Shown: positions 1 to 64,000 of the stretch, piece by piece
How the letters are laid out: every line of letters begins with the position of its first letter
Numbering within the stretch: position 1 is the first letter of the stretch
Translations under genes and position numbers: made by a program
From: Chitinophaga pinensis
GTDB lineage: Bacteria; Bacteroidota; Bacteroidia; Chitinophagales; Chitinophagaceae
DNA length: 64,000 bases
Direction of reading: 5' to 3'
Assembly: GCA_945862385.1 (NCBI GenBank)
Contig: CAMAXV010000001.1
Coordinates: 124,001 to 188,000 of the forward strand
The notes under the pieces: model-generated
What the model was told of the DNA's origin: nothing
Seen by the model: the letters and a program-made list of their open reading frames with translations, nothing else
The model's database searches: none

Positions 1-296
1 TCCTGATTAAATTTGTTACCCATCTCTTCCATGTCTGTTTTCTGAGTCTGCAATTTTTCAAGAAGCATTTCATTACTTGCCTTAAGCTCTGCGACCTGAT
101 TATTTTTTTGTTCTAAGATTTGTCTGTTTAATTTCAAATCTGACTGCAGGTCAGCAATAGCTGCATTTTTATCATGCAGCAACAAGGTTGTTGCTGCTTG
201 CACATATTTGGAAGAAGTAGATTTTGCGAGTAGCCAACCTGCAATAATCCCCAAAAATATCCCTCCTGTGATGTAAGCTAAAATTACTGTTGTCAT
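1..296 (-). CDS. rmuC: DNA recombination protein RmuC, N-terminal part (runs off the left edge)
   Basis: The reverse strand opens with ATG at 296 and stays open to the window edge (about 98 codons). The product starts with a single hydrophobic segment (about residues 3-24, containing AYITGGIFLGIIAGWLLAKS), followed by a long Gln/Glu/Lys/Leu-rich stretch that looks like a coiled coil. This membrane-anchor plus coiled-coil layout is that of RmuC, a membrane-tethered protein with a PD-(D/E)XK-type nuclease domain that limits recombination at inverted repeats. The nuclease core lies outside the window, so the assignment rests on the N-terminal architecture. It is divergent from the gene at 470. 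Confidence 0.6.
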   Translation of the reverse strand, partial: MTTVILAYITGGIFLGIIAGWLLAKSTSSKYVQAATTLLLHDKNAAIADLQSDLKLNRQILEQKNNQVAELKASNEMLLEKLQTQKTDMEEMGNKFNQ

Positions 297-406
297 TTTT
301 TAAAGTTTTACTTCTCCTACTCAATTGAACAAGTTATGACATAAGAGAAAAATATCAGCAATCAACCCTTTTTCCATGTATAGTTTAACAAAACCCTTAC
401 TATTGT

Positions 407-428
407 TACATTTCATGAGTGAAATGTA
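407..428. promoter_or_regulatory. Perfect 9-bp dyad in a divergent intergenic region
   Basis: TACATTTCA and TGAAATGTA form a perfect inverted repeat around a 4-nt centre (TGAG). It sits 41 bp upstream of the ATG at 470, between two divergent genes, so a terminator role is unlikely. An operator is the simplest reading, but no regulator is known. Confidence 0.35.
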
Positions 429-469
429 AATTTCCCTTTTATTGATACCTTTAGTTCAAACTACACACT

Positions 470-913
470 ATGAATATCAGAGTTGTCAAATTTGTATCCT
501 TGTTACTATTAAGTTCCGTTGGATTGACTCTTCATGCGCAAGATAAAAATGTAAAAGCCGTTCAGGAAACCATCAACACATTTTTCAAAGCATTCAGTGA
601 GGGTGATTTTAAATACATCCAACAAACTTCTACAGTAGATTTTCTATTGCTGGAACAAGGTATGATCTGGACTTTGGATACGCTTCAAAACAAACTGTCT
701 AAACCAAAACCTGCAGGATACTCACGCAAAAACAGGTTTGATTTTTTTGAAACACGCATAACCGTAAAAAGGGCATGGGTTGGATACCACAACTATGCAG
801 ATTTTGAGACAGCTGCAGGAAAAAGGAAGATCCACTGGCTGGAATCTGCGGTGCTGGTCAAAGAAAAAAAATCCTGGAAACTGGAAATGATGCATTCCAC
901 CATTGTTCAATAA
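470..913 (+). CDS. Exported NTF2-like (DUF4440/SnoaL-like) protein
   Basis: 147 aa with a Sec signal peptide (hydrophobic core about residues 8-21, cleavage likely after LHA/QDK). The mature part has the usual pattern of small NTF2-like proteins: an N-terminal helix with VQETINTFFKAFSEGD, a central acidic/aromatic strand region, and a final strand pair ending WKLEMMHSTIV. Such proteins form a cone-shaped alpha+beta barrel that often binds small ligands; no catalytic residues can be named. The M28 peptidase follows 24 bp downstream on the same strand, so the two may be co-transcribed. Function unknown. Confidence 0.7.
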   Translation: MNIRVVKFVSLLLLSSVGLTLHAQDKNVKAVQETINTFFKAFSEGDFKYIQQTSTVDFLLLEQGMIWTLDTLQNKLSKPKPAGYSRKNRFDFFETRITVKRAWVGYHNYADFETAAGKRKIHWLESAVLVKEKKSWKLEMMHSTIVQ

Positions 914-937
914 CTTTATAGCATAAAAATCATAACC

Positions 938-2485
938 ATGCGTTTCAAACTGCTCTTTACATCGCTCTTCATTACTGCTACTTTGGGTAATCTCTCCCTG
1001 CAGGCACAGCAAGAACCTACTGTAGCTGCCATCATCAAAGAGGCGACTGAAAACTCGCAACTGAAACGGATGAGTCATGAATTGATGGATGGAGTAGGTC
1101 CGCGCCTGGTGGGCTCTACCAAAATGCTGAATGCAAGCGACTGGGCCATTGCACAATACCAGCAATATGGCATTACTGCCAAAAGAGAGAATTATGGTAC
1201 ATGGAGGGGATGGGACAGAGGTATTACGCATGTAGATATGATCAGTCCCTGGACCAAATCACTGGAAGCCACCCAACTGGCCTTCTCACCTTCCACCAAA
1301 AAAACTGTAAAAGGGGAAACCATCATCCTTGCAGACGTAGCAGATTCAGCTGCCTTCCAGCAGTGGCTGCCGAATGTGAAAGGCAAATTTGTTCTGTTGG
1401 CCATGCCGCAGCCTACGGGTAGACCAGATTACAACTGGAAAGAATTTGCCACCAAGGCTTCCATGGACAAAATGCAACAGGAGCGTAAGGAAGCCACTGA
1501 AGCCTGGCGGAAACGCATCAGCAAAACGGGATACAACAACCGTACCCTGGCCATAGCATTAGAAAAAGCTGGCGCTGCAGGTATCATCGGCAGCAACTGG
1601 AGCCAGGGCTTTGGCGTGAATAAAATCTTTGATGCGTACACCAAAAAGATTGCAACGATTGATGTGATGCTTGAAGATTACGGTCTGCTTTACCGACTGA
1701 CCGAATCGGGAAGAGCTCCAATCATTAGTGTAAACGCCCAATCCAAAGAACTAGGAGAAGTAGCCACCTTCAATACCCTGGCTGAAATCAAGGGCACTGA
1801 AAAGCCCAATGAATATGTGATGCTCTCCGCACATTTCGACTCCTGGGATGGTGGTACAGGTGCAACAGATAATGGTACCGGAACCATGGTGATGATGGAA
1901 GCGATGCGCATCCTGAAAAAAGTTTACCCCAATCCTAAACGTACCATCCTGGTGGGCCATTGGGGCAGTGAAGAACAGGGACTGAACGGCTCCCGTGCCT
2001 TCGTGGAAGACCATCCTGAAATCGTGAGCAACCTGCAGGCCCTATTCAATCAAGACAATGGCACAGGCAGAATTGTGAATATGTCTGGTTCAGGTTATGC
2101 CAAAGCCAAAGATTACCTGGGCAGGTGGATGGCCGCTATTCCTGGTGAGTATAAAGATTCCATTAAGGCGACCTTCCCTGGCATGCCTGGTGGCGGTGGT
2201 TCAGACCATGCCTCCTTTGTAGCCGTGGGTGCTCCGGCCTTTTCGTTGGGTGCATTGAACTGGTCATACTTCAATTATACCTGGCATACCAACCGCGATA
2301 CTTACGACAAAATCATATTTGATGACCTGCGTAACAATGCCATCGTCACTGCCATCTTGGTGTACATGGCCTGCGAAGATCCTGAACGCAGTTCCAATGA
2401 AAAAGCTGTATCACCAGGCGCTCAAAACAACCGCAGCTGGCCTGCACCTGTTAAAGCCAAACGTCGCGGCGGATTTGATCAGTAA
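938..2485 (+). CDS. M28 family zinc aminopeptidase (carboxypeptidase Q-like), exported
   Basis: 515 aa with a signal peptide (about 1-23, ending LQA/QQ). A PA-type insertion (about residues 130-270) precedes the catalytic domain. The di-zinc M28 ligands are visible: His299-x-Asp301, Asp311 in ATDNGTG, catalytic Glu345 with Glu346 in GSEEQG, Asp373 in NQDNG, and His450 in YTWHTNRDT. The enzyme would trim N-terminal residues or dipeptides from peptides in the periplasm or outside the cell. The C-terminal tail is basic and low in complexity (VKAKRRGGFDQ). It probably shares a transcript with the upstream NTF2-like gene. Confidence 0.9.
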   Translation: MRFKLLFTSLFITATLGNLSLQAQQEPTVAAIIKEATENSQLKRMSHELMDGVGPRLVGSTKMLNASDWAIAQYQQYGITAKRENYGTWRGWDRGITHVDMISPWTKSLEATQLAFSPSTKKTVKGETIILADVADSAAFQQWLPNVKGKFVLLAMPQPTGRPDYNWKEFATKASMDKMQQERKEATEAWRKRISKTGYNNRTLAIALEKAGAAGIIGSNWSQGFGVNKIFDAYTKKIATIDVMLEDYGLLYRLTESGRAPIISVNAQSKELGEVATFNTLAEIKGTEKPNEYVMLSAHFDSWDGGTGATDNGTGTMVMMEAMRILKKVYPNPKRTILVGHWGSEEQGLNGSRAFVEDHPEIVSNLQALFNQDNGTGRIVNMSGSGYAKAKDYLGRWMAAIPGEYKDSIKATFPGMPGGGGSDHASFVAVGAPAFSLGALNWSYFNYTWHTNRDTYDKIIFDDLRNNAIVTAILVYMACEDPERSSNEKAVSPGAQNNRSWPAPVKAKRRGGFDQ

Positions 2486-2503
2486 TTCAAATTTCACAGA
2501 ATG

Positions 2504-2541
2504 AGTGACAATTATATGATTTGTTTCACATTATTGTCACT
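2504..2541. terminator. Inverted repeat after the M28 gene, possible bidirectional terminator
   Basis: AGTGACAAT at 2504-2512 pairs perfectly with ATTGTCACT at 2533-2541, around a 20-nt loop. It lies between convergent genes (stops at 2485 and 2739). No long T-run follows on either strand, so termination is only inferred from position. The remaining bases up to 2738 show no gene. Confidence 0.35.
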
Positions 2542-2738
2542 TAAAATATGATATGCATATACAGAGAGATGCGGAACAAACTTTTATTGATGGAAAAATA
2601 GTTCCAACTGAAAACCATTAATACTATTACGGCAGAGCAGATTCGATGGTAGGTATTGCAATTAGAGAATAAGAAAACAAGTTATATGAAATAAATGATT
2701 GTTCAAATGTTAGCTTATTACTAATAATTTTAGATTTT

Positions 2739-3545
2739 TCATCGTAGGTATTTATCCTTGAGCATTTGTTTTTGCTTATTACCAATGCCCAATTCTAACT
2801 CCAACATTTTCTCTAAAGAGCCATATTCTTTTTTAATACTTGAAAAAGCTTCAGTGAGATACTCAGGCTTTACACCCATTAAGATTCTTCCCATTTTTTC
2901 AGGAATACCATACATTTTCAATTTCTGTAGATCAAGTGCTCCAACAGCTTCGTTTGAACGTAAAAAATCAGACATGATAGCTTGTTCATCAAAATCCAAT
3001 GCCTTCATCAGCAATGCTGAAGCGATTCCTGTTCTATCCTTTCCTGCAGAACAATGAAAAAGTACTTTGGAATCAGGAATCAACAATATATCAAAAAAAG
3101 ATTTGTAAGATTTAACCATCGATGCAAAGTTCTGATAGAAACTCATCATGATACTGTCTGCTGTAGCCTCAGTTGAATTCGGACTATTCAGTACAGCGAA
3201 CATTTGCATAGATGATTGCTGATTAATATTTCCCAATGGAATCCTAATTGAGTTAACCTTCATACCTGCAGTATCGTCTGGCTCCCTTTGTATTTCAAAA
3301 TCTGTTCTGAAATCAACAATTGTGTTTAATCTTAAATCTTGGATTCTCAATTTATCTGATGCTGGTAAAGCTGCTATTGAACCGGATCTAAATAGTATAT
3401 TCTCCTTAAATTTCTTGCCCTCAATATTTTTAAGTCCATTATAGGTTCTAAAATTGGGACTTTTCTCAATACCAATGTTAATCTGGCCTAAAGTCATATT
3501 TGTAAACATAATTGCAATTGCAATTAGGAAAGTTTTCATCTTCAT
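2739..3545 (-). CDS. Exported tyrosine-protein phosphatase family protein (Y_phosphatase3 type)
   Basis: 268 aa with a signal peptide (about 1-20). The active-site loop is HCSAGKDRTG: nucleophile Cys165 and Arg171 match the CX5R signature of cysteine phosphatases. Upstream, FRSGSIAAL and VDFRTDFEIQ match the conserved N-terminal part of the bacterial PF13350 family. The protein would act in the periplasm or at the surface, on phosphotyrosine, phosphoinositide or inositol-phosphate-type substrates; the specificity cannot be read. Its ATG directly abuts the stop of the upstream TonB receptor gene, so both are one operon, suggesting hydrolysis and uptake of a phosphorylated compound. Confidence 0.82.
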   Translation of the reverse strand: MKMKTFLIAIAIMFTNMTLGQINIGIEKSPNFRTYNGLKNIEGKKFKENILFRSGSIAALPASDKLRIQDLRLNTIVDFRTDFEIQREPDDTAGMKVNSIRIPLGNINQQSSMQMFAVLNSPNSTEATADSIMMSFYQNFASMVKSYKSFFDILLIPDSKVLFHCSAGKDRTGIASALLMKALDFDEQAIMSDFLRSNEAVGALDLQKLKMYGIPEKMGRILMGVKPEYLTEAFSSIKKEYGSLEKMLELELGIGNKQKQMLKDKYLR

Positions 3546-6398
3546 TTATTTAAGATTCCATCTGATTCCAGCCTGACCATTAACAGAAAACCACTCACCA
3601 TTGGTTATTCTACTTTGGTTGTTACCTAAATACTGACGGAAAGGTTCGTTTGTTAAATTCCTTATCTCTGTGAAGAATTTCAGATTTTTAGTTATGGAGT
3701 AAGCTGCTGAAAAGTCTACTGTTAGATTATCATTTACGTAGAGATAATAATCAGGTCCAAGGCTTTGATTGATACTCTCTAATGATTTACCCCTGAAATT
3801 ACCTGCAAGTCTCACTGTAACACCATACTTTTCATAGAAAATAGCTGCATTATAGAGCAAGGATGATTGATTTGGCAAAGATGTTTTATCAGTAGCTACC
3901 AATTGACCAGAACTACTGTAACGTGGAACTTCCAGTTTTGAATTGATTATACTGAAATTGAAGTCAATTCCAAATCCACCCCACAATCCTTTCAAACGGC
4001 TAAATCGTTTTGTAATTCCTGCTTCAAAACCCAATATAGATGCACTTTTAAGATTCTTGGGTTGTGTAACAAAATAGTTTGTATTATTGATATTTTCAAT
4101 GAACAGGTCTCTGAAAATATAATTGCTAATTTTTTTATAAAATACTCCACCGGTTATCTGACCAATATTTTCTAGAAATAATTCACCGATCAAATCAAGG
4201 TTATTTGAATAGGTAGGGTTCAAATCTGGATTACCTCTTGTAATTCTTGGTTGGCCACCAGTAATGTCCACTATTTCAGAAGGTGATAAGTCTGGTAAGT
4301 TTGCCCTGGATAAAGTTTTAGTATAGGCTGCGCGTAAATTCATGTTGCTCAGAGGACTATATTTCAATTGAATCATTGGCAACAGTGAATTGTAGTTTGA
4401 TGTTCTTGAAACAGGTGTTAGTGATTTAGCCACATTATCATATTTGGCACTATTGATTGTAATACTGGTATACTCATTACGGAAACCCCCTATTATTTTC
4501 AATGTAGTATCAACCTCAAATACACCCATAATATAAGAAGCTGTCACATTTTCAGTTCCACTATATTTGGTAGTTGGATTAGAAGCTGCTGAATAATCCC
4601 CAATATTATTAGCATTAAAGAATTCCGGGGTAAAAATCTGAAATAACTGATCCTTTGTCAATGGATTAATCATGAAATTTTTAAAAGGATTGTTGATTTC
4701 ACTAAAATAAGTAGATCCACTTTTAAACTGTTCAGTAGTTAATTGAGATAATGTTTTTTGAGGAGCAGTATTGGGTATTCCCAGTGAGGATTGAGCAAGG
4801 TATGCTAATGGTGTTTGTCCGCCACTGAAAGTTTTATTTCTGTATTTACCACCAAAACGAAGCTGAAATTTTTTGCTGATATCTATTTGATTATTTATTG
4901 TGGCCACTTTATCATAATCACGTTGATCAAGCTGGAAGATTATCATTTGTTGCAACCGCAACTTTGTTGGATCAATTACATCTGCAGGATTGGTTAGTTT
5001 AGGGTCTACCTGTAATGGATCAATACCAATTTTATCAGTGGCATCAAATGTATTGTATATTAATCCATCTGCTGATCTATTACCAAAATTTCCAGCAAGA
5101 CTTTGATAAAACTGAGCTATTGGTAACCCTTTTTTGTCTGAAGGCATGCCTGGAGGAGTATTAAGTACATAAGTCATGTCATATGAGGAAAGACGCCAGT
5201 CAGTTTTAAAATTCGAAGAAAACTGATGATTACCACCTACTTCATATCCTTTCAGCGCAGTTTCGTAAAATGAGTACCGGTAACTATACCTATACCTTCT
5301 CCTTGAAAATTCGTAAAAACTCTCTGTAACAGGACGAACATCATCAAACCTATCTTGAACAATTCTGGTGTATATTTTATTATTTGAATTGAAGTTATAG
5401 TCTGCAACAAAATTGACAGCATTAGTTTCTCTATAACCAAGATATCTTTTCGCATTTATTGTATTTATCGCATAACGTTGAGCGGCATTGGCAGCAGCAA
5501 GATTGTAATCAACAACTACTTCATCAGCCGAGAAATTTCTTTTCCAAATTGACGCTGCTACTAAAAACCCTAGCTTCCCCTTAAAGAGTCGATCACCATA
5601 TGAACCAGATATATTATAGGTGTTTTCTTGGGCTTTCTGGTTATATCCACCAGCTGCACTGATGTTAAACGTTCTCTTGGCTGGCGCGCTTCTCGTCACA
5701 AAATTTATTGATCCCCCAATGGCATCACCTTCCATCTCGGGTGTGATGATTTTTGAAAGTTGAATAAATTGAATCATTTCAGAAGGAATAGCGTCAAGTG
5801 CTGTATTTCTACTTCCAAAATTTGCGCTTGGCAAACGGGTTCCATTGTACAAAGTTGAAGACCATGCATAAGGTGTGCCTCTTACACTTGCAGTATTTGC
5901 TTCACCATGATAGCGATTCACACTCACTGAAGGAAGGCGCTGTACTGCTTCTGCAGCATTACGATCCGGGAGTTTACCGATATTATCTGCTGCAAGAACA
6001 TCCATATATGATAATGAACTTTTCTTTATTGCAATTGCTCTTATCTGTGAAGATGCTGTATTACCTCCTACTATTACAGATTTTAATTCTTCTCTTGCTT
6101 CATTCAAAATAATTGTACCCAGATCAAATTTTTTGGTAGTACCATCCAATAGAATACTTTTAGTCAATGATTTATAGCCAATAATTGAAAAAGAAATTTC
6201 AATACTACCTGGAACTAACCCACTTATTTGAAACGAACCTTCAGCATCGGTTACAACAATTTTACTTGGATATTTCATTTGTACAGAAACACCCGTCAGA
6301 AAATTAGTGCCATCAGATATTTTACCCCTCAGTTGTATTTGACTGAAAACAGTATTTAATGAAAAAATAAAAACAGACAGAAAAAATATTCTTGCCAT
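3546..6398 (-). CDS. TonB-dependent outer-membrane receptor
   Basis: The ATG at 6398 is preferred over the longer TTG frame (6416); it gives about 950 aa with a clean signal peptide. Order of domains: signal peptide, carboxypeptidase-regulatory-like domain (about 25-105), plug domain with IGKLPDRNAAEAVQRLPSVS and SVRGTPYAWSSTLYNG, then a beta-barrel ending in an aromatic/basic terminal strand (GIRWNLK). The plug motif is characteristic of the TIGR01782-type receptors known from Xanthomonas and Caulobacter, not of SusC. It would import a substrate with TonB/ExbBD energy. It is the first gene of the pair with the phosphatase; there is no SusD partner. Confidence 0.9.
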   Translation of the reverse strand: MARIFFLSVFIFSLNTVFSQIQLRGKISDGTNFLTGVSVQMKYPSKIVVTDAEGSFQISGLVPGSIEISFSIIGYKSLTKSILLDGTTKKFDLGTIILNEAREELKSVIVGGNTASSQIRAIAIKKSSLSYMDVLAADNIGKLPDRNAAEAVQRLPSVSVNRYHGEANTASVRGTPYAWSSTLYNGTRLPSANFGSRNTALDAIPSEMIQFIQLSKIITPEMEGDAIGGSINFVTRSAPAKRTFNISAAGGYNQKAQENTYNISGSYGDRLFKGKLGFLVAASIWKRNFSADEVVVDYNLAAANAAQRYAINTINAKRYLGYRETNAVNFVADYNFNSNNKIYTRIVQDRFDDVRPVTESFYEFSRRRYRYSYRYSFYETALKGYEVGGNHQFSSNFKTDWRLSSYDMTYVLNTPPGMPSDKKGLPIAQFYQSLAGNFGNRSADGLIYNTFDATDKIGIDPLQVDPKLTNPADVIDPTKLRLQQMIIFQLDQRDYDKVATINNQIDISKKFQLRFGGKYRNKTFSGGQTPLAYLAQSSLGIPNTAPQKTLSQLTTEQFKSGSTYFSEINNPFKNFMINPLTKDQLFQIFTPEFFNANNIGDYSAASNPTTKYSGTENVTASYIMGVFEVDTTLKIIGGFRNEYTSITINSAKYDNVAKSLTPVSRTSNYNSLLPMIQLKYSPLSNMNLRAAYTKTLSRANLPDLSPSEIVDITGGQPRITRGNPDLNPTYSNNLDLIGELFLENIGQITGGVFYKKISNYIFRDLFIENINNTNYFVTQPKNLKSASILGFEAGITKRFSRLKGLWGGFGIDFNFSIINSKLEVPRYSSSGQLVATDKTSLPNQSSLLYNAAIFYEKYGVTVRLAGNFRGKSLESINQSLGPDYYLYVNDNLTVDFSAAYSITKNLKFFTEIRNLTNEPFRQYLGNNQSRITNGEWFSVNGQAGIRWNLK

Positions 6399-6511
6399 CT
6401 TATAGAATTTTGGCAAAGAAATTTGAACAATGTTAATCTAAGGTTATTCCTCTGTGACTATCTTGTTATGATATTTTGGTTGGTATTGTAATAAATTTGA
6501 AATGCGGAGTA

Positions 6512-7576
6512 CTATTTTTTTATAAATTTTGTACTCTCCACTATCAAAGTTGGGGTAGATGAAGCAAAGTCAATCTTTGCTGCGGCAAACTGTTCATAGA
6601 TATCAAAGTTGATTTGCTGAACAATATCCATATAAGTATTATACTCCGGTGTATCCACAAAAAAGACCACTTCATAATTGAGACTGAAATTACCATAGGT
6701 GGCAAAGTGAACGCGGTCAAATCGAACCAGTTCAGATTTTTGAACAATTGATTTGATCATCTCCGGAATCATTTTCAGTTTATCGAGTGGTAGACCATAT
6801 ACCACTCCGATATTGAAAACTACCCGCCTGCTTTCCAGTCGCTTGAAATTATGTATCCTCGAGCCTGTAAGGTTACTATTGGCAATGATTAATTGCTCTC
6901 CGGTAATGCTTCTGATTCTTGTTGTTTTAATCCCAATATTCTCTACTGTTCCCTTTTTATCATCTACCGTTATAAAATCGCCAACCTCAAAAGGTCTGTC
7001 AAAGAATATGACAAAATAATTGAAAAGATCACCCAGTATATTTTGCGCCGCCAGTGCGATAGCAATACCACCAATACCCAAACCAGTAAGAACAGTGGTG
7101 ACATTGTAACCGAGGTTTGAAAAGAACATCAGCAGTCCGGCAGACCATACCAGGATCTTCAAAACAATCATGATGCCTCCAATCTGCTTCAGTTTGGTTT
7201 CACCATTCTCGAGTTTAAGTACCTGTGCTTCCAACACTTTTCTTGCCAGCGTCAGAGAAAATGAAATCAGGAAATACAAGGTAACAACCCCGTATGCAAT
7301 CTTCAGCCACTTTTCAATGTTGCTGTTCAGGCTCAACAATTCGAGAGCCCAATAAATAACCAAAATACGCAGAATAGGTATACCGAACTTTTCAAGTACC
7401 TGCAATGCGATATCATCCAGGTTTGATTCTGTTTTACTTGCAATAAGCCTAAGCCTTTGCAGCAGGTAGTTTTTAACCAGATGCAATACACAAAATCCAA
7501 CAACTATGAAAGCCAATGAAATCAGGTAACTGCGAATGGTATTGTCCCAATATATCAGTTCCAACATATCTTTCAT
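6512..7576 (-). CDS. MscS-family mechanosensitive ion channel
   Basis: 354 aa. Four hydrophobic segments occupy the N-terminal half. The pore-lining helix is GLGIGGIAIALAAQNILGD, followed by the MscS beta domain (DRPFEVGDFITV, GTVENIGIKTTRIRS) and a mixed alpha/beta C-terminal domain. It would open under membrane tension to release solutes during osmotic downshift. It is longer than E. coli MscS (286 aa) because of an extra N-terminal membrane region. The lipoprotein gene upstream ends 9 bp before its ATG, so the two form an operon. Confidence 0.88.
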   Translation of the reverse strand: MKDMLELIYWDNTIRSYLISLAFIVVGFCVLHLVKNYLLQRLRLIASKTESNLDDIALQVLEKFGIPILRILVIYWALELLSLNSNIEKWLKIAYGVVTLYFLISFSLTLARKVLEAQVLKLENGETKLKQIGGIMIVLKILVWSAGLLMFFSNLGYNVTTVLTGLGIGGIAIALAAQNILGDLFNYFVIFFDRPFEVGDFITVDDKKGTVENIGIKTTRIRSITGEQLIIANSNLTGSRIHNFKRLESRRVVFNIGVVYGLPLDKLKMIPEMIKSIVQKSELVRFDRVHFATYGNFSLNYEVVFFVDTPEYNTYMDIVQQINFDIYEQFAAAKIDFASSTPTLIVESTKFIKK

Positions 7577-7585
7577 AATGAATAA

Positions 7586-8086
7586 TTATTTCTCCAGCTT
7601 CACATCAAGCACATGTAAGTATGTGCCATCATCATTTCTGGTGGTAGTCACTTCACCTTCAATGCCTTTATATTTACCTGTACCACCTACAATGGCACGT
7701 TTTTGTGATATACCCAATTTCATCTGCTGCTCACCATGGTGATAGCTTGTACCGCCCTGGGCTACGATTTCATTTTCATCGCCCAAGTTAAACACCATGC
7801 TACCAATGCGCTCAGCAACATGAACCGGATTAGTACTGTCACCATCCATGATATCTACTGTGACGAGCCAACCCATTACATCTCCTGCAACTTGACCAGC
7901 AGTATCTTTGATGATTGCCTCAAAAGCCATTCCATCTCCATGACTGTGTGCTGTATCACCGAGATTTAGGTGAACCAAAGCAGGTTTATCCTGAATAAAC
8001 TTGATGGTTTGCCAGTTTGATCCAGATTCTTGCTTACATCCTGTCAAAAGGCTAAAGACAAAGGCACTAAACAAGAGATACTTCAT
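7586..8086 (-). CDS. Lipoprotein with an allene-oxide-cyclase/dirigent-like barrel
   Basis: The start at 8086 is chosen because it gives a proper lipoprotein signal (MKYLLFSAFVFSLLTGC, lipobox Cys17); the upstream extension adds an unlikely leader. The mature part of about 150 aa shows repeated beta strands and the signature VGGTGKYKGIEGEV, which marks AOC-barrel-like and dirigent-like proteins. Bacterial members have no settled function, so I assign only the fold. It lies upstream of the MscS gene in the same operon. Confidence 0.65.
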   Translation of the reverse strand: MKYLLFSAFVFSLLTGCKQESGSNWQTIKFIQDKPALVHLNLGDTAHSHGDGMAFEAIIKDTAGQVAGDVMGWLVTVDIMDGDSTNPVHVAERIGSMVFNLGDENEIVAQGGTSYHHGEQQMKLGISQKRAIVGGTGKYKGIEGEVTTTRNDDGTYLHVLDVKLEK

Positions 8087-8244
8087 TGGTTCAATTTTTA
8101 TGATTGGAGTAAAATTATTGAATTTGTTAAACAATTAGGAAATAAGATGGTATGTCGCTTTCCATCGAGGTGTTTTGACACAATGAATTAAAGTCATAAC
8201 TTAAGGGTGCGGAATATTTTAAAATCTGTTTCGCGTTTTCTGTC

Positions 8245-9801
8245 ATGAAAAACTATGCAGTTGTTTTTTTCTTGCTTTTTGTTGCAGCATCTTCCTGTAA
8301 TTCCAACAACACAGACAAAAAGCTACCCCGAATCGCCATTGCAGGTCTGGCAATTGAATCCAGCACCTTCTCCCCTGCGCTAACACATGAACCGGCTTTC
8401 AAAGCCAGAGTTGACAGCAATATTTTTAAAGCATACCCTTTTTTATCAGCAGACTCCACTTTGCGCAAAAGTGCTAACTGGTTTCCGACATTGCAGGCGC
8501 ATGCACTTCCAGGAGGCACTGTTACGCGTGAAGCATACGAATCACTGGTTAACCAAACCCTCGAAAGATTGAAAGCGAATCTTCCATACGATGGTTTGTT
8601 TTTTGATATTCATGGCGCCATGAGTGTGGTTGGCTTGGATGATCCGGAAGGTGATTTTATCATCCGTGTGCGCAAAGTAGTAGGTACAGAAACATTGATA
8701 TCGACGTCAATGGATTTACATGGCAACGTATCACAGCGACTGGCAGAAAATACAGACCTCATCACGTGTTACCGAATGGCGCCTCACGAAGATGCCATAG
8801 AATCAAAAAAACGGGCTGTCCAAAATCTCGTGGACCGTCTCGAATCAGGTAAAGGTAAACCCGCATTCAAAGCCTGGATTCCTGTTCCCATCTTACTTCC
8901 CGGCGAAAAAACAAGTACACGCATAGAACCCGGTAAAAGTCTCTATGCACAAGTAGACCCCATCACCAAACAACCTGGCATCATCGATGCAGCAATTTGG
9001 ATTGGCTATGCATGGGCCGATGAACCGCGCAATCATGCTGTAGTCATGGTTACCGGAGACGACCAAAAAGCAGTAGGAGAAGCTGCTGAAAGTCTCGCTG
9101 CCAGCTTTTGGGCTGTTCGCTCAAAATTTGAATTTGTTGCCCCAGTTGCCGATCTCAATGAAAGCCTGAATATGGCGTTAGCAAGTGACAAAAAACCGTT
9201 TATGATCAGTGACATGGGAGATAATCCTACTGCAGGTGGAGCTGGAGATGTAACCTGGACACTCACCAAACTACTCGATCTACCTGAATTCAAATCTGAG
9301 AAAGGACCAAACCTCATTTATGCCTCCATCCCAGCACCAGAGTTGGTAGCAAAAGCCGTTGCTGCAGGTGTTGGCGCAAAAGTTGAAGGCCTGGCAGGCG
9401 CTGCTGTCGACAACCGCTTTGCTCCGCCAGTCAAACTCACAGGCATTGTAGAATCCATTCACCAGGGCGATATAGACGCAGAAACTGAAGTGGTCATCCA
9501 GGTTGGCTCCATTCATGTGATTGCCACCAAAAAAAGAAAACCTTACCACCATGAAAGCGATTTTCTCAACCTGGGCTTAAAACCCAGAGAGGCTGATATA
9601 GTGGTTGTCAAGATTGGCTACCTGGTGCCTGAATTATATGATATGCGAGGCGACTGGATCATGGCACAAACGCCAGGTGGTGTGGACCAGGACCTTGAAC
9701 GCCTTGGGCACAAAAGAATTATCCGACCAATGTATCCACTGGATAAAGACATGGCAGATCCTGATCTGAAAGCCAGATTCATGAAAGCATCAAATCAATA
9801 A
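8245..9801 (+). CDS. M81 family metallopeptidase (MlrC-like) lipoprotein
   Basis: 518 aa with a lipoprotein signal (FVAASSC, Cys18). Family motifs include ESSTFSP near the start, FDIHGAMSVVGLDDPEGD, MDLHGNVSQ, and DMGDNPTAGGAGD later. The His and Asp residues in these motifs are those expected to bind metal in the M81/MlrC family, named after the enzyme that finishes microcystin breakdown. Homologues are widespread in organisms that never meet microcystin, so the real substrate is open, probably a peptide or amide. A lipid anchor on this normally cytosolic-type enzyme places it at an envelope face. Confidence 0.85.
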   Translation: MKNYAVVFFLLFVAASSCNSNNTDKKLPRIAIAGLAIESSTFSPALTHEPAFKARVDSNIFKAYPFLSADSTLRKSANWFPTLQAHALPGGTVTREAYESLVNQTLERLKANLPYDGLFFDIHGAMSVVGLDDPEGDFIIRVRKVVGTETLISTSMDLHGNVSQRLAENTDLITCYRMAPHEDAIESKKRAVQNLVDRLESGKGKPAFKAWIPVPILLPGEKTSTRIEPGKSLYAQVDPITKQPGIIDAAIWIGYAWADEPRNHAVVMVTGDDQKAVGEAAESLAASFWAVRSKFEFVAPVADLNESLNMALASDKKPFMISDMGDNPTAGGAGDVTWTLTKLLDLPEFKSEKGPNLIYASIPAPELVAKAVAAGVGAKVEGLAGAAVDNRFAPPVKLTGIVESIHQGDIDAETEVVIQVGSIHVIATKKRKPYHHESDFLNLGLKPREADIVVVKIGYLVPELYDMRGDWIMAQTPGGVDQDLERLGHKRIIRPMYPLDKDMADPDLKARFMKASNQ

Positions 9802-9845
9802 TGCGGTGATTGTATCTTAACCTGTGATGCTATTAAACTGCAAGA

Positions 9846-10028
9846 AATTCCCCTCCTGGCCAGGAGGGGTGCCGAGACAAATGAACGAAGTGAGTTTGTT
9901 GAGGCGGGGTGGTGGAATCGGATTTCAAAACCCACCACCCCGTCACCTGCCTTCGGCAGGCAAGCTCATTCGCCTGCACCGTCGGTGCCGGCTCATTCAT
10001 GACACCCCTCCTGTCCAGGAGGGGAATT
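9846..10028. repeat. Nested palindromic intergenic element between convergent genes
   Basis: The outer arms (about 9846-9873 and 10001-10028) are inverted copies of one another with only two mismatches over 28 nt, and each arm is itself a near-palindrome (CCCCTCCTGGCCAGGAGGGG). Inside lie further stems: GGGGTGGTGG at about 9906 with CCACCACCCC at about 9932, CCTGCCTTCGGCAGG at about 9948, and GCACCGTCGGTGC at about 9976. The element is much more GC-rich than its surroundings. It sits between the stops of two convergent genes, where it could act as a bidirectional terminator. It resembles REP/RAYT-type or MITE-like intergenic repeats of Bacteroidota; no transposase is encoded inside. Confidence 0.75.
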
Positions 10029-10057
10029 ATTAAAGTTTTTAATAGCAGAATACGTTA

Positions 10058-11149
10058 CTACTTAAACTGATTTTCCAACTGCCTCTCATACTTCTTCCAG
10101 AAAGAAAAGAAAGACCCCTTCACGGGTTGTGAAATTTGAATCATCCAATTACGGGGATCTTCTATGCCGATGTAATGCTTATTCAATGGATGCTCGCGGA
10201 AGTAAAGTGTGGACTCCCTTGTAAATTGCTGCAATTCTGCAAAACTCCCAACGAAGAGCTTTATGCCTTCAATATTTTTGCACTGCTCCATCATGAATGC
10301 CATACATGCATCCGAAACGGGATAACGTGCAAACATCTCCGGCTCCAACAACAAGACCCTGTTTGTATCTTCGCCTTTCCTCCAGGTAGGTGATAAATTG
10401 TAATAATTATAAATGCAGGTCGGCTTGCTGTTATCAATAGTAATTGGCGCAGCAACTGGTAAATTAGTAGTTAAGTTTAAATCAACAGACTCCAACAAAT
10501 GCACAGGCGCTGATGCTTCGGCCAATTCTTCATAAGTGCAATCGAGATAAGTCTTGCGTTGACTTGATTTTGCGTAATGATTGATGTTTTCCTGATTCGC
10601 AATATACTTCTTGCTGGAAAAAGTTCCTGCTACCCATTGCCAGCTCAATGCATTCGATGCCCAGTCGCCGTCGAGCAAATGGTAATACATCCACTTCGCA
10701 GCATCATGCCAGTGAAATCCTGCCAGGTTGCAGTTCATAAAGGCAGTATACATCCTCAGGTGATTGTGCATATAGCCTGTTTGCTTCAACACCTTAATGG
10801 ATGCATCAATCGCTTCAATGCCAGTGGTTGCGTGATCGACCGACAAACTCATGCCCTTATTAAACTTTGCTCCCTGATCTTGTTTGAGGTCCGAATGGAT
10901 GCGCTCACCTTCTGTTTGCCATACTCGCTGAAAGAACTCCCGCCAGGCCATTTGCTGCACAAATTTCTGCACATGATAATAGGAATAACCACGTTTCACC
11001 AGGTGCAACAGTACCGTTTTAGTGTCTATTACACCCCTTGAAATATAGGGGGAAAGTTGGGTAACTGCGCCGTCGGTAAAGTTGCGCGACTTCCCATAGG
11101 CAATGGGGTCGATATCGTCTAAACGCTTGATGAGTTGTTCGTAGTTCAT
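10058..11149 (-). CDS. Cryptochrome/photolyase-like FAD-binding protein with an atypical domain order
   Basis: 363 aa. The first 230 residues match the helical FAD-binding domain of photolyases: TQLSPYISRGVI, WREFFQRVW, TGYMHNHLRMY and DGDWASNALSWQWVAGT. The N-terminal alpha/beta antenna domain of classical photolyases is missing. Instead about 120 residues follow the FAD domain and look alpha/beta (NRVLLLEPEMFARYPVSD, IEGIKLFVGS). The usual R in HNRLRM is replaced by H (HNHLRM). The family occurs widely in Bacteroidota; DNA repair or light sensing is inferred. Its ATG overlaps the stop of the DUF2805 gene by 4 nt (ATGA), so the two are translationally coupled. Confidence 0.8.
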   Translation of the reverse strand: MNYEQLIKRLDDIDPIAYGKSRNFTDGAVTQLSPYISRGVIDTKTVLLHLVKRGYSYYHVQKFVQQMAWREFFQRVWQTEGERIHSDLKQDQGAKFNKGMSLSVDHATTGIEAIDASIKVLKQTGYMHNHLRMYTAFMNCNLAGFHWHDAAKWMYYHLLDGDWASNALSWQWVAGTFSSKKYIANQENINHYAKSSQRKTYLDCTYEELAEASAPVHLLESVDLNLTTNLPVAAPITIDNSKPTCIYNYYNLSPTWRKGEDTNRVLLLEPEMFARYPVSDACMAFMMEQCKNIEGIKLFVGSFAELQQFTRESTLYFREHPLNKHYIGIEDPRNWMIQISQPVKGSFFSFWKKYERQLENQFK

Positions 11150-11421
11150 GAGCGTTTGCTGATTTTATTCAAAGAAATCTGACGCTGCATCGTGCATTTA
11201 AACCTGTCAATTTCAGGATTTCTTTTCATGAGGTGTTTCTGGCTTACCCCACTGTTCACCCTTTCACGCCATAGCAGAAAACTTTTTCTTTTAAGGTTTT
11301 TGCGCATCAATTCAATCACCTGCGCTTCTGATAGTCCAAATTGAATTTCAATCGCTTCAAAGGGCGTCCGGTCTTCCCACGCCATTTCAATGATCCTGTC
11401 GATGTCCACTTCCGTCATCAT
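11146..11421 (-). CDS. DUF2805 / TIGR03643 family small protein
   Basis: About 92 aa from ATG 11421 (ATG 11418 is equally possible; the longer frame would need a GTG). Signature features are DRIIEMAWEDRTPFEAIE, FGLSEAQVIELMR and LWRERVNSG. This is a compact helical, probably DNA- or RNA-binding-like module of unknown function. It is the first gene of the operon with the photolyase-like gene and overlaps it by 4 nt. The same pairing is common in this phylum, which suggests a shared role. Confidence 0.75.
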   Translation of the reverse strand: MMTEVDIDRIIEMAWEDRTPFEAIEIQFGLSEAQVIELMRKNLKRKSFLLWRERVNSGVSQKHLMKRNPEIDRFKCTMQRQISLNKISKRS

Positions 11422-11484
11422 GCATGATAAACAACAAAGGAGCACCTAAGTTCAATTTCATTTGAAAGAGTTTACTCAGGAAAA

Positions 11485-11548
11485 ATGTAGTTACATATCA
11501 CTTTTAAGTACTTAAAAATGTAAAATATCACACTTTTAACGACTTAAA
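11485..11548. promoter_or_regulatory. Cluster of palindromes upstream of the DUF2805-photolyase operon
   Basis: A perfect 16-bp palindrome TTTTAAGTACTTAAAA (11502-11517) lies 81 bp upstream of the DUF2805 start. A degenerate copy TTTTAACGACTTAAA (11534-11548) has its centre about 31 bp away, and both are preceded by ATATCAC. Beside them is the dyad ATGTA-GT-TACAT (11485-11496). All sit in the 129-bp gap between the GH20 gene stop and the photolyase operon, so an operator for that operon is likely. The regulator is not identified. Confidence 0.5.
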
Positions 11549-11550
11549 TC

Positions 11551-14121
11551 CTATTTCACCGGAACAAAAGTAAACATCCACTTCACAGGTGTCTGCCAGT
11601 CATGGGCCTTGAAAGTACCTACTGGTGCTTTGATCAATACAGAGTTCCGTCCTTTCTGGAGCCGAATAATAGTAGGAGCCCGGTAGCTGTAACCTTCATC
11701 GATCAAGGGTACTTCAGGGTCTCCCTTGGCACCGGGTCTGGTCCACCGTGGAGCAGGAACAAGCTTCCCATTAACCCAAACCGCACTTCCTCTCATATCC
11801 CAGGCTCCAGCGGGAGGTGTGTTGGTGGCAGGCGACCTCGACAAATCATAAAACCCAATCCAGAAAGGATACTCACCTGCTTCATCTCTCCAGATCTTTG
11901 TTGTAGCATACCAGGTGGTATTTTCTTTTGCCCCATCCACAGCGCCTTTGATCAAAGGATCCCAGAAATGTCGCATCACAATTGTTCCTCCGGTAACCTG
12001 CTTAACGGACTTTGGTAAACCACTGCCTGCCTTCCCTTTTTCGATGTCAAATGTCCGTTGCACATCACCTCCATTGTCGAATGGACCAAACAGTTCCCAT
12101 TGCTGATTGGACTGCTGATGATATGGGAAATACTTTCCTTTAAAGTAAAGTTGCTTTTGCTCCAATAAACGGCTTTCAAAGTCTTTAAAGGCGGACAAAT
12201 CGCCATCAGAAATATTGGCTATCCAACCTTGCTTTCCTCCACCTCGCCAGCTGCGTTCCGCAAAGGCCAGCATGCCGGGATAAACTGGATTCATTTTCAA
12301 CACATCATCATCCCTGCCCACGTTCCTGTCGTGCCAGAGGCACAAAATAGCACCAAGCGCCAGACTATCACCCTGCTGCTGGTTACAGAGCTGTCTGTTG
12401 AAAATGGTTGTGACCGCCTCAAGCGGATCATGGTGATTCAAATAGAGATGTCTGGAGTCTATATAGGGAACACCGGGAACAATAAATGACCGCTTGGCAT
12501 CTTCTCGCCACAACTGCCGGATGGTGGTATTGTTGAAGTTACCTCCCGGTTGCCAGCCAATGACCTTTTTCCCCCTGGCTTCCAACAGGGCTGTCATCTC
12601 CGGTACAAAAGCCGTATCCTTGATGCGCACTTCGTCTGAACCAATGTGCACATAGGGCATATCATAGGTATCGCAAATCTCATTCAGGATTTTCTTCAAA
12701 ACAATTTTACCACTGTCGCTTTGCATATCAAATCCCATGGCACGTGTAAAAGCAGCACTGTGTCCGGGCATGTCGATTTCAGGTATTAAAGTAATGAACC
12801 TTTCCTTGCAATAAGCAATCAGGTCTTTGATCTCTTCAACAGTGTAATATTTTCCCTTGTTGCGCAACATGTGTTTTGCATCAGTTAACTGCGGGAATGA
12901 CTTCACCTCAAATCGCCAGGCAATGTCTTCTGTTGGATGAAAATGAAAAACATTCAGCTTGTTCGCTGCCATCACATCAATCTGCTGCTTAAGCAGGTCT
13001 ACCGACATGTAATTCCTTCCCACATCAATCATGTAGCCTCTGATGGCAAATGCAGGCCAGTCGGCTATCTCACAACCATCCACAACAACACCATCACGCA
13101 TCAGTTGCCTCAGGGTTTGTATGCCATTAAAGACGCCATGTGGTGTTGGTGCAGTAATCTTTATTTGGTTAGAAGTTACCTGCAAAATGTATCCTTCTGT
13201 TTTATTTTTAATAGAGGGATGATCTGCCAGCACAAGAGCAATATGTGGTTCATTTGGTGCAGTATTCACTTTTACTTCCAATCGCAAGCCAATCGACTGA
13301 ATATATTTTTGTAAACTAGTTGCTTCTTTTTGCAACCGTGAATTAGCTACAACAATTGTTTTTGGCTGATACAAAAAAAATCTTTCGTTTGTCCATTTCA
13401 CTTGCTGTGGTAATGGTATCAATGCCGGCTTTTCCGCTACACCATATACAAAAGAATAGACTACATGTTTCCACAGCATGTATCCTTCACCCATCAGGTG
13501 CAATCCGTCATTGTTATACCGCTGATCCATCCTGCCGTCTGCGGCTGTAAAGGGTGTATGCAAATCCACATAAGTGTATTGATGTGCTGTTGCAGCTTCT
13601 CTCAGCTTCGCATTTACATCACGAATCTGCTGACCCTTGCTGGTATGTCCGCCAAACTTTTTGTAATGATCAGTCACGGGTAAAATACTCTGGATGAAGA
13701 GTTGTGTAGCCGGACTCTCCTGCTTCAGGTAGTCTGCGGCGAGTAAGATATTTTTAACTACACTGTCAACGCTGGCTCCGCGAGACAAATCATTTGTCCC
13801 AATCATCAAAAAGACTTTCTTAGGATTCGCTTTCACAATTTGCTGCCACCTGTGCAAAATGCCATAGGTCACATCTCCACTGATGCCCCTGTTTTTGATA
13901 TGCAGGTCATTGAACAACTCACTCCATTCTGAACCGTCTGTGATGCTGTTGCCGGCAAAAACAATGTCTTCTTTTTGGATAGGCATCATGTCAAATAAAC
14001 TCACACGCTGTAAATAATACGTAGAGAAAAGTGAGTCAGCGTAAACCGGAAGTTTAACCTGTGCTGATGCGAGTTGAATCAAAAGACTTGTGATAATGTA
14101 AACTGTAAATTTTTTAAACAT
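11551..14121 (-). CDS. Two-domain exported enzyme: SGNH/GDSL esterase fused to GH20 beta-N-acetylhexosaminidase
   Basis: The ATG at 14121 is chosen; the longer frame begins with TTG and spoils the signal peptide (about 1-20, ending LASA/QV). Residues about 25-228 are a complete SGNH hydrolase: Ser59 in GNSITDG, Gly in the GDVTYG block, Asn110 in GTND, Asp205 and His208 in DGLH. Residues about 230-355 form the GH20 N-terminal alpha/beta domain. Then comes the GH20 barrel, with the catalytic pair Asp496-Glu497 in HIGSDEV. A C-terminal beta-rich domain of about 200 residues follows. The protein could remove ester groups and terminal GlcNAc/GalNAc from the same glycan. It is the last gene of the sialic-acid locus, 89 bp after the epimerase. 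Confidence 0.85.
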   Translation of the reverse strand: MFKKFTVYIITSLLIQLASAQVKLPVYADSLFSTYYLQRVSLFDMMPIQKEDIVFAGNSITDGSEWSELFNDLHIKNRGISGDVTYGILHRWQQIVKANPKKVFLMIGTNDLSRGASVDSVVKNILLAADYLKQESPATQLFIQSILPVTDHYKKFGGHTSKGQQIRDVNAKLREAATAHQYTYVDLHTPFTAADGRMDQRYNNDGLHLMGEGYMLWKHVVYSFVYGVAEKPALIPLPQQVKWTNERFFLYQPKTIVVANSRLQKEATSLQKYIQSIGLRLEVKVNTAPNEPHIALVLADHPSIKNKTEGYILQVTSNQIKITAPTPHGVFNGIQTLRQLMRDGVVVDGCEIADWPAFAIRGYMIDVGRNYMSVDLLKQQIDVMAANKLNVFHFHPTEDIAWRFEVKSFPQLTDAKHMLRNKGKYYTVEEIKDLIAYCKERFITLIPEIDMPGHSAAFTRAMGFDMQSDSGKIVLKKILNEICDTYDMPYVHIGSDEVRIKDTAFVPEMTALLEARGKKVIGWQPGGNFNNTTIRQLWREDAKRSFIVPGVPYIDSRHLYLNHHDPLEAVTTIFNRQLCNQQQGDSLALGAILCLWHDRNVGRDDDVLKMNPVYPGMLAFAERSWRGGGKQGWIANISDGDLSAFKDFESRLLEQKQLYFKGKYFPYHQQSNQQWELFGPFDNGGDVQRTFDIEKGKAGSGLPKSVKQVTGGTIVMRHFWDPLIKGAVDGAKENTTWYATTKIWRDEAGEYPFWIGFYDLSRSPATNTPPAGAWDMRGSAVWVNGKLVPAPRWTRPGAKGDPEVPLIDEGYSYRAPTIIRLQKGRNSVLIKAPVGTFKAHDWQTPVKWMFTFVPVK

Positions 14122-14210
14122 GGTACCCCGTTTTATGTCAGTCAATTTTCATAGCGTGTACATGGACAAACACCACAAACTCATGAAACGTAGGTAGTGT
14201 TTGAATGTCA

Positions 14211-15389
14211 TCAGTATTTGTCTTTTAACAACTGCCAGCAAAACCATTCTTGTCGTGGTAAATGAAATGGCCCTTTGAACAAATTACCTTTAGCTGATTG
14301 TGATATTTTTCCGTCGCGATGCAGGTAACCAAACCATTCACCGCCAACCGGGTCATGGAAATGTTTGTAACTATAAGCATGTACCTTTCGGTGCATGTCT
14401 GCGTATTTGTCTTTCCCTGTCAGCAGATAAGCCATCAGTGTTGCAATGATTACCTCATTGTGTGGCCACCAGAATTTCATGTCTTGCCAATACTCCTGCA
14501 CTGGTTTTCCATAAACATCTCTGAAGTAAAACAACCCATCGTATTCCTCATCCCATCCCCTTTCCCACATGTAATCAATCATGGTGCAACCCAGTTCAAT
14601 CAAGCGCGGATCATTATTTCTGTGCATAGCCTCATACAGGATGAACCAGGCTCCTTCGATTGCATGACCAGGGTTCAGGGTTCTTCCATCAATGTGGTTG
14701 ATGATGCTGCCATCAGGTGCTACCTGTTCCATCACACAACGGATATCATGCTTCACGAAATCACGTTCGATTTCATCAATCCATTGGTCGATCAACCCAT
14801 TACACCTTTCATCACCAATTGTTTCCCGCAGTTGCTGTGCGGTATTCATCATGATCATGGGTACACCAATTCCTTTAGCCGGACGAACATCCGTGAACTT
14901 GGGCGTGATGTGTCCGGGTTCAGTGGCATAGGCAATACACCTACCAAATACTTCCCGGGCCCTATTTGCGGCTTCCTGATCGCCTGTAGCCTGCGCATAC
15001 GCAGCAGCAGCAATCACATAAAATGTTTCAGAAAAATAATACCGACGTTTGCGAATCGGCCCTCCGTCTCTTGTTACATGAAAAAACATCTTTCCATCCG
15101 AATCAAAACAATGTTGGTTCAAGAAATCAAAGCCCAGCTTTGCTCCGTCGAGCCATTCCTGTTTCTGCTCTACCGTATTGTAAAGGGTCGATAACAACCA
15201 GGTTGCACGGCCCTGAATCCATACGGCCTTATCATCATCAATCAGACTTCCATCTGCATCCCGCATCAGCAAAAAACCTCCGTGTTCATGATCGTATGAA
15301 CGCGGAAACCAGAAAGGAATAGTATCACTGAGTAGTTGTTGCCTGTAAAAATCTTTTAAGGAAACCAGCTCCTGTTGCGTATATCCCAT
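14211..15389 (-). CDS. N-acylglucosamine 2-epimerase (AGE family)
   Basis: 392 aa, the usual AGE length, with an (alpha/alpha)6-barrel pattern and no signal peptide, so cytosolic. The two histidines expected to be catalytic are His242 in TLNPGHAIEG and His376 in KGPFHLPR; KFWWPHNEVI and EWFGYLHRDG are further family motifs. It interconverts ManNAc and GlcNAc, taking the product of NanA into amino-sugar metabolism, as in the Bacteroides nan pathway where AGE replaces the E. coli kinase/NanE route. It starts 5 bp after the sialidase stop, inside the operon. Cellobiose 2-epimerase is the alternative within the superfamily but fits the context less well. Confidence 0.88.
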   Translation of the reverse strand: MGYTQQELVSLKDFYRQQLLSDTIPFWFPRSYDHEHGGFLLMRDADGSLIDDDKAVWIQGRATWLLSTLYNTVEQKQEWLDGAKLGFDFLNQHCFDSDGKMFFHVTRDGGPIRKRRYYFSETFYVIAAAAYAQATGDQEAANRAREVFGRCIAYATEPGHITPKFTDVRPAKGIGVPMIMMNTAQQLRETIGDERCNGLIDQWIDEIERDFVKHDIRCVMEQVAPDGSIINHIDGRTLNPGHAIEGAWFILYEAMHRNNDPRLIELGCTMIDYMWERGWDEEYDGLFYFRDVYGKPVQEYWQDMKFWWPHNEVIIATLMAYLLTGKDKYADMHRKVHAYSYKHFHDPVGGEWFGYLHRDGKISQSAKGNLFKGPFHLPRQEWFCWQLLKDKY

Positions 15390-15394
15390 GTCAC

Positions 15395-16963
15395 TTATTT
15401 TAGCATTTCACTGACGGGTACTTTCACAAAATAAAGATCCCGGCTTCCTTCGTACAATAAGCCTATTGTATTTTCATCTAAACGGGTCAGTGCAGAATAT
15501 CCAAAACAAAGGCGTTCATCAATCAGCAGCTGATTATTCTTGAGCCAGGTTTCACCCAGGTCTGCGCTCCATTTGATGGTGATATTATATCTGCCTGAAC
15601 TTGTGTTGGCATTGCTGAAAAACAAGAGGTCTTTTGACACATTGTTATGCTTTACAGTAGCTTTAATGAAACTCGCCATGCAAACCGGGTCTTGTAATGC
15701 ACTGAATGAGGTGGAATGCTCCGTCCATTTGGCACCCATATTGGTAGTTGTCGCCACACTCCTGTAACCGCCCCTATTGTCCCGCATGTTGAGCATCAGT
15801 GTGCCGGGCGTTGTTTCCACAACCTGACTTTCCGTGGTGTTGGATTTGGGTCCAAGTATCTTGCCCTTCCAACTTTTGCCTTTATCATCACTGTAGATGA
15901 TAGTGGAATGGGGCATCTTCACCTCATCCCAGTACTGGGCAGCAAAAACCAATTTGCCATCTTGCATCACAATGCCATTTCCCGGTCCATTGAAAAATAA
16001 ATGCCAGCGTGGTTCCTTAATCTGCGGGGTGATGGTTTGGGGAGCCGACCAGGTTTTACCATCATCGTCGCTGCTCACCAGCACAAATTGTCCGGTTGTA
16101 TCAGGTGAAATACCCGGCAAAGAACCGGCAATGGATCGGTTACCCTTGCTCCACAAGGCTGCCACCCAAATCTTACGGGTAATGGGATCAAATAAGACAG
16201 CAGGATCACCTATGCCATTGTTAAGATGGGGCTCACCCATGTCCATGATCACTTTCATGGGTTCCCAGGTTCGGCCACCATCGGTACTTCTACTCATCCC
16301 TACATCAATATTGCCGGGGAGGTCTCTGGATTCGGTATACCGAATATCATAAACAGCAATCATTGTGCCTTTATCTGTTGTGATGATTCCGGGTATCCTG
16401 TAAGTATGCACATTGTCATCGCCTGCCTTGCGTACTGCCACACCAATGCGTTTGCTGTGGTCAGAACCATCTGTGGTGATGGCTGTAACTGCTTCGGATG
16501 ACATCACTAGTTCTTTACAGAGTAAGGTTATTTTGCCATCAATAGACGCATCATTTTTCAAGACAATACTGAACCAGATGAAATGTACGCCTGACTTAAG
16601 TTTCAAGTCAACTGCCACATCAAAATTCGATGCCGATGGCCTGATTGTAGCGATTGGTTGTCCGGCTACAAAAGGCTGCGCACCTGTGAGGTGCAGGTCT
16701 ATCCGGTCTATACTTGAAATAGCTTCAGGATTGATAGTCCCCCTGATGGTTTTGACATGCTGTTCAGGATTATCACCAGGGATAGTGACTCCCAGCCTTA
16801 CAACGGGATTAGCTGCCAATCCCTTGATCACAGGAAACGAAGGAGAATGCGTGATAGCCAGCACTGGTAAAAGAGGCTGCTCTGCAATGGTTTTTTTACA
16901 ACTCATTATGGTAAACGCAATAAGTATAAATAAATTTAATCTCAATAATTTCATTTGATTCAT
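15395..16963 (-). CDS. nanH: Exo-alpha-sialidase (GH33), lipoprotein
   Basis: 522 aa. The N-terminus has a lipoprotein signal (LIAFTIMSC, Cys near residue 22), then a sialidase-associated beta domain (about 40-170). The catalytic six-bladed propeller starts with the RIP motif (YRIPGI) and ESRDLPGNIDVG. Four Asp boxes are visible: STDGGRTW, SDDDGKTW, SDDKGKSW and SADLGETW. The enzyme releases terminal sialic acid from glycoconjugates at the cell surface or in the periplasm. Its ATG overlaps the NanM stop by 4 nt (ATGA). Confidence 0.92.
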   Translation of the reverse strand: MNQMKLLRLNLFILIAFTIMSCKKTIAEQPLLPVLAITHSPSFPVIKGLAANPVVRLGVTIPGDNPEQHVKTIRGTINPEAISSIDRIDLHLTGAQPFVAGQPIATIRPSASNFDVAVDLKLKSGVHFIWFSIVLKNDASIDGKITLLCKELVMSSEAVTAITTDGSDHSKRIGVAVRKAGDDNVHTYRIPGIITTDKGTMIAVYDIRYTESRDLPGNIDVGMSRSTDGGRTWEPMKVIMDMGEPHLNNGIGDPAVLFDPITRKIWVAALWSKGNRSIAGSLPGISPDTTGQFVLVSSDDDGKTWSAPQTITPQIKEPRWHLFFNGPGNGIVMQDGKLVFAAQYWDEVKMPHSTIIYSDDKGKSWKGKILGPKSNTTESQVVETTPGTLMLNMRDNRGGYRSVATTTNMGAKWTEHSTSFSALQDPVCMASFIKATVKHNNVSKDLLFFSNANTSSGRYNITIKWSADLGETWLKNNQLLIDERLCFGYSALTRLDENTIGLLYEGSRDLYFVKVPVSEMLK

Positions 16964-18114
16964 TTCAGTCTGGATTTTATTGTGGCAGTCAGAATAGCAG
17001 GTGTTCTTACACCTGCCCGAATTTCACCGCTGGGAAGGATGATCATATCTTGATGAATAAGAGCAGTGGTGGTGACGGGTGATGGGAAAGGAATGAGGCC
17101 AGCTATAGCCGATTTCCCGCTTTCAACATCATACCGCAATATCTCTTTACCGAAGCCAGGATGTGATGCAAGTAACTTATTCTTTTTATTGATGAGTGCA
17201 GGCTTTTCTGTTTCGGCGGCAACTGCTATGGCTGTATGGGTTTGCTCTACCTGCGTAAAGGTCTCTGCCTTATCTCCACCAAGAAAGAAGAGCGTGGATT
17301 TGCCTGCAGCAAAAGCTGTTCCGGCAGAGACAGGATAGGGAAGTGAATGTTTTTGTTCCCACTTATCCTCTTTCAGGTTATATGCGTAAACTGAGGGTGA
17401 TATGTCGCTGACACCCGAAACAGTTTTTCTCCTGCCACCCAGGACAACTACCTGCGGATGATCAGGAAAGTCCATCAGTACCGCACTGGAATAAGCTAAC
17501 GGCAATGGCAGTGGTGCGATGCTTTTCCAACCCACTTCAAGGTGATTCAGATCCAGTTTCCAGCAGGCTGCAGTGGTTCCTGCAGCTGTTTCTCCACCGA
17601 TAAAGTAGATGGATTGGTTTGAAGAAACAGCAACCGCATTGGTTGTGGGAATAGGAAGGGCAGGTAAATACTGTGTAGCAACGGCTTTGGTCAGGGGATT
17701 GACTGTAAAAAGGCATACAGTTGCTGAAAGGCCTTCACTGTTTTCACCTCCTGCCGTTACAATACCGTGGGAGGTATTGCAACTGGCTGAATAGGCAAGG
17801 GGTGTGGACAAGTGATCAACTGTAAAAAGATATGTTGGTTTACCAGATGACAGGTCATACAGGTAAATGGCTGAATGGTATTTTTTTTTACCGCCTTCCC
17901 AGGGCAATCCATCCGGGAAATTTGCACCACCGGCAATGAGGAGGATGTTGTTGTGAATTCCTGTAACAGGACCAGCCAAACCAGGATGCGGTTTTCCGGA
18001 TAGCAAGGGAAGCTGTGTAGCATCCGACCAGTCAACGATCTCCGGATCCTGGGCAATGGCATGATAGGATAGCTGCATGCAAAAAAGTAAATTGATGAAT
18101 CCGGTTAATCTCAT
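16960..18114 (-). CDS. nanM: N-acetylneuraminate epimerase (kelch-repeat mutarotase)
   Basis: 384 aa with a signal peptide (about 1-21, ending AIA/QD). It contains kelch-like beta-propeller repeats with paired glycines (LLIAGGANFPDG, GIVTAGGENSEG, IYFIGGETAAG, VVVLGGRRK, LFFLGGDKAE). The start WSDATQLPLLSGKPHPGLAGP matches the cyclically permuted mutarotase group that includes YjhT/NanM. It speeds alpha-to-beta conversion of the Neu5Ac that sialidase releases, in the periplasm. The stop of nanA and its ATG overlap by one base (TAATG), and it overlaps nanH by 4 nt, so translation is coupled. Confidence 0.9.
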   Translation of the reverse strand: MRLTGFINLLFCMQLSYHAIAQDPEIVDWSDATQLPLLSGKPHPGLAGPVTGIHNNILLIAGGANFPDGLPWEGGKKKYHSAIYLYDLSSGKPTYLFTVDHLSTPLAYSASCNTSHGIVTAGGENSEGLSATVCLFTVNPLTKAVATQYLPALPIPTTNAVAVSSNQSIYFIGGETAAGTTAACWKLDLNHLEVGWKSIAPLPLPLAYSSAVLMDFPDHPQVVVLGGRRKTVSGVSDISPSVYAYNLKEDKWEQKHSLPYPVSAGTAFAAGKSTLFFLGGDKAETFTQVEQTHTAIAVAAETEKPALINKKNKLLASHPGFGKEILRYDVESGKSAIAGLIPFPSPVTTTALIHQDMIILPSGEIRAGVRTPAILTATIKSRLK

Positions 18115-19079
18115 TAGTCCTGATGCATAAGTGCAGTTTCAATTTCGTCTTTTTTACCCAAAATCGAACAAAAACTGTAGAAGCCAACCTTATGCACATC
18201 GGTTTGAAATGATTCAAATGCGGCATCATCCATGTTGCGCACAGGTAACCTGAATTTACCACAATCCATCCCGATGAGTTTCATAAAGGCTTTTCCGGTA
18301 GCAATTCCGCCGTATTTACCTAGTAGCATAATCATTTCAATAGATTGCTGCTGTATATGTGCTGCTTCTTTAAGATTACCGGTAGCATAAGCATCCATCA
18401 AGGCATGGTAAAGCGGAGCAGCATAATTGTACGTGCTTCCCACAGCCCCTTTGGCACCTATTGCCAAGGCTGATAAGAATGTTTCGTCCCTACCCCAGAG
18501 GATGTCATATTTTCCATTGGCATAGTGCAGGCAAGACAGGTAATCCATCAAATCTTCTTCTGTGTACTTGATGCCTCTGAAATTGGGAATCCTGCCATCC
18601 ACTGCTTTGAGCAGTTCCAGCATCGGGAAACGAACACCTGTAAGTACCGGAATATGGTAAAAATAAAATGGCAGGTCAGGAGCTGCCGCAGCCACTTCTG
18701 CACAGCAGTCGGCCAGCACCTGAACAGAAGCAGGTTTAAAATAATAAGGTGGCAGAAAGGAGATGGCATCAATACCGACTGACGCCGCGTGTCTGGACAA
18801 GTGTTTACAATCTGCCAGACAGGTTCCTCCAACGAGCTGCATCACAGTGAAGTCATTATACCCCTGATTACATTGCCCCCAGGCTTCAGCCACCTGCATT
18901 TTTTCCTCCATAGTCAGGGAGACACCTTCACCTGTGGAACCACAGATGAAGGCGCCTTTGACACCATTATTGATAAGCATATCATGGTATGCTGGAATTA
19001 GTTCCAGATTCAGGTCTCCACTGGCATGCATGGGTGTAAAGGGAGCTGCAATGAGACCAGACAGTCTTTTTTGTTCCAT
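18114..19079 (-). CDS. nanA: N-acetylneuraminate lyase
   Basis: 321 aa TIM-barrel protein of the DapA/NAL superfamily without a signal peptide. Visible are GSTGEGVSLTMEEK (substrate carboxylate loop), Tyr141 in FYHIPVLTG and Schiff-base Lys171 in RGIKYTEEDL, which match the sequence context of E. coli NanA better than that of DapA. It splits Neu5Ac into ManNAc and pyruvate in the cytosol. It lies between susD (12 bp gap) and nanM (1-bp overlap). Confidence 0.92.
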   Translation of the reverse strand: MEQKRLSGLIAAPFTPMHASGDLNLELIPAYHDMLINNGVKGAFICGSTGEGVSLTMEEKMQVAEAWGQCNQGYNDFTVMQLVGGTCLADCKHLSRHAASVGIDAISFLPPYYFKPASVQVLADCCAEVAAAAPDLPFYFYHIPVLTGVRFPMLELLKAVDGRIPNFRGIKYTEEDLMDYLSCLHYANGKYDILWGRDETFLSALAIGAKGAVGSTYNYAAPLYHALMDAYATGNLKEAAHIQQQSIEMIMLLGKYGGIATGKAFMKLIGMDCGKFRLPVRNMDDAAFESFQTDVHKVGFYSFCSILGKKDEIETALMHQD

Positions 19080-19091
19080 GTAATCTGTTTA

Positions 19092-20618
19092 TCAGTAACC
19101 TGGTGTTTGTGTCAGCAAAGGATCGGCCGTTAGCATTCCAATTGATAATGGCAAAAGGAATTTAGCCGTACTTGTTGGCGATAAATAAGCTGGGTTGAGA
19201 TTGGCATAAACATAATTGTCTCCTGCCCTTCTCAACGCCCACCAGCGTTTTCCTTCCCCTATGAATTCCCTCAGGTATTCATCCAGGATGGCATTCATAT
19301 TGTCACTGATAGAAGCATTTACGTGTGGTGTAAACGTGGCTCCATATGCACGCTGGCGAATGGCATTGATTTCAGCAGATGGATCTTCACCCAGTTTAGC
19401 TTTGGCTTCTGCGAGCAATAAGAGAACATCCGCGTACCTGTAAATTGGAAAATCACTGTTATAAATCTGTGTTGTTCCTGAAGTACTGCCAATATACTTA
19501 ATCATCATCACACCCCTGACTGCAAATGGAGCTGCAGTGGAGTACATCACCCGAAACGTATTATTGATTCGTTGATCAGATGGTGGTGCAGTTAAACGTG
19601 TAATCATTGCCTGATTTAACCCTACCCGGTTGGCCCCTCCAACATAGGGATAAACTGAAGAAACAGTTGGCGTGCCATTTTGTGTAAATGACAAAGTATT
19701 GGCCTGAATGGAATTTACCAGGAAACTGCCAAACAAACCATTTATTACCTGCTGTATTTCATAATTTACAGCAAAGATTATTTCCTTGTTATTGGTCTTT
19801 TTAGTTGGATCAAAGCTGTCTGAATAGTTGGCATTTAAATCAAGTGTAGCACCCTGCAGGTTACGCACTTCCTGAAGTGCTGTTTTAGCAGTATTAAAGT
19901 CGGCTGTTCCTCCTGAACGATGCGTACCTGTCCAGAGGAAAACATCCCCCTTCAGCACTAAAGATGCTAATCTGCTCCAGTAAACCCGCTTACCGGATGG
20001 TAGGGCATTGGAACTGCCAAACAACTGTAAAGACGTTTCGATATCTGCTTTAATCTGACGCAGCACAGAATCTGAGGATGAACGGGGTTTGTAGGTTGCA
20101 GCTGCATTAGTAAGGGTTTCCACTGGTTCTGTATTGAGTGGAACATCGCCCCATGTTCTCACCATGGTGTAATAGACATAAGCCCTCAAACCATGGACCT
20201 CTGCGAGTATTTTATTCTTCTCAGCATCCGGCAGTGTTGTCTGGGGAATAATTTTGATGACGTTGTTCAAGTTAAATATCAGGTTATACAATCCTCCCCA
20301 ATCTCCAAAAGGAACATTGAGTCTGCTGATATTGTGACGATACTGGTTTTGAAAACCTCCGTCAACTGATTCTGTGAACAATCCATCTACCCAGATATCA
20401 GCGCGCATCTCGCCCAATTGAAAGAAAGTGCTGTTGTATGCCCTGAATCTGCCATATACGCCATGATACAATGTTCTGGCTGCATTCGGATCTTTCAATG
20501 CCTGGTCTTTACTAATTGAATCTTGCGGAACCACCTGATCCAATTCCTTGGTACAGGAGGTAATACCCATTACCAGCATGCTGATAATCGATAAAAATAT
20601 GATGTTTCTGTATTTCAT
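19092..20618 (-). CDS. SusD/RagB-family glycan-binding lipoprotein
   Basis: 508 aa with a lipoprotein signal (LVMGITSC, Cys22). Typical SusD features are TKELDQVVPQDSISKDQAL after the Cys, VHGLRAYVYYTMVRTWGDVPL in the helical TPR-like region, and a C-terminal YRYADVLLLLAEAKAKLG with AINAIRQRAYG and EFIGEGKRWWALRR. It caps the partner SusC barrel at the surface and captures glycan, here probably sialylated oligosaccharides or free sialic acid (NanU-like). It follows susC after 27 bp. Confidence 0.92.
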   Translation of the reverse strand: MKYRNIIFLSIISMLVMGITSCTKELDQVVPQDSISKDQALKDPNAARTLYHGVYGRFRAYNSTFFQLGEMRADIWVDGLFTESVDGGFQNQYRHNISRLNVPFGDWGGLYNLIFNLNNVIKIIPQTTLPDAEKNKILAEVHGLRAYVYYTMVRTWGDVPLNTEPVETLTNAAATYKPRSSSDSVLRQIKADIETSLQLFGSSNALPSGKRVYWSRLASLVLKGDVFLWTGTHRSGGTADFNTAKTALQEVRNLQGATLDLNANYSDSFDPTKKTNNKEIIFAVNYEIQQVINGLFGSFLVNSIQANTLSFTQNGTPTVSSVYPYVGGANRVGLNQAMITRLTAPPSDQRINNTFRVMYSTAAPFAVRGVMMIKYIGSTSGTTQIYNSDFPIYRYADVLLLLAEAKAKLGEDPSAEINAIRQRAYGATFTPHVNASISDNMNAILDEYLREFIGEGKRWWALRRAGDNYVYANLNPAYLSPTSTAKFLLPLSIGMLTADPLLTQTPGY

Positions 20619-20645
20619 TTCGCTTTGTTTTTACGTTGATTGAAA

Positions 20646-23600
20646 CTAGAGTGTTGCTCTTACTCCGATGGTAAGCCTTCTGGGGAGTGGGAATTTACCC
20701 TGATCTACTCCACCGAATTCAGGAAAGTTGCCACTGTAACCGGAAAAATAAAACAGATTGGTTCCGGTCACATTCACACTGAGTCCCTTGATCCTGCTTG
20801 AAACAGCCTTTCCGAAAAGCTCTGTTGAGATATCGTAGGCCATCGTCAGTTCCCTCAGCATCATATAATCACCCTTCTCCCAGAGATTGGCAGCAGGGTT
20901 GTTACCGCTGGCATCGGTAGCATAGTTTCTTCCCTGGTTAGCCCAGTAAAAACGTGGCATGGTTCCAGTTGGATTGGTTGGCGACCAGGTTTTCAAGATA
21001 TCTGTTGTTCCATTCTGAGAACCCTGAACCTGACTTAGACCCCTTACAACCTGATTATTCAGAATCACAAAACCAAAAGCGTAATCAAAACCTGCATACA
21101 GCCTGATTCCTTTATAGGAACTGCTCAGGTTGAAACCGCCTGTATACTGTGGAGTAGTTCTTCCTACATAGGTAAACTGACGGGAATCTATTGTATCATT
21201 CTTGTTTACCTGATGCCATTCAGCATCACCCAGTTGTTTTATACGCTTATTGGTATAAGGTAGGAAGGCATTATAAACATTTGAATTTGCACTAATTTTT
21301 GCATCATCGGTATAAATTCCATTCCATTTCGGCGCCCAGACTTCATCCAAGCCAATGCGCTGACCCTCTACCAGACCCCTCACATAAATTTGCTGACCCG
21401 GATTTTTAGGATCCCAAACCAAAATTCCACTTGTTCTGTTTCCTGGTAATCCATTGAAAGGAAGTTGTTTGGCATAACTCTTTACATGGAAAAAATTTGC
21501 ACCTAGGTCTAAACTGAATCCATCTGCTCTCTGTGGAACAATAACACGTGCATTGACAGACAGTTCCACACCCTTGTTCTGCAATTGTCCGAGATTGGTG
21601 GTAAAGCTGCCAAATCCAGTTTGGGAAGAGATATTCAAACCTGCCAGCTTATCGAACACATTGCGTACAAAATAATCTGCATTGATGGTGATGCGCTCAT
21701 TCAATAATCCCATATCCAAACCAAAGTTCAGACTGTTGGTTCGCTCCCACCGCACATTTGAGTTGATGTAAGAGTTGACAAATGTTCCGCCAAAGCCATT
21801 ATAAGTTCCGGCATTGTTATAAATCTGCGAAGTGGCAAAGAAGCCCAGTGAATTGATATTGCCATTCACACCATAACTCAACCTTGGCTTTATACTGCTG
21901 ATGTATTTAGACAAGGTTGAACCATTGTAAAAACTTTCATTGTGCAGATTCCATCCAACTGAAGCTCCGGGAAAAGTTCCAAAATAGTTATCCTTCTTCA
22001 ACCTGCTCGATCCGTCTTGTCTGACAACCGCAGATAACAAATAACGATTTTTATAAGTGTAATTCACCCTTGCGATGGCTGAGGAGATTTTCTCCCACTG
22101 GTTAAAATTGGAAGATGCACCAGCCGGATTAATCAACGTAGTACCTTGAATGCTTGGGGGTGTTGCTGCTGCCAGCCAGGGAATCAGGTCGGTTGGTGCA
22201 CCCTGAGCAAAACCTGAATTCACATAGTTTCTGTACTCATAAAACTCAGTACCTGCCAGTGCTGTGAGTGTATGACCGTTAAAAGCTTTGTTGAATTGCA
22301 AAAATGCGTTTGTGGTGTATTGTGAAGACCTGGCATTGCTGAAACTACCTGCCCTGTTGGTATTGAAGGCTCCGTTGTTTCCCTGCTGGAAAGCAGTTGA
22401 GAAGGTATTGTCGTTGGTAAATTGATAATAACCAGAACCGCTCGCCAATAATTTAAGAAAAGGCAGAATGGTATATTCCAGGTTGATACCACCGAGGAAA
22501 CGCTGCTGGTTGGTACTGTTGTTCCTAATCTTGCTCCAGTAGGCAGGATTACCCAGGGTAACATCATTAGGACCAGGCAATACTTCCGATGAGGTATCAT
22601 TCACATAGCGAACAGTTGGCGCTACACCCACAAAACGTTGCAGGAGTCCACCTGCTCCACCACCTTCAGGATCAGTCAAACCACCATAAGGTAACTTTTG
22701 TTCAACGCTGTATGCACCGATATTGGAAGTGACCCTGAGGTTCTTGCCAATGTTCAAACCGCCATTGAAGTTCATATTTAAACGTTTCAGGCTTGAACCG
22801 ATGATCATACCATTATCCTTTACCGTTCCAATCGATAAGGCATAAGAACCCTGATCATTGGCACCTGAGAAATTCAGGTTGTGTTCCAGGGTATTAACCT
22901 GCTGCAGAATCATGGATTCCCTTTCCTTTGCACTCAGGTCTGTGTAAAGTATGCTATCGATTTGCGCAACATTAAAAGGATTAGGGTCTACCAGTAACTT
23001 CCAGTTTCTGGTTCCCAGATATTTTCTGTTAGTATTATCAATTAACTGCGTTGAATATAAACCAGTTGGAGATCTCCAGCCTGAATTGACAGCAAAACCC
23101 CATGCTCCAAACAACTGATTGCGATCAGTATTCATGGCATTTGTATTTTTATCCAAAGAATCACCCCTGAAACGAGCCTGAAGTCCAAGCCTGTTCATGC
23201 GGATATAATCTGCTCCGCTTAAATATTCTTCCGGGTTTCTTCTGATGTAGTTGATTGAATTGGAATAGGTATAAACAATCTGCGCCTTACCCTTCTTCCC
23301 TTTTTTAGTTGTAACCAACACAACACCATTGGCAGCCCTTGCTCCATAGATTGCTGTTGTTGCAGCATCTTTCAAAAGGTCAATTCCGGCAACATCGTTG
23401 ATGTCTAATCCATACAAATTAGGGACAATCACCCCATCCACGATGAATAAGGGAGTGCCACCACCGCCAAATTCAGTTCCACCCCTGAAGGTGATTGATG
23501 GTGAAGATCCAGGTTGACCGGTACGCTGTTGCACACGCAAACCCGGTACATTTCCCTGAAGTACAGTTGCCACATTGGTGGTTGGATTGTGTTCAAATGT

Positions 23601-23987
23601 TTTGGGATTGATGGTCGATACAGCACCTGTAACCTCTTTTCTCTTCTGGGTGCCGTAACCTGTAATGACCACATCCTCCAGCGTACCCGTCAGTGGTTCC
23701 ATTATAAGATCTACAATCATATTTTCGCCAACACGTATTTGTTGTGATTTAAATCCGGTAGCCGAAATAATCAGCAAATCCGTGCTTGCTGCTTCAATAG
23801 AAAATTCACCCTGGTTATTGGTTTGGGTTCCTGTTTTTTTTCCGCTGATGAGGATACTGGCACCTGCTAGAGGCCTCGATTCATCATTCAAGACCCTTCC
23901 CGTAATGCGTTTGCTCTGTGCAAAGGCAGCTGCTGTAAACAGGAACAGCAGGGAGAAAAGGTAAAACCGTAAATATTTTACTTTCAT
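20646..23987 (-). CDS. SusC/RagA-family TonB-linked outer-membrane transporter
   Basis: 1113 aa. Signal peptide (about 1-23), carboxypeptidase-regulatory-like domain (ITGRVLNDESRPLAGASIL), the SusC signature EDVVITGYGTQKRKEVTGAV, a plug with LLKDAATTAIYGARAANGV, then a large barrel ending FPLPRRLTIGVRATL. It imports the ligand delivered by the neighbouring SusD using TonB energy. As first gene of the minus-strand locus it likely carries the operon promoter. It is divergent from the GntR regulator, with 181 bp between them. Confidence 0.93.
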   Translation of the reverse strand: MKVKYLRFYLFSLLFLFTAAAFAQSKRITGRVLNDESRPLAGASILISGKKTGTQTNNQGEFSIEAASTDLLIISATGFKSQQIRVGENMIVDLIMEPLTGTLEDVVITGYGTQKRKEVTGAVSTINPKTFEHNPTTNVATVLQGNVPGLRVQQRTGQPGSSPSITFRGGTEFGGGGTPLFIVDGVIVPNLYGLDINDVAGIDLLKDAATTAIYGARAANGVVLVTTKKGKKGKAQIVYTYSNSINYIRRNPEEYLSGADYIRMNRLGLQARFRGDSLDKNTNAMNTDRNQLFGAWGFAVNSGWRSPTGLYSTQLIDNTNRKYLGTRNWKLLVDPNPFNVAQIDSILYTDLSAKERESMILQQVNTLEHNLNFSGANDQGSYALSIGTVKDNGMIIGSSLKRLNMNFNGGLNIGKNLRVTSNIGAYSVEQKLPYGGLTDPEGGGAGGLLQRFVGVAPTVRYVNDTSSEVLPGPNDVTLGNPAYWSKIRNNSTNQQRFLGGINLEYTILPFLKLLASGSGYYQFTNDNTFSTAFQQGNNGAFNTNRAGSFSNARSSQYTTNAFLQFNKAFNGHTLTALAGTEFYEYRNYVNSGFAQGAPTDLIPWLAAATPPSIQGTTLINPAGASSNFNQWEKISSAIARVNYTYKNRYLLSAVVRQDGSSRLKKDNYFGTFPGASVGWNLHNESFYNGSTLSKYISSIKPRLSYGVNGNINSLGFFATSQIYNNAGTYNGFGGTFVNSYINSNVRWERTNSLNFGLDMGLLNERITINADYFVRNVFDKLAGLNISSQTGFGSFTTNLGQLQNKGVELSVNARVIVPQRADGFSLDLGANFFHVKSYAKQLPFNGLPGNRTSGILVWDPKNPGQQIYVRGLVEGQRIGLDEVWAPKWNGIYTDDAKISANSNVYNAFLPYTNKRIKQLGDAEWHQVNKNDTIDSRQFTYVGRTTPQYTGGFNLSSSYKGIRLYAGFDYAFGFVILNNQVVRGLSQVQGSQNGTTDILKTWSPTNPTGTMPRFYWANQGRNYATDASGNNPAANLWEKGDYMMLRELTMAYDISTELFGKAVSSRIKGLSVNVTGTNLFYFSGYSGNFPEFGGVDQGKFPLPRRLTIGVRATL

Positions 23988-24011
23988 GACTGGTAATTTA
24001 ACTTAATGTAT

Positions 24012-24057
24012 TATGTACGACATATCAAAATAAACGGATTTTGATTTCTTTTCCAAA
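24012..24057 (-). promoter_or_regulatory. Candidate promoter and GntR/FadR-type operator ahead of susC
   Basis: On the minus strand TTTGG (24057-24053) and TTATTTTG (24033-24026) are spaced by 19 bp and resemble the Bacteroidota -33 and -7 elements, with one mismatch to TAnnTTTG. The expected start site near 24019 falls within the near-dyad TATGTACGACATA (24012-24024), whose core GT-N3-AC is the FadR-subfamily operator core. Overlap of operator and start site would fit repression by the divergent regulator. This is pattern matching only. Confidence 0.4.
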
Positions 24058-24131
24058 TTTTTATTATTTGCTCATAATATATTGATAATGATTGCTTTAT
24101 TGGCATAATCCACTAATGAAAAAAATTTTTG

Positions 24132-24139
24132 TAAATTTG
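24132..24139 (+). promoter_or_regulatory. Possible -7 box of the GntR regulator gene
   Basis: TAAATTTG matches the Bacteroidota -7 consensus TAnnTTTG exactly and lies 29 bp before the ATG at 24169. No convincing -33 element is found at the usual spacing. Confidence 0.35.
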
Positions 24140-24168
24140 CAGATATTTTAATAAGTAATACATATTCC

Positions 24169-24879
24169 ATGAATAGCTCCCCACTCAAGGCTGCAATCAA
24201 GGCCATTGATACCAGTTCACTGGTAGACAAGGTGGAGGATAGTATTGTGGAATTGCTGCGTGACCGTAAACTTTCAGTTGGAGATGTGATTCCTAAAGAA
24301 ATAGAATTGGCTGAATCCCTGGGGGTCAGTAGAACGGTCATCCGTGAAGCGCTGACACGTTTGAGGATGATGGGATTGATTGAATCCAAAAAGAAAAAGG
24401 GTTCTGTGATCACCAGTCCGGACCTCTTTGGCATGATGTCGAAGAGCATGAACCCACACATCCTCGATCAGGAAACGCTGAAGGAAATTTTCGAAATTCG
24501 GCTGGTCCTGGAAATCGGAATGAGTGACCTGCTCTTCCACCGCATAACCCCGGAAGACATAGCAGCGCTGAGGGCCATCGTAGCAGATGAACCTCCTGCC
24601 ACGCAATATCACCTGTTCAACATCGACCATGAAGTAGCTTTTCACAGTAAACTCTATGAAATCACCAATAACAAAACACTGAAGAAATTTCAGAAGATGC
24701 TCCTGCCGGTTTTTGATTACGTGCACCACAGTGGTTTGCTCAAGAAACAATTGCTGCTGAAAACATTCGTGTCTCATAAGGAACTGGTAGACATCCTCGA
24801 AAACGGCAACCCTGAACAATTCCGTGCAGGCATGCGCAACCACCTGGAAAATCACTTTGCCAGGATATTTGACCTTTGA
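24169..24879 (+). CDS. GntR-family transcriptional regulator, FadR subfamily (candidate regulator of the sialic-acid locus)
   Basis: 236 aa. The N-terminal winged helix-turn-helix is visible in VGDVIPKEIELAESLGVSR, TVIREALTRLRMMGLIESKK and KGSVIT. Residues from about 95 form an all-helical FCD ligand domain, with an acidic/His metal-site pattern (NIDHEVAFHSKLYE, FVSHKELVDILENG, MRNHLENHF). The protein is divergent from susC, and E. coli NanR is also a FadR-type GntR protein, so control of this locus by a sialic-acid-pathway metabolite is a reasonable inference. Confidence 0.85.
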   Translation: MNSSPLKAAIKAIDTSSLVDKVEDSIVELLRDRKLSVGDVIPKEIELAESLGVSRTVIREALTRLRMMGLIESKKKKGSVITSPDLFGMMSKSMNPHILDQETLKEIFEIRLVLEIGMSDLLFHRITPEDIAALRAIVADEPPATQYHLFNIDHEVAFHSKLYEITNNKTLKKFQKMLLPVFDYVHHSGLLKKQLLLKTFVSHKELVDILENGNPEQFRAGMRNHLENHFARIFDL

Positions 24880-25041
24880 TTCAATTGGTTCTCACACATT
24901 CATATCCCGCTTTAATACCTGCCTTTTAATACTAATTACAAGAGTAACTGATTTATAACGGACTTGCTCGTTACCACTATGGGACGTAGTTCTCATTTTT
25001 ATTGTCTAAGCAATCAACCTGCTACTGTTTTATCAAAATAA

Positions 25042-27624
25042 ATGAAAATGAAAAACCTGTGGCATAAATTAAGTATTGCTGATGTCTTCAAAAAAACGAA
25101 TTCAAGTGAATTAGGTCTGCATCAACATGAAGTTGGATTAAGATTGGAGAAATATGGACCAAACAAACTCGTTGAAAAGAAAAAAAGAAAACCGCTTGTC
25201 CTGTTCCTTTTGAAGTTTACTGACTTCATGATCATTACACTTATCATAGCTGCTGTGATTGGCGGCATAGCTGGAGACATTACTGACGCCATCATCATAC
25301 TCATCATCGTCTTACTCAATGCCCTTATCAGTTTTATCCAGGAATTCAAAGCTGAAAAAGCAATGTCGGCCTTAAAAAAACTATCAGTTCAACAGGTCAA
25401 TGTTATAAGGGAAGGTCAACCCAAAAATATTATTGCAGAAAATTTAGTTCCGGGAGACCTTATCCTCTTTGAAGCCGGTAACATAGTTGGTGCGGATATC
25501 AGATTGATTGAGACCAACCTGCTTTTTATCAATGAAGCCATGCTTACAGGCGAATCTATCCCGATATTAAAAAAAACAGATCAACTTAAAGAAGATGATC
25601 TCAGTACCGGAGACCTCACCAACATGGCTTTCAAAGGAACTCAAATAACGGGAGGTAGAGGTAAAGGAATTGTGGTGGAAACAGGCATGCATACCAAAAT
25701 CGGACAAATAGCAGGTATGCTGCAACACAAAGAAGGCATAACGCCATTGCAGCAAAGAATGGCTGATTTCAGTAAAAAACTATCTTATGTCATTCTCTTC
25801 ATCTGTGTTGCCCTTTTTGTCATCGGATTCATCAAAGGTGAAGATCCTATTGTTATGTTGCTTACAGCCATCTCTATTGCAGTTGCAGCCATACCGGAAG
25901 CCTTGCCTGCATTGATAACGATTGCACTGGCGAGAGGTGCTAAAAAAATGGTAACAAAAAATGTACTGATCAGAAAACTGAATGCAGTTGAAACACTTGG
26001 TTCTGTTACCTATATCTGCACCGATAAAACAGGTACACTCACTCAAAATAAAATGAAGGTGGTAAGCACCAGCTCATATCCGTCAGACATTCACCTCCAT
26101 ACTGAAACAACAAACCTGAATCTTTGCATAGCACTGAATCATGATGTGGAAAAAAATGGTGAAGGTCAGTGGACAGGAGATCCTACTGAAATTGCACTGG
26201 CTGAATTTTATGAGAAAACACATGGCATTGCCAGCATGCATCTTGCGCGCAATGAATACGTTCGTGTCTATGAATTTCCTTTCGATGCTGAAAGAAAATG
26301 CATGACAACAATCCACCGGTATCAAAACAAATACATCGTAATCACCAAAGGAGCTGCAGAAACACTGAGTAAGATTCTGCTTCCTCAATACAACACTGTG
26401 CTGATTAATGATGAAGTTGCGCAACTGTCTGGTGAAGGCAAACGTGTTATTGCCTATGGATTCAAAATCATTGAATCACTCGATGAAAATCCTGTATTAA
26501 CTGAAATTGAAAATGAATTGCATTTCGCGGGACTTACCGGGATGATTGATCCTCCCAGAGAAGAAGTAAAAGAAGCCATTCAACAGTGCAGAACTGCAGG
26601 CATTCATACTGTTATGATAACAGGTGATCATCCCAAAACCGCTGCTTCAATTGCTGGAGAAATAGGTTTGATAGAACAAGATGAATGGGTTGTGACCGGG
26701 AAAGCGCTAAACGAAATGACTGATAGCGTCTTTGCTGAAAAAATTGAAAAAATCAGGGTCTATGCAAGGGTATCTCCTGAACAAAAATTAAGGATCGTCC
26801 GCACACTGCAGCACAAAAAACATTTTGTAGCCATGACGGGTGATGGTGTGAACGATGCCCCATCGCTTAAAGCTGCCAACATTGGGGTAGCCATGGGTAT
26901 TACCGGCACAGATGTAAGCAAACAGGTTGCGCAAATGATCTTACTCGATGATCATTTTGCCAGCATCGTTAAAGGCATCAAGGAAGGCAGAAGGATTTAT
27001 GACAACATCAGAAAATTTGTCAAATACATCATGACCTGCAACAGCGCTGAAATATGGACACTCTTACTGGCACCATTCTTAGGATTACCTGTTCCGCTGC
27101 TGCCTATTCATATTTTATGGATTAACCTGGTGACAGATGGTATACCCGGACTAACACTTGCCGGTGAACAAGCAGAACCGAATATCATGACGAGGCCTCC
27201 AAGAAAAACCGATGAAAGCCTCTTCGCCGGCGGTCTCGGATTTCACATCATCTGGGTTGGAATTTGTATGGCTGGAATAACATTAGGAGTTCAGGCATGG
27301 GCGTTAAAAAGTCAAAATACACATTGGCAAACAATGGTATTCACCGTCTTGTCTCTTGCGCAACTTGCTCATGTACTGGCCATAAAAAGGGAAAAGACTC
27401 TTGTTATTTCAGGCGGACTATTCAACAACATGTCGCTGATATGGGGTGTCCTTTTCACATTTGCGCTTCAAATGGCAGTGATTTACCTGCCTTTCGCAAA
27501 CAAAATCCTGAAAACAGCTCCGCTTACATTGCAGGAACTCCTGATCTGTATCGGCGGCGCAGCCTTACTTTTCCACGCTGTGGAAATAGAAAAGCTGCTT
27601 AAAAGACTTTTCAAATCAAAATGA
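25042..27624 (+). CDS. P2-type cation-transporting ATPase, probably calcium
   Basis: 860 aa. Order: cation ATPase N-terminal domain, M1-M2, actuator loop with TGES, M3-M4 with PEALP, phosphorylation site DKTGTLTQNK, nucleotide domain with KGAAE, hinge motif GDGVNDAPSLK, and M5-M10. Transport-site residues resemble SERCA: Glu in PEALP (M4), Asn and Glu in CNSAEI (M5), and Asn, Thr, Asp in NLVTDG (M6). That pattern favours Ca2+ export over Na+/K+ exchange; Mn2+ is possible. There is no N-terminal heavy-metal domain. The stop lies 6 bp from that of the convergent PQQ dehydrogenase gene. Confidence 0.9.
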   Translation: MKMKNLWHKLSIADVFKKTNSSELGLHQHEVGLRLEKYGPNKLVEKKKRKPLVLFLLKFTDFMIITLIIAAVIGGIAGDITDAIIILIIVLLNALISFIQEFKAEKAMSALKKLSVQQVNVIREGQPKNIIAENLVPGDLILFEAGNIVGADIRLIETNLLFINEAMLTGESIPILKKTDQLKEDDLSTGDLTNMAFKGTQITGGRGKGIVVETGMHTKIGQIAGMLQHKEGITPLQQRMADFSKKLSYVILFICVALFVIGFIKGEDPIVMLLTAISIAVAAIPEALPALITIALARGAKKMVTKNVLIRKLNAVETLGSVTYICTDKTGTLTQNKMKVVSTSSYPSDIHLHTETTNLNLCIALNHDVEKNGEGQWTGDPTEIALAEFYEKTHGIASMHLARNEYVRVYEFPFDAERKCMTTIHRYQNKYIVITKGAAETLSKILLPQYNTVLINDEVAQLSGEGKRVIAYGFKIIESLDENPVLTEIENELHFAGLTGMIDPPREEVKEAIQQCRTAGIHTVMITGDHPKTAASIAGEIGLIEQDEWVVTGKALNEMTDSVFAEKIEKIRVYARVSPEQKLRIVRTLQHKKHFVAMTGDGVNDAPSLKAANIGVAMGITGTDVSKQVAQMILLDDHFASIVKGIKEGRRIYDNIRKFVKYIMTCNSAEIWTLLLAPFLGLPVPLLPIHILWINLVTDGIPGLTLAGEQAEPNIMTRPPRKTDESLFAGGLGFHIIWVGICMAGITLGVQAWALKSQNTHWQTMVFTVLSLAQLAHVLAIKREKTLVISGGLFNNMSLIWGVLFTFALQMAVIYLPFANKILKTAPLTLQELLICIGGAALLFHAVEIEKLLKRLFKSK

Positions 27625-27630
27625 AATTTA

Positions 27631-29808
27631 TCACCTAGTTGATTCAGGCAAACGGAAGGCCACATAGCTGTCACCGTTTTTCCCACCCCATTTAGACCCT
27701 CCGCAGGCAATCACCACATATTGCTGACCTTCTACGGCATACACAGCCGGTGTGGCCACACCTGAGGCCGGTAAAGTGGTCTCCCACAGCAGCTTTCCTG
27801 TGCGTTTGTTGAATGCCCTGAACTTGTTGTCTGCTGTTGCGCCGATGAACAGCAATCCGCCTGCGGTAATGACTGATCCGCCGTAATTCTCCCGTCCGGT
27901 GGTGGGTATCCCTTTTTGCTTCAGTTCCTCGTACTCCCCAAATGGAATCTTCCATAGGTACTTTCCAGTTTGCAGGTCGATGGCATTGAGTGTGCCCCAT
28001 GGTGGAGCAATAGCAGGATAGCCATCCTTGGTCAGGAATTTATTGTAACCGGTAAATCCATACAAGGGAGCAGGGGCACCTTTAGATTGAGGAGCGGAAG
28101 AAGCATAAACATGCTGATGTTCTTCTTTCAGATTCAGCACATAAGCAGCAATAGCATTTTTCTGATCTGTGCTAAGCTGATTGAAACCAGGCATCATCTT
28201 TCTGCCGGTGGTGAGCAGTTGAACAAATATTTTCTTATCATATTTTTTGGCCGCATCAGCGATAGCTGGAAAATTGCCGTTTCCCTGCATGGTGGTTCCA
28301 TGGCAGTTTCTACAGTACTGTTCATAGCCCTGGATACCAGCTTGCAAAACAGTCTGGACTTTTGCTGTTTCCTTCTTGTTCTCAACCATGTTCAGCACCC
28401 AGGCCATTTCATTGGCATTGACATACAAGACATTGGTGACTGGGTCTATAGACGGACCGCCCCATTCTCCACCGCCATCATAACCCGGAAGAATTACTGT
28501 GCCCTGGACGGAGGGTGGGGTGAAAATGGCTCCCGCGCGGTACGACAAAAACCGTTTTTGTAAATCTGCATGTTCGGCACTGTCTGTGGTAATTCGGTTG
28601 AGGTCATTCACCGTAATGGTTTGCCTGGCAAATGGCTTGGGTAAAACCGGAAAAGGCTGGGTAGGCGATAGTACTTCACTGATGAGGTCGGTTTGGGTAT
28701 TCACCTTGCGCTCTTCAATGGGAAATACGGGCTTACCTGTTTCCCGCTCAAAGACAAAGACCATGCCCGTTTTGGTGATTTGGGCAACAGCATCAATCTT
28801 TTTCCCGTTCCGGTTGATGGTAACCAGGGATGGAGGCGTAGGCAGGTCCATGTCCCACACATCATGGTGCACCGTTTGAAAATGCCAGATCAGCTTGCCT
28901 GTACGCGCATTAATTGCAAGTAGTGAATTTCCATAGAGCCCATCCCCCAGTCTTTGTCCACCGTAAAAATCATTCGTCGGATTACCAGTAGGTGCAAATA
29001 AGATACCTCTTTTTTCATCCAAGCTGAACCCACTCCAGCTGTTGGTGGAACCCAGGTATTTGTATGCTGATGAGTCTTTCCAGGTTTCATATCCTTTTTC
29101 ACCGGGATAGGGAATGGTGTGAAAAATCCATTTTTGCTGACCTGTGCGCACATCAAAAGCGCGAATATGTCCGGGTGTTTCATCACCCACCAGTCCGCTC
29201 AGGATAAAGAGATTTTCATATACCATCACAGGCGAAGTAGGGGCCACGAACACCGTAGAATCCGGACGATCCAGTCCAGCATTCAGGTTGATGCCACCAT
29301 CTTTCCCAAAAGAAGGAATCAGTTTACCAGTGTGGGCATCAATGGCATAAGCCACTGAACCGGATGTGAAGAGGATGCGTTTGTCGTCCTTGTCTTCCCA
29401 GTAGGCCACACCCCTGTTTTGGTTAATGGATTTTCTGAACCAGCTTTTGTTTTGCAGGGAATCTGCCGGGTCAAATTTCCAGAGCTCTTTACCGCTTGCT
29501 GCATCCAGTGCAAATACTTTCATCCTCGGAGAAACCCCATAGAGGATGCTGTTGACTACGATCGGGTTGCATTGAATAGTACCCACTTTGGTGAAGTCAC
29601 CACCCTCCGATTGGTAAGTCCAGGCCACCTGCAGCTTACTAACATTTGCTGTATCTATCTGCTTCAGCGAAGAATACCGCAGGTTGTGTTTTGAACCACC
29701 CGTCACCGGCCAATCGTGGTTACCGCTGGTATTTGAGAAAGATGATGTCAATTGATAGGCAACTATCAGCAGCAACAAAGCAGCGAGCGGGAGGAGTTTA
29801 TTATTCAT
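27631..29808 (-). CDS. PQQ-dependent dehydrogenase with a cytochrome c domain
   Basis: 725 aa with an N-terminal signal or anchor segment (about 1-24). The beta-propeller contains tryptophan-docking-type repeats such as DAASGKELWKFD, DVRTGQQKWIF, NARTGKLIWHF, DLQTGKYLWKIP and NKRTGKLLWETTL. A cytochrome c domain (CRNCH heme site, distal Met in KMMPGF) is inserted at about residues 475-550, inside the propeller region and not at the end. It oxidises sugars or alcohols in the periplasm and passes electrons through the heme to the respiratory chain. The substrate cannot be read from sequence. Confidence 0.88.
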   Translation of the reverse strand: MNNKLLPLAALLLLIVAYQLTSSFSNTSGNHDWPVTGGSKHNLRYSSLKQIDTANVSKLQVAWTYQSEGGDFTKVGTIQCNPIVVNSILYGVSPRMKVFALDAASGKELWKFDPADSLQNKSWFRKSINQNRGVAYWEDKDDKRILFTSGSVAYAIDAHTGKLIPSFGKDGGINLNAGLDRPDSTVFVAPTSPVMVYENLFILSGLVGDETPGHIRAFDVRTGQQKWIFHTIPYPGEKGYETWKDSSAYKYLGSTNSWSGFSLDEKRGILFAPTGNPTNDFYGGQRLGDGLYGNSLLAINARTGKLIWHFQTVHHDVWDMDLPTPPSLVTINRNGKKIDAVAQITKTGMVFVFERETGKPVFPIEERKVNTQTDLISEVLSPTQPFPVLPKPFARQTITVNDLNRITTDSAEHADLQKRFLSYRAGAIFTPPSVQGTVILPGYDGGGEWGGPSIDPVTNVLYVNANEMAWVLNMVENKKETAKVQTVLQAGIQGYEQYCRNCHGTTMQGNGNFPAIADAAKKYDKKIFVQLLTTGRKMMPGFNQLSTDQKNAIAAYVLNLKEEHQHVYASSAPQSKGAPAPLYGFTGYNKFLTKDGYPAIAPPWGTLNAIDLQTGKYLWKIPFGEYEELKQKGIPTTGRENYGGSVITAGGLLFIGATADNKFRAFNKRTGKLLWETTLPASGVATPAVYAVEGQQYVVIACGGSKWGGKNGDSYVAFRLPESTR

Positions 29809-30075
29809 TTAAAATCTTAAGCTATACTATGGAAATGGTATATCAACAGAAAACATGCGTTTGCACAACCATGTCATTTTAACACTAAATATTAAATTTA
29901 CATGGTTAAATTAAATTATTGATTGGCTTAGATTGTATTTACAGTTTTTTCATTACGCCTCAAGCTACATAATTAGAAACTGTTTTCGTCTATTTACTAT
30001 TCATCTATTCCACTATTTACTTTTCCACTGATGTGGTATTACCTCCATAAATATCTCTCACCCAAAATTTTGAAC

Positions 30076-30300
30076 CTACCTGAACCTTCTTCTAATAACA
30101 ACAACAGCCCTTTTATGCCTCAAACCATGACGATTCTTTCTTTGCTTGTGCCTTTTTATCGGATGAAAACTGGAATTGGTAGATACTGTAGGCTGAAAAT
30201 GTTGTTCGCCAATTTTATTACTAAATATTTCAGCGTTTGAATGAGTACTTGCAAGGAATAATGATACTGCTAGAAATAATACTAATCTGAATTTTTTCAT
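30076..30300 (-). CDS. Small exported basic protein, unknown function
   Basis: The start at 30300 gives 74 aa: a good signal peptide (MKKFRLVLFLAVSLFLAST, cleavage near SNA/EIF), then a short polar stretch and a very basic tail (HKQRKNRHGLRHKR, VVVIRRRFR). Both signal and charge pattern argue for a real gene, though no family is recognised. It lies alone between the PQQ dehydrogenase and the sulfatase; the rest of 29809-30409 shows no other gene. Confidence 0.5.
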   Translation of the reverse strand: MKKFRLVLFLAVSLFLASTHSNAEIFSNKIGEQHFQPTVSTNSSFHPIKRHKQRKNRHGLRHKRAVVVIRRRFR

Positions 30301-30409
30301 GATATTTATTTGATACCATTGACTGTAAAACAACTTTCAGGTTTAACGAAATATGCTTAACTGTTGTCAATATAATTGTTAAAGTCTTTTATCTGCAAAA
30401 AATAGTTGG

Positions 30410-31999
30410 TTACAGTTTTTTCTCCTGACTCTTGAAAAATGACTTCATTTGCTCCATTAGTTCTGCCCTTATAGCAATATAAGATGGATCACCAGCCACA
30501 TTCTTTTTTTCTAAAGGATCCTTGCGGTAGTCATACAATTCTGTAGCGTATAACTTTCTCTCATCATAAGGTTGCGCAGAGGTAAAATCATTCATCCAGA
30601 CAGTCAGCCTGTATCTGTCATTGCGCAGACTGTATCCCATCATTTTGGCTTTCTTAAATCCGGCTTCTGTCATTTCAGTTTTAGGAAGTGATCTGGGATA
30701 CTGGCTCACTGCAAAATCCTTCACAATTGATTTACTCCCGGCCATCACCGGTTTCAGACTCTTACCCTGCAAGTGCGGTGGTACTGCTACGCCAGCCAGG
30801 TCACAAATGGTTGGAAAAATATCCAGGTGCTCTGAAAGGGCATCTGTTTTGCCTGATTTAATCCCAGGAGCTGCTATAATAAGCGGAGAGCGGGTGGCCT
30901 GTTCAAAATTGCTGTGCTTGTTCCACATGTCGTGGTCACCCAGATGCCAGCCATGATCACCCCACAACACGATAATGGTATTTTCCAGTGTTCCCAGAGA
31001 ATCCAGGGTGTTAAGTAAAATACCAACCTGCGCATCCGTATAGGAGATGGCGGCATAATAACCATGCAGCAGTTCACGCTGCTTTTCGGTGTCTAAGCGA
31101 ATGTGGTTTCCAGCTCCCTGATGCTGTACATGTGGGGGAATATCAGGATAGTTTCGCAATTCACCTGATGTGTGATAAGCCAATTCTGGACTGTTTATGG
31201 CGTGTTCCTGAAAGTTCGCCAAGGGTAATTTTTCGGGCTTGTAAAGGTCCCAGTACTTTTGCGGGGCAATAAAAGGAAGGTGTGGTTTGTGAAAACCTAC
31301 GGCCATAAAAAATGGCTTGTCTGAACCATTCAATTTGATCAGTTGTTCTTTGACCTTCAACGCCAACACACCATCTTCATAAGCATGGTCAGGAACATCA
31401 ATGGCTTCAACAGATGGACCGATTTTTTTGGTGCTGCCAAGATTGGCATCCTCATCTACACTATTTTGAACAGTTTTTTTCTGCTGAAACAAAGCCTTAT
31501 TTTCCGGCTTAATGTATCCTCCGATAGCTGGCTTGCCTAATGCATAATCTGCCGGCTTTGCAGCAATATATGGCGCATTCCAGGATAAGGGATCTATCTT
31601 GTTGATGGCACTTGTGGGGTGATAGATTTTACCTGCACCCATAGTCAGGTAACCCTGCTGTATCAGATGTTGCGGCAGGGTCAGGATGTCCGGATTCATG
31701 TCACGCATCTGTGTTTTCAGATCCCAGATCTTTGTAAAATCAGGCCGCATACCGGTCATGATACTCGCGCGTGTTGGTCCGCATACAGCCTGCTGACAAT
31801 AGTTTCGGTTGAAAACTGTTCCCATCGCTGCAAGCCTGTCGATATACGGAGTCTTTATAAGCTTGTTTCCGTACGCACCTATATCCGGACGAAGATCATC
31901 CACTGCAATGAACAAAATGTTATACTGCTTCTTTTCCTGAGCAGTGAGCATGACAGAACAAAAAAAGATTGACACTATCAAAAAAAATAACCTGTTCAT
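30410..31999 (-). CDS. S1-family sulfatase (iduronate-2-sulfatase-like), exported
   Basis: The ATG at 31999 is preferred (a longer frame starts with GTG); 529 aa with a signal peptide (about 1-20, ending LTA/QE). Metal-site motif VDDLRPDIGAYG, then the formylglycine signature CGPTRASIMTG (the Cys is modified by an anaerobic- or FGE-type maturase). Later come VGFHKPHLPF and WGDHGWHLGDHDMWNKH, which fit the iduronate-2-sulfatase-like subgroup. It would desulfate glycosaminoglycan-, mucin- or algal-type glycans outside the inner membrane. No partner glycan lyase is adjacent. Confidence 0.9.
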   Translation of the reverse strand: MNRLFFLIVSIFFCSVMLTAQEKKQYNILFIAVDDLRPDIGAYGNKLIKTPYIDRLAAMGTVFNRNYCQQAVCGPTRASIMTGMRPDFTKIWDLKTQMRDMNPDILTLPQHLIQQGYLTMGAGKIYHPTSAINKIDPLSWNAPYIAAKPADYALGKPAIGGYIKPENKALFQQKKTVQNSVDEDANLGSTKKIGPSVEAIDVPDHAYEDGVLALKVKEQLIKLNGSDKPFFMAVGFHKPHLPFIAPQKYWDLYKPEKLPLANFQEHAINSPELAYHTSGELRNYPDIPPHVQHQGAGNHIRLDTEKQRELLHGYYAAISYTDAQVGILLNTLDSLGTLENTIIVLWGDHGWHLGDHDMWNKHSNFEQATRSPLIIAAPGIKSGKTDALSEHLDIFPTICDLAGVAVPPHLQGKSLKPVMAGSKSIVKDFAVSQYPRSLPKTEMTEAGFKKAKMMGYSLRNDRYRLTVWMNDFTSAQPYDERKLYATELYDYRKDPLEKKNVAGDPSYIAIRAELMEQMKSFFKSQEKKL

Positions 32000-32044
32000 G
32001 GATATGATTTTAATTAAATGCACAATTGATTATAAAATAAATTT

Positions 32045-32983
32045 CTACTCCCCTTCTCCTGAATTTACCTTGCCCATTTGTGCTTTTTCAAAAAGCTGAT
32101 AAATGAAAAGTATCAGGAATCCGAATAAAACTGAACCCAAAATCAACAAATTATTCAATATACCTGTTACAGAAAATGATACCTTAATAAGTATGGTTGA
32201 CAACACAAAACCTGAATTTCGGATGATGGTATGAAAACGATCAGAATAATAAAAAGAAGCCAGCAAAATCAATACATCCACAATGATCAATATTGTAAAA
32301 AACTCATCGAAAAAAATATTATTCATATAAGCCAACAGATTGGCATCTGCAAAGCCTTTTTCAATACCTAACTGAAACCAACCAGCAAATGAAAACAATG
32401 CAAGCGCAAGTAATATCGGTACAAGTAACAGGGCAATGACTTTTTTCAACAATATGAATTGCCCCCATTGTTGTATCCCTTTATCTTTCCCTTCTCCGTG
32501 AACATATTCTCTTCGGAGTATCTTGTGATAAAAAAGGTAAATCAGAAAAAAGAGTATCAATGATGTGACCGCATCTATCGTAAAGCGAAGGTCATTTTCA
32601 TTCTGAAACCAATCATTTACAAGCTCCAGATCACCAAGGTCTTTGAAGATTCGCCTGATCACGATAAGTGTTATAATTTCATATTGCTTACCTATGTAAA
32701 AGGATGTTGACTTTGGAAGATAGAATATCAGTAGATAAACCTCATAAACCAGAATAAATGAAAATGGCGTATAAATAGCAGAAATGGGATTGCTGAGAAA
32801 CTTCGATCCTGAAGAAATCCATCCAATATTGGAAGAGAAAATCAGCATAAGATGAATCAGGTAACTAGCGATCGCCAGCGTAAGAATTATCCGCTCACTC
32901 CGGTGTTTAGTAGCAGGCGACAAAAGCAGGTTCAGTGCTGATTCTACCTTTGCAGCAAATGAATATGACTGAAAAGCTTTCAT
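32045..32983 (-). CDS. Integral membrane protein, unknown function
   Basis: 312 aa with about seven hydrophobic segments (clear ones near residues 32-52, 70-90, 135-155, 182-205, 230-250, 262-285 and 285-300). Charged motifs between segments include RRIFKDLGDLE and HKILRREYVHGEGKDKG. No signal peptide or catalytic motif is visible and I do not recognise the family. The arrangement loosely recalls ion-channel-like membrane proteins, but nothing confirms this. It is divergent from the glycerophosphodiesterase gene. Confidence 0.7.
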   Translation of the reverse strand: MKAFQSYSFAAKVESALNLLLSPATKHRSERIILTLAIASYLIHLMLIFSSNIGWISSGSKFLSNPISAIYTPFSFILVYEVYLLIFYLPKSTSFYIGKQYEIITLIVIRRIFKDLGDLELVNDWFQNENDLRFTIDAVTSLILFFLIYLFYHKILRREYVHGEGKDKGIQQWGQFILLKKVIALLLVPILLALALFSFAGWFQLGIEKGFADANLLAYMNNIFFDEFFTILIIVDVLILLASFYYSDRFHTIIRNSGFVLSTILIKVSFSVTGILNNLLILGSVLFGFLILFIYQLFEKAQMGKVNSGEGE

Positions 32984-33050
32984 CTTTTATTGTAATATAA
33001 TCAATTTAAGCGGAGTTTTCATTAATTTGAAACTCCCAACAAACTATAAC

Positions 33051-33950
33051 ATGATTCGCAATAACTTTCTATTAACCAGTATAATGGTGCTGGTCACCTG
33101 CGTAATGATGATTTTACCTACAAACGGACAAGCTCAACAGATAGACTATCAGGGCCACAGGGGCTGCCGCGGACTCATGCCGGAAAATACCATTCCGGCT
33201 ATGCTGGAAGCCATCAGACAGGGCGTTACAACCCTTGAAATGGATGTTGTAATTAGCAAGGATAAGCAGGTGGTTGTTTCGCATGACCCTTACATGCATG
33301 CAGACTTCTGCCTCACTCCTGAAGGAAAAGCCATCACAGCTAAAATGGAAAAGGATTACAGGCTTTACGCAATGGATTATGCAGAAATCCGCCAATGGGA
33401 TGCGGGTAGCAAAGTCAATCCGAAATTTCCACAGCAACACAAAATGAAGGTTCATAAGCCATTGCTCACTGAACTGATCGACAGCGTTGAAAATTACATC
33501 AAGATTAATAAGCTGAAACCCATCAGGTACAATATCGAAACAAAGTCATCCCCGGATGGTGACAATATCCTGCAACCCGAACCTCAGGAATTTGTAAGCT
33601 TGCTGATGGAGGTGCTTAAAGCCAAAAAAATCCTGAAACGGACCACTATCCAGTCGTTCGATAAACGTACAATTCAAGTTCTGAATCAGCAAAATCGAAA
33701 GCTTTCTCTTTCTTACCTGATTTCTGCAAATAATAAAAGTACTCCTGCTGAACTCGTTGCCTCACTTGGTTTCATACCAGCAATCATCAGTCCTGAATAC
33801 CGTCTTGTCACTGCTGCCTATCTGGAAGCATGCCATAAGGAGAAAATGAAAGTTATTGTGTGGACTGTAAATGAAAAAGAACAGATTGAAAAAATGAAGG
33901 AATTGGGGGTGGATGGGATTATCTCTGATTATCCTGATAGGTTCAAATGA
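33051..33950 (+). CDS. Glycerophosphodiester phosphodiesterase, exported
   Basis: The ATG at 33051 (300 aa) is chosen over a TTG 24 bp upstream; it gives a signal peptide ending near NGQA/QQ. The GDPD core shows HRGCRGLMPENT, the pair Glu-x-Asp in TTLEMDVVISKD, catalytic His in VSHDPYMH, and the C-terminal VWTVNEKEQ and DGIISDYPDR. It hydrolyses glycerophosphodiesters to glycerol-3-phosphate and an alcohol in the periplasm with a divalent metal. Confidence 0.92.
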   Translation: MIRNNFLLTSIMVLVTCVMMILPTNGQAQQIDYQGHRGCRGLMPENTIPAMLEAIRQGVTTLEMDVVISKDKQVVVSHDPYMHADFCLTPEGKAITAKMEKDYRLYAMDYAEIRQWDAGSKVNPKFPQQHKMKVHKPLLTELIDSVENYIKINKLKPIRYNIETKSSPDGDNILQPEPQEFVSLLMEVLKAKKILKRTTIQSFDKRTIQVLNQQNRKLSLSYLISANNKSTPAELVASLGFIPAIISPEYRLVTAAYLEACHKEKMKVIVWTVNEKEQIEKMKELGVDGIISDYPDRFK

Positions 33951-33994
33951 TGGATACTATCCCTTTTCTTATCTTTACAATGTAAACCAAGGTT

Positions 33995-34471
33995 ATGAAA
34001 AAAATTGCACTGTCCCTTTCCGTTATGCTGTTCTGTATCTTCACTCAGGCTCAGCCACCTGAAGGCAATGCAGCACCTGGTGATACTTATGGCGCAAAAG
34101 TGAATACCAAAGGAGCTGTTCCTCTGGCAGATCTAGCTACAAAACTGGAAAGTGGATCAACTCCCGCTGATACAAAAATCAAAGCCAAAATACTGGAAGT
34201 TTGTCCGAATAAAGGCTGTTGGTTGAAACTTGAACTGCCAGACGGACAACAAGCAATGGTAAAAATGAAGGATTACGGTTTTTTTGTACCGCTTGCAGCC
34301 AAAGGAAAAACTGTTGTGATTGATGGTGCAGTTTCGTTAAAAACAACTCCTGTGAGTGAACTGAAACATTACGCAGAAGATGCCAAAAAATCCAAAGCTG
34401 AAATCGATGCCATCACTGAACCTAAAAAAGAAATAAGCATTCTCGCAAACGGAATCGTAGTTGTAAAGTAA
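33995..34471 (+). CDS. DUF4920 domain exported protein
   Basis: 158 aa with a signal peptide (about 1-19, ending TQA/QP). The mature part is an OB-like beta-rich domain with KAKILEVCPNKGCWLKLEL, a Cys pair seen throughout the DUF4920 family, and KDYGFFVPLAAKGKTVVIDG. Function is unknown; the Cys pair could be redox-active or bind metal. It follows the glycerophosphodiesterase by 44 bp. Confidence 0.8.
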   Translation: MKKIALSLSVMLFCIFTQAQPPEGNAAPGDTYGAKVNTKGAVPLADLATKLESGSTPADTKIKAKILEVCPNKGCWLKLELPDGQQAMVKMKDYGFFVPLAAKGKTVVIDGAVSLKTTPVSELKHYAEDAKKSKAEIDAITEPKKEISILANGIVVVK

Positions 34472-34604
34472 TGATCTCCAAGTCTTTTTAAAATTCAAAT
34501 TAATAGAAATCTAAATCATTATTTACCAGTCAATCATCAGTTCTGAACGGTGATGCCGGTAACTTAGCCAGATTACAAAGGTTTGGTTGAACTGGATTAT
34601 CTGC

Positions 34605-36455
34605 CTAGGCATACCGAACATAAACAGGATTGGAAATTTTTTCATTCCACACAATCACATTATTTCCCTGAATACGCGCTTTGGCTGGAATAAATTTTTT
34701 ATCCTCACCAGCAATTGCAAATGAAGCAGGTGGCTCTCCATCAAGCGTGCTGATTCCGCCAGCCACATGATTAAACTGGATAATGATTTCACTCCCCCGA
34801 ACTTGAGCTTGAGCGAATAGCGGTCCGCTATAAGTAACTGTATCTCCGTAAGCCAGGTGCCGCGCTACCAGTGCCATCCGATCTCCAACATCCTTTTTAT
34901 TATCCGGATGAATGTCGTTCCACTCACCCAGATCAATGGCTACAGCCATGGCGGTGCGTGGTGTTGACAGGCTTTTCAGTTGAGCTTCCCTTAGCATTGC
35001 CCAGTTACTTTGTGATGGCAAGTATTGATAAGACTGAAATCCAGGTAGTTGCACAAAAATGAAAGGCAATGTGTCGTTCTTCCACTTTTTCCGCCAGTCG
35101 CGTATCAGCGACTGCTGATAGGCTTGATAGATTTCAGGACGTGCCACATTCGACTCTCCCTGGTACCAGCAAAACCCCTTAATGGGATAAGGCAGAAGAG
35201 GCGAGACCATGGCGTTGAAGAGGGCAGCTGGTTGCGACTGGAGACTGAAAACCGGAGCTGACTGTGCCTTTCCGGAAGGATAAAAAATTTGTGCGACCCG
35301 AAACCTCCACTCACCACTGATGTCAACAGTATCGGATGCAGTACAAATGGCATATTGCTTGTCGGGTACAAAACCGCCTTTACCGGCAAAATTCGAGACC
35401 CTCACTACCAGTGTGTTTGAACCTTGTTTGAGTAATCCTTCAGGAATCCTATACCTCCGCTGGGGATACTGGTAACTTGTGGAACCTATTCGAACTCCGT
35501 TCAGGTAAACTTCATCGGCATCTACTATCCGACCAAGGAATAGTCGTCCCGACACTCCTTTCATCTTTTCATCCAGGTTAAAATCTTTTCTGAACCATAC
35601 AACGCCATTTAGATCGGCATGTCCGAGGTCTTCCCAATAACCCGGCACCATGATTTTTTTCCATGCACCAACATTATATAACGGGTCATACCACTTAACC
35701 TGACTGGAAATTCCGGGATCTTTTTCTGGAAATATTGCATCAGGAACTGGCCTAACAGAGAGACTTTGACGCACAAACGCTGAGTCTTTCAGTTATTGTA
35801 ACCTGCTGTTTAATTCAGGATACGAGGATGCCTCCTCCATGCTCATCCAGGCCTCGATGGGTGTTCCGCCTACACTGGCGTTGATGATGCCGATTGGAAC
35901 ATGGTATTTTTCATACAACTGCCTGGCGAAGAAAAAAGCCACAGCCGAAAAAGGACGAATCGCTTCACCCACGGCGGAAGTCCAATTACCCCCGTTCAGG
36001 TCATTTCGAGTTGTATTAATCGATGTTGCGGTTGGCACCAGAAACTGCCTGATTTCAGGATAATTGGCCTTTTTAATCACCTCAGCATAAGAAACATCAT
36101 GGATATTGAGCTGATGCACCATGTTGGATTGTCCACTGCAAAACCAAACATCACCAAAGAGCACATCTTTAAGTACAATTGTATTCTTCCCCGTAATAGT
36201 TATGTTAAAGGGACCGCCTGCAGGCGTTGGAGGCAACATAATCTTCCAGTTTCCTGATACGTCTGCTTTACCTGTATATTTTTTGCCCAGGTGTGTTATG
36301 GTAACCCGCTCTCCCGGTGAAGCCCAGCCCCAAATGGGCAGAGATTGATCGCGCTGAAGAACCATGCTGTCGCGAATCAGTCTTGGAAGTCGGACCTGTG
36401 CACCAGCAACATGAAATTGAAAAACAGCAAGCAAAAAAGGAATGTATTTACGCAT
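34605..36455 (-). pseudogene. Sialate O-acetylesterase interrupted by an in-frame stop
   Basis: Two reading frames, 36455-35793 (220 aa, signal peptide) and 35774-34605 (389 codons, GTG-led), lie in the same frame and are separated by one TAA at 35795-35793. Reading through gives one protein of about 615 aa. The first part holds the catalytic Ser110 in CSGQSNM; the second part holds WYQGESN, a jelly-roll-like insertion (WFRKDFNLDEKM), and the expected Asp/His pair in NDIHPDNKKD. Neither fragment has a whole triad, so the enzyme is probably inactive unless the stop is suppressed or a sequencing error. It would have removed O-acetyl groups that block sialidase, which fits the nan locus. Confidence 0.82.
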
Positions 36456-36529
36456 AGTTGATACAATTTAGGAAAATAATTCCCGGAATTGTAGGATGTG
36501 TCAAATACAAAAATAGATTAATCAAAAGC

Positions 36530-36868
36530 CTAAGCCTTTTTCACAAACTCCGACTTCAAAGCCATAGCACCAAAGCCATCAATTTTGCAATCAATGTTGT
36601 GATCACTGTCTACGAGACGGATATTGCGGACTTTCGTACCGGCTTTTATACCTTGGGGACTTCCCTTTACAGGTAAATTTTTTATCGTTACAACACTATC
36701 ACCATTCTGAAGAATATTACCATTGGCATCCTTTACTACGAAAGCTTCTTCTGCAGCTTCCTGTTGATTAGGATCCCATTCGTGGGCACATTCCGGACAA
36801 ACAAGCAAAGCATCCATTTGATAAGTAAACTCAGATTTGCAAATTGGACAAGGGGGAAATTCGGCCAT
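36530..36868 (-). CDS. yjdM: Zinc-ribbon protein YjdM (PhnA family)
   Basis: 112 aa from ATG 36868; a longer TTG frame is less likely. The N-terminal zinc ribbon is CPICKSEF ... CPECAHEW (four Cys), followed by the PhnA domain with [32 protein letters not shown] and a terminal KSEFVKKA. Despite its historical name, the family is not required for phosphonate breakdown, so the role is open. Confidence 0.9.
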
Positions 36869-36986
36869 TTTAAGAAAATAAGGATGCAAAGGTACGATTT
36901 TTTGAAAGCTTTAATTCTGCGGAAGAAATAGCTAAGGTAACTTTACATGCATCTTTCTAATAAAACTAAAAAATCTCACCATAGTT

Positions 36987-37706
36987 ATGAGCAATCAAAT
37001 CATTCACCGGGCAGAGACCAGGGGTTTTGTCGACCACGGTTGGTTAAAAAGTTACCATACCTTCAGTTTTGCTGGTTACCACAATCCGGAAAGGGTTCAT
37101 TTCGGTGTATTGCGCGTACTTAATGACGATATGGTCAGTGGGGGTATGGGATTTGGAACTCATCCACACGATAACATGGAAATCATCAGTATACCGCTGG
37201 AAGGTGACCTGGAACACAAAGACAGCATGGGAAATACAACTGTTATCCGAAAGGGTGATATTCAGGTGATGAGTGCCGGAACGGGTGTTTATCACAGCGA
37301 ATACAATAAAAACAAAGATGAGGCTGTCAAATTCCTGCAGATTTGGATTTATCCCAATAAACGCAATGCCCAGCCCAGGTATGGTCAGATCACCATGGCA
37401 TTGGAAGACCGTCAGAATAAATTACAGCAGGTGTTGTCTCCTGACCCTAATGACGCGGGCGTATGGATTCACCAGGATGCCTGGTTTCACATAGGCAATT
37501 TTGAGGAGAAGATTACTGCTACTTATTCAATAAAAAAAGAAAACGGCGTTTATGCTTTCGTATTGAAAGGTAGTTTCCTGATCAATGGTGAAGCATTAAA
37601 CACAAGAGATGGCATGGGCATCTGGAACACCCCTTCCTTTGATCTTATTGCCCAGCAAAATGATTCTGAAATACTATTGATGGACGTACCCATGCAGTTG
37701 GACTAA
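36987..37706 (+). CDS. Pirin-family bicupin protein (YhhW-like)
   Basis: 239 aa, cytosolic. The N-terminal cupin holds the metal ligands: His pair in GTHPHDNMEI, then His and Glu in YHSEYNK. FADHGWLK-type start (FVDHGWLKSYHTFSF) and IQVMSAGTGVYHSE are typical of YhhW/pirin proteins, some of which have quercetinase activity. The C-terminal cupin lacks the full ligand set, as usual. Confidence 0.9.
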   Translation: MSNQIIHRAETRGFVDHGWLKSYHTFSFAGYHNPERVHFGVLRVLNDDMVSGGMGFGTHPHDNMEIISIPLEGDLEHKDSMGNTTVIRKGDIQVMSAGTGVYHSEYNKNKDEAVKFLQIWIYPNKRNAQPRYGQITMALEDRQNKLQQVLSPDPNDAGVWIHQDAWFHIGNFEEKITATYSIKKENGVYAFVLKGSFLINGEALNTRDGMGIWNTPSFDLIAQQNDSEILLMDVPMQLD

Positions 37707-37737
37707 TTGAAAACAATCACAAAGGGTCTATTTGTAT

Positions 37738-39630
37738 TTATCGCTTCGGCGCAATCGGAATTTTGACCACTGAAGGATAGATTTTTGAATGATGAATGCT
37801 GTTTTGAACAGTAACTGTTTGTGACTCGTTGTAATTAGCGCCTCCTGTATTGAGATTGCGATCAAAACGAGGGAAATTACTGCTGGAAATTTCAATGCGA
37901 ATGCGGTGTCCTGCAGCAAAATAATTACTGGTTACCATCGGACTCATATTCACTTTATACACCTTCCCTTTCTCCATGAATACTTCCTTGTCATATCCCT
38001 CGCGATAGCGCATACGCTGTATGGTTTCATCGAGGTTGTAAGCTTTTCCATCTGGATGGACATCAATTAACTTCAGGGTTATATCCGTATCAGCACCTGT
38101 TGATGAAACAAACAAAGTAGATTCAATAAAACCAGTCACTTCCACTCCTTCAGTCATTGGTTCTGATGTATACACCAAAATATCATCACGCAGCTCTAAT
38201 GCTGACTGATCAAAAGATCCGCCCTGTATCGCATTGCCCGTGCAACAAACATTACCGCCAACAGATGGAACAGGCTTCATCGGGTCGTAAGTGAATGTAT
38301 CCGGTGTTTCTAGTTTAGGAGACTTCTTAGGTTCCGATACTACCAAAGCGCCATCACCATTTCTCGTGTTGGCATGGCCATTACTGCTGAGCCACATGTT
38401 TTGCGTGCGAGTGCCAGGAACAGGGAAACTGTCGGCCGACTGCCATTTATTGGAGCCCATGGTATAGTAGCGTACCCGTGGATTTTTTTGTTTGAAATCA
38501 TTGGCTTCACCTTTTAAGTGAAGGTCGAACCACGACCAGGTAAGCTCATCATAATTCAATCTGGCATCACCCACACTGAGGTCTCCAACTTTAGTATCCT
38601 CCGTTGCACGCTTGTAAGAACAATGTAAAACTGGCGCTATAACCAGGTATTGATTATCAGCCACTTTTTTGTCTTTGGCTGTATTCCGAAGATGATTGAA
38701 TAATTCAATATTCGGACCAGAAGACACATCAAACCATGACACAAACCAGTAGCCTGGAACATCGATAGGCATATTATCATGCCACAATCCTCCCGAAAAC
38801 CATTGTGGATCATTCGGTTTCCTGGCAATCATGTTTTCATAAATACCTTGCTGTCCATCAACATTACGAATGATATCACTTACTGGTAAATGTGTGAAAG
38901 CCTTTCCCCAATCCACACGCGGCATTTCTGTAGCCATGTCATAAAACCTCGAAATACGGATCAAGTCTTTTTGCGAAATATCTTTTGGCAATGTGGGCCT
39001 GAACTGATCATTTTGTGTACCATACAGCCATGAAGTGAAGAGCATTTGTTGGGCCCCACCACGGTACCAGTTACCTTGCTCCTGAAAGCGACCCACCTTT
39101 CCAACTCCTGCCCCAAATCCCTGCGCTACGATGGCACCCAGTGCAGGATGCTTCCTGGCAGCCACCGCCATTTGCCATTCAGCAGTTGATGAACAACCAA
39201 TCAGTCCAATTTTACCGTTCGACCAGGGTTGTGCTGCAAACCAGGTGAAAGCATCATCTCCATCCGTAACCGGTGTCCCAAGGATATCCCATTCTCCTTC
39301 AGAAAAAAAGCGACCCCGTTCGTTTTGAACAGCATAGGCGTAGCCACGACTCACCGCATCGTAGGCATCTTGAAAGCTGCGTGAAGTCATCTTTCCATCA
39401 ACCCAGCTGTTGAAATTATAAGGAGTGCGAGACAATATCAGCGGATGTCGACCACCACCCTTGGGCCGGTAAATATCAGTAGCCAGTCTTACACCATCCC
39501 TCATCGTTATCATTACCTTTTGATCTATAACCGCAAATTCAGCCAGTTTACGATAGATATCAAGCGTATCCTGTGCGTTAGCGACCATGGTAAGGAGCAG
39601 TAGCAATGGGAGAAGCAGACGAAACTTCAT
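37738..39630 (-). CDS. CocE/NonD-family alpha/beta hydrolase (peptidase S15-like), exported
   Basis: 630 aa with a signal peptide (about 1-19, ending ANA/QD). The hydrolase half starts [19 protein letters not shown] and has the nucleophile elbow GCSSTAEW, followed by a His-bearing loop ([10 protein letters not shown]). A C-terminal jelly-roll (about 440-630), as in cocaine esterase and Xaa-Pro dipeptidyl peptidases, ends with [19 protein letters not shown]. Family members hydrolyse esters, glutaryl amides or X-Pro peptides; the substrate is not predictable. Confidence 0.9.
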
Positions 39631-39718
39631 GTTAATTTATTTAGATACATGAATGTACTGATGAATTAATAAAAGAAGAATATTCTTAAACTATTAATCC
39701 TGAATTTCATTTATGTAT

Positions 39719-39783
39719 CCCTTTATTACATCTTTTATTTATTTTACCCCCCTTTTTATTACATTTTTATACAATTTTTACCC
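39719..39783 (+). repeat. Two imperfect tandem copies of a 31-34 bp unit upstream of the AAA gene
   Basis: Copy A (39719-39749) and copy B (39750-39783) each run from CCCTTT through ATTACAT to TTTTACCC, with a few substitutions and 3 extra bases in B. They end 12 bp before the ATG at 39796. They could bind a regulator or simply be a local duplication of an AT-rich promoter region. Confidence 0.45.
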
Positions 39784-39795
39784 GATCTTTATAAC

Positions 39796-41169
39796 ATGTT
39801 TGAAAGGCTGATTACACAGGAACTCGAAAAATGGGCGCAAAATTCTTCTCGGAAGCCGATGGTAATCAGAGGAGCGCGGCAAGTAGGAAAAACAACACTC
39901 GTTAACGAGTTTGCTAAAAATTTTGATCACTATATTTATTTAAATCTTGAAACAAGTGATGATAAAGAGCCATTTGAAGCATTTTCATCAATTGAAACCC
40001 TGATTAAGACATTATTCTTTCTGAAGGATATACCGCTTTCAAAAAAAGGACAAACGATTATCTTCATTGATGAAATCCAGGAAGTACCAAAAGCTCTAAA
40101 TACACTTCGCTATTTCTATGAACATGCCCCTGAAATTGCTGTTATTGCTGCAGGAAGTATGCTTGAAACCCTATTAGATAAAAATATCAGCTTCCCTGTT
40201 GGTCGTGTTGAATATAAAGTAATCAGACCAGCGTCTTTTCCCGAGTTTCTTACAGCAGTTGGCGAAAGATCAGCATTAGACCAATTATTAGAGGCTCCAA
40301 TAGTCTCGTTTGCTCAAAATAAATTAATGAGCCTATTTCACACTTATGCGTTAATTGGTGGCATGCCTGAAGTCGTTCAAAATTATGCTACCAACAAAGA
40401 CCTGGTATTATTAAGCCCTATTTATGATTCTTTAATCAGTGGATACCTGCAAGACGTTGAAAAATATGCAAAAAGTAATCCTCATTTACTTCATATCAGA
40501 CATTGTATCCAAAGTTCATTTGCTCAAGCTGGCAAAAGAATAAAATTTGAAGGCTTTGGAAATTCGCCATATAAGTCGAGGGAAATGGGAGAAGGATTGA
40601 GAACTTTAGAAAAGGTGCTCCTTTTACAATTGATATATCCATGCACAAGTGCCATGCTTCCTCTAATTCCTGATATCAACAAATCACCCCGACTACAAAT
40701 TTTGGATACCGGATTATTAAATTACAATGTGGGCATTCAAAAAGATATATTAGGAACAAGAGATTTGAATAGTATCTACCAGGGTACAATGATTGAACAT
40801 CTTGTTGGACAAGAACTACTGGCTTTTCAGTTTAATTCTTTGAGTGCACTTCACTTTTGGGTGAGAGAGAAAAAGGACTCTACTGCAGAAGTAGATTATA
40901 TTTTTCAATATGATGGGTTGCTTATTCCCATTGAAGTGAAATCAGGGAAAGTAGGGTCCTTAAAATCCTTACACAGTTATATGGATATTGCTCCACATAA
41001 TTTAGCAATACGATTTTATGCCGGGGGATTGAATGTATCGGATGCTATATCACTAAAAGGTAAACCATACAAAATTTTAAATCTACCTTATTTCCTTGTA
41101 TCACAAATTGAAAAATATATCGACTGGTTTCAATTACAATTCTCCTTGCGGCGTGTATCAATGATGTAG
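39796..41169 (+). CDS. AAA ATPase with DUF4143 domain
   Basis: 457 aa. AAA_14 N-terminal part: Walker A GARQVGKTT, Walker B TIIFIDEIQE, sensor region AAGSMLE. The C-terminal DUF4143 domain (about 215-400) includes EHLVGQELLA, HFWVREKKDSTAEVDYIF and PIEVKSG, a PD-(D/E)XK-like nuclease fold pattern. Such proteins are very common, mobile between genomes, and of unknown function. The last 40 bp overlap the tail of the convergent NTF2-like gene. Confidence 0.9.
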   Translation: MFERLITQELEKWAQNSSRKPMVIRGARQVGKTTLVNEFAKNFDHYIYLNLETSDDKEPFEAFSSIETLIKTLFFLKDIPLSKKGQTIIFIDEIQEVPKALNTLRYFYEHAPEIAVIAAGSMLETLLDKNISFPVGRVEYKVIRPASFPEFLTAVGERSALDQLLEAPIVSFAQNKLMSLFHTYALIGGMPEVVQNYATNKDLVLLSPIYDSLISGYLQDVEKYAKSNPHLLHIRHCIQSSFAQAGKRIKFEGFGNSPYKSREMGEGLRTLEKVLLLQLIYPCTSAMLPLIPDINKSPRLQILDTGLLNYNVGIQKDILGTRDLNSIYQGTMIEHLVGQELLAFQFNSLSALHFWVREKKDSTAEVDYIFQYDGLLIPIEVKSGKVGSLKSLHSYMDIAPHNLAIRFYAGGLNVSDAISLKGKPYKILNLPYFLVSQIEKYIDWFQLQFSLRRVSMM

Positions 41170-41585
41170 TTGATCTTCCATACACCATCTAATTTTACAA
41201 GCGTAAATGTATTTACACCACAGTGACTAAAATTGCCGTTAAATATAAACCGATAAGGCGTCCATGCAATTGCTAAATCTCCATCAATTTTTATGGTTTC
41301 AAAAACGATTTGCTCATCAGCAGCACCCTTTGCTAGTTTACCTATGGATGATGCAAATCCAGCTACTGCATTTTGGCGAACAGATGTCTTCCCCTCTTTA
41401 CTTTGGATAATTGTTTGCATAATCGCACCAGGTGCAAAAGCTGATATTACTGCTGTAGAATCAGCATTACGCATACCTTGGAACATTTGGTTAATGGTTG
41501 CTTTTACTGCCATTTCATCCTGCTGTGCGAAAACGGAAATGGTAAATGAAGCAGAAATTAAGAGGAGTAAAATAAGTTTTTTCAT
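41130..41585 (-). CDS. Exported NTF2-like (DUF4440/SnoaL-like) protein
   Basis: 151 aa with a signal peptide (about 1-20, ending VFA/QQ). It has VKATINQMFQGMRNADSTAVISAFAP at the start and NTFTLVKLDGVWKINYIIDTRRKENC at the end, a closing motif that is common in such proteins. That conserved end supports the real stop at 41130, so the 40-bp antisense overlap with the AAA gene is genuine. Function unknown; probably a ligand-binding or scavenging fold. Confidence 0.75.
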   Translation of the reverse strand: MKKLILLLLISASFTISVFAQQDEMAVKATINQMFQGMRNADSTAVISAFAPGAIMQTIIQSKEGKTSVRQNAVAGFASSIGKLAKGAADEQIVFETIKIDGDLAIAWTPYRFIFNGNFSHCGVNTFTLVKLDGVWKINYIIDTRRKENCN

Positions 41586-41676
41586 ATTGGCAATTTATTC
41601 ATGAATACTGCGTAGTGCATGTTTAGATGGCAGAGATCAAAAAATGAAAAGAAGATATGCTGCTTTAATTAAAATA

Positions 41677-42195
41677 TTAATTCAATTCAGACATCTTGGA
41701 CTTCAGTTGATCAAATGAAAACCGATCAGAATTATTTTTTCCTACATACCTGAATACTTCCCTCCCTTTTTTATCCAATAAAATCAATGCCGGGTAGTGA
41801 ACTGATTGACCATGAAAGGCATACCCCGCCGGAATTTTAAACCTATCTGCTAAGCTGGCATTAATGTCCTGGTATATGGGAAAAGCCTCCTGAGTTGATG
41901 AACTCAATTTGGATGTCCAGTTTTTAATATCTTGTTCATCATCGGGTTTAATAAAAACCTGAATTACGTTTGGTAATGAGGCTGCTTTTGCAGCATAGTC
42001 GTTGGTATGGCGAATACAGTACGGACACTCCGTCTTTAATAAAAAATGAAGTGCAACATATTTTCCTCTTGCACTGCTTAAAGTAAATGTTTCAGAACCG
42101 TTTGCTGATTTTAGCGTAAAATCATTACTTTTTTGTGCATTCAATATTGAAATGAAAGAAATAAAAAATAAACTCAATGAAATATTCTTCATCAT
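41677..42195 (-). CDS. Exported thioredoxin-like (AhpC/TSA-type redoxin) protein
   Basis: 172 aa with a signal peptide (about 1-20, ending LNA/QK). The fold pattern is DFTLKSANGSETFTLSSARGKYVALHFLLKTECPYC. The redox motif is CPYC, followed by a helix, and a late cis-Pro region (VHYPALILLDKKGREVFRYVG). CPYC is the glutaredoxin-type active site, here in a periplasmic TlpA-like setting. It likely reduces or exchanges disulfides of exported proteins. Confidence 0.82.
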   Translation of the reverse strand: MMKNISLSLFFISFISILNAQKSNDFTLKSANGSETFTLSSARGKYVALHFLLKTECPYCIRHTNDYAAKAASLPNVIQVFIKPDDEQDIKNWTSKLSSSTQEAFPIYQDINASLADRFKIPAGYAFHGQSVHYPALILLDKKGREVFRYVGKNNSDRFSFDQLKSKMSELN

Positions 42196-42243
42196 AAGTC
42201 ACCATATTATAAACAAGTTAAATAGACAATCAAAAATATAAAA

Positions 42244-42286
42244 AAATGAGCTGTATTTAGTTATAGTTACTAAAAACAGCTCATTT
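42244..42286 (-). terminator. Rho-independent terminator after the fasciclin gene
   Basis: AAATGAGCTGT at 42244-42254 pairs with ACAGCTCATTT at 42276-42286, and an inner stem TTTAGT/ACTAAA extends it. On the minus strand the hairpin runs into a T-run (about 42246-42241), 24 bp past the stop at 42310. It would stop fasciclin transcripts before the redoxin gene. Confidence 0.75.
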
Positions 42287-42309
42287 CAGAAAAAACCAGA
42301 AATCTTTAT

Positions 42310-42822
42310 TTACTTAGGCAGCACTACCGAGTCAATCACATGGATAACTCCGTTTCCTGCTTTCAAATCAGTGGCTACAACAGTAGATACACCCCCATTT
42401 TCATCAGTCAGAATCACTTTCCCATCTTTCAAGGATGCAGTCAATGAACCACCGCTAACTGTTTTTACAGTTACTTTACCACCACCATCAGTAATGGCTT
42501 TTACAACTGCTGCTGCGTCTAAATTTCCTGCTACTACATGATAAGTCAAAACTTTGACCAATGTTGCTTTATTTTCTGGCTTCAATAAGCTTTCTACTGT
42601 ACCTGCTGGTAATTTACCAAAAGCTGCATTTACCGGAGCAAAAACTGTGAACGGACCAGCAGATTGCAATGTTTCAACCAATCCTGCTGCTTTGACAGCC
42701 GCTACAAGGGTAGAATGGTCTTTTGATCCTACAGCGATGTCTACTACTGTTTTTTGCGCATTTGCTGTTGAAAATACACTTGATAATGCAATAAAAGCGA
42801 TAGCAAAGAATTTAATTTTCAT
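42310..42822 (-). CDS. Fasciclin (FAS1) domain protein, exported
   Basis: 170 aa: a signal peptide (about 1-22, ending ANA/QK) and a single FAS1 domain. The H1 motif is GPFTVFAPVNAAFGKLP; the H2-like part is GNGVIHVIDSVVLPK, with YHVVAG between. FAS1 proteins mediate adhesion or matrix contacts and are secreted. It stands alone, with its own terminator. Confidence 0.93.
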   Translation of the reverse strand: MKIKFFAIAFIALSSVFSTANAQKTVVDIAVGSKDHSTLVAAVKAAGLVETLQSAGPFTVFAPVNAAFGKLPAGTVESLLKPENKATLVKVLTYHVVAGNLDAAAVVKAITDGGGKVTVKTVSGGSLTASLKDGKVILTDENGGVSTVVATDLKAGNGVIHVIDSVVLPK

Positions 42823-43001
42823 TTTTTGTTTAATTTGTAATTACTAACCATTAAACATAATTTAAGTTCGAATTACCCCAAGCCTTAACAAAATGTTCAC
42901 TTAATAACTACCCTTAAAAAATTTGAGAAACATTCAAAAGCAATATTCTGTATAGATTCGCTGTTACAAAATGGTTGGAAAGTCCATAAAATACCTTGGC
43001 A

Positions 43002-43658
43002 ATGCGAAATATAAAAGTAAAAATATGCTGTATCAGCAGTACTGCAGAAGCAAAATTGGCTATTCAATATGGTGCTGCTGCAATTGGATTGGTTGGAAAA
43101 ATGCCAAGTGGACCAGGAATAATTGACGATGAGTTGATACAAAGCATAGCCAAAACGGTTCCACCACCCATATCAACTTTTTTACTGACGAGTGAAACCC
43201 GTGCGGAAGATATTATTGCACATTATAAAAAAACTCAGACTTCAACAATCCAAATAGTAGATGCATTATCAAACAAGCAATATGATTCAATCAGAGAAGA
43301 ACTTCCGAATGTTAAGTTGGTTCAGGTAATACATGTCATCAATGAACAATCAATTGACGAGGCGATTGAAATTTCAGCACATGTAGATGCTATTTTACTG
43401 GATAGCGGTAATCCAAATTTTGCGACTAAAGAACTAGGCGGTACTGGTCGTGTACACAATTGGGACTTAAGTAAAAGAATAAGAAAAAGTATAGATATAC
43501 CCATATTCTTGGCTGGTGGAATCAATAAGGATAATGTTCGGGCTGCCATAGATTATGTTCAACCCTTTGGAATAGACCTCTGTAGTAGTGTTAGAACAAA
43601 TGGAAAATTAGATGAGAAAAAGTTAGAAGCGTTTTTTACCGCTGTTCAGCAGATATGA
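43002..43658 (+). CDS. Phosphoribosylanthranilate isomerase-like protein (TrpF paralogue)
   Basis: 218 aa from ATG 43002 (an upstream TTG is less likely). TIM-barrel with VKICCIS at the start, where TrpF normally has KICG; the catalytic Cys is kept and the Gly is replaced by a second Cys. ILLDSG gives the expected Asp, and GGTGRVHNWDLS, FLAGGINKDNVRAA and DLCSSVRTNGKLD match the phosphate-binding end. It stands outside any trp operon, so it may be a stand-alone TrpF or a paralogue with another substrate. Confidence 0.8.
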   Translation: MRNIKVKICCISSTAEAKLAIQYGAAAIGLVGKMPSGPGIIDDELIQSIAKTVPPPISTFLLTSETRAEDIIAHYKKTQTSTIQIVDALSNKQYDSIREELPNVKLVQVIHVINEQSIDEAIEISAHVDAILLDSGNPNFATKELGGTGRVHNWDLSKRIRKSIDIPIFLAGGINKDNVRAAIDYVQPFGIDLCSSVRTNGKLDEKKLEAFFTAVQQI

Positions 43659-43770
43659 CATTTTTCATCGATTAACATCTACTATAAGCACTTATAAAAT
43701 ATGATATAAAAAGTCAATCCCTTCTGAATACCTTGCTCCCCTTTGATCAACATTACACAAAATATAAATT

Positions 43771-44805
43771 GTGAGTAGCACCAGCAAAAATTACTGGCTA
43801 TGTCAACTGATTGGGTGGACAAGCGTTGTACTGATTGAAGTCAGTAATTACACGTTTTTTATAGCCAAAAAGTTTATTCCTGAATTGCTGCTTTCGTTTA
43901 CTTTACAAGCCATTGCAGGTCTATTGATCATGCATGGGTATAGATGGTATTTAAAAATTAACAATTATCAGTGGCAGACCAACTCCAGCATATGGATAAA
44001 AGCCTTCCTGGAGACTGTTGTTTTAGCAGGTCTCCAAACCGGAAGTACTAATTTGATTTATCTCAGCCTTTATGGACAAGCGTACATAAAGGAAATACAT
44101 TTAATTGACATCCTGGGCAATATCTATAATTGGATGAGGTACATTGGCGTATGGGTTATTATTTACTTCATGTATCAACTACTTAGAAAAAGCAATGAAA
44201 CAGAAAAAGCCAAAATTCTCGCTGAAAACAATAGCAAATCCGCAGAACTTGAATTGTTGAAAAGTCAATTGAACCCTCATTTTCTGTTCAATGCACTAAA
44301 TAGTATCAAAGCACTCATTCTGATAGACCCGGAAAAAAGCAGGGATGCAATAGTGGAATTAAGTGAATTACTTCGCTTTACATTGCAATACAGCAAAGAA
44401 AGGCTTATTCCACTTGAAAAAGAACTGGCAGAGGTAGAGAAATATTTATCATTGGAGCAGATGCGTTTTGGTGATCGATTGGAAATACAACTGGATAAAC
44501 CAGAATTTATAGCGCACTGTCAAATACCTCCTGCTATTTTACTGACGCTTGCAGAGAATGCAGTAAAACATGGAATTGGCAGATTGGAATCTGGTGGAAA
44601 AATAATTATTCAACATTATAAGAAAAATAAACTGCTCATCATTCAAATGCGAAACAGTGGTTATTTTGAACAAATTGAAACAGGTGGTATAGGATTAAAA
44701 CAAATACGAGTAAGATTAGGTGCCCTGTTCGGTGAGGCAGCTCAGTTTGATATCCGAAATGAAAGCGGCATGGTTATTTCTGAATTAAGTATTCCACAAA
44801 CATGA
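43771..44805 (+). CDS. LytS/YehU-type sensor histidine kinase
   Basis: 344 aa, starting with GTG; no internal Met offers a better start before the first membrane segment. Four hydrophobic segments (about 10-30, 36-55, 78-100, 118-137), then a short coiled coil and the His_kinase domain with the phospho-acceptor His170 in QLNPHFLFNALNS. The ATPase part shows LAENAVKHGI and GGIGLKQIRVRL. The stop overlaps the response regulator start by 4 nt (ATGA). The sensed signal is unknown. Confidence 0.9.
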   Translation: MSSTSKNYWLCQLIGWTSVVLIEVSNYTFFIAKKFIPELLLSFTLQAIAGLLIMHGYRWYLKINNYQWQTNSSIWIKAFLETVVLAGLQTGSTNLIYLSLYGQAYIKEIHLIDILGNIYNWMRYIGVWVIIYFMYQLLRKSNETEKAKILAENNSKSAELELLKSQLNPHFLFNALNSIKALILIDPEKSRDAIVELSELLRFTLQYSKERLIPLEKELAEVEKYLSLEQMRFGDRLEIQLDKPEFIAHCQIPPAILLTLAENAVKHGIGRLESGGKIIIQHYKKNKLLIIQMRNSGYFEQIETGGIGLKQIRVRLGALFGEAAQFDIRNESGMVISELSIPQT

Positions 44806-45509
44806 GTGTAAAAACAATTATTATTGACGACGAACCACTTTCAGTAGCAGAACTCCAGGTAATGCTGAAACAGTTCAAGGGAATTGAAGTAGTAGCTACT
44901 GCTACACGTTCATCTGAGGCTCTCGAAAAAATTTCCCTGCATAAACCAGATTTATTGTTTTTAGACATCAATATGCCTGAAAGCAATGGCTTTCAATTAT
45001 TGGAAGCACTCGACGAGACACCAGATGTCATTTTTGTAACAGCTTATGATGAATATGCAGTTAAAGCTTTTGAAATCAATGCCTTGGATTATATTCTAAA
45101 ACCCGTAAACAAAGAACGTCTCTTAGAAGCGGTGCAGAAAGTTATCAATAAACAAACTGTCATTCCAACAAGATTGGATGCGGAAAAACGAATTTTCATT
45201 AAAGATGGAGACCATTGCTTTTTTGTAACACTCAAAGAAATTATATACCTGGAAAGTGCTGGTAATTATGTAAAAGTGTTTTTCCAGAACAAAAAGCCAT
45301 TATTGCACCGGTCATTAAACTATATGGAAGAAAGACTTCCCGAATCAATATTTTTCCGTGCCAGCAGACAACACATCATCAATACTGAATTTATTAAAGG
45401 AATACAGCCTTTTTTGAACAACACACTACGAGTAACCATGACAAATGGAGCAATCATTGACATTAGTCAGCGTCAGGCTGTACGATTCAAAGAGCAAATG
45501 GGAATTTAG
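44802..45509 (+). CDS. LytTR-family response regulator
   Basis: 235 aa. Receiver domain with acidic pair IIDDE, phospho-acceptor Asp55 in LLFLDINMPES, and Lys in YILKPVNK. The C-terminal LytTR DNA-binding domain (about 130-235) has IIYLESAGNYVKVFF and RASRQHIINTEFIKG. It works with the adjacent LytS-type kinase. LytTR regulators often control nearby membrane proteins, and two small ones follow. Confidence 0.93.
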   Translation: MSVKTIIIDDEPLSVAELQVMLKQFKGIEVVATATRSSEALEKISLHKPDLLFLDINMPESNGFQLLEALDETPDVIFVTAYDEYAVKAFEINALDYILKPVNKERLLEAVQKVINKQTVIPTRLDAEKRIFIKDGDHCFFVTLKEIIYLESAGNYVKVFFQNKKPLLHRSLNYMEERLPESIFFRASRQHIINTEFIKGIQPFLNNTLRVTMTNGAIIDISQRQAVRFKEQMGI

Positions 45510-45595
45510 CCTTTAATCACCTGAATGCTGCGATAGTGTAATTAAAATCTATTATTTAAAGAAATTTGTGAATTTTACACGACTAAATAATACAC

Positions 45596-45736
45596 ATGAA
45601 ACAATTAATCGTCGACCTAAAAAATCTTTTCAGAAATAATTGGAAATTTTTACTGATCATTTTTATCATCATCTTATTTATACTAAACTATAATGAGGTG
45701 AAAATTGGGATCATTGACGGATGGAACAACAAATAG
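45596..45736 (+). CDS. Single-span small membrane protein (46 aa)
   Basis: ATG at 45596 to TAG at 45734-45736. A basic N-terminus (LKNLFRNNWKF) precedes one strongly hydrophobic helix (LLIIFIIILFIL) and a short polar tail (GIIDGWNNK). The next small ORF begins 21 bp later, so the two look like one transcript behind the LytS/LytTR pair. No family is recognised; the clean start, stop and hydrophobic profile support it. Confidence 0.5.
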   Translation: MKQLIVDLKNLFRNNWKFLLIIFIIILFILNYNEVKIGIIDGWNNK

Positions 45737-45757
45737 ATTAAACACAAAATCAACGAC

Positions 45758-46000
45758 ATGAAAACTCCATTTAACAAATTTCTTTACATCGGTTTCCTGC
45801 TTCTCGGATTGTTTCAGGCTTTCTTTTCAAAAGATTATATGCAAGCTGCTGGTTCAGTGGGTATTGCACTCGCCTTTGATCCATTTAATACAGAACAAAA
45901 ATGGGATGAAAGGCCAACCTGGCAGAAAGCAATTTTAATCATTCACCTGGCACTGGTGGCAGCCATGTTCGGATTTGGAATTGGTTTGAATGATAAATAA
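45758..46000 (+). CDS. Small two-span membrane protein (80 aa)
   Basis: Two hydrophobic segments (about 8-24 and 58-76) flank a polar loop rich in aromatic and acidic residues (DPFNTEQKWDERPTWQK). No signal-peptidase site stands out. It is probably co-transcribed with the 46-aa protein. Function unknown; it is a candidate target of the upstream LytTR regulator. Confidence 0.65.
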   Translation: MKTPFNKFLYIGFLLLGLFQAFFSKDYMQAAGSVGIALAFDPFNTEQKWDERPTWQKAILIIHLALVAAMFGFGIGLNDK

Positions 46001-46030
46001 TTAGTTGAAATTGAAAAGTCAACTTCCAAT

Positions 46031-46747
46031 TTAAATCCTTTTTAAGATTGAAAAAGGAATTATTTTAAGGAGGGTGCCAATCACCCTCCACCTCCTTGAA
46101 ACACACACCACTTCTTTTTTTTCTTTTATGGCAGTCAAGATTTGTTGAGCTGCTTTCTCAACAGGAGCTACCCAAAACAGGGCTTCGCCCTTCGCCATGG
46201 CGGTATCAACAAAACCCGGACGAACATCAGTCACCGTAATACTTGATTCAAAGTCTTTTGCATTAATTCTCAATCCCTCTAAGTAATTAATTTGGTAAGC
46301 TTTCGTAGCATAATAAGACGGGGCAATCCCATTGCCTCGTATTCCCGCAATTGAACTGATATTCACCAAATGACCATGTCCTTGTACCTTAAAATACCTC
46401 ATGGCCCAATCTGCAACACAAGTGAAACCCTGCACATTTGTTTTGATAACATCATTTTCGATCTCAAAATTCAAATCTTTGTTTTCTTCTCCAATACCAG
46501 CAGAAATAATAATCAGATCTAAGCCGCCCATTTGATCGACTAGTTCATTTAAAGAAACTTCAATTTTAGATAAATCCTGAACATCCATTCGCTTTACAAA
46601 AACTCGATCAGGATTTTTCTCTTTTAAAGTATCCAATAACTTTTCTCTCCTTCCTGTAATGCCTATATTGAATTTCTCCTGCAATAGCAACTCTGCTAAT
46701 GCTTTACCGATACCACTTGTAGCGCCAATTATAAGTGCCTTTTTCAT
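46031..46747 (-). CDS. Short-chain dehydrogenase/reductase (SDR)
   Basis: The ATG at 46747 gives 238 aa and puts the nucleotide-binding strand directly at the N-terminus; the longer frame begins with TTG. Cofactor motif GATSGIGKA, Arg-containing TGRREKL (favours NADPH), the NISS serine region, and the catalytic YYATK. It ends with a basic amphipathic segment. The oxidised or reduced compound is unknown. It converges with the small membrane protein gene and diverges from the DinB-like gene. Confidence 0.9.
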   Translation of the reverse strand: MKKALIIGATSGIGKALAELLLQEKFNIGITGRREKLLDTLKEKNPDRVFVKRMDVQDLSKIEVSLNELVDQMGGLDLIIISAGIGEENKDLNFEIENDVIKTNVQGFTCVADWAMRYFKVQGHGHLVNISSIAGIRGNGIAPSYYATKAYQINYLEGLRINAKDFESSITVTDVRPGFVDTAMAKGEALFWVAPVEKAAQQILTAIKEKKEVVCVSRRWRVIGTLLKIIPFSILKRI

Positions 46748-46803
46748 AGTATAAAAATAGACAATTTGATAATAGTGAATATTAACATTTTGATTTTCAG
46801 ACA

Positions 46804-47355
46804 ATGAAAAAAACAAAGTATTTTAGATCAATGAGAATACTTCAAACATTGATTTTTTCAGTCTTTTCAACAGTACTTATGGCACAGGATAGCCAAATTT
46901 TTTTTCAAAGTCACCTTAAAAAATTTGAAAACGCGAAATTCTATACGTTATCAATTGCTGAAATGCTGCCTGCTGATAATTTTGACTTCAAACCCGTAAA
47001 AGAAGAAATGAGTTTCAAAGAACAACTTATTCATCTGTGTGAAAATATTTACTGGCTTAGTTCAACTTATATCAAGGAAGTAACAAACCCATTACAGGAC
47101 AATAAAAATAGAGCAAATGAAATGGATAAAGAACAAGTTTTGAAACTCGTAACTAACGCATACGATTATGCTTTAAAAGCAATGTTAGATCTGGATGAAA
47201 AAACACTTTCAAAAGAATTTAACTGGAGTGGTGGTAAGATGAATAAATTTCAATTCTTGAATCTGATTCAGGATCATCAGGCCCATCATGTAGGACAACT
47301 TATTGTTTATCTCAGACTAAACGGTATAACACCGCCCAAATACATTGGCTGGTAG
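46804..47355 (+). CDS. DinB-like four-helix-bundle protein, exported
   Basis: 183 aa with a signal peptide (ending LMA/QD); ATG 46831 is an alternative start that shortens its n-region. A DinB-fold helical bundle, with His residues in the usual metal-binding places: QLIHLCENIYWL and the closing DHQAHHVGQLIVYLRLNGI. Export is unusual for this mainly cytosolic fold but is found in Bacteroidota. Possible metal-dependent thiol or transferase activity is unproven. Confidence 0.82.
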   Translation: MKKTKYFRSMRILQTLIFSVFSTVLMAQDSQIFFQSHLKKFENAKFYTLSIAEMLPADNFDFKPVKEEMSFKEQLIHLCENIYWLSSTYIKEVTNPLQDNKNRANEMDKEQVLKLVTNAYDYALKAMLDLDEKTLSKEFNWSGGKMNKFQFLNLIQDHQAHHVGQLIVYLRLNGITPPKYIGW

Positions 47356-47391
47356 GCTACTATAAATATTATTAAATTCAAATCACTTCCA

Positions 47392-47931
47392 ATGACACTT
47401 AAAATAAATCTTAAATCAGTCACATTGATGAATCTCTTTGCGTTGTTTATAGTATTAGTCTACTCATGTAAAAAAGAGACAACTGAAATTAATCCTTCAA
47501 TAAACACTGACAAAATTTTATACGATTTATCAAAATCTAATACCGGATTTGTCTGGTACAAAAATTCCGATGTCCTTTTAAATAAAAGTTCTGGAACAGG
47601 GCACTTTCAGGCTTTGTTAAGAACTAGATATAATGCTGTTGCAAGCACTCAACTGGATGCTTCTGGAAAGGTTAAGACAGGGTCAATTTTTCCTGAAGGA
47701 TCTTTGATAGTTAAAGAACTGTACGACAATTCTACAACACTTTCTCGTTACGCAATTTTATACAAAAAATCAGACAGTCAGGATGCTGACCCAAGAGGAT
47801 GGGTTTGGGGTTATATCAATGCAAATGGAAGCGTTGCAGATGCTGCATCTAATAAAGGTCGTACTTGCATCAGCTGTCATTCTCAAAATGGGAATATTGA
47901 CTACATGTTAATGAATAAATTTTTTCAGTAA
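47392..47931 (+). CDS. Cytochrome P460-like lipoprotein
   Basis: 179 aa with a lipoprotein signal (LFIVLVYSC). The mature part has the P460 beta-sheet pattern FPEGSLIVKELYD and the closing RGWVWGYINANG ... CISCH heme c motif (Cys near 161). P460 proteins oxidise hydroxylamine or bind NO. The cross-linking Lys typical of true P460 cannot be judged without alignment, so a cytochrome c' beta-like NO-binding role is possible. It converges with the sugar dehydrogenase gene (25 bp between the stops). Confidence 0.78.
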   Translation: MTLKINLKSVTLMNLFALFIVLVYSCKKETTEINPSINTDKILYDLSKSNTGFVWYKNSDVLLNKSSGTGHFQALLRTRYNAVASTQLDASGKVKTGSIFPEGSLIVKELYDNSTTLSRYAILYKKSDSQDADPRGWVWGYINANGSVADAASNKGRTCISCHSQNGNIDYMLMNKFFQ

Positions 47932-47956
47932 ATCAAAATATCACAAACGATATCAA

Positions 47957-49105
47957 TTATTGCGCATTAATCTTCAATATCCGTCCCGGACCTTCCACAG
48001 CTGCATAAACAGCTCCATCGGGAGCCTGAACAACATGGCGCACCCTGCCATTGATTCCTTCAACTGTTTCTGCAGATGTAATGCTATTTCCATTTATTAT
48101 GCATCGGTAAAGTCTTTGTGACGCTAATCCACCTGCCAGTAGATTACCCTTCCAGCTTTTAAATGAATTACTCGTGATGAATGCAATACCTGCAACACCT
48201 ATTGAGGGTGTCCATGAAAATATGGGTGCATTAATTTCAGCTGCAGTATGTCCCTGCGAAATCATTGTGTTGTCGTAATTCATTCCCAGAGAATAAAAAG
48301 GCCATCCGTAGTTGGATCCTGAAGCAATGATATTGATTTCATCACCTCCTTTTGGACCATGCTCAGATTCCCATATACCACCGGTAATCGGATTGAGAAT
48401 CATTCCCTGTGGATTTCTTATGCCATAAGCAAAAATTGTTCCCGCAGATGTTTGTCCAGGCAAAACGGGATTATCAGCCGGCACCGCACCTATAGCGTTA
48501 ACGCGGTGAATTTTACCCCAGGGTGAGGCGGTATTAGAGGAATTACGGTTACTGGCATTGGGTCCTGCATAACTTCCGGTTCCGCCCTCTCCTACAGAAA
48601 TGTACAGCAATCTGTTGTTATCAAATACCAGTCTCGAACCATAATGTCCATTCCAGGTATTTCCACCACCCGTCTGAAAAATAGTTTCTACATTTTGAAT
48701 AGCTGTACCTGCAATTTTGAACCGAACTACACGCAATTCTCCAGAGCCATTGGTTGCAGTAGCTGCATAACTGGCATAGATCCAACCATTACTGGAATAG
48801 TCAGGATGCACCCTTACATCCATCAAACCGCCCTGTCCATTGCTCCTAACCGCAGGAAAACCAGTCAGCTCAGTTACTACACCATTGCTGTAGCGATACA
48901 TCTTACCGCGCTTTTCAGTAAAAACCAGATCTCCATTAGGAAGGAAATCCATTCCCCAAATAATTTCATACCCTGTAACTAAAGTGCTGATGCTAAGTTG
49001 AGGTGGATTACTATCTTCAACAGGTGTTAAGGTTGTTTTTTTAGCACATGATGTTATAACTATCACCACTAAACTATAAGCTGAAAATAGGTTTAGAATT
49101 TTCAT
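47957..49105 (-). CDS. PQQ-dependent sugar dehydrogenase (soluble GDH/sorbosone dehydrogenase type), lipoprotein
   Basis: The start at 49105 gives a lipoprotein signal (LVVIVITSC); a longer frame from 49156 lacks one. About 382 aa, a six-bladed propeller with WGMDFLPNGDLVFTEKRG, VRVHPDYSSNGWIYASY, FAYGIRNPQGM, and WESEHGPKGGDEIN, which are hallmarks of the GSDH family. The His in SEHGPKGGDE is in the place of the PQQ-contact histidine. It would oxidise aldoses or related sugars in the periplasm. Confidence 0.9.
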   Translation of the reverse strand: MKILNLFSAYSLVVIVITSCAKKTTLTPVEDSNPPQLSISTLVTGYEIIWGMDFLPNGDLVFTEKRGKMYRYSNGVVTELTGFPAVRSNGQGGLMDVRVHPDYSSNGWIYASYAATATNGSGELRVVRFKIAGTAIQNVETIFQTGGGNTWNGHYGSRLVFDNNRLLYISVGEGGTGSYAGPNASNRNSSNTASPWGKIHRVNAIGAVPADNPVLPGQTSAGTIFAYGIRNPQGMILNPITGGIWESEHGPKGGDEINIIASGSNYGWPFYSLGMNYDNTMISQGHTAAEINAPIFSWTPSIGVAGIAFITSNSFKSWKGNLLAGGLASQRLYRCIINGNSITSAETVEGINGRVRHVVQAPDGAVYAAVEGPGRILKINAQ

Positions 49106-49186
49106 TAAAATTAATTTACTGTTTGGCGCCACTGAAAACCAACCGTTGTGTGACATAGAATCTAATAAGTTCCTTTTGAATCCTAA

Positions 49187-50827
49187 TTATCTCTCCCTGA
49201 TTTCAAATTTTGCCAAAAGAACTGTCCTTGGGTCGGGTAAAACAGCCACAGGCTTTTTGTCCAGAGGAACTTTAAATATTTTTTGCTTACCATTCAGCTC
49301 CAACTTCATTAACTTCTTTCCCTTTCCACCATTTTCAATCACTTCTATTTCCACTGGCACATCAAAATTAAATTCAGATCGCTGAATTTGCTCAATGTTA
49401 ATTTCCAGTTGTTGTGAAGCAACATCATAATTCCAGGTTGCCTGTAAATTTAACACTTCCGGCCTGTGTAACCATTGGTTACGGAAATTGCTAAGTGGAC
49501 TTTTTACAAATTTTTGCATTTCCTCAAAAAAATCGTCTGTAGTTGCATTCTTATTAAAATACTTCTTATAGTATGTTTGAATACCATTTTTAAAAGCTTC
49601 ATGTCCCATTTTCTCTCTCAGCATGTGCAATATCCAGGCACCTTTTTGATAGGTCATGTCATTGGTAACCTGACGTTCTTCCGCAGTTCGGTTGTCAATA
49701 ATTTTGTAGGTTGAATCCTTACTGTAAAAATTAAATACGCGGGTTCGGGCTTTTTTTAATTCGTTGATATATTCATCCTCACCATATGCATATTCCTGAT
49801 ATAATAGGGTGAAATAGGTTGCAAACCCTTCACTCAACCAGGCATCATCCCAGGTGGATTCCGTAACCGCATTGCCAAACCATTGATGCGCAATTTCGTG
49901 GATAACAACATTGCGCAATCGATTGTCTCCTTTTCCGTTAACAAGATTCTCTCCGTAAAAGATTGCAGAAGCTGTCTCCATTCCTCCACCAACACTGGGA
50001 GACTGAATATTGGCCAGCTTTTCATACGCAAAGGGACCAACATAAGTTGAATAAAATCCCAAAACATCTTTGGTTGGTATGGCAAAATCATGGAAACCCT
50101 TATCCCTATCTTGAGGATAAACCCATGTTTGAATTTGTTTACCTTCAAAAAGGTCAACATACTGAACCGCAAATCTTGCTACACCCAAAACGTATAACCA
50201 GGAAGAAATGGGCACCGACTGTTTCCAGTGTGTGCGTTTCTCTTCGGCATTGATAATTGATTCTTCCAACAACAAACCATTCGATACAACCTGATAATGA
50301 GCCGGTGCTGTAACGATGAACTCATTGGTTGCTTTGTCATAAGGATGATCAACTGTTGGCAACCAATGCCTGGTTCGATTGGGCCAGTTTTCATTGAAAA
50401 AACTCCTCTCCCCAAATTTTGTATTGCCTATCCGAAGTCCATCTGCAGGTATCCCCCGATACTTGACCACAAAAGAAGCAATCCTATTTTTGGCAAAAGG
50501 CTTGGATAATTTAATCACCAATGAATTGTTATCATGCAGGAAGGAAATGGGTTTATGCTCAAAAAGGACTGCCTCAATTTGCATCCCTTTACCCTGGAGT
50601 TGAGCAGACCGATTGACTAAATCAAAACGTAACATTCTGGAGGTATCTGTATTGAACAACACATCAATGGTGGTTTGCCCAATGATCTCATCCGATTTAT
50701 CTGATAAGGTTAATTCAAATCTATAGTGTAATATATCTACAGCATAATTTCTTGGATAGTTATCTGCATAGGAAAATGTTGATATACCCAATAGTACAAC
50801 AAGTAGCAGGCTTGGTAGGTATCTCAT
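49187..50827 (-). CDS. M1-family metallopeptidase, exported
   Basis: 546 aa with a signal peptide (about 1-21, ending SYA/DN). The substrate motif GGGMETASAI takes the place of GAMEN; the zinc site is HEIAHQWFGN followed by the third ligand Glu in WLSEGFATYF. A M1 N-terminal beta domain, the catalytic domain and a short C-terminal beta domain are present, but not the long helical domain of ERAP/PepN proteins. It cleaves N-terminal amino acids. Its ATG overlaps the stop of its upstream paralogue by 4 nt. Confidence 0.92.
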   Translation of the reverse strand: MRYLPSLLLVVLLGISTFSYADNYPRNYAVDILHYRFELTLSDKSDEIIGQTTIDVLFNTDTSRMLRFDLVNRSAQLQGKGMQIEAVLFEHKPISFLHDNNSLVIKLSKPFAKNRIASFVVKYRGIPADGLRIGNTKFGERSFFNENWPNRTRHWLPTVDHPYDKATNEFIVTAPAHYQVVSNGLLLEESIINAEEKRTHWKQSVPISSWLYVLGVARFAVQYVDLFEGKQIQTWVYPQDRDKGFHDFAIPTKDVLGFYSTYVGPFAYEKLANIQSPSVGGGMETASAIFYGENLVNGKGDNRLRNVVIHEIAHQWFGNAVTESTWDDAWLSEGFATYFTLLYQEYAYGEDEYINELKKARTRVFNFYSKDSTYKIIDNRTAEERQVTNDMTYQKGAWILHMLREKMGHEAFKNGIQTYYKKYFNKNATTDDFFEEMQKFVKSPLSNFRNQWLHRPEVLNLQATWNYDVASQQLEINIEQIQRSEFNFDVPVEIEVIENGGKGKKLMKLELNGKQKIFKVPLDKKPVAVLPDPRTVLLAKFEIRER

Positions 50828-52446
50828 GGTAACATCGTAATTTTTTTCAAATAATATCCGTTGGCATCAATCTGTGGTGGCGTGCTGCTTTGAATCTTGA
50901 GACCATCTTTTCCAATCACATGCTTTTCAATACCATTTGATGTTGTGATTTGAATAGGTAGTTGCATGAAGCAGTTATTGAATTTTACAGTGTACTGCTG
51001 ATAACCTGTTTCCTTGACACTAAAGTCCAGCACATCTGTTGTTTTCATGAAGAAATCGAAAAACGGCTTTAAATCTTTTCCTGATGCTTTGCTAAATAAG
51101 GCTTCTACATCATTGGTTGTCACAAAATTATCATACGTATATGCAGGATCTGTAGCCAATTTTTTAAGCGTAGGAAGAAAAATCTCATCCCCAATCAGAA
51201 AACGGAGGCTGTGCATAAAAAATGAACCTTTTGTATAAATATCAGTAAAAGCATAAGTTTCATCTTCGGATAATTCCTCACCCCCCACCATTGGCTTCTT
51301 GTATCTGATAGACCTGCGGTGTGCACTGATAATTTTATCGTATGCAGCTTGTCCGCCCAGGTCATAATGTGCCAGGGCTTCAGCATAAGTGCCAATGCCT
51401 TCCTGTATCCACATGTGTGCCCAATCCTTGTTGGTTACCTTGTTCGCCCACCATTCATGTGCATATTCATGGAAAAGATTCGCAGAGTAGTCTTGCTCTC
51501 CGATACGGGTGTACTCAAATTTGTTTTGAAAAGTAATATTGGTCTGGTGCTCCATGCCTGAATTGGGCACAGCACAAATCCCGATTTTTTCTTTGTACCA
51601 GGGATATTCACCAAAATATTTTTCAAGAATACGGGTATCTCTGGCTTTTACCTCAATCAGTTTATCAGCATGCATCTTATCCTCTTCCAATACATAGAAA
51701 ACGATTGGAACAACATTGTTGTTGATGGTTGTAAAGTCTTTTTGTACAACGCTATACTTACCAATATTGAATAAGATACAGTAATTACTAATTGTATATT
51801 GCGTTTTCCAGTGGTAAGTGGCAGTCCTTTTCCGTTTCGTTACCTTTTGCAATAAACCTGGTCCAGATACTACCAATGTATCCGGCACATTAATATACAT
51901 ATCTACGCCCTCATTGGGTTCATCACTGGGGTGATCTTTGCATGGAAAGTAAACCCGACCTCCTTCTTTCTGACAATTGATTGCTACCCATGGATTACCG
52001 CTTCTGTCTTTTGTCAAGGTAAATCCTCCCGTCCATGGTGGTTTTACTGCTACTGGTGGCTGACCACTATAGTTCACTCGTACGGTTACTTTCCCCTTTT
52101 GAAAACCTTTCTCTGAAACAATAATCAGTTTGTTATCCCTATGGATAAATTTTTGATTTGTACCATTGACTGCAATAGAGGATACATCAAAAAAATTAAC
52201 CAAATCCAATAGCAATGTATCAGCAGCATTTGCAAGCAAGATATCAACTTCCGTAAAACCCCTGATTGATTCTTTCGAAATATCAACATCCAGCGATATG
52301 GTATAATGTCTGATGTCCATATTCGCTTGAATTGGGTTGAGTTTCCCTCCGGATGACAGGTTACTGATATCCCGATTTTGTCCGATTGCAACCAGATTGA
52401 CAACCATAAACAGAAAACTGAAAACAAAGGATTTAACAATCCGCAT
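50824..52446 (-). CDS. M1-family metallopeptidase, exported (paralogue of the next gene)
   Basis: 540 aa with a signal peptide (ending AIG/QN). Exopeptidase motif NSGMEHQTN and zinc site HEYAHEWWAN with Glu in WIQEGIGTYAEA. It shares length and domain layout with the downstream M1 gene but differs clearly in sequence, so the duplication is old. The two genes are translationally coupled (ATGA overlap). It is the first gene of this pair. Confidence 0.92.
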   Translation of the reverse strand: MRIVKSFVFSFLFMVVNLVAIGQNRDISNLSSGGKLNPIQANMDIRHYTISLDVDISKESIRGFTEVDILLANAADTLLLDLVNFFDVSSIAVNGTNQKFIHRDNKLIIVSEKGFQKGKVTVRVNYSGQPPVAVKPPWTGGFTLTKDRSGNPWVAINCQKEGGRVYFPCKDHPSDEPNEGVDMYINVPDTLVVSGPGLLQKVTKRKRTATYHWKTQYTISNYCILFNIGKYSVVQKDFTTINNNVVPIVFYVLEEDKMHADKLIEVKARDTRILEKYFGEYPWYKEKIGICAVPNSGMEHQTNITFQNKFEYTRIGEQDYSANLFHEYAHEWWANKVTNKDWAHMWIQEGIGTYAEALAHYDLGGQAAYDKIISAHRRSIRYKKPMVGGEELSEDETYAFTDIYTKGSFFMHSLRFLIGDEIFLPTLKKLATDPAYTYDNFVTTNDVEALFSKASGKDLKPFFDFFMKTTDVLDFSVKETGYQQYTVKFNNCFMQLPIQITTSNGIEKHVIGKDGLKIQSSTPPQIDANGYYLKKITMLP

Positions 52447-52621
52447 ATGAAGTGAATTTAGAAATTGAACTATTTTAGTAACAGTAAGTTACTAAACTGC
52501 ATTCTATTATAACCTTCTTATCAGGATTTAATTGACAAGAGACCAACCTGAGAACAGCTGAGAAATGGTATTGGGTCGAAAAAATACATAACTTACCATG
52601 TTACTGAAACAATTGGCACTT

Positions 52622-53956
52622 ATGAAAAAATCAATCAGGATTATAGCATTAATTGGTGTGGTTGCAGTATTGATGATGAGTTGTACAAAAAATCAAGTTG
52701 CAGATACTACCGTTAAACCTTCATTCGAAATTATACAGGATAAAATTCTGAATGTATCCTGTGCCCTATCGGGTTGTCATGCTTCTACTGCAGATGCATC
52801 TTATGCCCAACACGGTTTAGTGCTGATACCCGGAAAATCCTATGCCAATCTGGTTGGTGTAATGGCTAAAAATGCGGCGGCGGCCGGACTAGGCATAAAA
52901 AGGGTTGACCCCAAAAACCCCAATAACAGTTTTCTGATGCATAAAATCGCCTGTGAAACTGGCCACCATTCATCTTCCGCCAACTTCGGCGCACACATGC
53001 CCCTGGGAGGAAATTTTCTCTCTCAGGGAGAAGTTGACTTTATACAAAAGTGGATTATCAATGGCGCCAGCGCAACCGATGGGTCTGTGAATGAATCACT
53101 GCTTGATAATAAAAATCCATGTCAGCCTCAGATTGAACCTCTGGCTCCCCCTCCTACAGGAACTGGATTCCAGCTGAAAATTAATCCTTTCGATATCCCT
53201 GCTAATTTTGAACGCGAGGTTTTTATTCGAAAAAATACACCCAATACGCAAGCTGCTTATGTAAACAGAATTCAGTTGAGAGGTATGTCAAACAGTCATC
53301 ACCTGGTGGTATATGGCTTCAGAAATTCATTGCTTTTGCCTACTGAGAACGTATTACGAGATCTTAGAAATTCTAATGGAACCATCAATGCAGAAAACAT
53401 CCAGAACCACATTTTCATGGGGGGGGGTACAGACGTGAACAATGATTTTACATTACCTCCTGGTGTAGCATTGAAAATTGATCCGAGAACACCATTGGAC
53501 TTGAATGCACATTACTTCAATAAAACTTCTTATACGCTCAAGGGAGAAAACTATGTAAATTTTTATACCATACCAGCTGGTGCTGTTCAAAACGTTGCCA
53601 AAACCCTTGATCTGAATAATCTCGAAATCAGCATCCCGGCAGGACAACGTAAAGTTTTCACCAAGACTTTCACTTTCAATCAAGTTACGAGAGTTGTCAT
53701 GCTGACTTCTCATTTTCATAAACTGGGAGAAAAATTTGTCATCAAGATCTCAGGTGGTGCTCGTAATGGTGAAATCATTTATACCAACACAGATTGGGAA
53801 CATCCAGCGTTTACTTCCTATTCAACACCAATTATACTTCAGGCTGGCGAGGGATTAACTTCAGAAGTAACTTATTTCAACAATACAGCTAAAACTGTGA
53901 ATTTCGGACTGACCAGCGAAGATGAAATGAACATAATTTTTGGATATTACTATTGA
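52622..53956 (+). CDS. Lipoprotein with a c-type-heme-like domain and a copper type II monooxygenase-like (PHM) core
   Basis: The ATG at 52622 is preferred because it starts a lipoprotein signal (VAVLMMSC); the first ATG of the frame is 52598. 444 aa. Residues about 30-150 resemble a cytochrome-like domain with a CX4CH motif (Cys47, Cys52, His53 in CALSGCH) and GAHMPLGG. From about 170 a PHM-type beta-sandwich pair has all the expected copper ligands: His226-His227 (SHHLVVYG), His297 (NAHYFN), His364 and His366 (SHFHKLGEKF) and Met436 (SEDEMN). It would hydroxylate or bind an unknown substrate, with heme-mediated electron supply inferred. Confidence 0.75.
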   Translation: MKKSIRIIALIGVVAVLMMSCTKNQVADTTVKPSFEIIQDKILNVSCALSGCHASTADASYAQHGLVLIPGKSYANLVGVMAKNAAAAGLGIKRVDPKNPNNSFLMHKIACETGHHSSSANFGAHMPLGGNFLSQGEVDFIQKWIINGASATDGSVNESLLDNKNPCQPQIEPLAPPPTGTGFQLKINPFDIPANFEREVFIRKNTPNTQAAYVNRIQLRGMSNSHHLVVYGFRNSLLLPTENVLRDLRNSNGTINAENIQNHIFMGGGTDVNNDFTLPPGVALKIDPRTPLDLNAHYFNKTSYTLKGENYVNFYTIPAGAVQNVAKTLDLNNLEISIPAGQRKVFTKTFTFNQVTRVVMLTSHFHKLGEKFVIKISGGARNGEIIYTNTDWEHPAFTSYSTPIILQAGEGLTSEVTYFNNTAKTVNFGLTSEDEMNIIFGYYY

Positions 53957-54020
53957 CCATTACTTGATCATTATTTCACTGATAGTTTTTAAATCAGGTT
54001 TAATTCATTAATTGATTTCT

Positions 54021-56289
54021 ATGCTGTCTAAGAATCGTTTGCCTCATCATTCATCCATTTACGGTGTTCTTTTTCTTTCAATCCATTTCATACTGACACT
54101 CGCCTTTGTGTTACCAGTTACCGAGAGTTACGCCCAGAAGCAACCCGGACAGCCTGTGCATGCTGACAGTGCATTTTTACAAGACTTGAGCATCAAATAC
54201 AAACCTCTAAATCCTGCAACAGCATTGGTTAATGCCTGCGCCGATCGCAACGGCAGCATTCGGGTGTTCTCATCTGCTGGCGTGCTGCTACCGCATAACG
54301 GACAGTTTCTGTATCCAGGCAGCCTTCGGCCAGACAACCGTTACCGCACAACCGTCACCAAAAAAGATACAGGGATTGACCAATCACTTTGGTCAATTTG
54401 TACTCATCGACGATAAAGCCATCTTCAGCAATGCATGGGCTGGCTCACTGTATATGCCCCACGAGCTGCCAGGCGCCCGCATGCTGTCTGGAGGTACTAG
54501 CAATCAATATCTAATCAGCGACGGCAACTCCATACATTACATCACCAAGGACGGAACCCTTTACAAAAAAGCTATAGAAGGAGGGATTCGTGAATTGCGT
54601 TACGAACCTGGGCGCGGATTCCTCGTGCTGACTTCGACGAACCTTCAACGCTTTAATTTGCAGAACATGTCTCTCGAGTCTTTATACCAGGGGAAAGGAC
54701 TGACCTCCTTCGATCTCTTTGGTGGCAAGGCATGGATAGGCACAACAGAGGGGTACCTGACCCTGGACCTTCAGACCAAGGCTGTTGCGGGGCCCTTCCA
54801 GAAACTACCGGTGGTTGACATACGAAGTGTTCGGGCTATTAGCGACAAGGTCTGGTTCGGATCAGCAAACGGCGCATTTGCGTTGAGGAAGGATGGCAAA
54901 TTCGACTATTACCAGGGAAAAAGATGGATGCCGGGGCAAGTAGTCTCAAACATAGGGGAAGGACCTGATAGATCCGTGCTATTACTGACAGAGGCTGGTC
55001 TTGGACAAATCTGTTTCCGTTACATGACGCTGGCTGATAAGGCCGAGTTCTTTCAGCAACAGGTGCGTGACCGGCATATCCGCAATGGCTTCAACGCAAC
55101 GTTGTCGGGTATGACAGCAGGCGACTTGTCGACAGGCTATCTCTCTGATTCTGATAATGACGGTCTATGGACTTCCATGTACCTCGGCGCTGAAGTATTT
55201 CGCTATGCTGTAACCAGAACGGCCGATGCGCTAACCAATATCAGTGAATCACTTGATGCAATGGAGCGACTGTTTACAATCAATCCAGTTCCAGGCTTTC
55301 CGTCACGCTCCTTTGAACGCAGCGGCTTCATCAAAATATTGAGCGACCCTGAACGCTGGCAGCACGCTCCGGATCCGGAATGGGACTGGAAATCTACTAC
55401 CTCTTCTGATGAAGCCATTGGTCACGTTTTCGTATACGGCGCCATTGCTGAATTGGTAGATGAACCATCCATCGCCAAGAAGGCTATTGCGTTGCTTGAC
55501 ACCCTGATGATGCACATTATCAAGAACGATTTTTACCTGATCGATTTTGATGGTAAGCCTACTACCTGGGGCAAATGGAATCCAGCCTACGTGAATGCTT
55601 TGCCGATCGTGGTTGGCGACCGCAAACTCAACTCAAGCAACATCATTGCCATGCTGCAAACGGCTTATCATTTCACTGGAAAATCCATTTATAAAACAAA
55701 AGCCTTCGAACTCATGGAACGCCATGGCTACCTCGAGAACCTCATGCGGCCCATGCGTGTGATTGGAGAAGCGGGCGACCTTTCCGATAAGCATGCAAAG
55801 ATGCTTTCTGATGGATGGAACCACTCTGACGACGAGATGTATTTCCTGGGTTACTGGGGACTCTACCGGTATGCCTTCAACGATACCCTCAGGAACAAAT
55901 ACAAAGAAGCCATCATCGACCATTGGCAGGCAGAGCGCCCAGAGCAGGAGGGTCTGTGGAACATCATGACCGCCATCACTGGTGCAAACACATTCGACCT
56001 ATCTGAAGCTGTCAATTACCTAAAGGAACATCCGCTCGACCTCATCAACTGGAGCATCACTAATAGTCACAGGAAAGACATCGAGCACATTGAACAAAAT
56101 TTTCGCGGGCAAACAATCAAAGATGTACTCCCACCCGATGAACGGCAGATACAAAGACACAACGCAAATATGTTCAACTTAGACAGCAAGGGTGGTGATG
56201 GCAACTCAGAGCATAGTGCAGGCGACATATGGTTGCTGCCCTATTGGATGGGCAGGTACTTAGGAGTAATTAGTGCACCTTTTTTATAA
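54021..56289 (+). pseudogene. Large exported protein (propeller plus alpha-helical toroid-like region), frameshifted
   Basis: Start ATG 54021 (a TTG at 54012 is weaker), signal peptide ending ESYA/QK. The frame closes at 54416, but sensible coding continues in the +1 frame to 56289. The switch fits the A6 run at 54360-54365, with one extra base. The second part has propeller-like repeats (IGTTEGYLTLDLQTKAV, VWFGSANGAFALRKDG) at about 115-330, then a helix-rich region with WGKWNPAYVNALPIVVGD, FTGKSIYKTKAFELMERHG and DGWNHSDDEMYFLGYWGL, like an (alpha/alpha) barrel. The fused product would be about 755 aa. I do not recognise the family. Codon use looks GC-richer than its neighbours. Confidence 0.6.
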
Positions 56290-56451
56290 ATGTACTCTGA
56301 GTTACTCTATGTAAATAGCAAAAGTATCCCATATCTTCACCTAGGTTTTCAGGATATTTGTATAAAAAATCAACTGATCTTTTTTGCAGATTGACCTCCA
56401 AAGCGTTTTTTCATTTTTTTCGATAACTTATAGTTATTAATTGAACTCAAC

Positions 56452-57342
56452 ATGAGGATTATCTGTATTCTTTTAATATTGGCTAGTCATTCAAATCCAA
56501 TTTATAGTCAAAGAAGTCTGAAAATTATCACATACAATATTCTGAACGGGTATGACTGGGGCAAAGACACTGCGAGAAATAACAAATTGATTAATTGGAC
56601 AGCACAACAGCATCCAGATATAGTAGCTTGGCAAGAATTATGCAATTATTCTGAAGAAAAGTTAAAAATTGATGCAATAAAAATAGGGCATTCTTTTTCT
56701 GTTTTACTCAAAGAATCCGGTTATTCTGTAGGTATAACTTCAAAGTATCCAATTGAAATCAAGGAGAGAATATTAACAGGAATGCATCATGGAGCATTAC
56801 ATTGCAACTCAGCAGGCATTGATTTCATTGTTGTACATTTTTCACCTGGAAGCTATCTGAAAAGAAAAAATGAGTCAGATATCATTTTGAGTAGAATAGA
56901 AAATATATCAAAATCCAACAATCAATATATTGTTTTGGGCGACTTCAATTCGCATTCTCCTTTTGATGCTGATCTTTATAAAAGTAATTTCCTCTTAAAT
57001 CGCCTAAGAGAATCAGTATCCAACCAAGGTAATAACGGAAACCTGAATAACAATCAGCTAGACTACGAAGTAATGTCTAAATTGCTTGCTCATTCCCTTA
57101 TCGATGTTACTCAAAAATTTACAAATGGGTTAAACGAACGAGGATCTTTTCCTGGAAGAATCCTTGGACCAATCAATCATGAATCAGATAATGATTTAAT
57201 AAATAGACTAGAAAGAATTGACTACATTTTGGCCTCACCAGAAATGTCAAAAAAATGTAGATCTTCAGTTGTATGCAATGGAGAATCTAATTGGTACCTC
57301 TCTGATCACTACCCGGTAATGGCAACTTTTGATTTGAATTAA
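56452..57342 (+). CDS. Endonuclease/exonuclease/phosphatase (EEP) family protein, exported
   Basis: 296 aa with a signal peptide (about 1-19). EEP motifs in order: TYNILNG (Asn), WQELCN (metal Glu), VVHFSPGS (His), LGDFNSHSPFD (Asp and Asn), RIDYILASP (Arg-Ile-Asp) and the final SDHYPVMA (Asp-His). All metal and catalytic residues seem kept. The family includes DNases, sphingomyelinases and phosphoesterases; the export signal points to an extracellular phosphodiester substrate. Confidence 0.88.
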   Translation: MRIICILLILASHSNPIYSQRSLKIITYNILNGYDWGKDTARNNKLINWTAQQHPDIVAWQELCNYSEEKLKIDAIKIGHSFSVLLKESGYSVGITSKYPIEIKERILTGMHHGALHCNSAGIDFIVVHFSPGSYLKRKNESDIILSRIENISKSNNQYIVLGDFNSHSPFDADLYKSNFLLNRLRESVSNQGNNGNLNNNQLDYEVMSKLLAHSLIDVTQKFTNGLNERGSFPGRILGPINHESDNDLINRLERIDYILASPEMSKKCRSSVVCNGESNWYLSDHYPVMATFDLN

Positions 57343-57411
57343 TTTTAAGATTAAAACATGTTTAGACATGAGGGCTCAGATAATTTCTTTATATAATTAA
57401 TTCTCTTAAAT

Positions 57412-58465
57412 ATGCGGGATAGGCGGACTTTTTTAAAGAAGATCAGTATTACTCCGTTTTTAATATCAGATTCAAAAGAGTCACACTGGAATAAAGAGAG
57501 TCAATCATTTGCGGATCAATGGACATTTCTAGGCCCTGCTATTCAAGAAAAAGGATATCATATCTGGTGCACTTCCCCTATTATGGATGAAAACGGTAGA
57601 GTTCATTTATTTGCTTCTCGTTGGCCCAAAGAATTTGGAGTTGACCCTGGGTGGCGTTCTCATTCAGAAATAGCACATTATGTAGGAGACAAACCAGAGG
57701 GCCCATTTCAATTTTCTGATATTACCCTTAAAGGAACAAACTTGGATACTTGGGACAGGCATGGTATGCATAATCCAGTAATTTACAAGGTTGAAAACAG
57801 GTATGTTCTTTTGTACATTGCCAATAATGATTATCATCAGCCGCCACATCCTGCCAATCAAAATATTGGCATGGCTGTTTCTAAAAGTCTCTATGGGCCT
57901 TGGGAAAAAGTAAATGTGAATGGATTGATCTTAACTCCACCATCCAGTCCGCAATATTGGAACTATAAAACCCCCAAACGGCGTCAACAATCCTTCATTA
58001 TTTCCTTATAAAGGAGGTTATTTTTTATATTATAAATCAAGTAATGCAAAAATGGGATTGGCCATTGCTGAAAATCTAACGGGTCCTTATGTTCAGATGC
58101 CATTCCCTGTAACTTCCAATAATTTACGTATTGAAGACGGATATGCATTTTCATTTAATAATCAAATATGCTTACTCACTACTGATAATGATGGAATAAT
58201 AAAAAAAGGCGTGGGCCTGCTATGGAAGTCTGATGATGGAATAACGTTCAATTCTTACGAAGCTGGTTATAAGCTTATCAATGATTATATGACACAAAAC
58301 TCTTTGTTAAATCCAAAGTGGCACTATGGGAACAAAAGCATAATGAAATTCGAACGCCCACAATTGTTGATAAAAGATGGAATACCTGCATACCTTTTTG
58401 TAACGTCCGGTTGCAATATTTATGGAGGAAACTCTACTATAAGTTATGTTTTAAGGTTTAAATAG
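57412..58465 (+). pseudogene. GH43/GH32-like five-bladed propeller glycosidase, frameshifted
   Basis: The frame from ATG 57412 closes at 58011 after an odd tail (KTPKRRQQSF). In the +1 frame, coding continues as NGVNNPSLFPYKGGYFLYY to 58465. A single extra C in the C5 run at 57971-57975 explains the switch; removing it gives NYKTPNGVNNPS and one protein of about 350 aa. The first half has RRTFLKK (Tat-like start), SPIMDENGRVHLFASRW, DTWDRHGMHNPVIYK and YVLLYIANND, typical of GH43/62/68/32-like propellers. It has no partner glycan genes next to it. Confidence 0.78.
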
Positions 58466-58581
58466 TCTAAAAGCAGCAGGACTTTATGCAGTAAATATTA
58501 AAATCGCAGAAGTTAAAATTTGAAAGTATTTAGCATGTTTAATATGTTGTGATTGAACCAGCAGATTCTTGATTTTATCCC

Positions 58582-58921
58582 TTACAAATTCTGCATCTGC
58601 TCCATAATACCTTCCTCCTTCTCCTTTTTCCGGATGCCAAAATTGTAGCGGAAGTTTAACGCAAATCTCCTGGTATCCCCGAACCGACTGCCATTGGCCA
58701 GAACAGAACCTTGTGATATATAAAAATCATTCCGGTTGGTGTATAGTATTATTGACACCTAAAGCAAACAGGGGACTTTCATCAACTGATATGTTGGCTT
58801 CGAAATTCTGGGTGAACTGCGGACTGAGGGATGGATTGCCCAATTCATACAAAAAGGAATCTAAATACCGGATGGCCGGATTAAGCAAGCCATAGGATGG
58901 TCGGGTGATGGAGTGTAAGCT
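58582..58921 (-). pseudogene. Remnant of a TonB-dependent receptor C-terminus
   Basis: The minus strand of this gene-less stretch (58466-59082) encodes fragments of an outer-membrane barrel: SITRPSYGLLNPAIRYLDS and LYELGNPSLSPQFTQNFEA in one frame (from about 58921), then after a shift near 58738, NDFYISQGSVLANGSRFGD and ALNFRYNFGIRKKEKE, ending in TAA at 58584-58582. These are the last barrel strands of the outer-membrane-beta-barrel TonB family. The N-terminal 700 or so residues are absent and a part between the two pieces seems deleted. Nothing else is seen in the flanks. Confidence 0.65.
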
Positions 58922-58937
58922 TCCCCATATTTAAATG

Positions 58938-58985
58938 ATTCGGATTTGAAGAATAGGTCAAAACCCCAAAAACTTTAATCCGAAT
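58938..58985. repeat. Perfect 9-bp inverted repeat beside the receptor remnant
   Basis: ATTCGGATT (58938-58946) and AATCCGAAT (58977-58985) are perfect inverse copies with 30 bp between. It lies just upstream of the remnant and could be an old operator, a terminator without T-run, or the footprint of a deleted element. Confidence 0.3.
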
Positions 58986-59082
58986 TGTCGCAAAAATTAG
59001 AGAGCTTACAGTAAACATAAATGGCAACAAAGGTCAAAAACTGTACACCTTTCTCTGCACCGTTTTTAACTAATTAAAGTAC

Positions 59083-61497
59083 TTAATCTTTAATAAATTT
59101 AAATGAGAAGGATTTATTGGACTCGACAATTCTCATAAAATAAATACCACGCTGCAAACTACTTAAATCAATATTTTTAGTTGCACTTTTAATTGTGGTA
59201 TTAATGACCGCTTTACCACCCATGTCATAAATACTAATGGTTGGATTCTTACTTAATGAAGAAGAAAGCGCAGAAACATTAATTGATTTTTGAGTTGGGT
59301 TAGGAAACACTTTATACCCATTTGCTGAAAGTTCATCCGTAACGCTGGTAACTAAATCCACATTTTTCAGATAGGTCCAATTGAAATATTCCCATGCTTG
59401 TGCTGTGTTTCTATCGCATGTCATTCCAGTTGATGCTCCATCGACAGAAGAAATATATTTGTTGTTAGATCCTTTAAATGATACTGCTCCTGATAAGTCC
59501 GTCATGGTGAATTTTTCATTTAAACCTATTTCGGAAGCATTACAATAAAGTGTATTATTAGCAATATTAACACTAAGAAATTTTCCATTTTTAGCTTTTA
59601 AAGCAACAAGACCATTACCAGCATCAACAACTGTAAATTCTTCATTAGCGCCTTGTGTAGACTTTGTACAAGTCACCAAATTATCCGTTCCTGAAAAAGT
59701 TACAAATCGTCTATTATTTCCTTTCAAACTGATCACCTTTTGTGATGGAACAACTGGAATAACTGCTGGAAGTGTAGCATTTTGATAAACAAAATTGATT
59801 GAGTTAACATTGAACTCACCCAGCGTATTCACCATTCTGATCCCTTGTAATCCTGTTTTATGAAAAGCCCCATTAACAACAACTTCTCTCCAGCTACTCC
59901 AACCACCAGTAGGAGGTATAGTCGCTGTTGCCAAAATTTCTGTGCCCTCTGCATTTTGAATTTGAACTGTACCATTGAAAGAATTCCCATTTGCAACCCT
60001 GAATTCAAATGTATAAGTCCCGGCATTGGTTACATTAACCGTATACTTTAACCATTCACCTCTGTTGAACCAACCAACAGTGTACCCATTTGAATATGAA
60101 TCAGATGTTGCCTCAAGATCTACACCATTATTGCGAAAAACCCAACCATTGTTCCAAGCGGTATAAGTATTGGTTGTTAATCTTAAGTTTTCCCAAGCCT
60201 GATCGGAATAGGCATACCCATTCATTCCTTTATCATAATTGGGTGTAAATAGTCTACCAGGTATAGGATTGTTCGTGAAGGGTTCTGTATCTCTGTTTCC
60301 AGGTTGTTTGAATATTGATCGTAATACTTCTGTTTGAACTTTACAGTTTGCCAATTTAACATTTTCTGCCAACTGCATAAGTGTTGTAAAAGCGGTGGTT
60401 GGATTAAGTGTAGGATTTGACCCTCCCAGATAATTGAGAAGTTCATTATAACCAGATGGATATTTAGCATCAGCAAAATCATTAATACTTTCAAATTTTT
60501 TCATTGGCCACCAGGAAAACCCAATTCCATTAGCCTTGAATATTTCTACAATTTTTGTAAAATGATCATTGCTGTTCTCTCCATGCTCCCCGCACCAAAT
60601 TGGTCTGTTCTGTGCCTCTCTAAAATCAGTTATCCATTTGATATCCTCTGTAGTGGCATCCGACCAATACTTATGAAAAACATAAACCATGTTGGGATCC
60701 CAGGCTGGAGTGAGTCCAGTGTAATCATTAGAATACCAGTTTCCTTCAATAAATAAAATATGGTTATCGTTATTAGACCTGATGGTATCGGTTAATCTTT
60801 CATAAATATTTCTTAGGTCAGTACCATTGGGTAAATTCCATGCAGGCTCATTAATTAAATCATAACCAGCTATCCATGCCTCATTTTTGTACCGCTCAGA
60901 AAGTTTTCTCCAGAGATTGACAGTTTTTGTCTTATTGGATTCACTTTCCCATAAAGAGGGTTTTGTATTGTCATAATCACTGATATCGTTATTACTTTGT
61001 CCGCCTGGTGTAGCATGTAAATCAATAATGGCATACATCTCGACGGCAGTACACCAGGATAGAACACTATCCAAAATGGTAAAGCCCTGATCGTTCCATA
61101 CATCTGGAGTACCTAGATTTACAAAGTACTCATAATGAAGCGGCAGACGAACAGCATTAAATCCCCACTTTTTTACTTCAAGTATATCTGCTTGGGTTAC
61201 GTGATTAGCCAACCAAGCATTATAAAAAGTAGCAGTATTACTACTGCCAATCAATGTGGTTAATTTCTGTTTCCATTTATGTTGAGCAGTGGCTTGGCTA
61301 GTAGAATTCATCATATATCCTTCCATAACCATCCAGTTACCAAAATTCATTGCATTAAGAATTACTTCCTGGTTATTGGAAGTATTGATTATTTTCTTAC
61401 CGCTAACAGTTAGAAGTTGTGCATGTAAATTTGTTTGTAATAGGACAAAAACTATTACTAATAACATTCTGAAATTAGAAGTGGACTTTTTAGTCAT
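59083..61497 (-). CDS. Multidomain GH5 glycosidase with CBM6-like and fascin-like modules and a T9SS sorting domain
   Basis: ATG 61497 is preferred (804 aa); 61518 gives 811 aa with a longer n-region. Signal peptide ends LHA/QL. GH5 catalytic domain about 35-375: acid Glu in YDLINEPAW, nucleophile Glu in WCGEHGEN. A CBM6/35-like beta-sandwich follows (VGWFNRGEWLKYTVNV, about 460-585). A fascin/beta-trefoil-like module comes next (LKGNNRRFVTFSG, ALKAKNGKFLSVN, FKGSNNKYISSVDG, about 595-720). The end has a type A T9SS signal (KVFPNPTQKSINV ... RGIYFMRI). It would be exported to the surface to cut beta-glucan- or mannan-type polysaccharide. Confidence 0.88.
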   Translation of the reverse strand: MTKKSTSNFRMLLVIVFVLLQTNLHAQLLTVSGKKIINTSNNQEVILNAMNFGNWMVMEGYMMNSTSQATAQHKWKQKLTTLIGSSNTATFYNAWLANHVTQADILEVKKWGFNAVRLPLHYEYFVNLGTPDVWNDQGFTILDSVLSWCTAVEMYAIIDLHATPGGQSNNDISDYDNTKPSLWESESNKTKTVNLWRKLSERYKNEAWIAGYDLINEPAWNLPNGTDLRNIYERLTDTIRSNNDNHILFIEGNWYSNDYTGLTPAWDPNMVYVFHKYWSDATTEDIKWITDFREAQNRPIWCGEHGENSNDHFTKIVEIFKANGIGFSWWPMKKFESINDFADAKYPSGYNELLNYLGGSNPTLNPTTAFTTLMQLAENVKLANCKVQTEVLRSIFKQPGNRDTEPFTNNPIPGRLFTPNYDKGMNGYAYSDQAWENLRLTTNTYTAWNNGWVFRNNGVDLEATSDSYSNGYTVGWFNRGEWLKYTVNVTNAGTYTFEFRVANGNSFNGTVQIQNAEGTEILATATIPPTGGWSSWREVVVNGAFHKTGLQGIRMVNTLGEFNVNSINFVYQNATLPAVIPVVPSQKVISLKGNNRRFVTFSGTDNLVTCTKSTQGANEEFTVVDAGNGLVALKAKNGKFLSVNIANNTLYCNASEIGLNEKFTMTDLSGAVSFKGSNNKYISSVDGASTGMTCDRNTAQAWEYFNWTYLKNVDLVTSVTDELSANGYKVFPNPTQKSINVSALSSSLSKNPTISIYDMGGKAVINTTIKSATKNIDLSSLQRGIYFMRIVESNKSFSFKFIKD

Positions 61498-61541
61498 AAT
61501 CTTTTTTTTAAAACTCATATCTTGGGATACCTTTTTAAGAA

Positions 61542-61991
61542 TTAAAATAAGCGAAGAGAATCTTTTATTGCAGCAAGTTTCTCTCTGTATTGATTCTGTA
61601 ACATATTTGCAAAAGCGACTTTGTCATTTCTTAATAATTTCAATGGTTTTCCATTCACCATCTTTGGATGAATATTTCTAAGATATTTATCACTCCACAA
61701 AGCCAGTTCAACTAACACAGGTGTCAAAGCCAAGGCCTTGTCAGTTAAAAGATAGAGGTTCGTTTTTTTATTGTCTGGTCGTTGAGTTTTAATAATGATC
61801 CCAACCTCTTCAAGCAGTTTGAGTTTGGATGAAAGGATATTGGATGCAATGGCTTCATCACTTTCTATGAAGTCTTTAAACGTTTCTTTATCCTCAATTA
61901 ACATCTGCTTGATGATTATCAGCATCCACCTATCGCCCAAGATATCAAGTGCCGATGTAATCGGACAGGCGCATCTAAATTCTAGATTCAT
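61542..61991 (-). CDS. HxlR-family transcriptional regulator
   Basis: 149 aa. The N-terminal Cys pair (FRCACPITSALDILGDRW) and the winged helix with SNILSSKLKLLEEVGIIIKT and YLLTDKALALTPVLVELALW are typical of HxlR/MarR-like proteins, in which the N-terminal Cys often senses oxidants or electrophiles. It is divergent from the DinB-like gene, with two matching dyads between them, so autoregulation and control of that gene are likely. Confidence 0.9.
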   Translation of the reverse strand: MNLEFRCACPITSALDILGDRWMLIIIKQMLIEDKETFKDFIESDEAIASNILSSKLKLLEEVGIIIKTQRPDNKKTNLYLLTDKALALTPVLVELALWSDKYLRNIHPKMVNGKPLKLLRNDKVAFANMLQNQYREKLAAIKDSLRLF

Positions 61992-62044
61992 ACATTATTG
62001 CCGTCTAAAATAAATCTCAAAAATTAAAGCTATTTAAAAAAAAT

Positions 62045-62096
62045 TTACTTGCAAAGTAAAAGTAATAATATAATTTTACTTGCAATTTAAAAGTAA
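62045..62096. promoter_or_regulatory. Two dyads TTACTT-N9-AAGTAA, candidate HxlR operators
   Basis: Copy 1 at 62045-62065 and copy 2 at 62076-62096 share the same plan: TTACTT, nine bases starting GCAA and ending TAA, then AAGTAA. Their centres are 31 bp apart, close to three helical turns, so two dimers could bind the same face. They fill the space between the HxlR start (61991) and the DinB-like start (62128). Confidence 0.6.
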
Positions 62097-62127
62097 TAAT
62101 AAAAACTTAAATAACAACCTAGCTTAT

Positions 62128-62592
62128 ATGATACTAACACAAATGATAATTCAAAGTTGGCACTTGACTGTTAAACGTGTATCGGATCTATTTTTCAATC
62201 TAACCGAAAAAGAAATGATGAGGGAAGTATCTCCTAATAGAAATAGAGGGATTTACTTGTTAGGTCATCTTACAGCTTCGCATAATTCAATGTTTCCGTT
62301 ACTTGGATTTAGAGAACCGATGTTTTCAGAATTAAAAAATCATTTTTTAATAAATTCTGATAAGTTAAAAGAGAAACCTTTTACAGTTGCAGAGTTACTC
62401 GAGAAATGGATGGCAGTAAATGACGAATTGAAAAAGCACTTTAATAATTTGTCAACAGAAGATTGGCTACAAAAGCATACAGCAATTTCAGATGAAGACT
62501 TCGTAAAAGAACCACATAGAAACCGGCTGAATGTTGTGTTGAGCAGAACTAATCACCTTAGCTATCATCAAGGACAACTGACGCTATTGTAA
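62128..62592 (+). CDS. DinB-like protein (cytosolic)
   Basis: The ATG at 62128 gives 154 aa; a longer frame begins with TTG inside the second dyad and is rejected. A four-helix DinB-type pattern: IQSWHLTVKRVSDLFFNLTE, YLLGHLTASHNSMFPLLGF and the closing RTNHLSYHQGQLTLL, with three His in positions expected for metal binding. No signal peptide. It may be a thiol- or stress-linked enzyme controlled by the divergent HxlR protein. Confidence 0.8.
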   Translation: MILTQMIIQSWHLTVKRVSDLFFNLTEKEMMREVSPNRNRGIYLLGHLTASHNSMFPLLGFREPMFSELKNHFLINSDKLKEKPFTVAELLEKWMAVNDELKKHFNNLSTEDWLQKHTAISDEDFVKEPHRNRLNVVLSRTNHLSYHQGQLTLL

Positions 62593-62702
62593 TAAACTCT
62601 TCTGTATACTCATCCATTGCACATATCCTATATTTTGGATATGTCAAAAGAACGAAGACTGGGAACAAAAAACCGTGCACCCTTCCGTGCACCCCCAACA
62701 AA

Positions 62703-62745
62703 AAACCCGTGCAAGGTCAATACCTGCAAGGGTTTCTGTTTTTTT
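62703..62745 (+). terminator. Rho-independent terminator in the DinB-Fic gap
   Basis: AAACCCGTGCAAGGT (62703-62717) pairs with ACCTGCAAGGGTTT (62722-62735) with one mismatch and one bulge, followed by a run of seven T (62739-62745). It would end rightward transcripts from the DinB-like gene. The rest of the 373-bp gap holds a hairpin ACATATCC/GGATATGT (62621-62644), two direct copies of CCGTGCACCC (62673-62694) and the dyads before the Fic gene. Confidence 0.65.
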
Positions 62746-62749
62746 GAAG

Positions 62750-62770
62750 TGGTGTGGGCCGGAATCGTTC
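62750..62770 (-). other. Possible tRNA 3'-end fragment (attachment-site-like)
   Basis: Read on the minus strand this stretch resembles the end of a tRNA: a T-loop-like ACGATTCC, then GGCCCACA and CCA. No full tRNA can be folded around it. Such fragments are left at the edges of integrated elements that use tRNA 3' ends as target. No integrase is present in the window, so this is weak. Confidence 0.22.
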
Positions 62771-62885
62771 CCAATCACTTAAATATTTAATAATCAATTA
62801 TTTGTGTATTTTAAAAAAACGAAATTCTCCTGATTATTTCAGAGCCAATAAGAATTTCAAGGTAAATGTGGGATTTTCTCCGAAA

Positions 62886-62964
62886 ATATGAGCCAATTAA
62901 AACTCTTATTCGGCTCAAATTTTTATTACATTTGAGCCGATTAAGCTCCCTAATCGGTTCAAAT
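62886..62964. promoter_or_regulatory. Duplicated 35-bp dyad upstream of the Fic gene
   Basis: Four copies of a 15-bp site near ATTTGAGCCGATTAA alternate in direction: 62886-62900 (+), 62906-62920 (-), 62930-62944 (+), 62950-62964 (-). Each +/- pair makes a dyad with exactly 5 bp between arms, and the pairs repeat at 44 bp. A degenerate fifth site lies at 62836-62852. The last site ends 1 bp before the Fic ATG (62966), so binding would block translation start or early transcription. Confidence 0.7.
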
Positions 62965-62965
62965 C

Positions 62966-64000
62966 ATGTACAACTGGCAATACAAGAACTGGCCCAATTT
63001 CAAATTTGACTTAACCAGACTGGAAGAACAGCTGATTGACATTAAATCAAGCGTAAGCCTGGTTACGGGAGCTGTATCGTCATTACCTGAACAGCTACAG
63101 TCAGATACACTGATCCAAATCATGGTTGCAGAAGCGTTAAAAACATCTGAAATTGAAGGAGAGCATTATAGCAGAATCGATGTGGTATCATCCATCAAAA
63201 AAAATCTGGGCTTAATAGTTGAAAAATCCCCTGCCAATAAAAATGTAATCGGACTCGGGGAAATGCTCATGGATGTCAGAAAATCATACAAAGAGCCTCT
63301 TACTGAGGAAAAACTATTGGAATGGCATAAACAATTAATGCAGACCAATAAGAAAATAAATGCAGGAATCTACAGAAAAAGCGATGAGCCAATGTTGATC
63401 ATTTCAGGATCTGCCTCAGATCCCACCATCCATTTTGAAGCCCCACCATCTTTCCGTGTTCCAGATGAAATGACAAATTTCATCAATTGGTTCAATCAGG
63501 ATAATTCAAATGAAAAAGATTGGAAATTAAATTGTCCGCCTGTAAAAGCTGCTATAGCCCATTTATACTTTGAATCAATACATCCATTTGAAGATGGAAA
63601 TGGCAGGATTGGGAGAGCAATTGCTGAAAAGGCTTTGTCGCAGGGTTTTGGAGGACCCATGCTTATTAGTTTATCCAAAACTATAGAGAAACACCGTAAA
63701 GAATATTACGCTAACCTTAAAGAAGCACAGCGTAAATTGGAAATCACCAAATGGATAGCCTGGTTTGTGAATATTATTCATATTTCGCATAAAGAAACAG
63801 AGAGGCTGGTAAAATTCATAATCATTAAAATGCGATTTTATGATATATATAAAAATCAATTGAATGATCGTCAAGCTAAAGTAATTGCCAGAATGCTTGA
63901 AGAGGGTCCAGATGATTTTGAAGGAGGCATAAATGCCAAAAAATACATAAGTATCACCGGTTGTTCTAAAGCAACAGCAACAAGAGATCTGCAGGATTTA
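62966..64000 (+). CDS. Fic-family AMP-transferase with N-terminal DUF4172 domain (3' end cut by window)
   Basis: 345 codons are visible, no stop before the edge. The N-terminus (WQYKNWPNFKFDLTRLE) matches DUF4172. An inhibitory helix TSEIEG (Thr60, Glu64) fits the class II (S/T)xxxE(G/N) motif that blocks ATP. The catalytic loop is HPFEDGNGRIGR with His206. A C-terminal winged-helix-like part (LNDRQAKVIARMLEEG ... CSKATATRDLQDL) suggests DNA binding. Fic proteins transfer AMP to a target hydroxyl; the inhibitory Glu keeps them off by default. The dyad array at its start codon suggests autoregulation. Confidence 0.9.
   Translation, partial: MYNWQYKNWPNFKFDLTRLEEQLIDIKSSVSLVTGAVSSLPEQLQSDTLIQIMVAEALKTSEIEGEHYSRIDVVSSIKKNLGLIVEKSPANKNVIGLGEMLMDVRKSYKEPLTEEKLLEWHKQLMQTNKKINAGIYRKSDEPMLIISGSASDPTIHFEAPPSFRVPDEMTNFINWFNQDNSNEKDWKLNCPPVKAAIAHLYFESIHPFEDGNGRIGRAIAEKALSQGFGGPMLISLSKTIEKHRKEYYANLKEAQRKLEITKWIAWFVNIIHISHKETERLVKFIIIKMRFYDIYKNQLNDRQAKVIARMLEEGPDDFEGGINAKKYISITGCSKATATRDLQDL

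Follow-up and report, generated by a model that had tools for sequence, protein, structure and literature searches.

A two-dyad array abutting a DUF4172–Fic gene of Chitinophaga pinensis as a candidate operator for the encoded Fic protein

The DNA analysed here, hereafter the window, is a 64,000-nucleotide stretch of the genome of Chitinophaga pinensis, towards the end of which lies a fic gene on the forward strand. The gene starts at 62966 and continues past the window end at 64000 (the full gene is at L001:1501–2613), and it encodes a 370-residue protein comprising a DUF4172 domain, a class II Fic domain and a C-terminal winged helix–turn–helix (wHTH). The first two of these score above their curated Pfam cut-offs (80.2 bits versus 25 for DUF4172, and 68.8 versus 24 for Fic). 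In the translation, one chain has both TSEIEG, the inhibitory motif, and HPFEDGNGR, the active motif, and the protein was assigned to class II by an N-terminal inhibitory motif of the form [ST]xxxE[GN] together with HPFx[DE]GNGR. A class I Fic toxin–antitoxin pair was rejected, because the inhibitory motif is present in the same chain rather than on a separate antitoxin. Residues 3–366 align to CbFic2 (PDB code: 8cil), winged helix included. An AlphaFold2 model was generated for L056, a 58%-identical relative, rather than for the window protein itself (42 sequences in the alignment; mean pLDDT 93.4); its C-terminus consists of three helices and a two-stranded wing, i.e. a wHTH, and its closest fold in the PDB is again that of CbFic2 (TM 0.88 at 3.0 Å), with the SoFic and CccR entries ranking lower at rmsd values of 8.8–11.9 Å. 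When mapped onto this model, residue 335 falls where the last helix begins, and residue 359 in the wing loop. The winged-helix-like C-terminus proposed in an earlier, sequence-only reading of this DNA is, therefore, borne out by both the alignment and the model.

Upstream of the gene are four sites that may be delineated in two ways. As 15-mers, they occupy 62886–62900 (+), 62906–62920 (−), 62930–62944 (+) and 62950–62964 (−), spaced by 5 bp and repeated at 44 bp; the final arm stops one base short of the ATG at 62966. As 11-mers, they constitute four half-sites close to TGAGCCGATTA, arranged as two convergent dyads with a 7-bp spacer and a 44-bp period before the fic start codon. In the first dyad, half-site 1 (TGAGCCAATTA; 62889–62899, +) faces half-site 2 (TGAGCCGAATA in the minus-strand reading; 62907–62917, −). 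A 15-bp linker follows (62918–62932; 15 or 16 bp in all 136 array-bearing loci described below), and, in the second dyad, half-site 3 (TGAGCCGATTA itself; 62933–62943, +) faces half-site 4 (TGAACCGATTA in the minus-strand reading; 62951–62961, −), which ends four bases from the ATG. Overlapping half-site 3, TACATTTG (62927–62934, +) fits TAnnTTTG, the consensus of the −7 promoter element of Bacteroidota. In a scan with free spacing and period, the window array scored 57, whereas 400 dinucleotide shuffles averaged 39.6 and did not exceed 48, and 101 control stretches lying 400–1400 bp upstream at related loci did not exceed 44. The four alternating sites, their pairing into two dyads and the 44-bp repeat abutting the Fic ATG, all described in the sequence-only reading, thus stand. 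A fifth copy, claimed to lie further upstream, was dropped as a part of the operator: the best extra match, AGAGCCAATAA at 62841–62851 (+), lies outside it, agrees at 8 of 11 positions and was equalled or bettered in 133 of 500 shuffles, i.e. it is at chance level. A degenerate dyad pattern, when run against the 3.07-Mb genome, found both window dyads and one other place, C5:77162, where the half-sites are off consensus.

Relatives were drawn from three sources: 149 related genomes, 36 of which contained a match at an E-value of 1e-40; 80 named loci, which are the best 80 of 579 and make the sample lean towards close relatives; and 66 fresh loci. The sequence-only reading had pointed to the upstream regions of DUF4172–Fic homologues as the place to seek the same spaced dyads, and they are indeed present there. 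Using a fixed-register scan (score of at least 43, with at least six of the eight leading T/G letters), the two-dyad array was detected before 136 of 166 non-redundant genes (below 97% protein identity, window counted in), a share that refers to this sample, with its lean towards close relatives; by the same test, none of 303 control stretches passed, their maximum score being 38. The period is 44 bp in 87 of these loci, 45 bp in 40 and 43 bp in nine, and both dyads have the 18-bp offset in 115. With free spacing, 94 of 108 upstream regions scored above every one of 101 controls, and the commonest layout was that of the window; in several of the other 14, one dyad is a base shorter, and these pass the fixed-register scan. 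At G867:C34:2781–2897, three strict dyads follow one another in 44-bp steps upstream of fic. By dialect, the 136 arrays divide into 89 of an ATA type (TGAnnnATARA) and 47 of a GAWTA type. Judged by their titles, the array-bearing records span at least six phyla, with Bacteroidota, Nitrospirota, Verrucomicrobia, Planctomycetota, Acidobacteria, Thermodesulfobacteriales, Kiritimatiellae and Proteobacteria all being named, although individual placements may be wrong because many of the records are MAGs. On this comparison of sequences, both the layout and its conservation in several phyla can be regarded as established.

The 30 loci that did not pass comprise 20 from a second group; L007 and L112, in which the spacing differs or the sites are weak; L088, for which there was no upstream sequence; and seven of the fresh loci (L163, L165, L182, L189, L198, L199 and L207). 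Some of these, such as L198 and L199, have self-similar sites in another dialect. The second group consists of 21 loci (L015–L035) with half-sites resembling TGCGGnGAWTA, including the variants TGCAACGATTA and TAAGGCGAATA. It retains the 18-bp convergent offset, which was seen in 35 of the 39 adjacent convergent pairs found, and its adjacent dyads are 33–34 or ~53 bp apart. Since distances of 33–34, 44–45 and 53 bp differ by approximately one helical turn, the dyad seems to be the fixed unit, and dyads may share one face of the helix across the different layouts.

The array has a characteristic position relative to the start codon, taken as the in-frame start nearest to half-site 4. In 123 of the 136 loci, the start codon (121 ATG and two GTG) shares with half-site 4 the terminal base of the latter; two bases are shared in one further locus, and in the other 12, the window (four bases) included, the codon lies 0–5 bases beyond the half-site. 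Additionally, in 27 of the 47 GAWTA-dialect loci, as in the window, which is of this dialect, a TAnnTTTG word runs into half-site 3 so that its end covers the first two bases there; at half-site 1, such a word has this placement in only one of the 47. Among the 89 ATA-dialect loci, a Shine–Dalgarno-like word was found in spacer 2 in 50 and in spacer 1 in 10, whereas a −35-like word was found in spacer 1 in 12 and in spacer 2 in one; neither word is enriched at those spacers among the GAWTA-dialect loci (one versus three for the former, and none versus one for the latter). Taken together, the positions of the start codon and the promoter words place the dyads over the likely promoter and the start codon, the former being assigned by its consensus.

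The dyads lie mostly at fic over the 25 genomes searched. In 12 genomes picked for a GAWTA-dialect fic (~53 Mb), all 17 strict dyads were within ~200 bp upstream of fic, and a reversed-pattern control gave no matches in the same genomes. In 12 ATA-dialect genomes, 11 of the 13 dyad places were at fic and two were away from it, with two genomes lacking any; here, the reversed control gave one match, in G499. Moreover, among ORFs of at least 70 residues in the 1.5-kb flanks of 88 loci, no family was common to more than five. A clean dyad in the Fic dialect, TGAGGCATAAA/TGAGGCATAGA, was observed away from fic at L212:2004–2032 (G622:C17:62503), upstream of ORFs that by eye resemble an HTH antitoxin and a PIN toxin, with a ParB-like ORF adjoining; it is possibly a second target or a relic.

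The identity of the reader is addressed by covariation between protein residues and operator bases. Plain mutual information (74 loci) was swamped by a two-clade split, with the wHTH, which accounts for 49 of the 364 columns, supplying 11 of the top 40 columns, or 13 of 40 after correction; it was replaced by within-clade and leave-one-out scans. In the latter, R359 and S360 were the top alignment columns at 0.987, the next column reaching 0.90. Among the discovery loci of the ATA dialect, 35 of 36 have either Arg359 with G or Lys359 with A at half-site position 10, the remaining one lacking the residue. This rule was fixed in writing ahead of the retrieval of the fresh loci, which were gathered in two rounds. 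From the 66 fresh loci, five were removed for being at least 95% identical to others and two for want of a long protein, leaving 59, of which 52 have an array and 43 are of the ATA dialect. For these 43, the rule was right in 32, wrong in three (one Arg with A, and two Lys with C) and met no majority base in eight, while none of the 26 with Lys had a majority G. Over all 89 ATA loci, 77 agree, three go against the rule (L149, which has Arg with A, and L169 and L183, which have Lys with C the commonest base), eight have no majority base and one lacks the residue. Counted per half-site, Arg occurs with G in 181 of 200 and Lys with G in one of 152. In a tree from which the wHTH was excluded, eight switches of the base and nine of the residue were counted, and all five independent supported pairs agree; the sign test gives p 0.06 because independent switches are few. 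Earlier and faster trees yielded three and four such pairs for this position, with agreement in nearly all or all of them.

A second correspondence, involving residue 335, is less clean. Lys335–Ala336 accompanies CCG at positions 5–7 in all 39 loci concerned, Ile335 accompanies TTA in five of five, and Arg335 accompanies GC in five GAWTA-dialect loci (L082, L083 and L175–L177), perhaps of one lineage. Where position 4 is T, residue 335 is non-basic in 19 of 19 loci, yet G is kept in 13 loci with a non-basic residue 335. Roughly half of the independent tree pairs for positions 4 and 6 show no difference at residue 335, and position 4 is predicted as well or better by other columns, also outside the wHTH (0.93 for I234 compared with 0.86 for K335). 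The tree tests of positions 4 and 6 against residue 335 are suggestive at most, and residue 335 tracks half-site positions 4–6 less cleanly than residue 359 tracks position 10. Overall, by comparison of the loci, the half-site dialect follows the winged helix of Fic itself, across several phyla.

From these observations, it is very probable that Fic has its cognate operator in these four sites, which it would bind to repress its own gene. One Fic homodimer would engage a convergent dyad through its pair of C-terminal winged helices, the half-site centres being ~20 bp, or two helical turns, apart, and a second dimer would occupy the next dyad. Within each half-site, the N-terminus of the recognition helix (residues 335 and 336) would read positions 3–7, and residue 359 of the wing would read position 10. 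Dyad 1 would lie just upstream of the putative −7 element, and dyad 2 would cover this element, the region of the transcription start and the start codon; with the dyads at or over the likely promoter and start codon, occupancy would shut off fic transcription, i.e. negative autoregulation. The recognition points of one dyad are ~20 bp (68 Å) apart, which is close to the 70.2 Å (~20 bp) between the DNA-binding helices in the dimer of CccR from Yersinia pseudotuberculosis (PDB code: 7XUX), a Fic–HTH protein that binds and represses its own promoter, a reporter being 3.3 times higher in its absence (PMC9755527). Given this similar spacing and the self-repression by CccR, we hold self-repression by two dimers to be the most likely mechanism. 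The sequence-only reading had suggested that Fic binds its own promoter and controls its own synthesis, perhaps depending on its modification state; with regard to such a possible dependence, CbFic2 suggests a link between DNA binding and activity (PMC10628234). Binding to the promoter is supported by comparison, through the dyads before homologues, the lack of a conserved neighbour of at least 70 residues, the placement at fic and the covariation with the wHTH; for the control of synthesis, repression, rather than activation, is what we infer from the overlap with the promoter and start codon and the precedent of CccR (PMC9755527).

The same dyads could instead act in RNA, as hairpins of a 5′ leader that control translation, the last of them hiding the start codon. 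The last dyad is capable of pairing (14-nucleotide arms, 93% complementary) and ends beside the ATG, and the start codon overlaps it in the 123 loci noted above. However, half-sites match one another as well across dyads (9.04 of 11) as within them (9.03 of 11), which fits sites for one protein, but need not arise with hairpins and would not be explained by pairing alone; moreover, the half-site bases track wHTH residues, and dyad 1 would lie upstream of the transcript if the −7 element is correct, so that such hairpins are highly improbable. We attach equally little weight to a different regulator, encoded elsewhere in the genome, as the reader of the sites. Position alone cannot name the reader of a site, and the two dyad places away from fic in the ATA-dialect genomes would suit such a protein, whereas the recurrence of one layout in several phyla without a shared flanking ORF family, and dialects that follow the wHTH of Fic, both speak against it.

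A less remote, though still unlikely, alternative is that Fic binds the operator in order to activate transcription, or only to sense DNA. The activity of CbFic2 is altered by DNA binding (PMC10628234), and, by analogy, the operator could be an effector of the enzyme rather than an off-switch for transcription; against this, the dyads cover the likely promoter and start codon, and CccR acts as a repressor (PMC9755527). Self-repression could also be combined with an effect on activity, such that the operator would serve as an antitoxin: a dyad-bound Fic dimer would be held in a harmless, deAMPylating state with its gene shut, and if this contact were lost, as might happen on degradation or takeover of the host DNA by a phage, AMPylating monomers would be freed and more synthesis allowed. 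We regard this as a speculative idea with a low probability of being correct. Were it true, a single DNA element would link an AMPylation defence to both gene dosage and DNA integrity, and the spread of this one-gene cassette would require just the gene and its operator.

Several observations relate to the mobility of the locus. A 19-bp direct repeat, GTGGTGTGGGCCGGAATCG, is present at 62749–62767 in the window and at L004:2161–2179, the two copies being 1411 bp apart and flanking the operator and fic; the downstream one forms the 3′ end of a gene for tRNA-Phe (L004 2161–2234, minus strand). The arrangement resembles a single-gene island located at the end of a tRNA gene, and no integrase was seen between the repeats. 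At L004:2226–2309, a 42-bp unit occurs twice, head to tail, from inside the 5′ end of the tRNA-Phe gene. A tRNA-Phe gene is also found in the flank of the Fic gene at L017; association with tRNA genes was rejected as a general trait, as six of 120 other loci have a tRNA in their flanks, which is about chance by a rough estimate. Relatives at an E-value of 1e-40 were found in 420 of 72,556 plasmid records, 169 of the 420 being predicted to be conjugative or mobilizable, and this carriage fits spread across phyla; no phage carriage was detected in 50,697 records at an E-value of 1e-20. An operator attached to the start codon would travel along with its gene, which offers a simple reason for single-gene moves between phyla.

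The same genome encodes a SoFic-like Fic, upstream of which is an inverted repeat with TTTCGACAT arms (L003, ~1425–1460). Inverted repeats were also seen upstream at several loci of its relatives (L213–L242), and a site of the CGAGGGYRAA type occurs at least twice in seven of 30 SoFic-like loci, but in none of 30 when counted in a control window. These repeats hint at self-regulation in a second Fic–HTH family; with just seven of 30 loci for the single site type counted, we make no family-wide claim.

With respect to the literature, the matches listed for Fic operators, autoregulation, DUF4172 and SoFic promoters, in open-licence papers at the level of titles and abstracts, contained no report of the present operator. 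They included work on the phd–doc toxin–antitoxin system (PMC4257102), and CccR was the sole self-regulating Fic–HTH protein recognised among them. In relation to the latter, self-repression by a Fic–HTH protein is already known (PMC9755527), with an operator of another geometry. CccR resembles the window protein in being a dimeric class II Fic with a C-terminal HTH, and inverted repeats are described near the −35 and −10 elements of its promoter (PMC9755527). However, the sequence similarity is low (phmmer E-value 5.1e-6, residues 55–313), CccR is a secreted effector and its operator, AGATAATCAT-N26-ATGATAATCT, is one inverted pair of a different half-site; this 10-N26-10 arrangement is not that of the window, which has two dyads of 11-mers with 7-bp spacers, repeated at 44 bp. 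Sofic, likewise a class II Fic with a C-terminal domain, is toxic, acts against phages and is paired with the antitoxin AS1 (PMC12249575). The PADLOC profile for SoFic matches the window protein with an E-value of 8.4e-51, and assignment to the SoFic equivalog NF046030 was rejected at 57 bits versus a curated cut-off of 550. Moreover, in Escherichia coli the AS1 gene is reported to lie downstream of Sofic (PMC12249575), whereas the window family has no conserved flanking family among ORFs of at least 70 residues.

The closest relationship is to CbFic2 (CBU_0822) from Coxiella burnetii (PDB code: 8CIL), which is the best match of the window protein in the PDB by sequence (E-value 2.4e-68) and has the same domain order, DUF4172–Fic–wHTH. 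CbFic2 binds DNA in vitro and is reported to dimerise on it and shift to deAMPylation, which suggests a tie between DNA binding and enzyme activity; the DNA used was random, and the specific binding sequence was named as a future question (PMC10628234). The available part of that paper describes no operator or autoregulation, in which respect CbFic2 differs from the window protein with its candidate operator. A likely DNA sequence for the family of CbFic2 can now be read off genomes, complete with dialects and a residue-to-base rule (Arg or Lys at 359 with G or A, respectively, and a looser one for residue 335), and CbFic2-like proteins may seek a sequence of the type represented by this candidate operator. 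Together, operator and rule make the target testable, both for specific binding and for whether a cognate operator, as opposed to random DNA, flips such a protein between AMPylation and deAMPylation.
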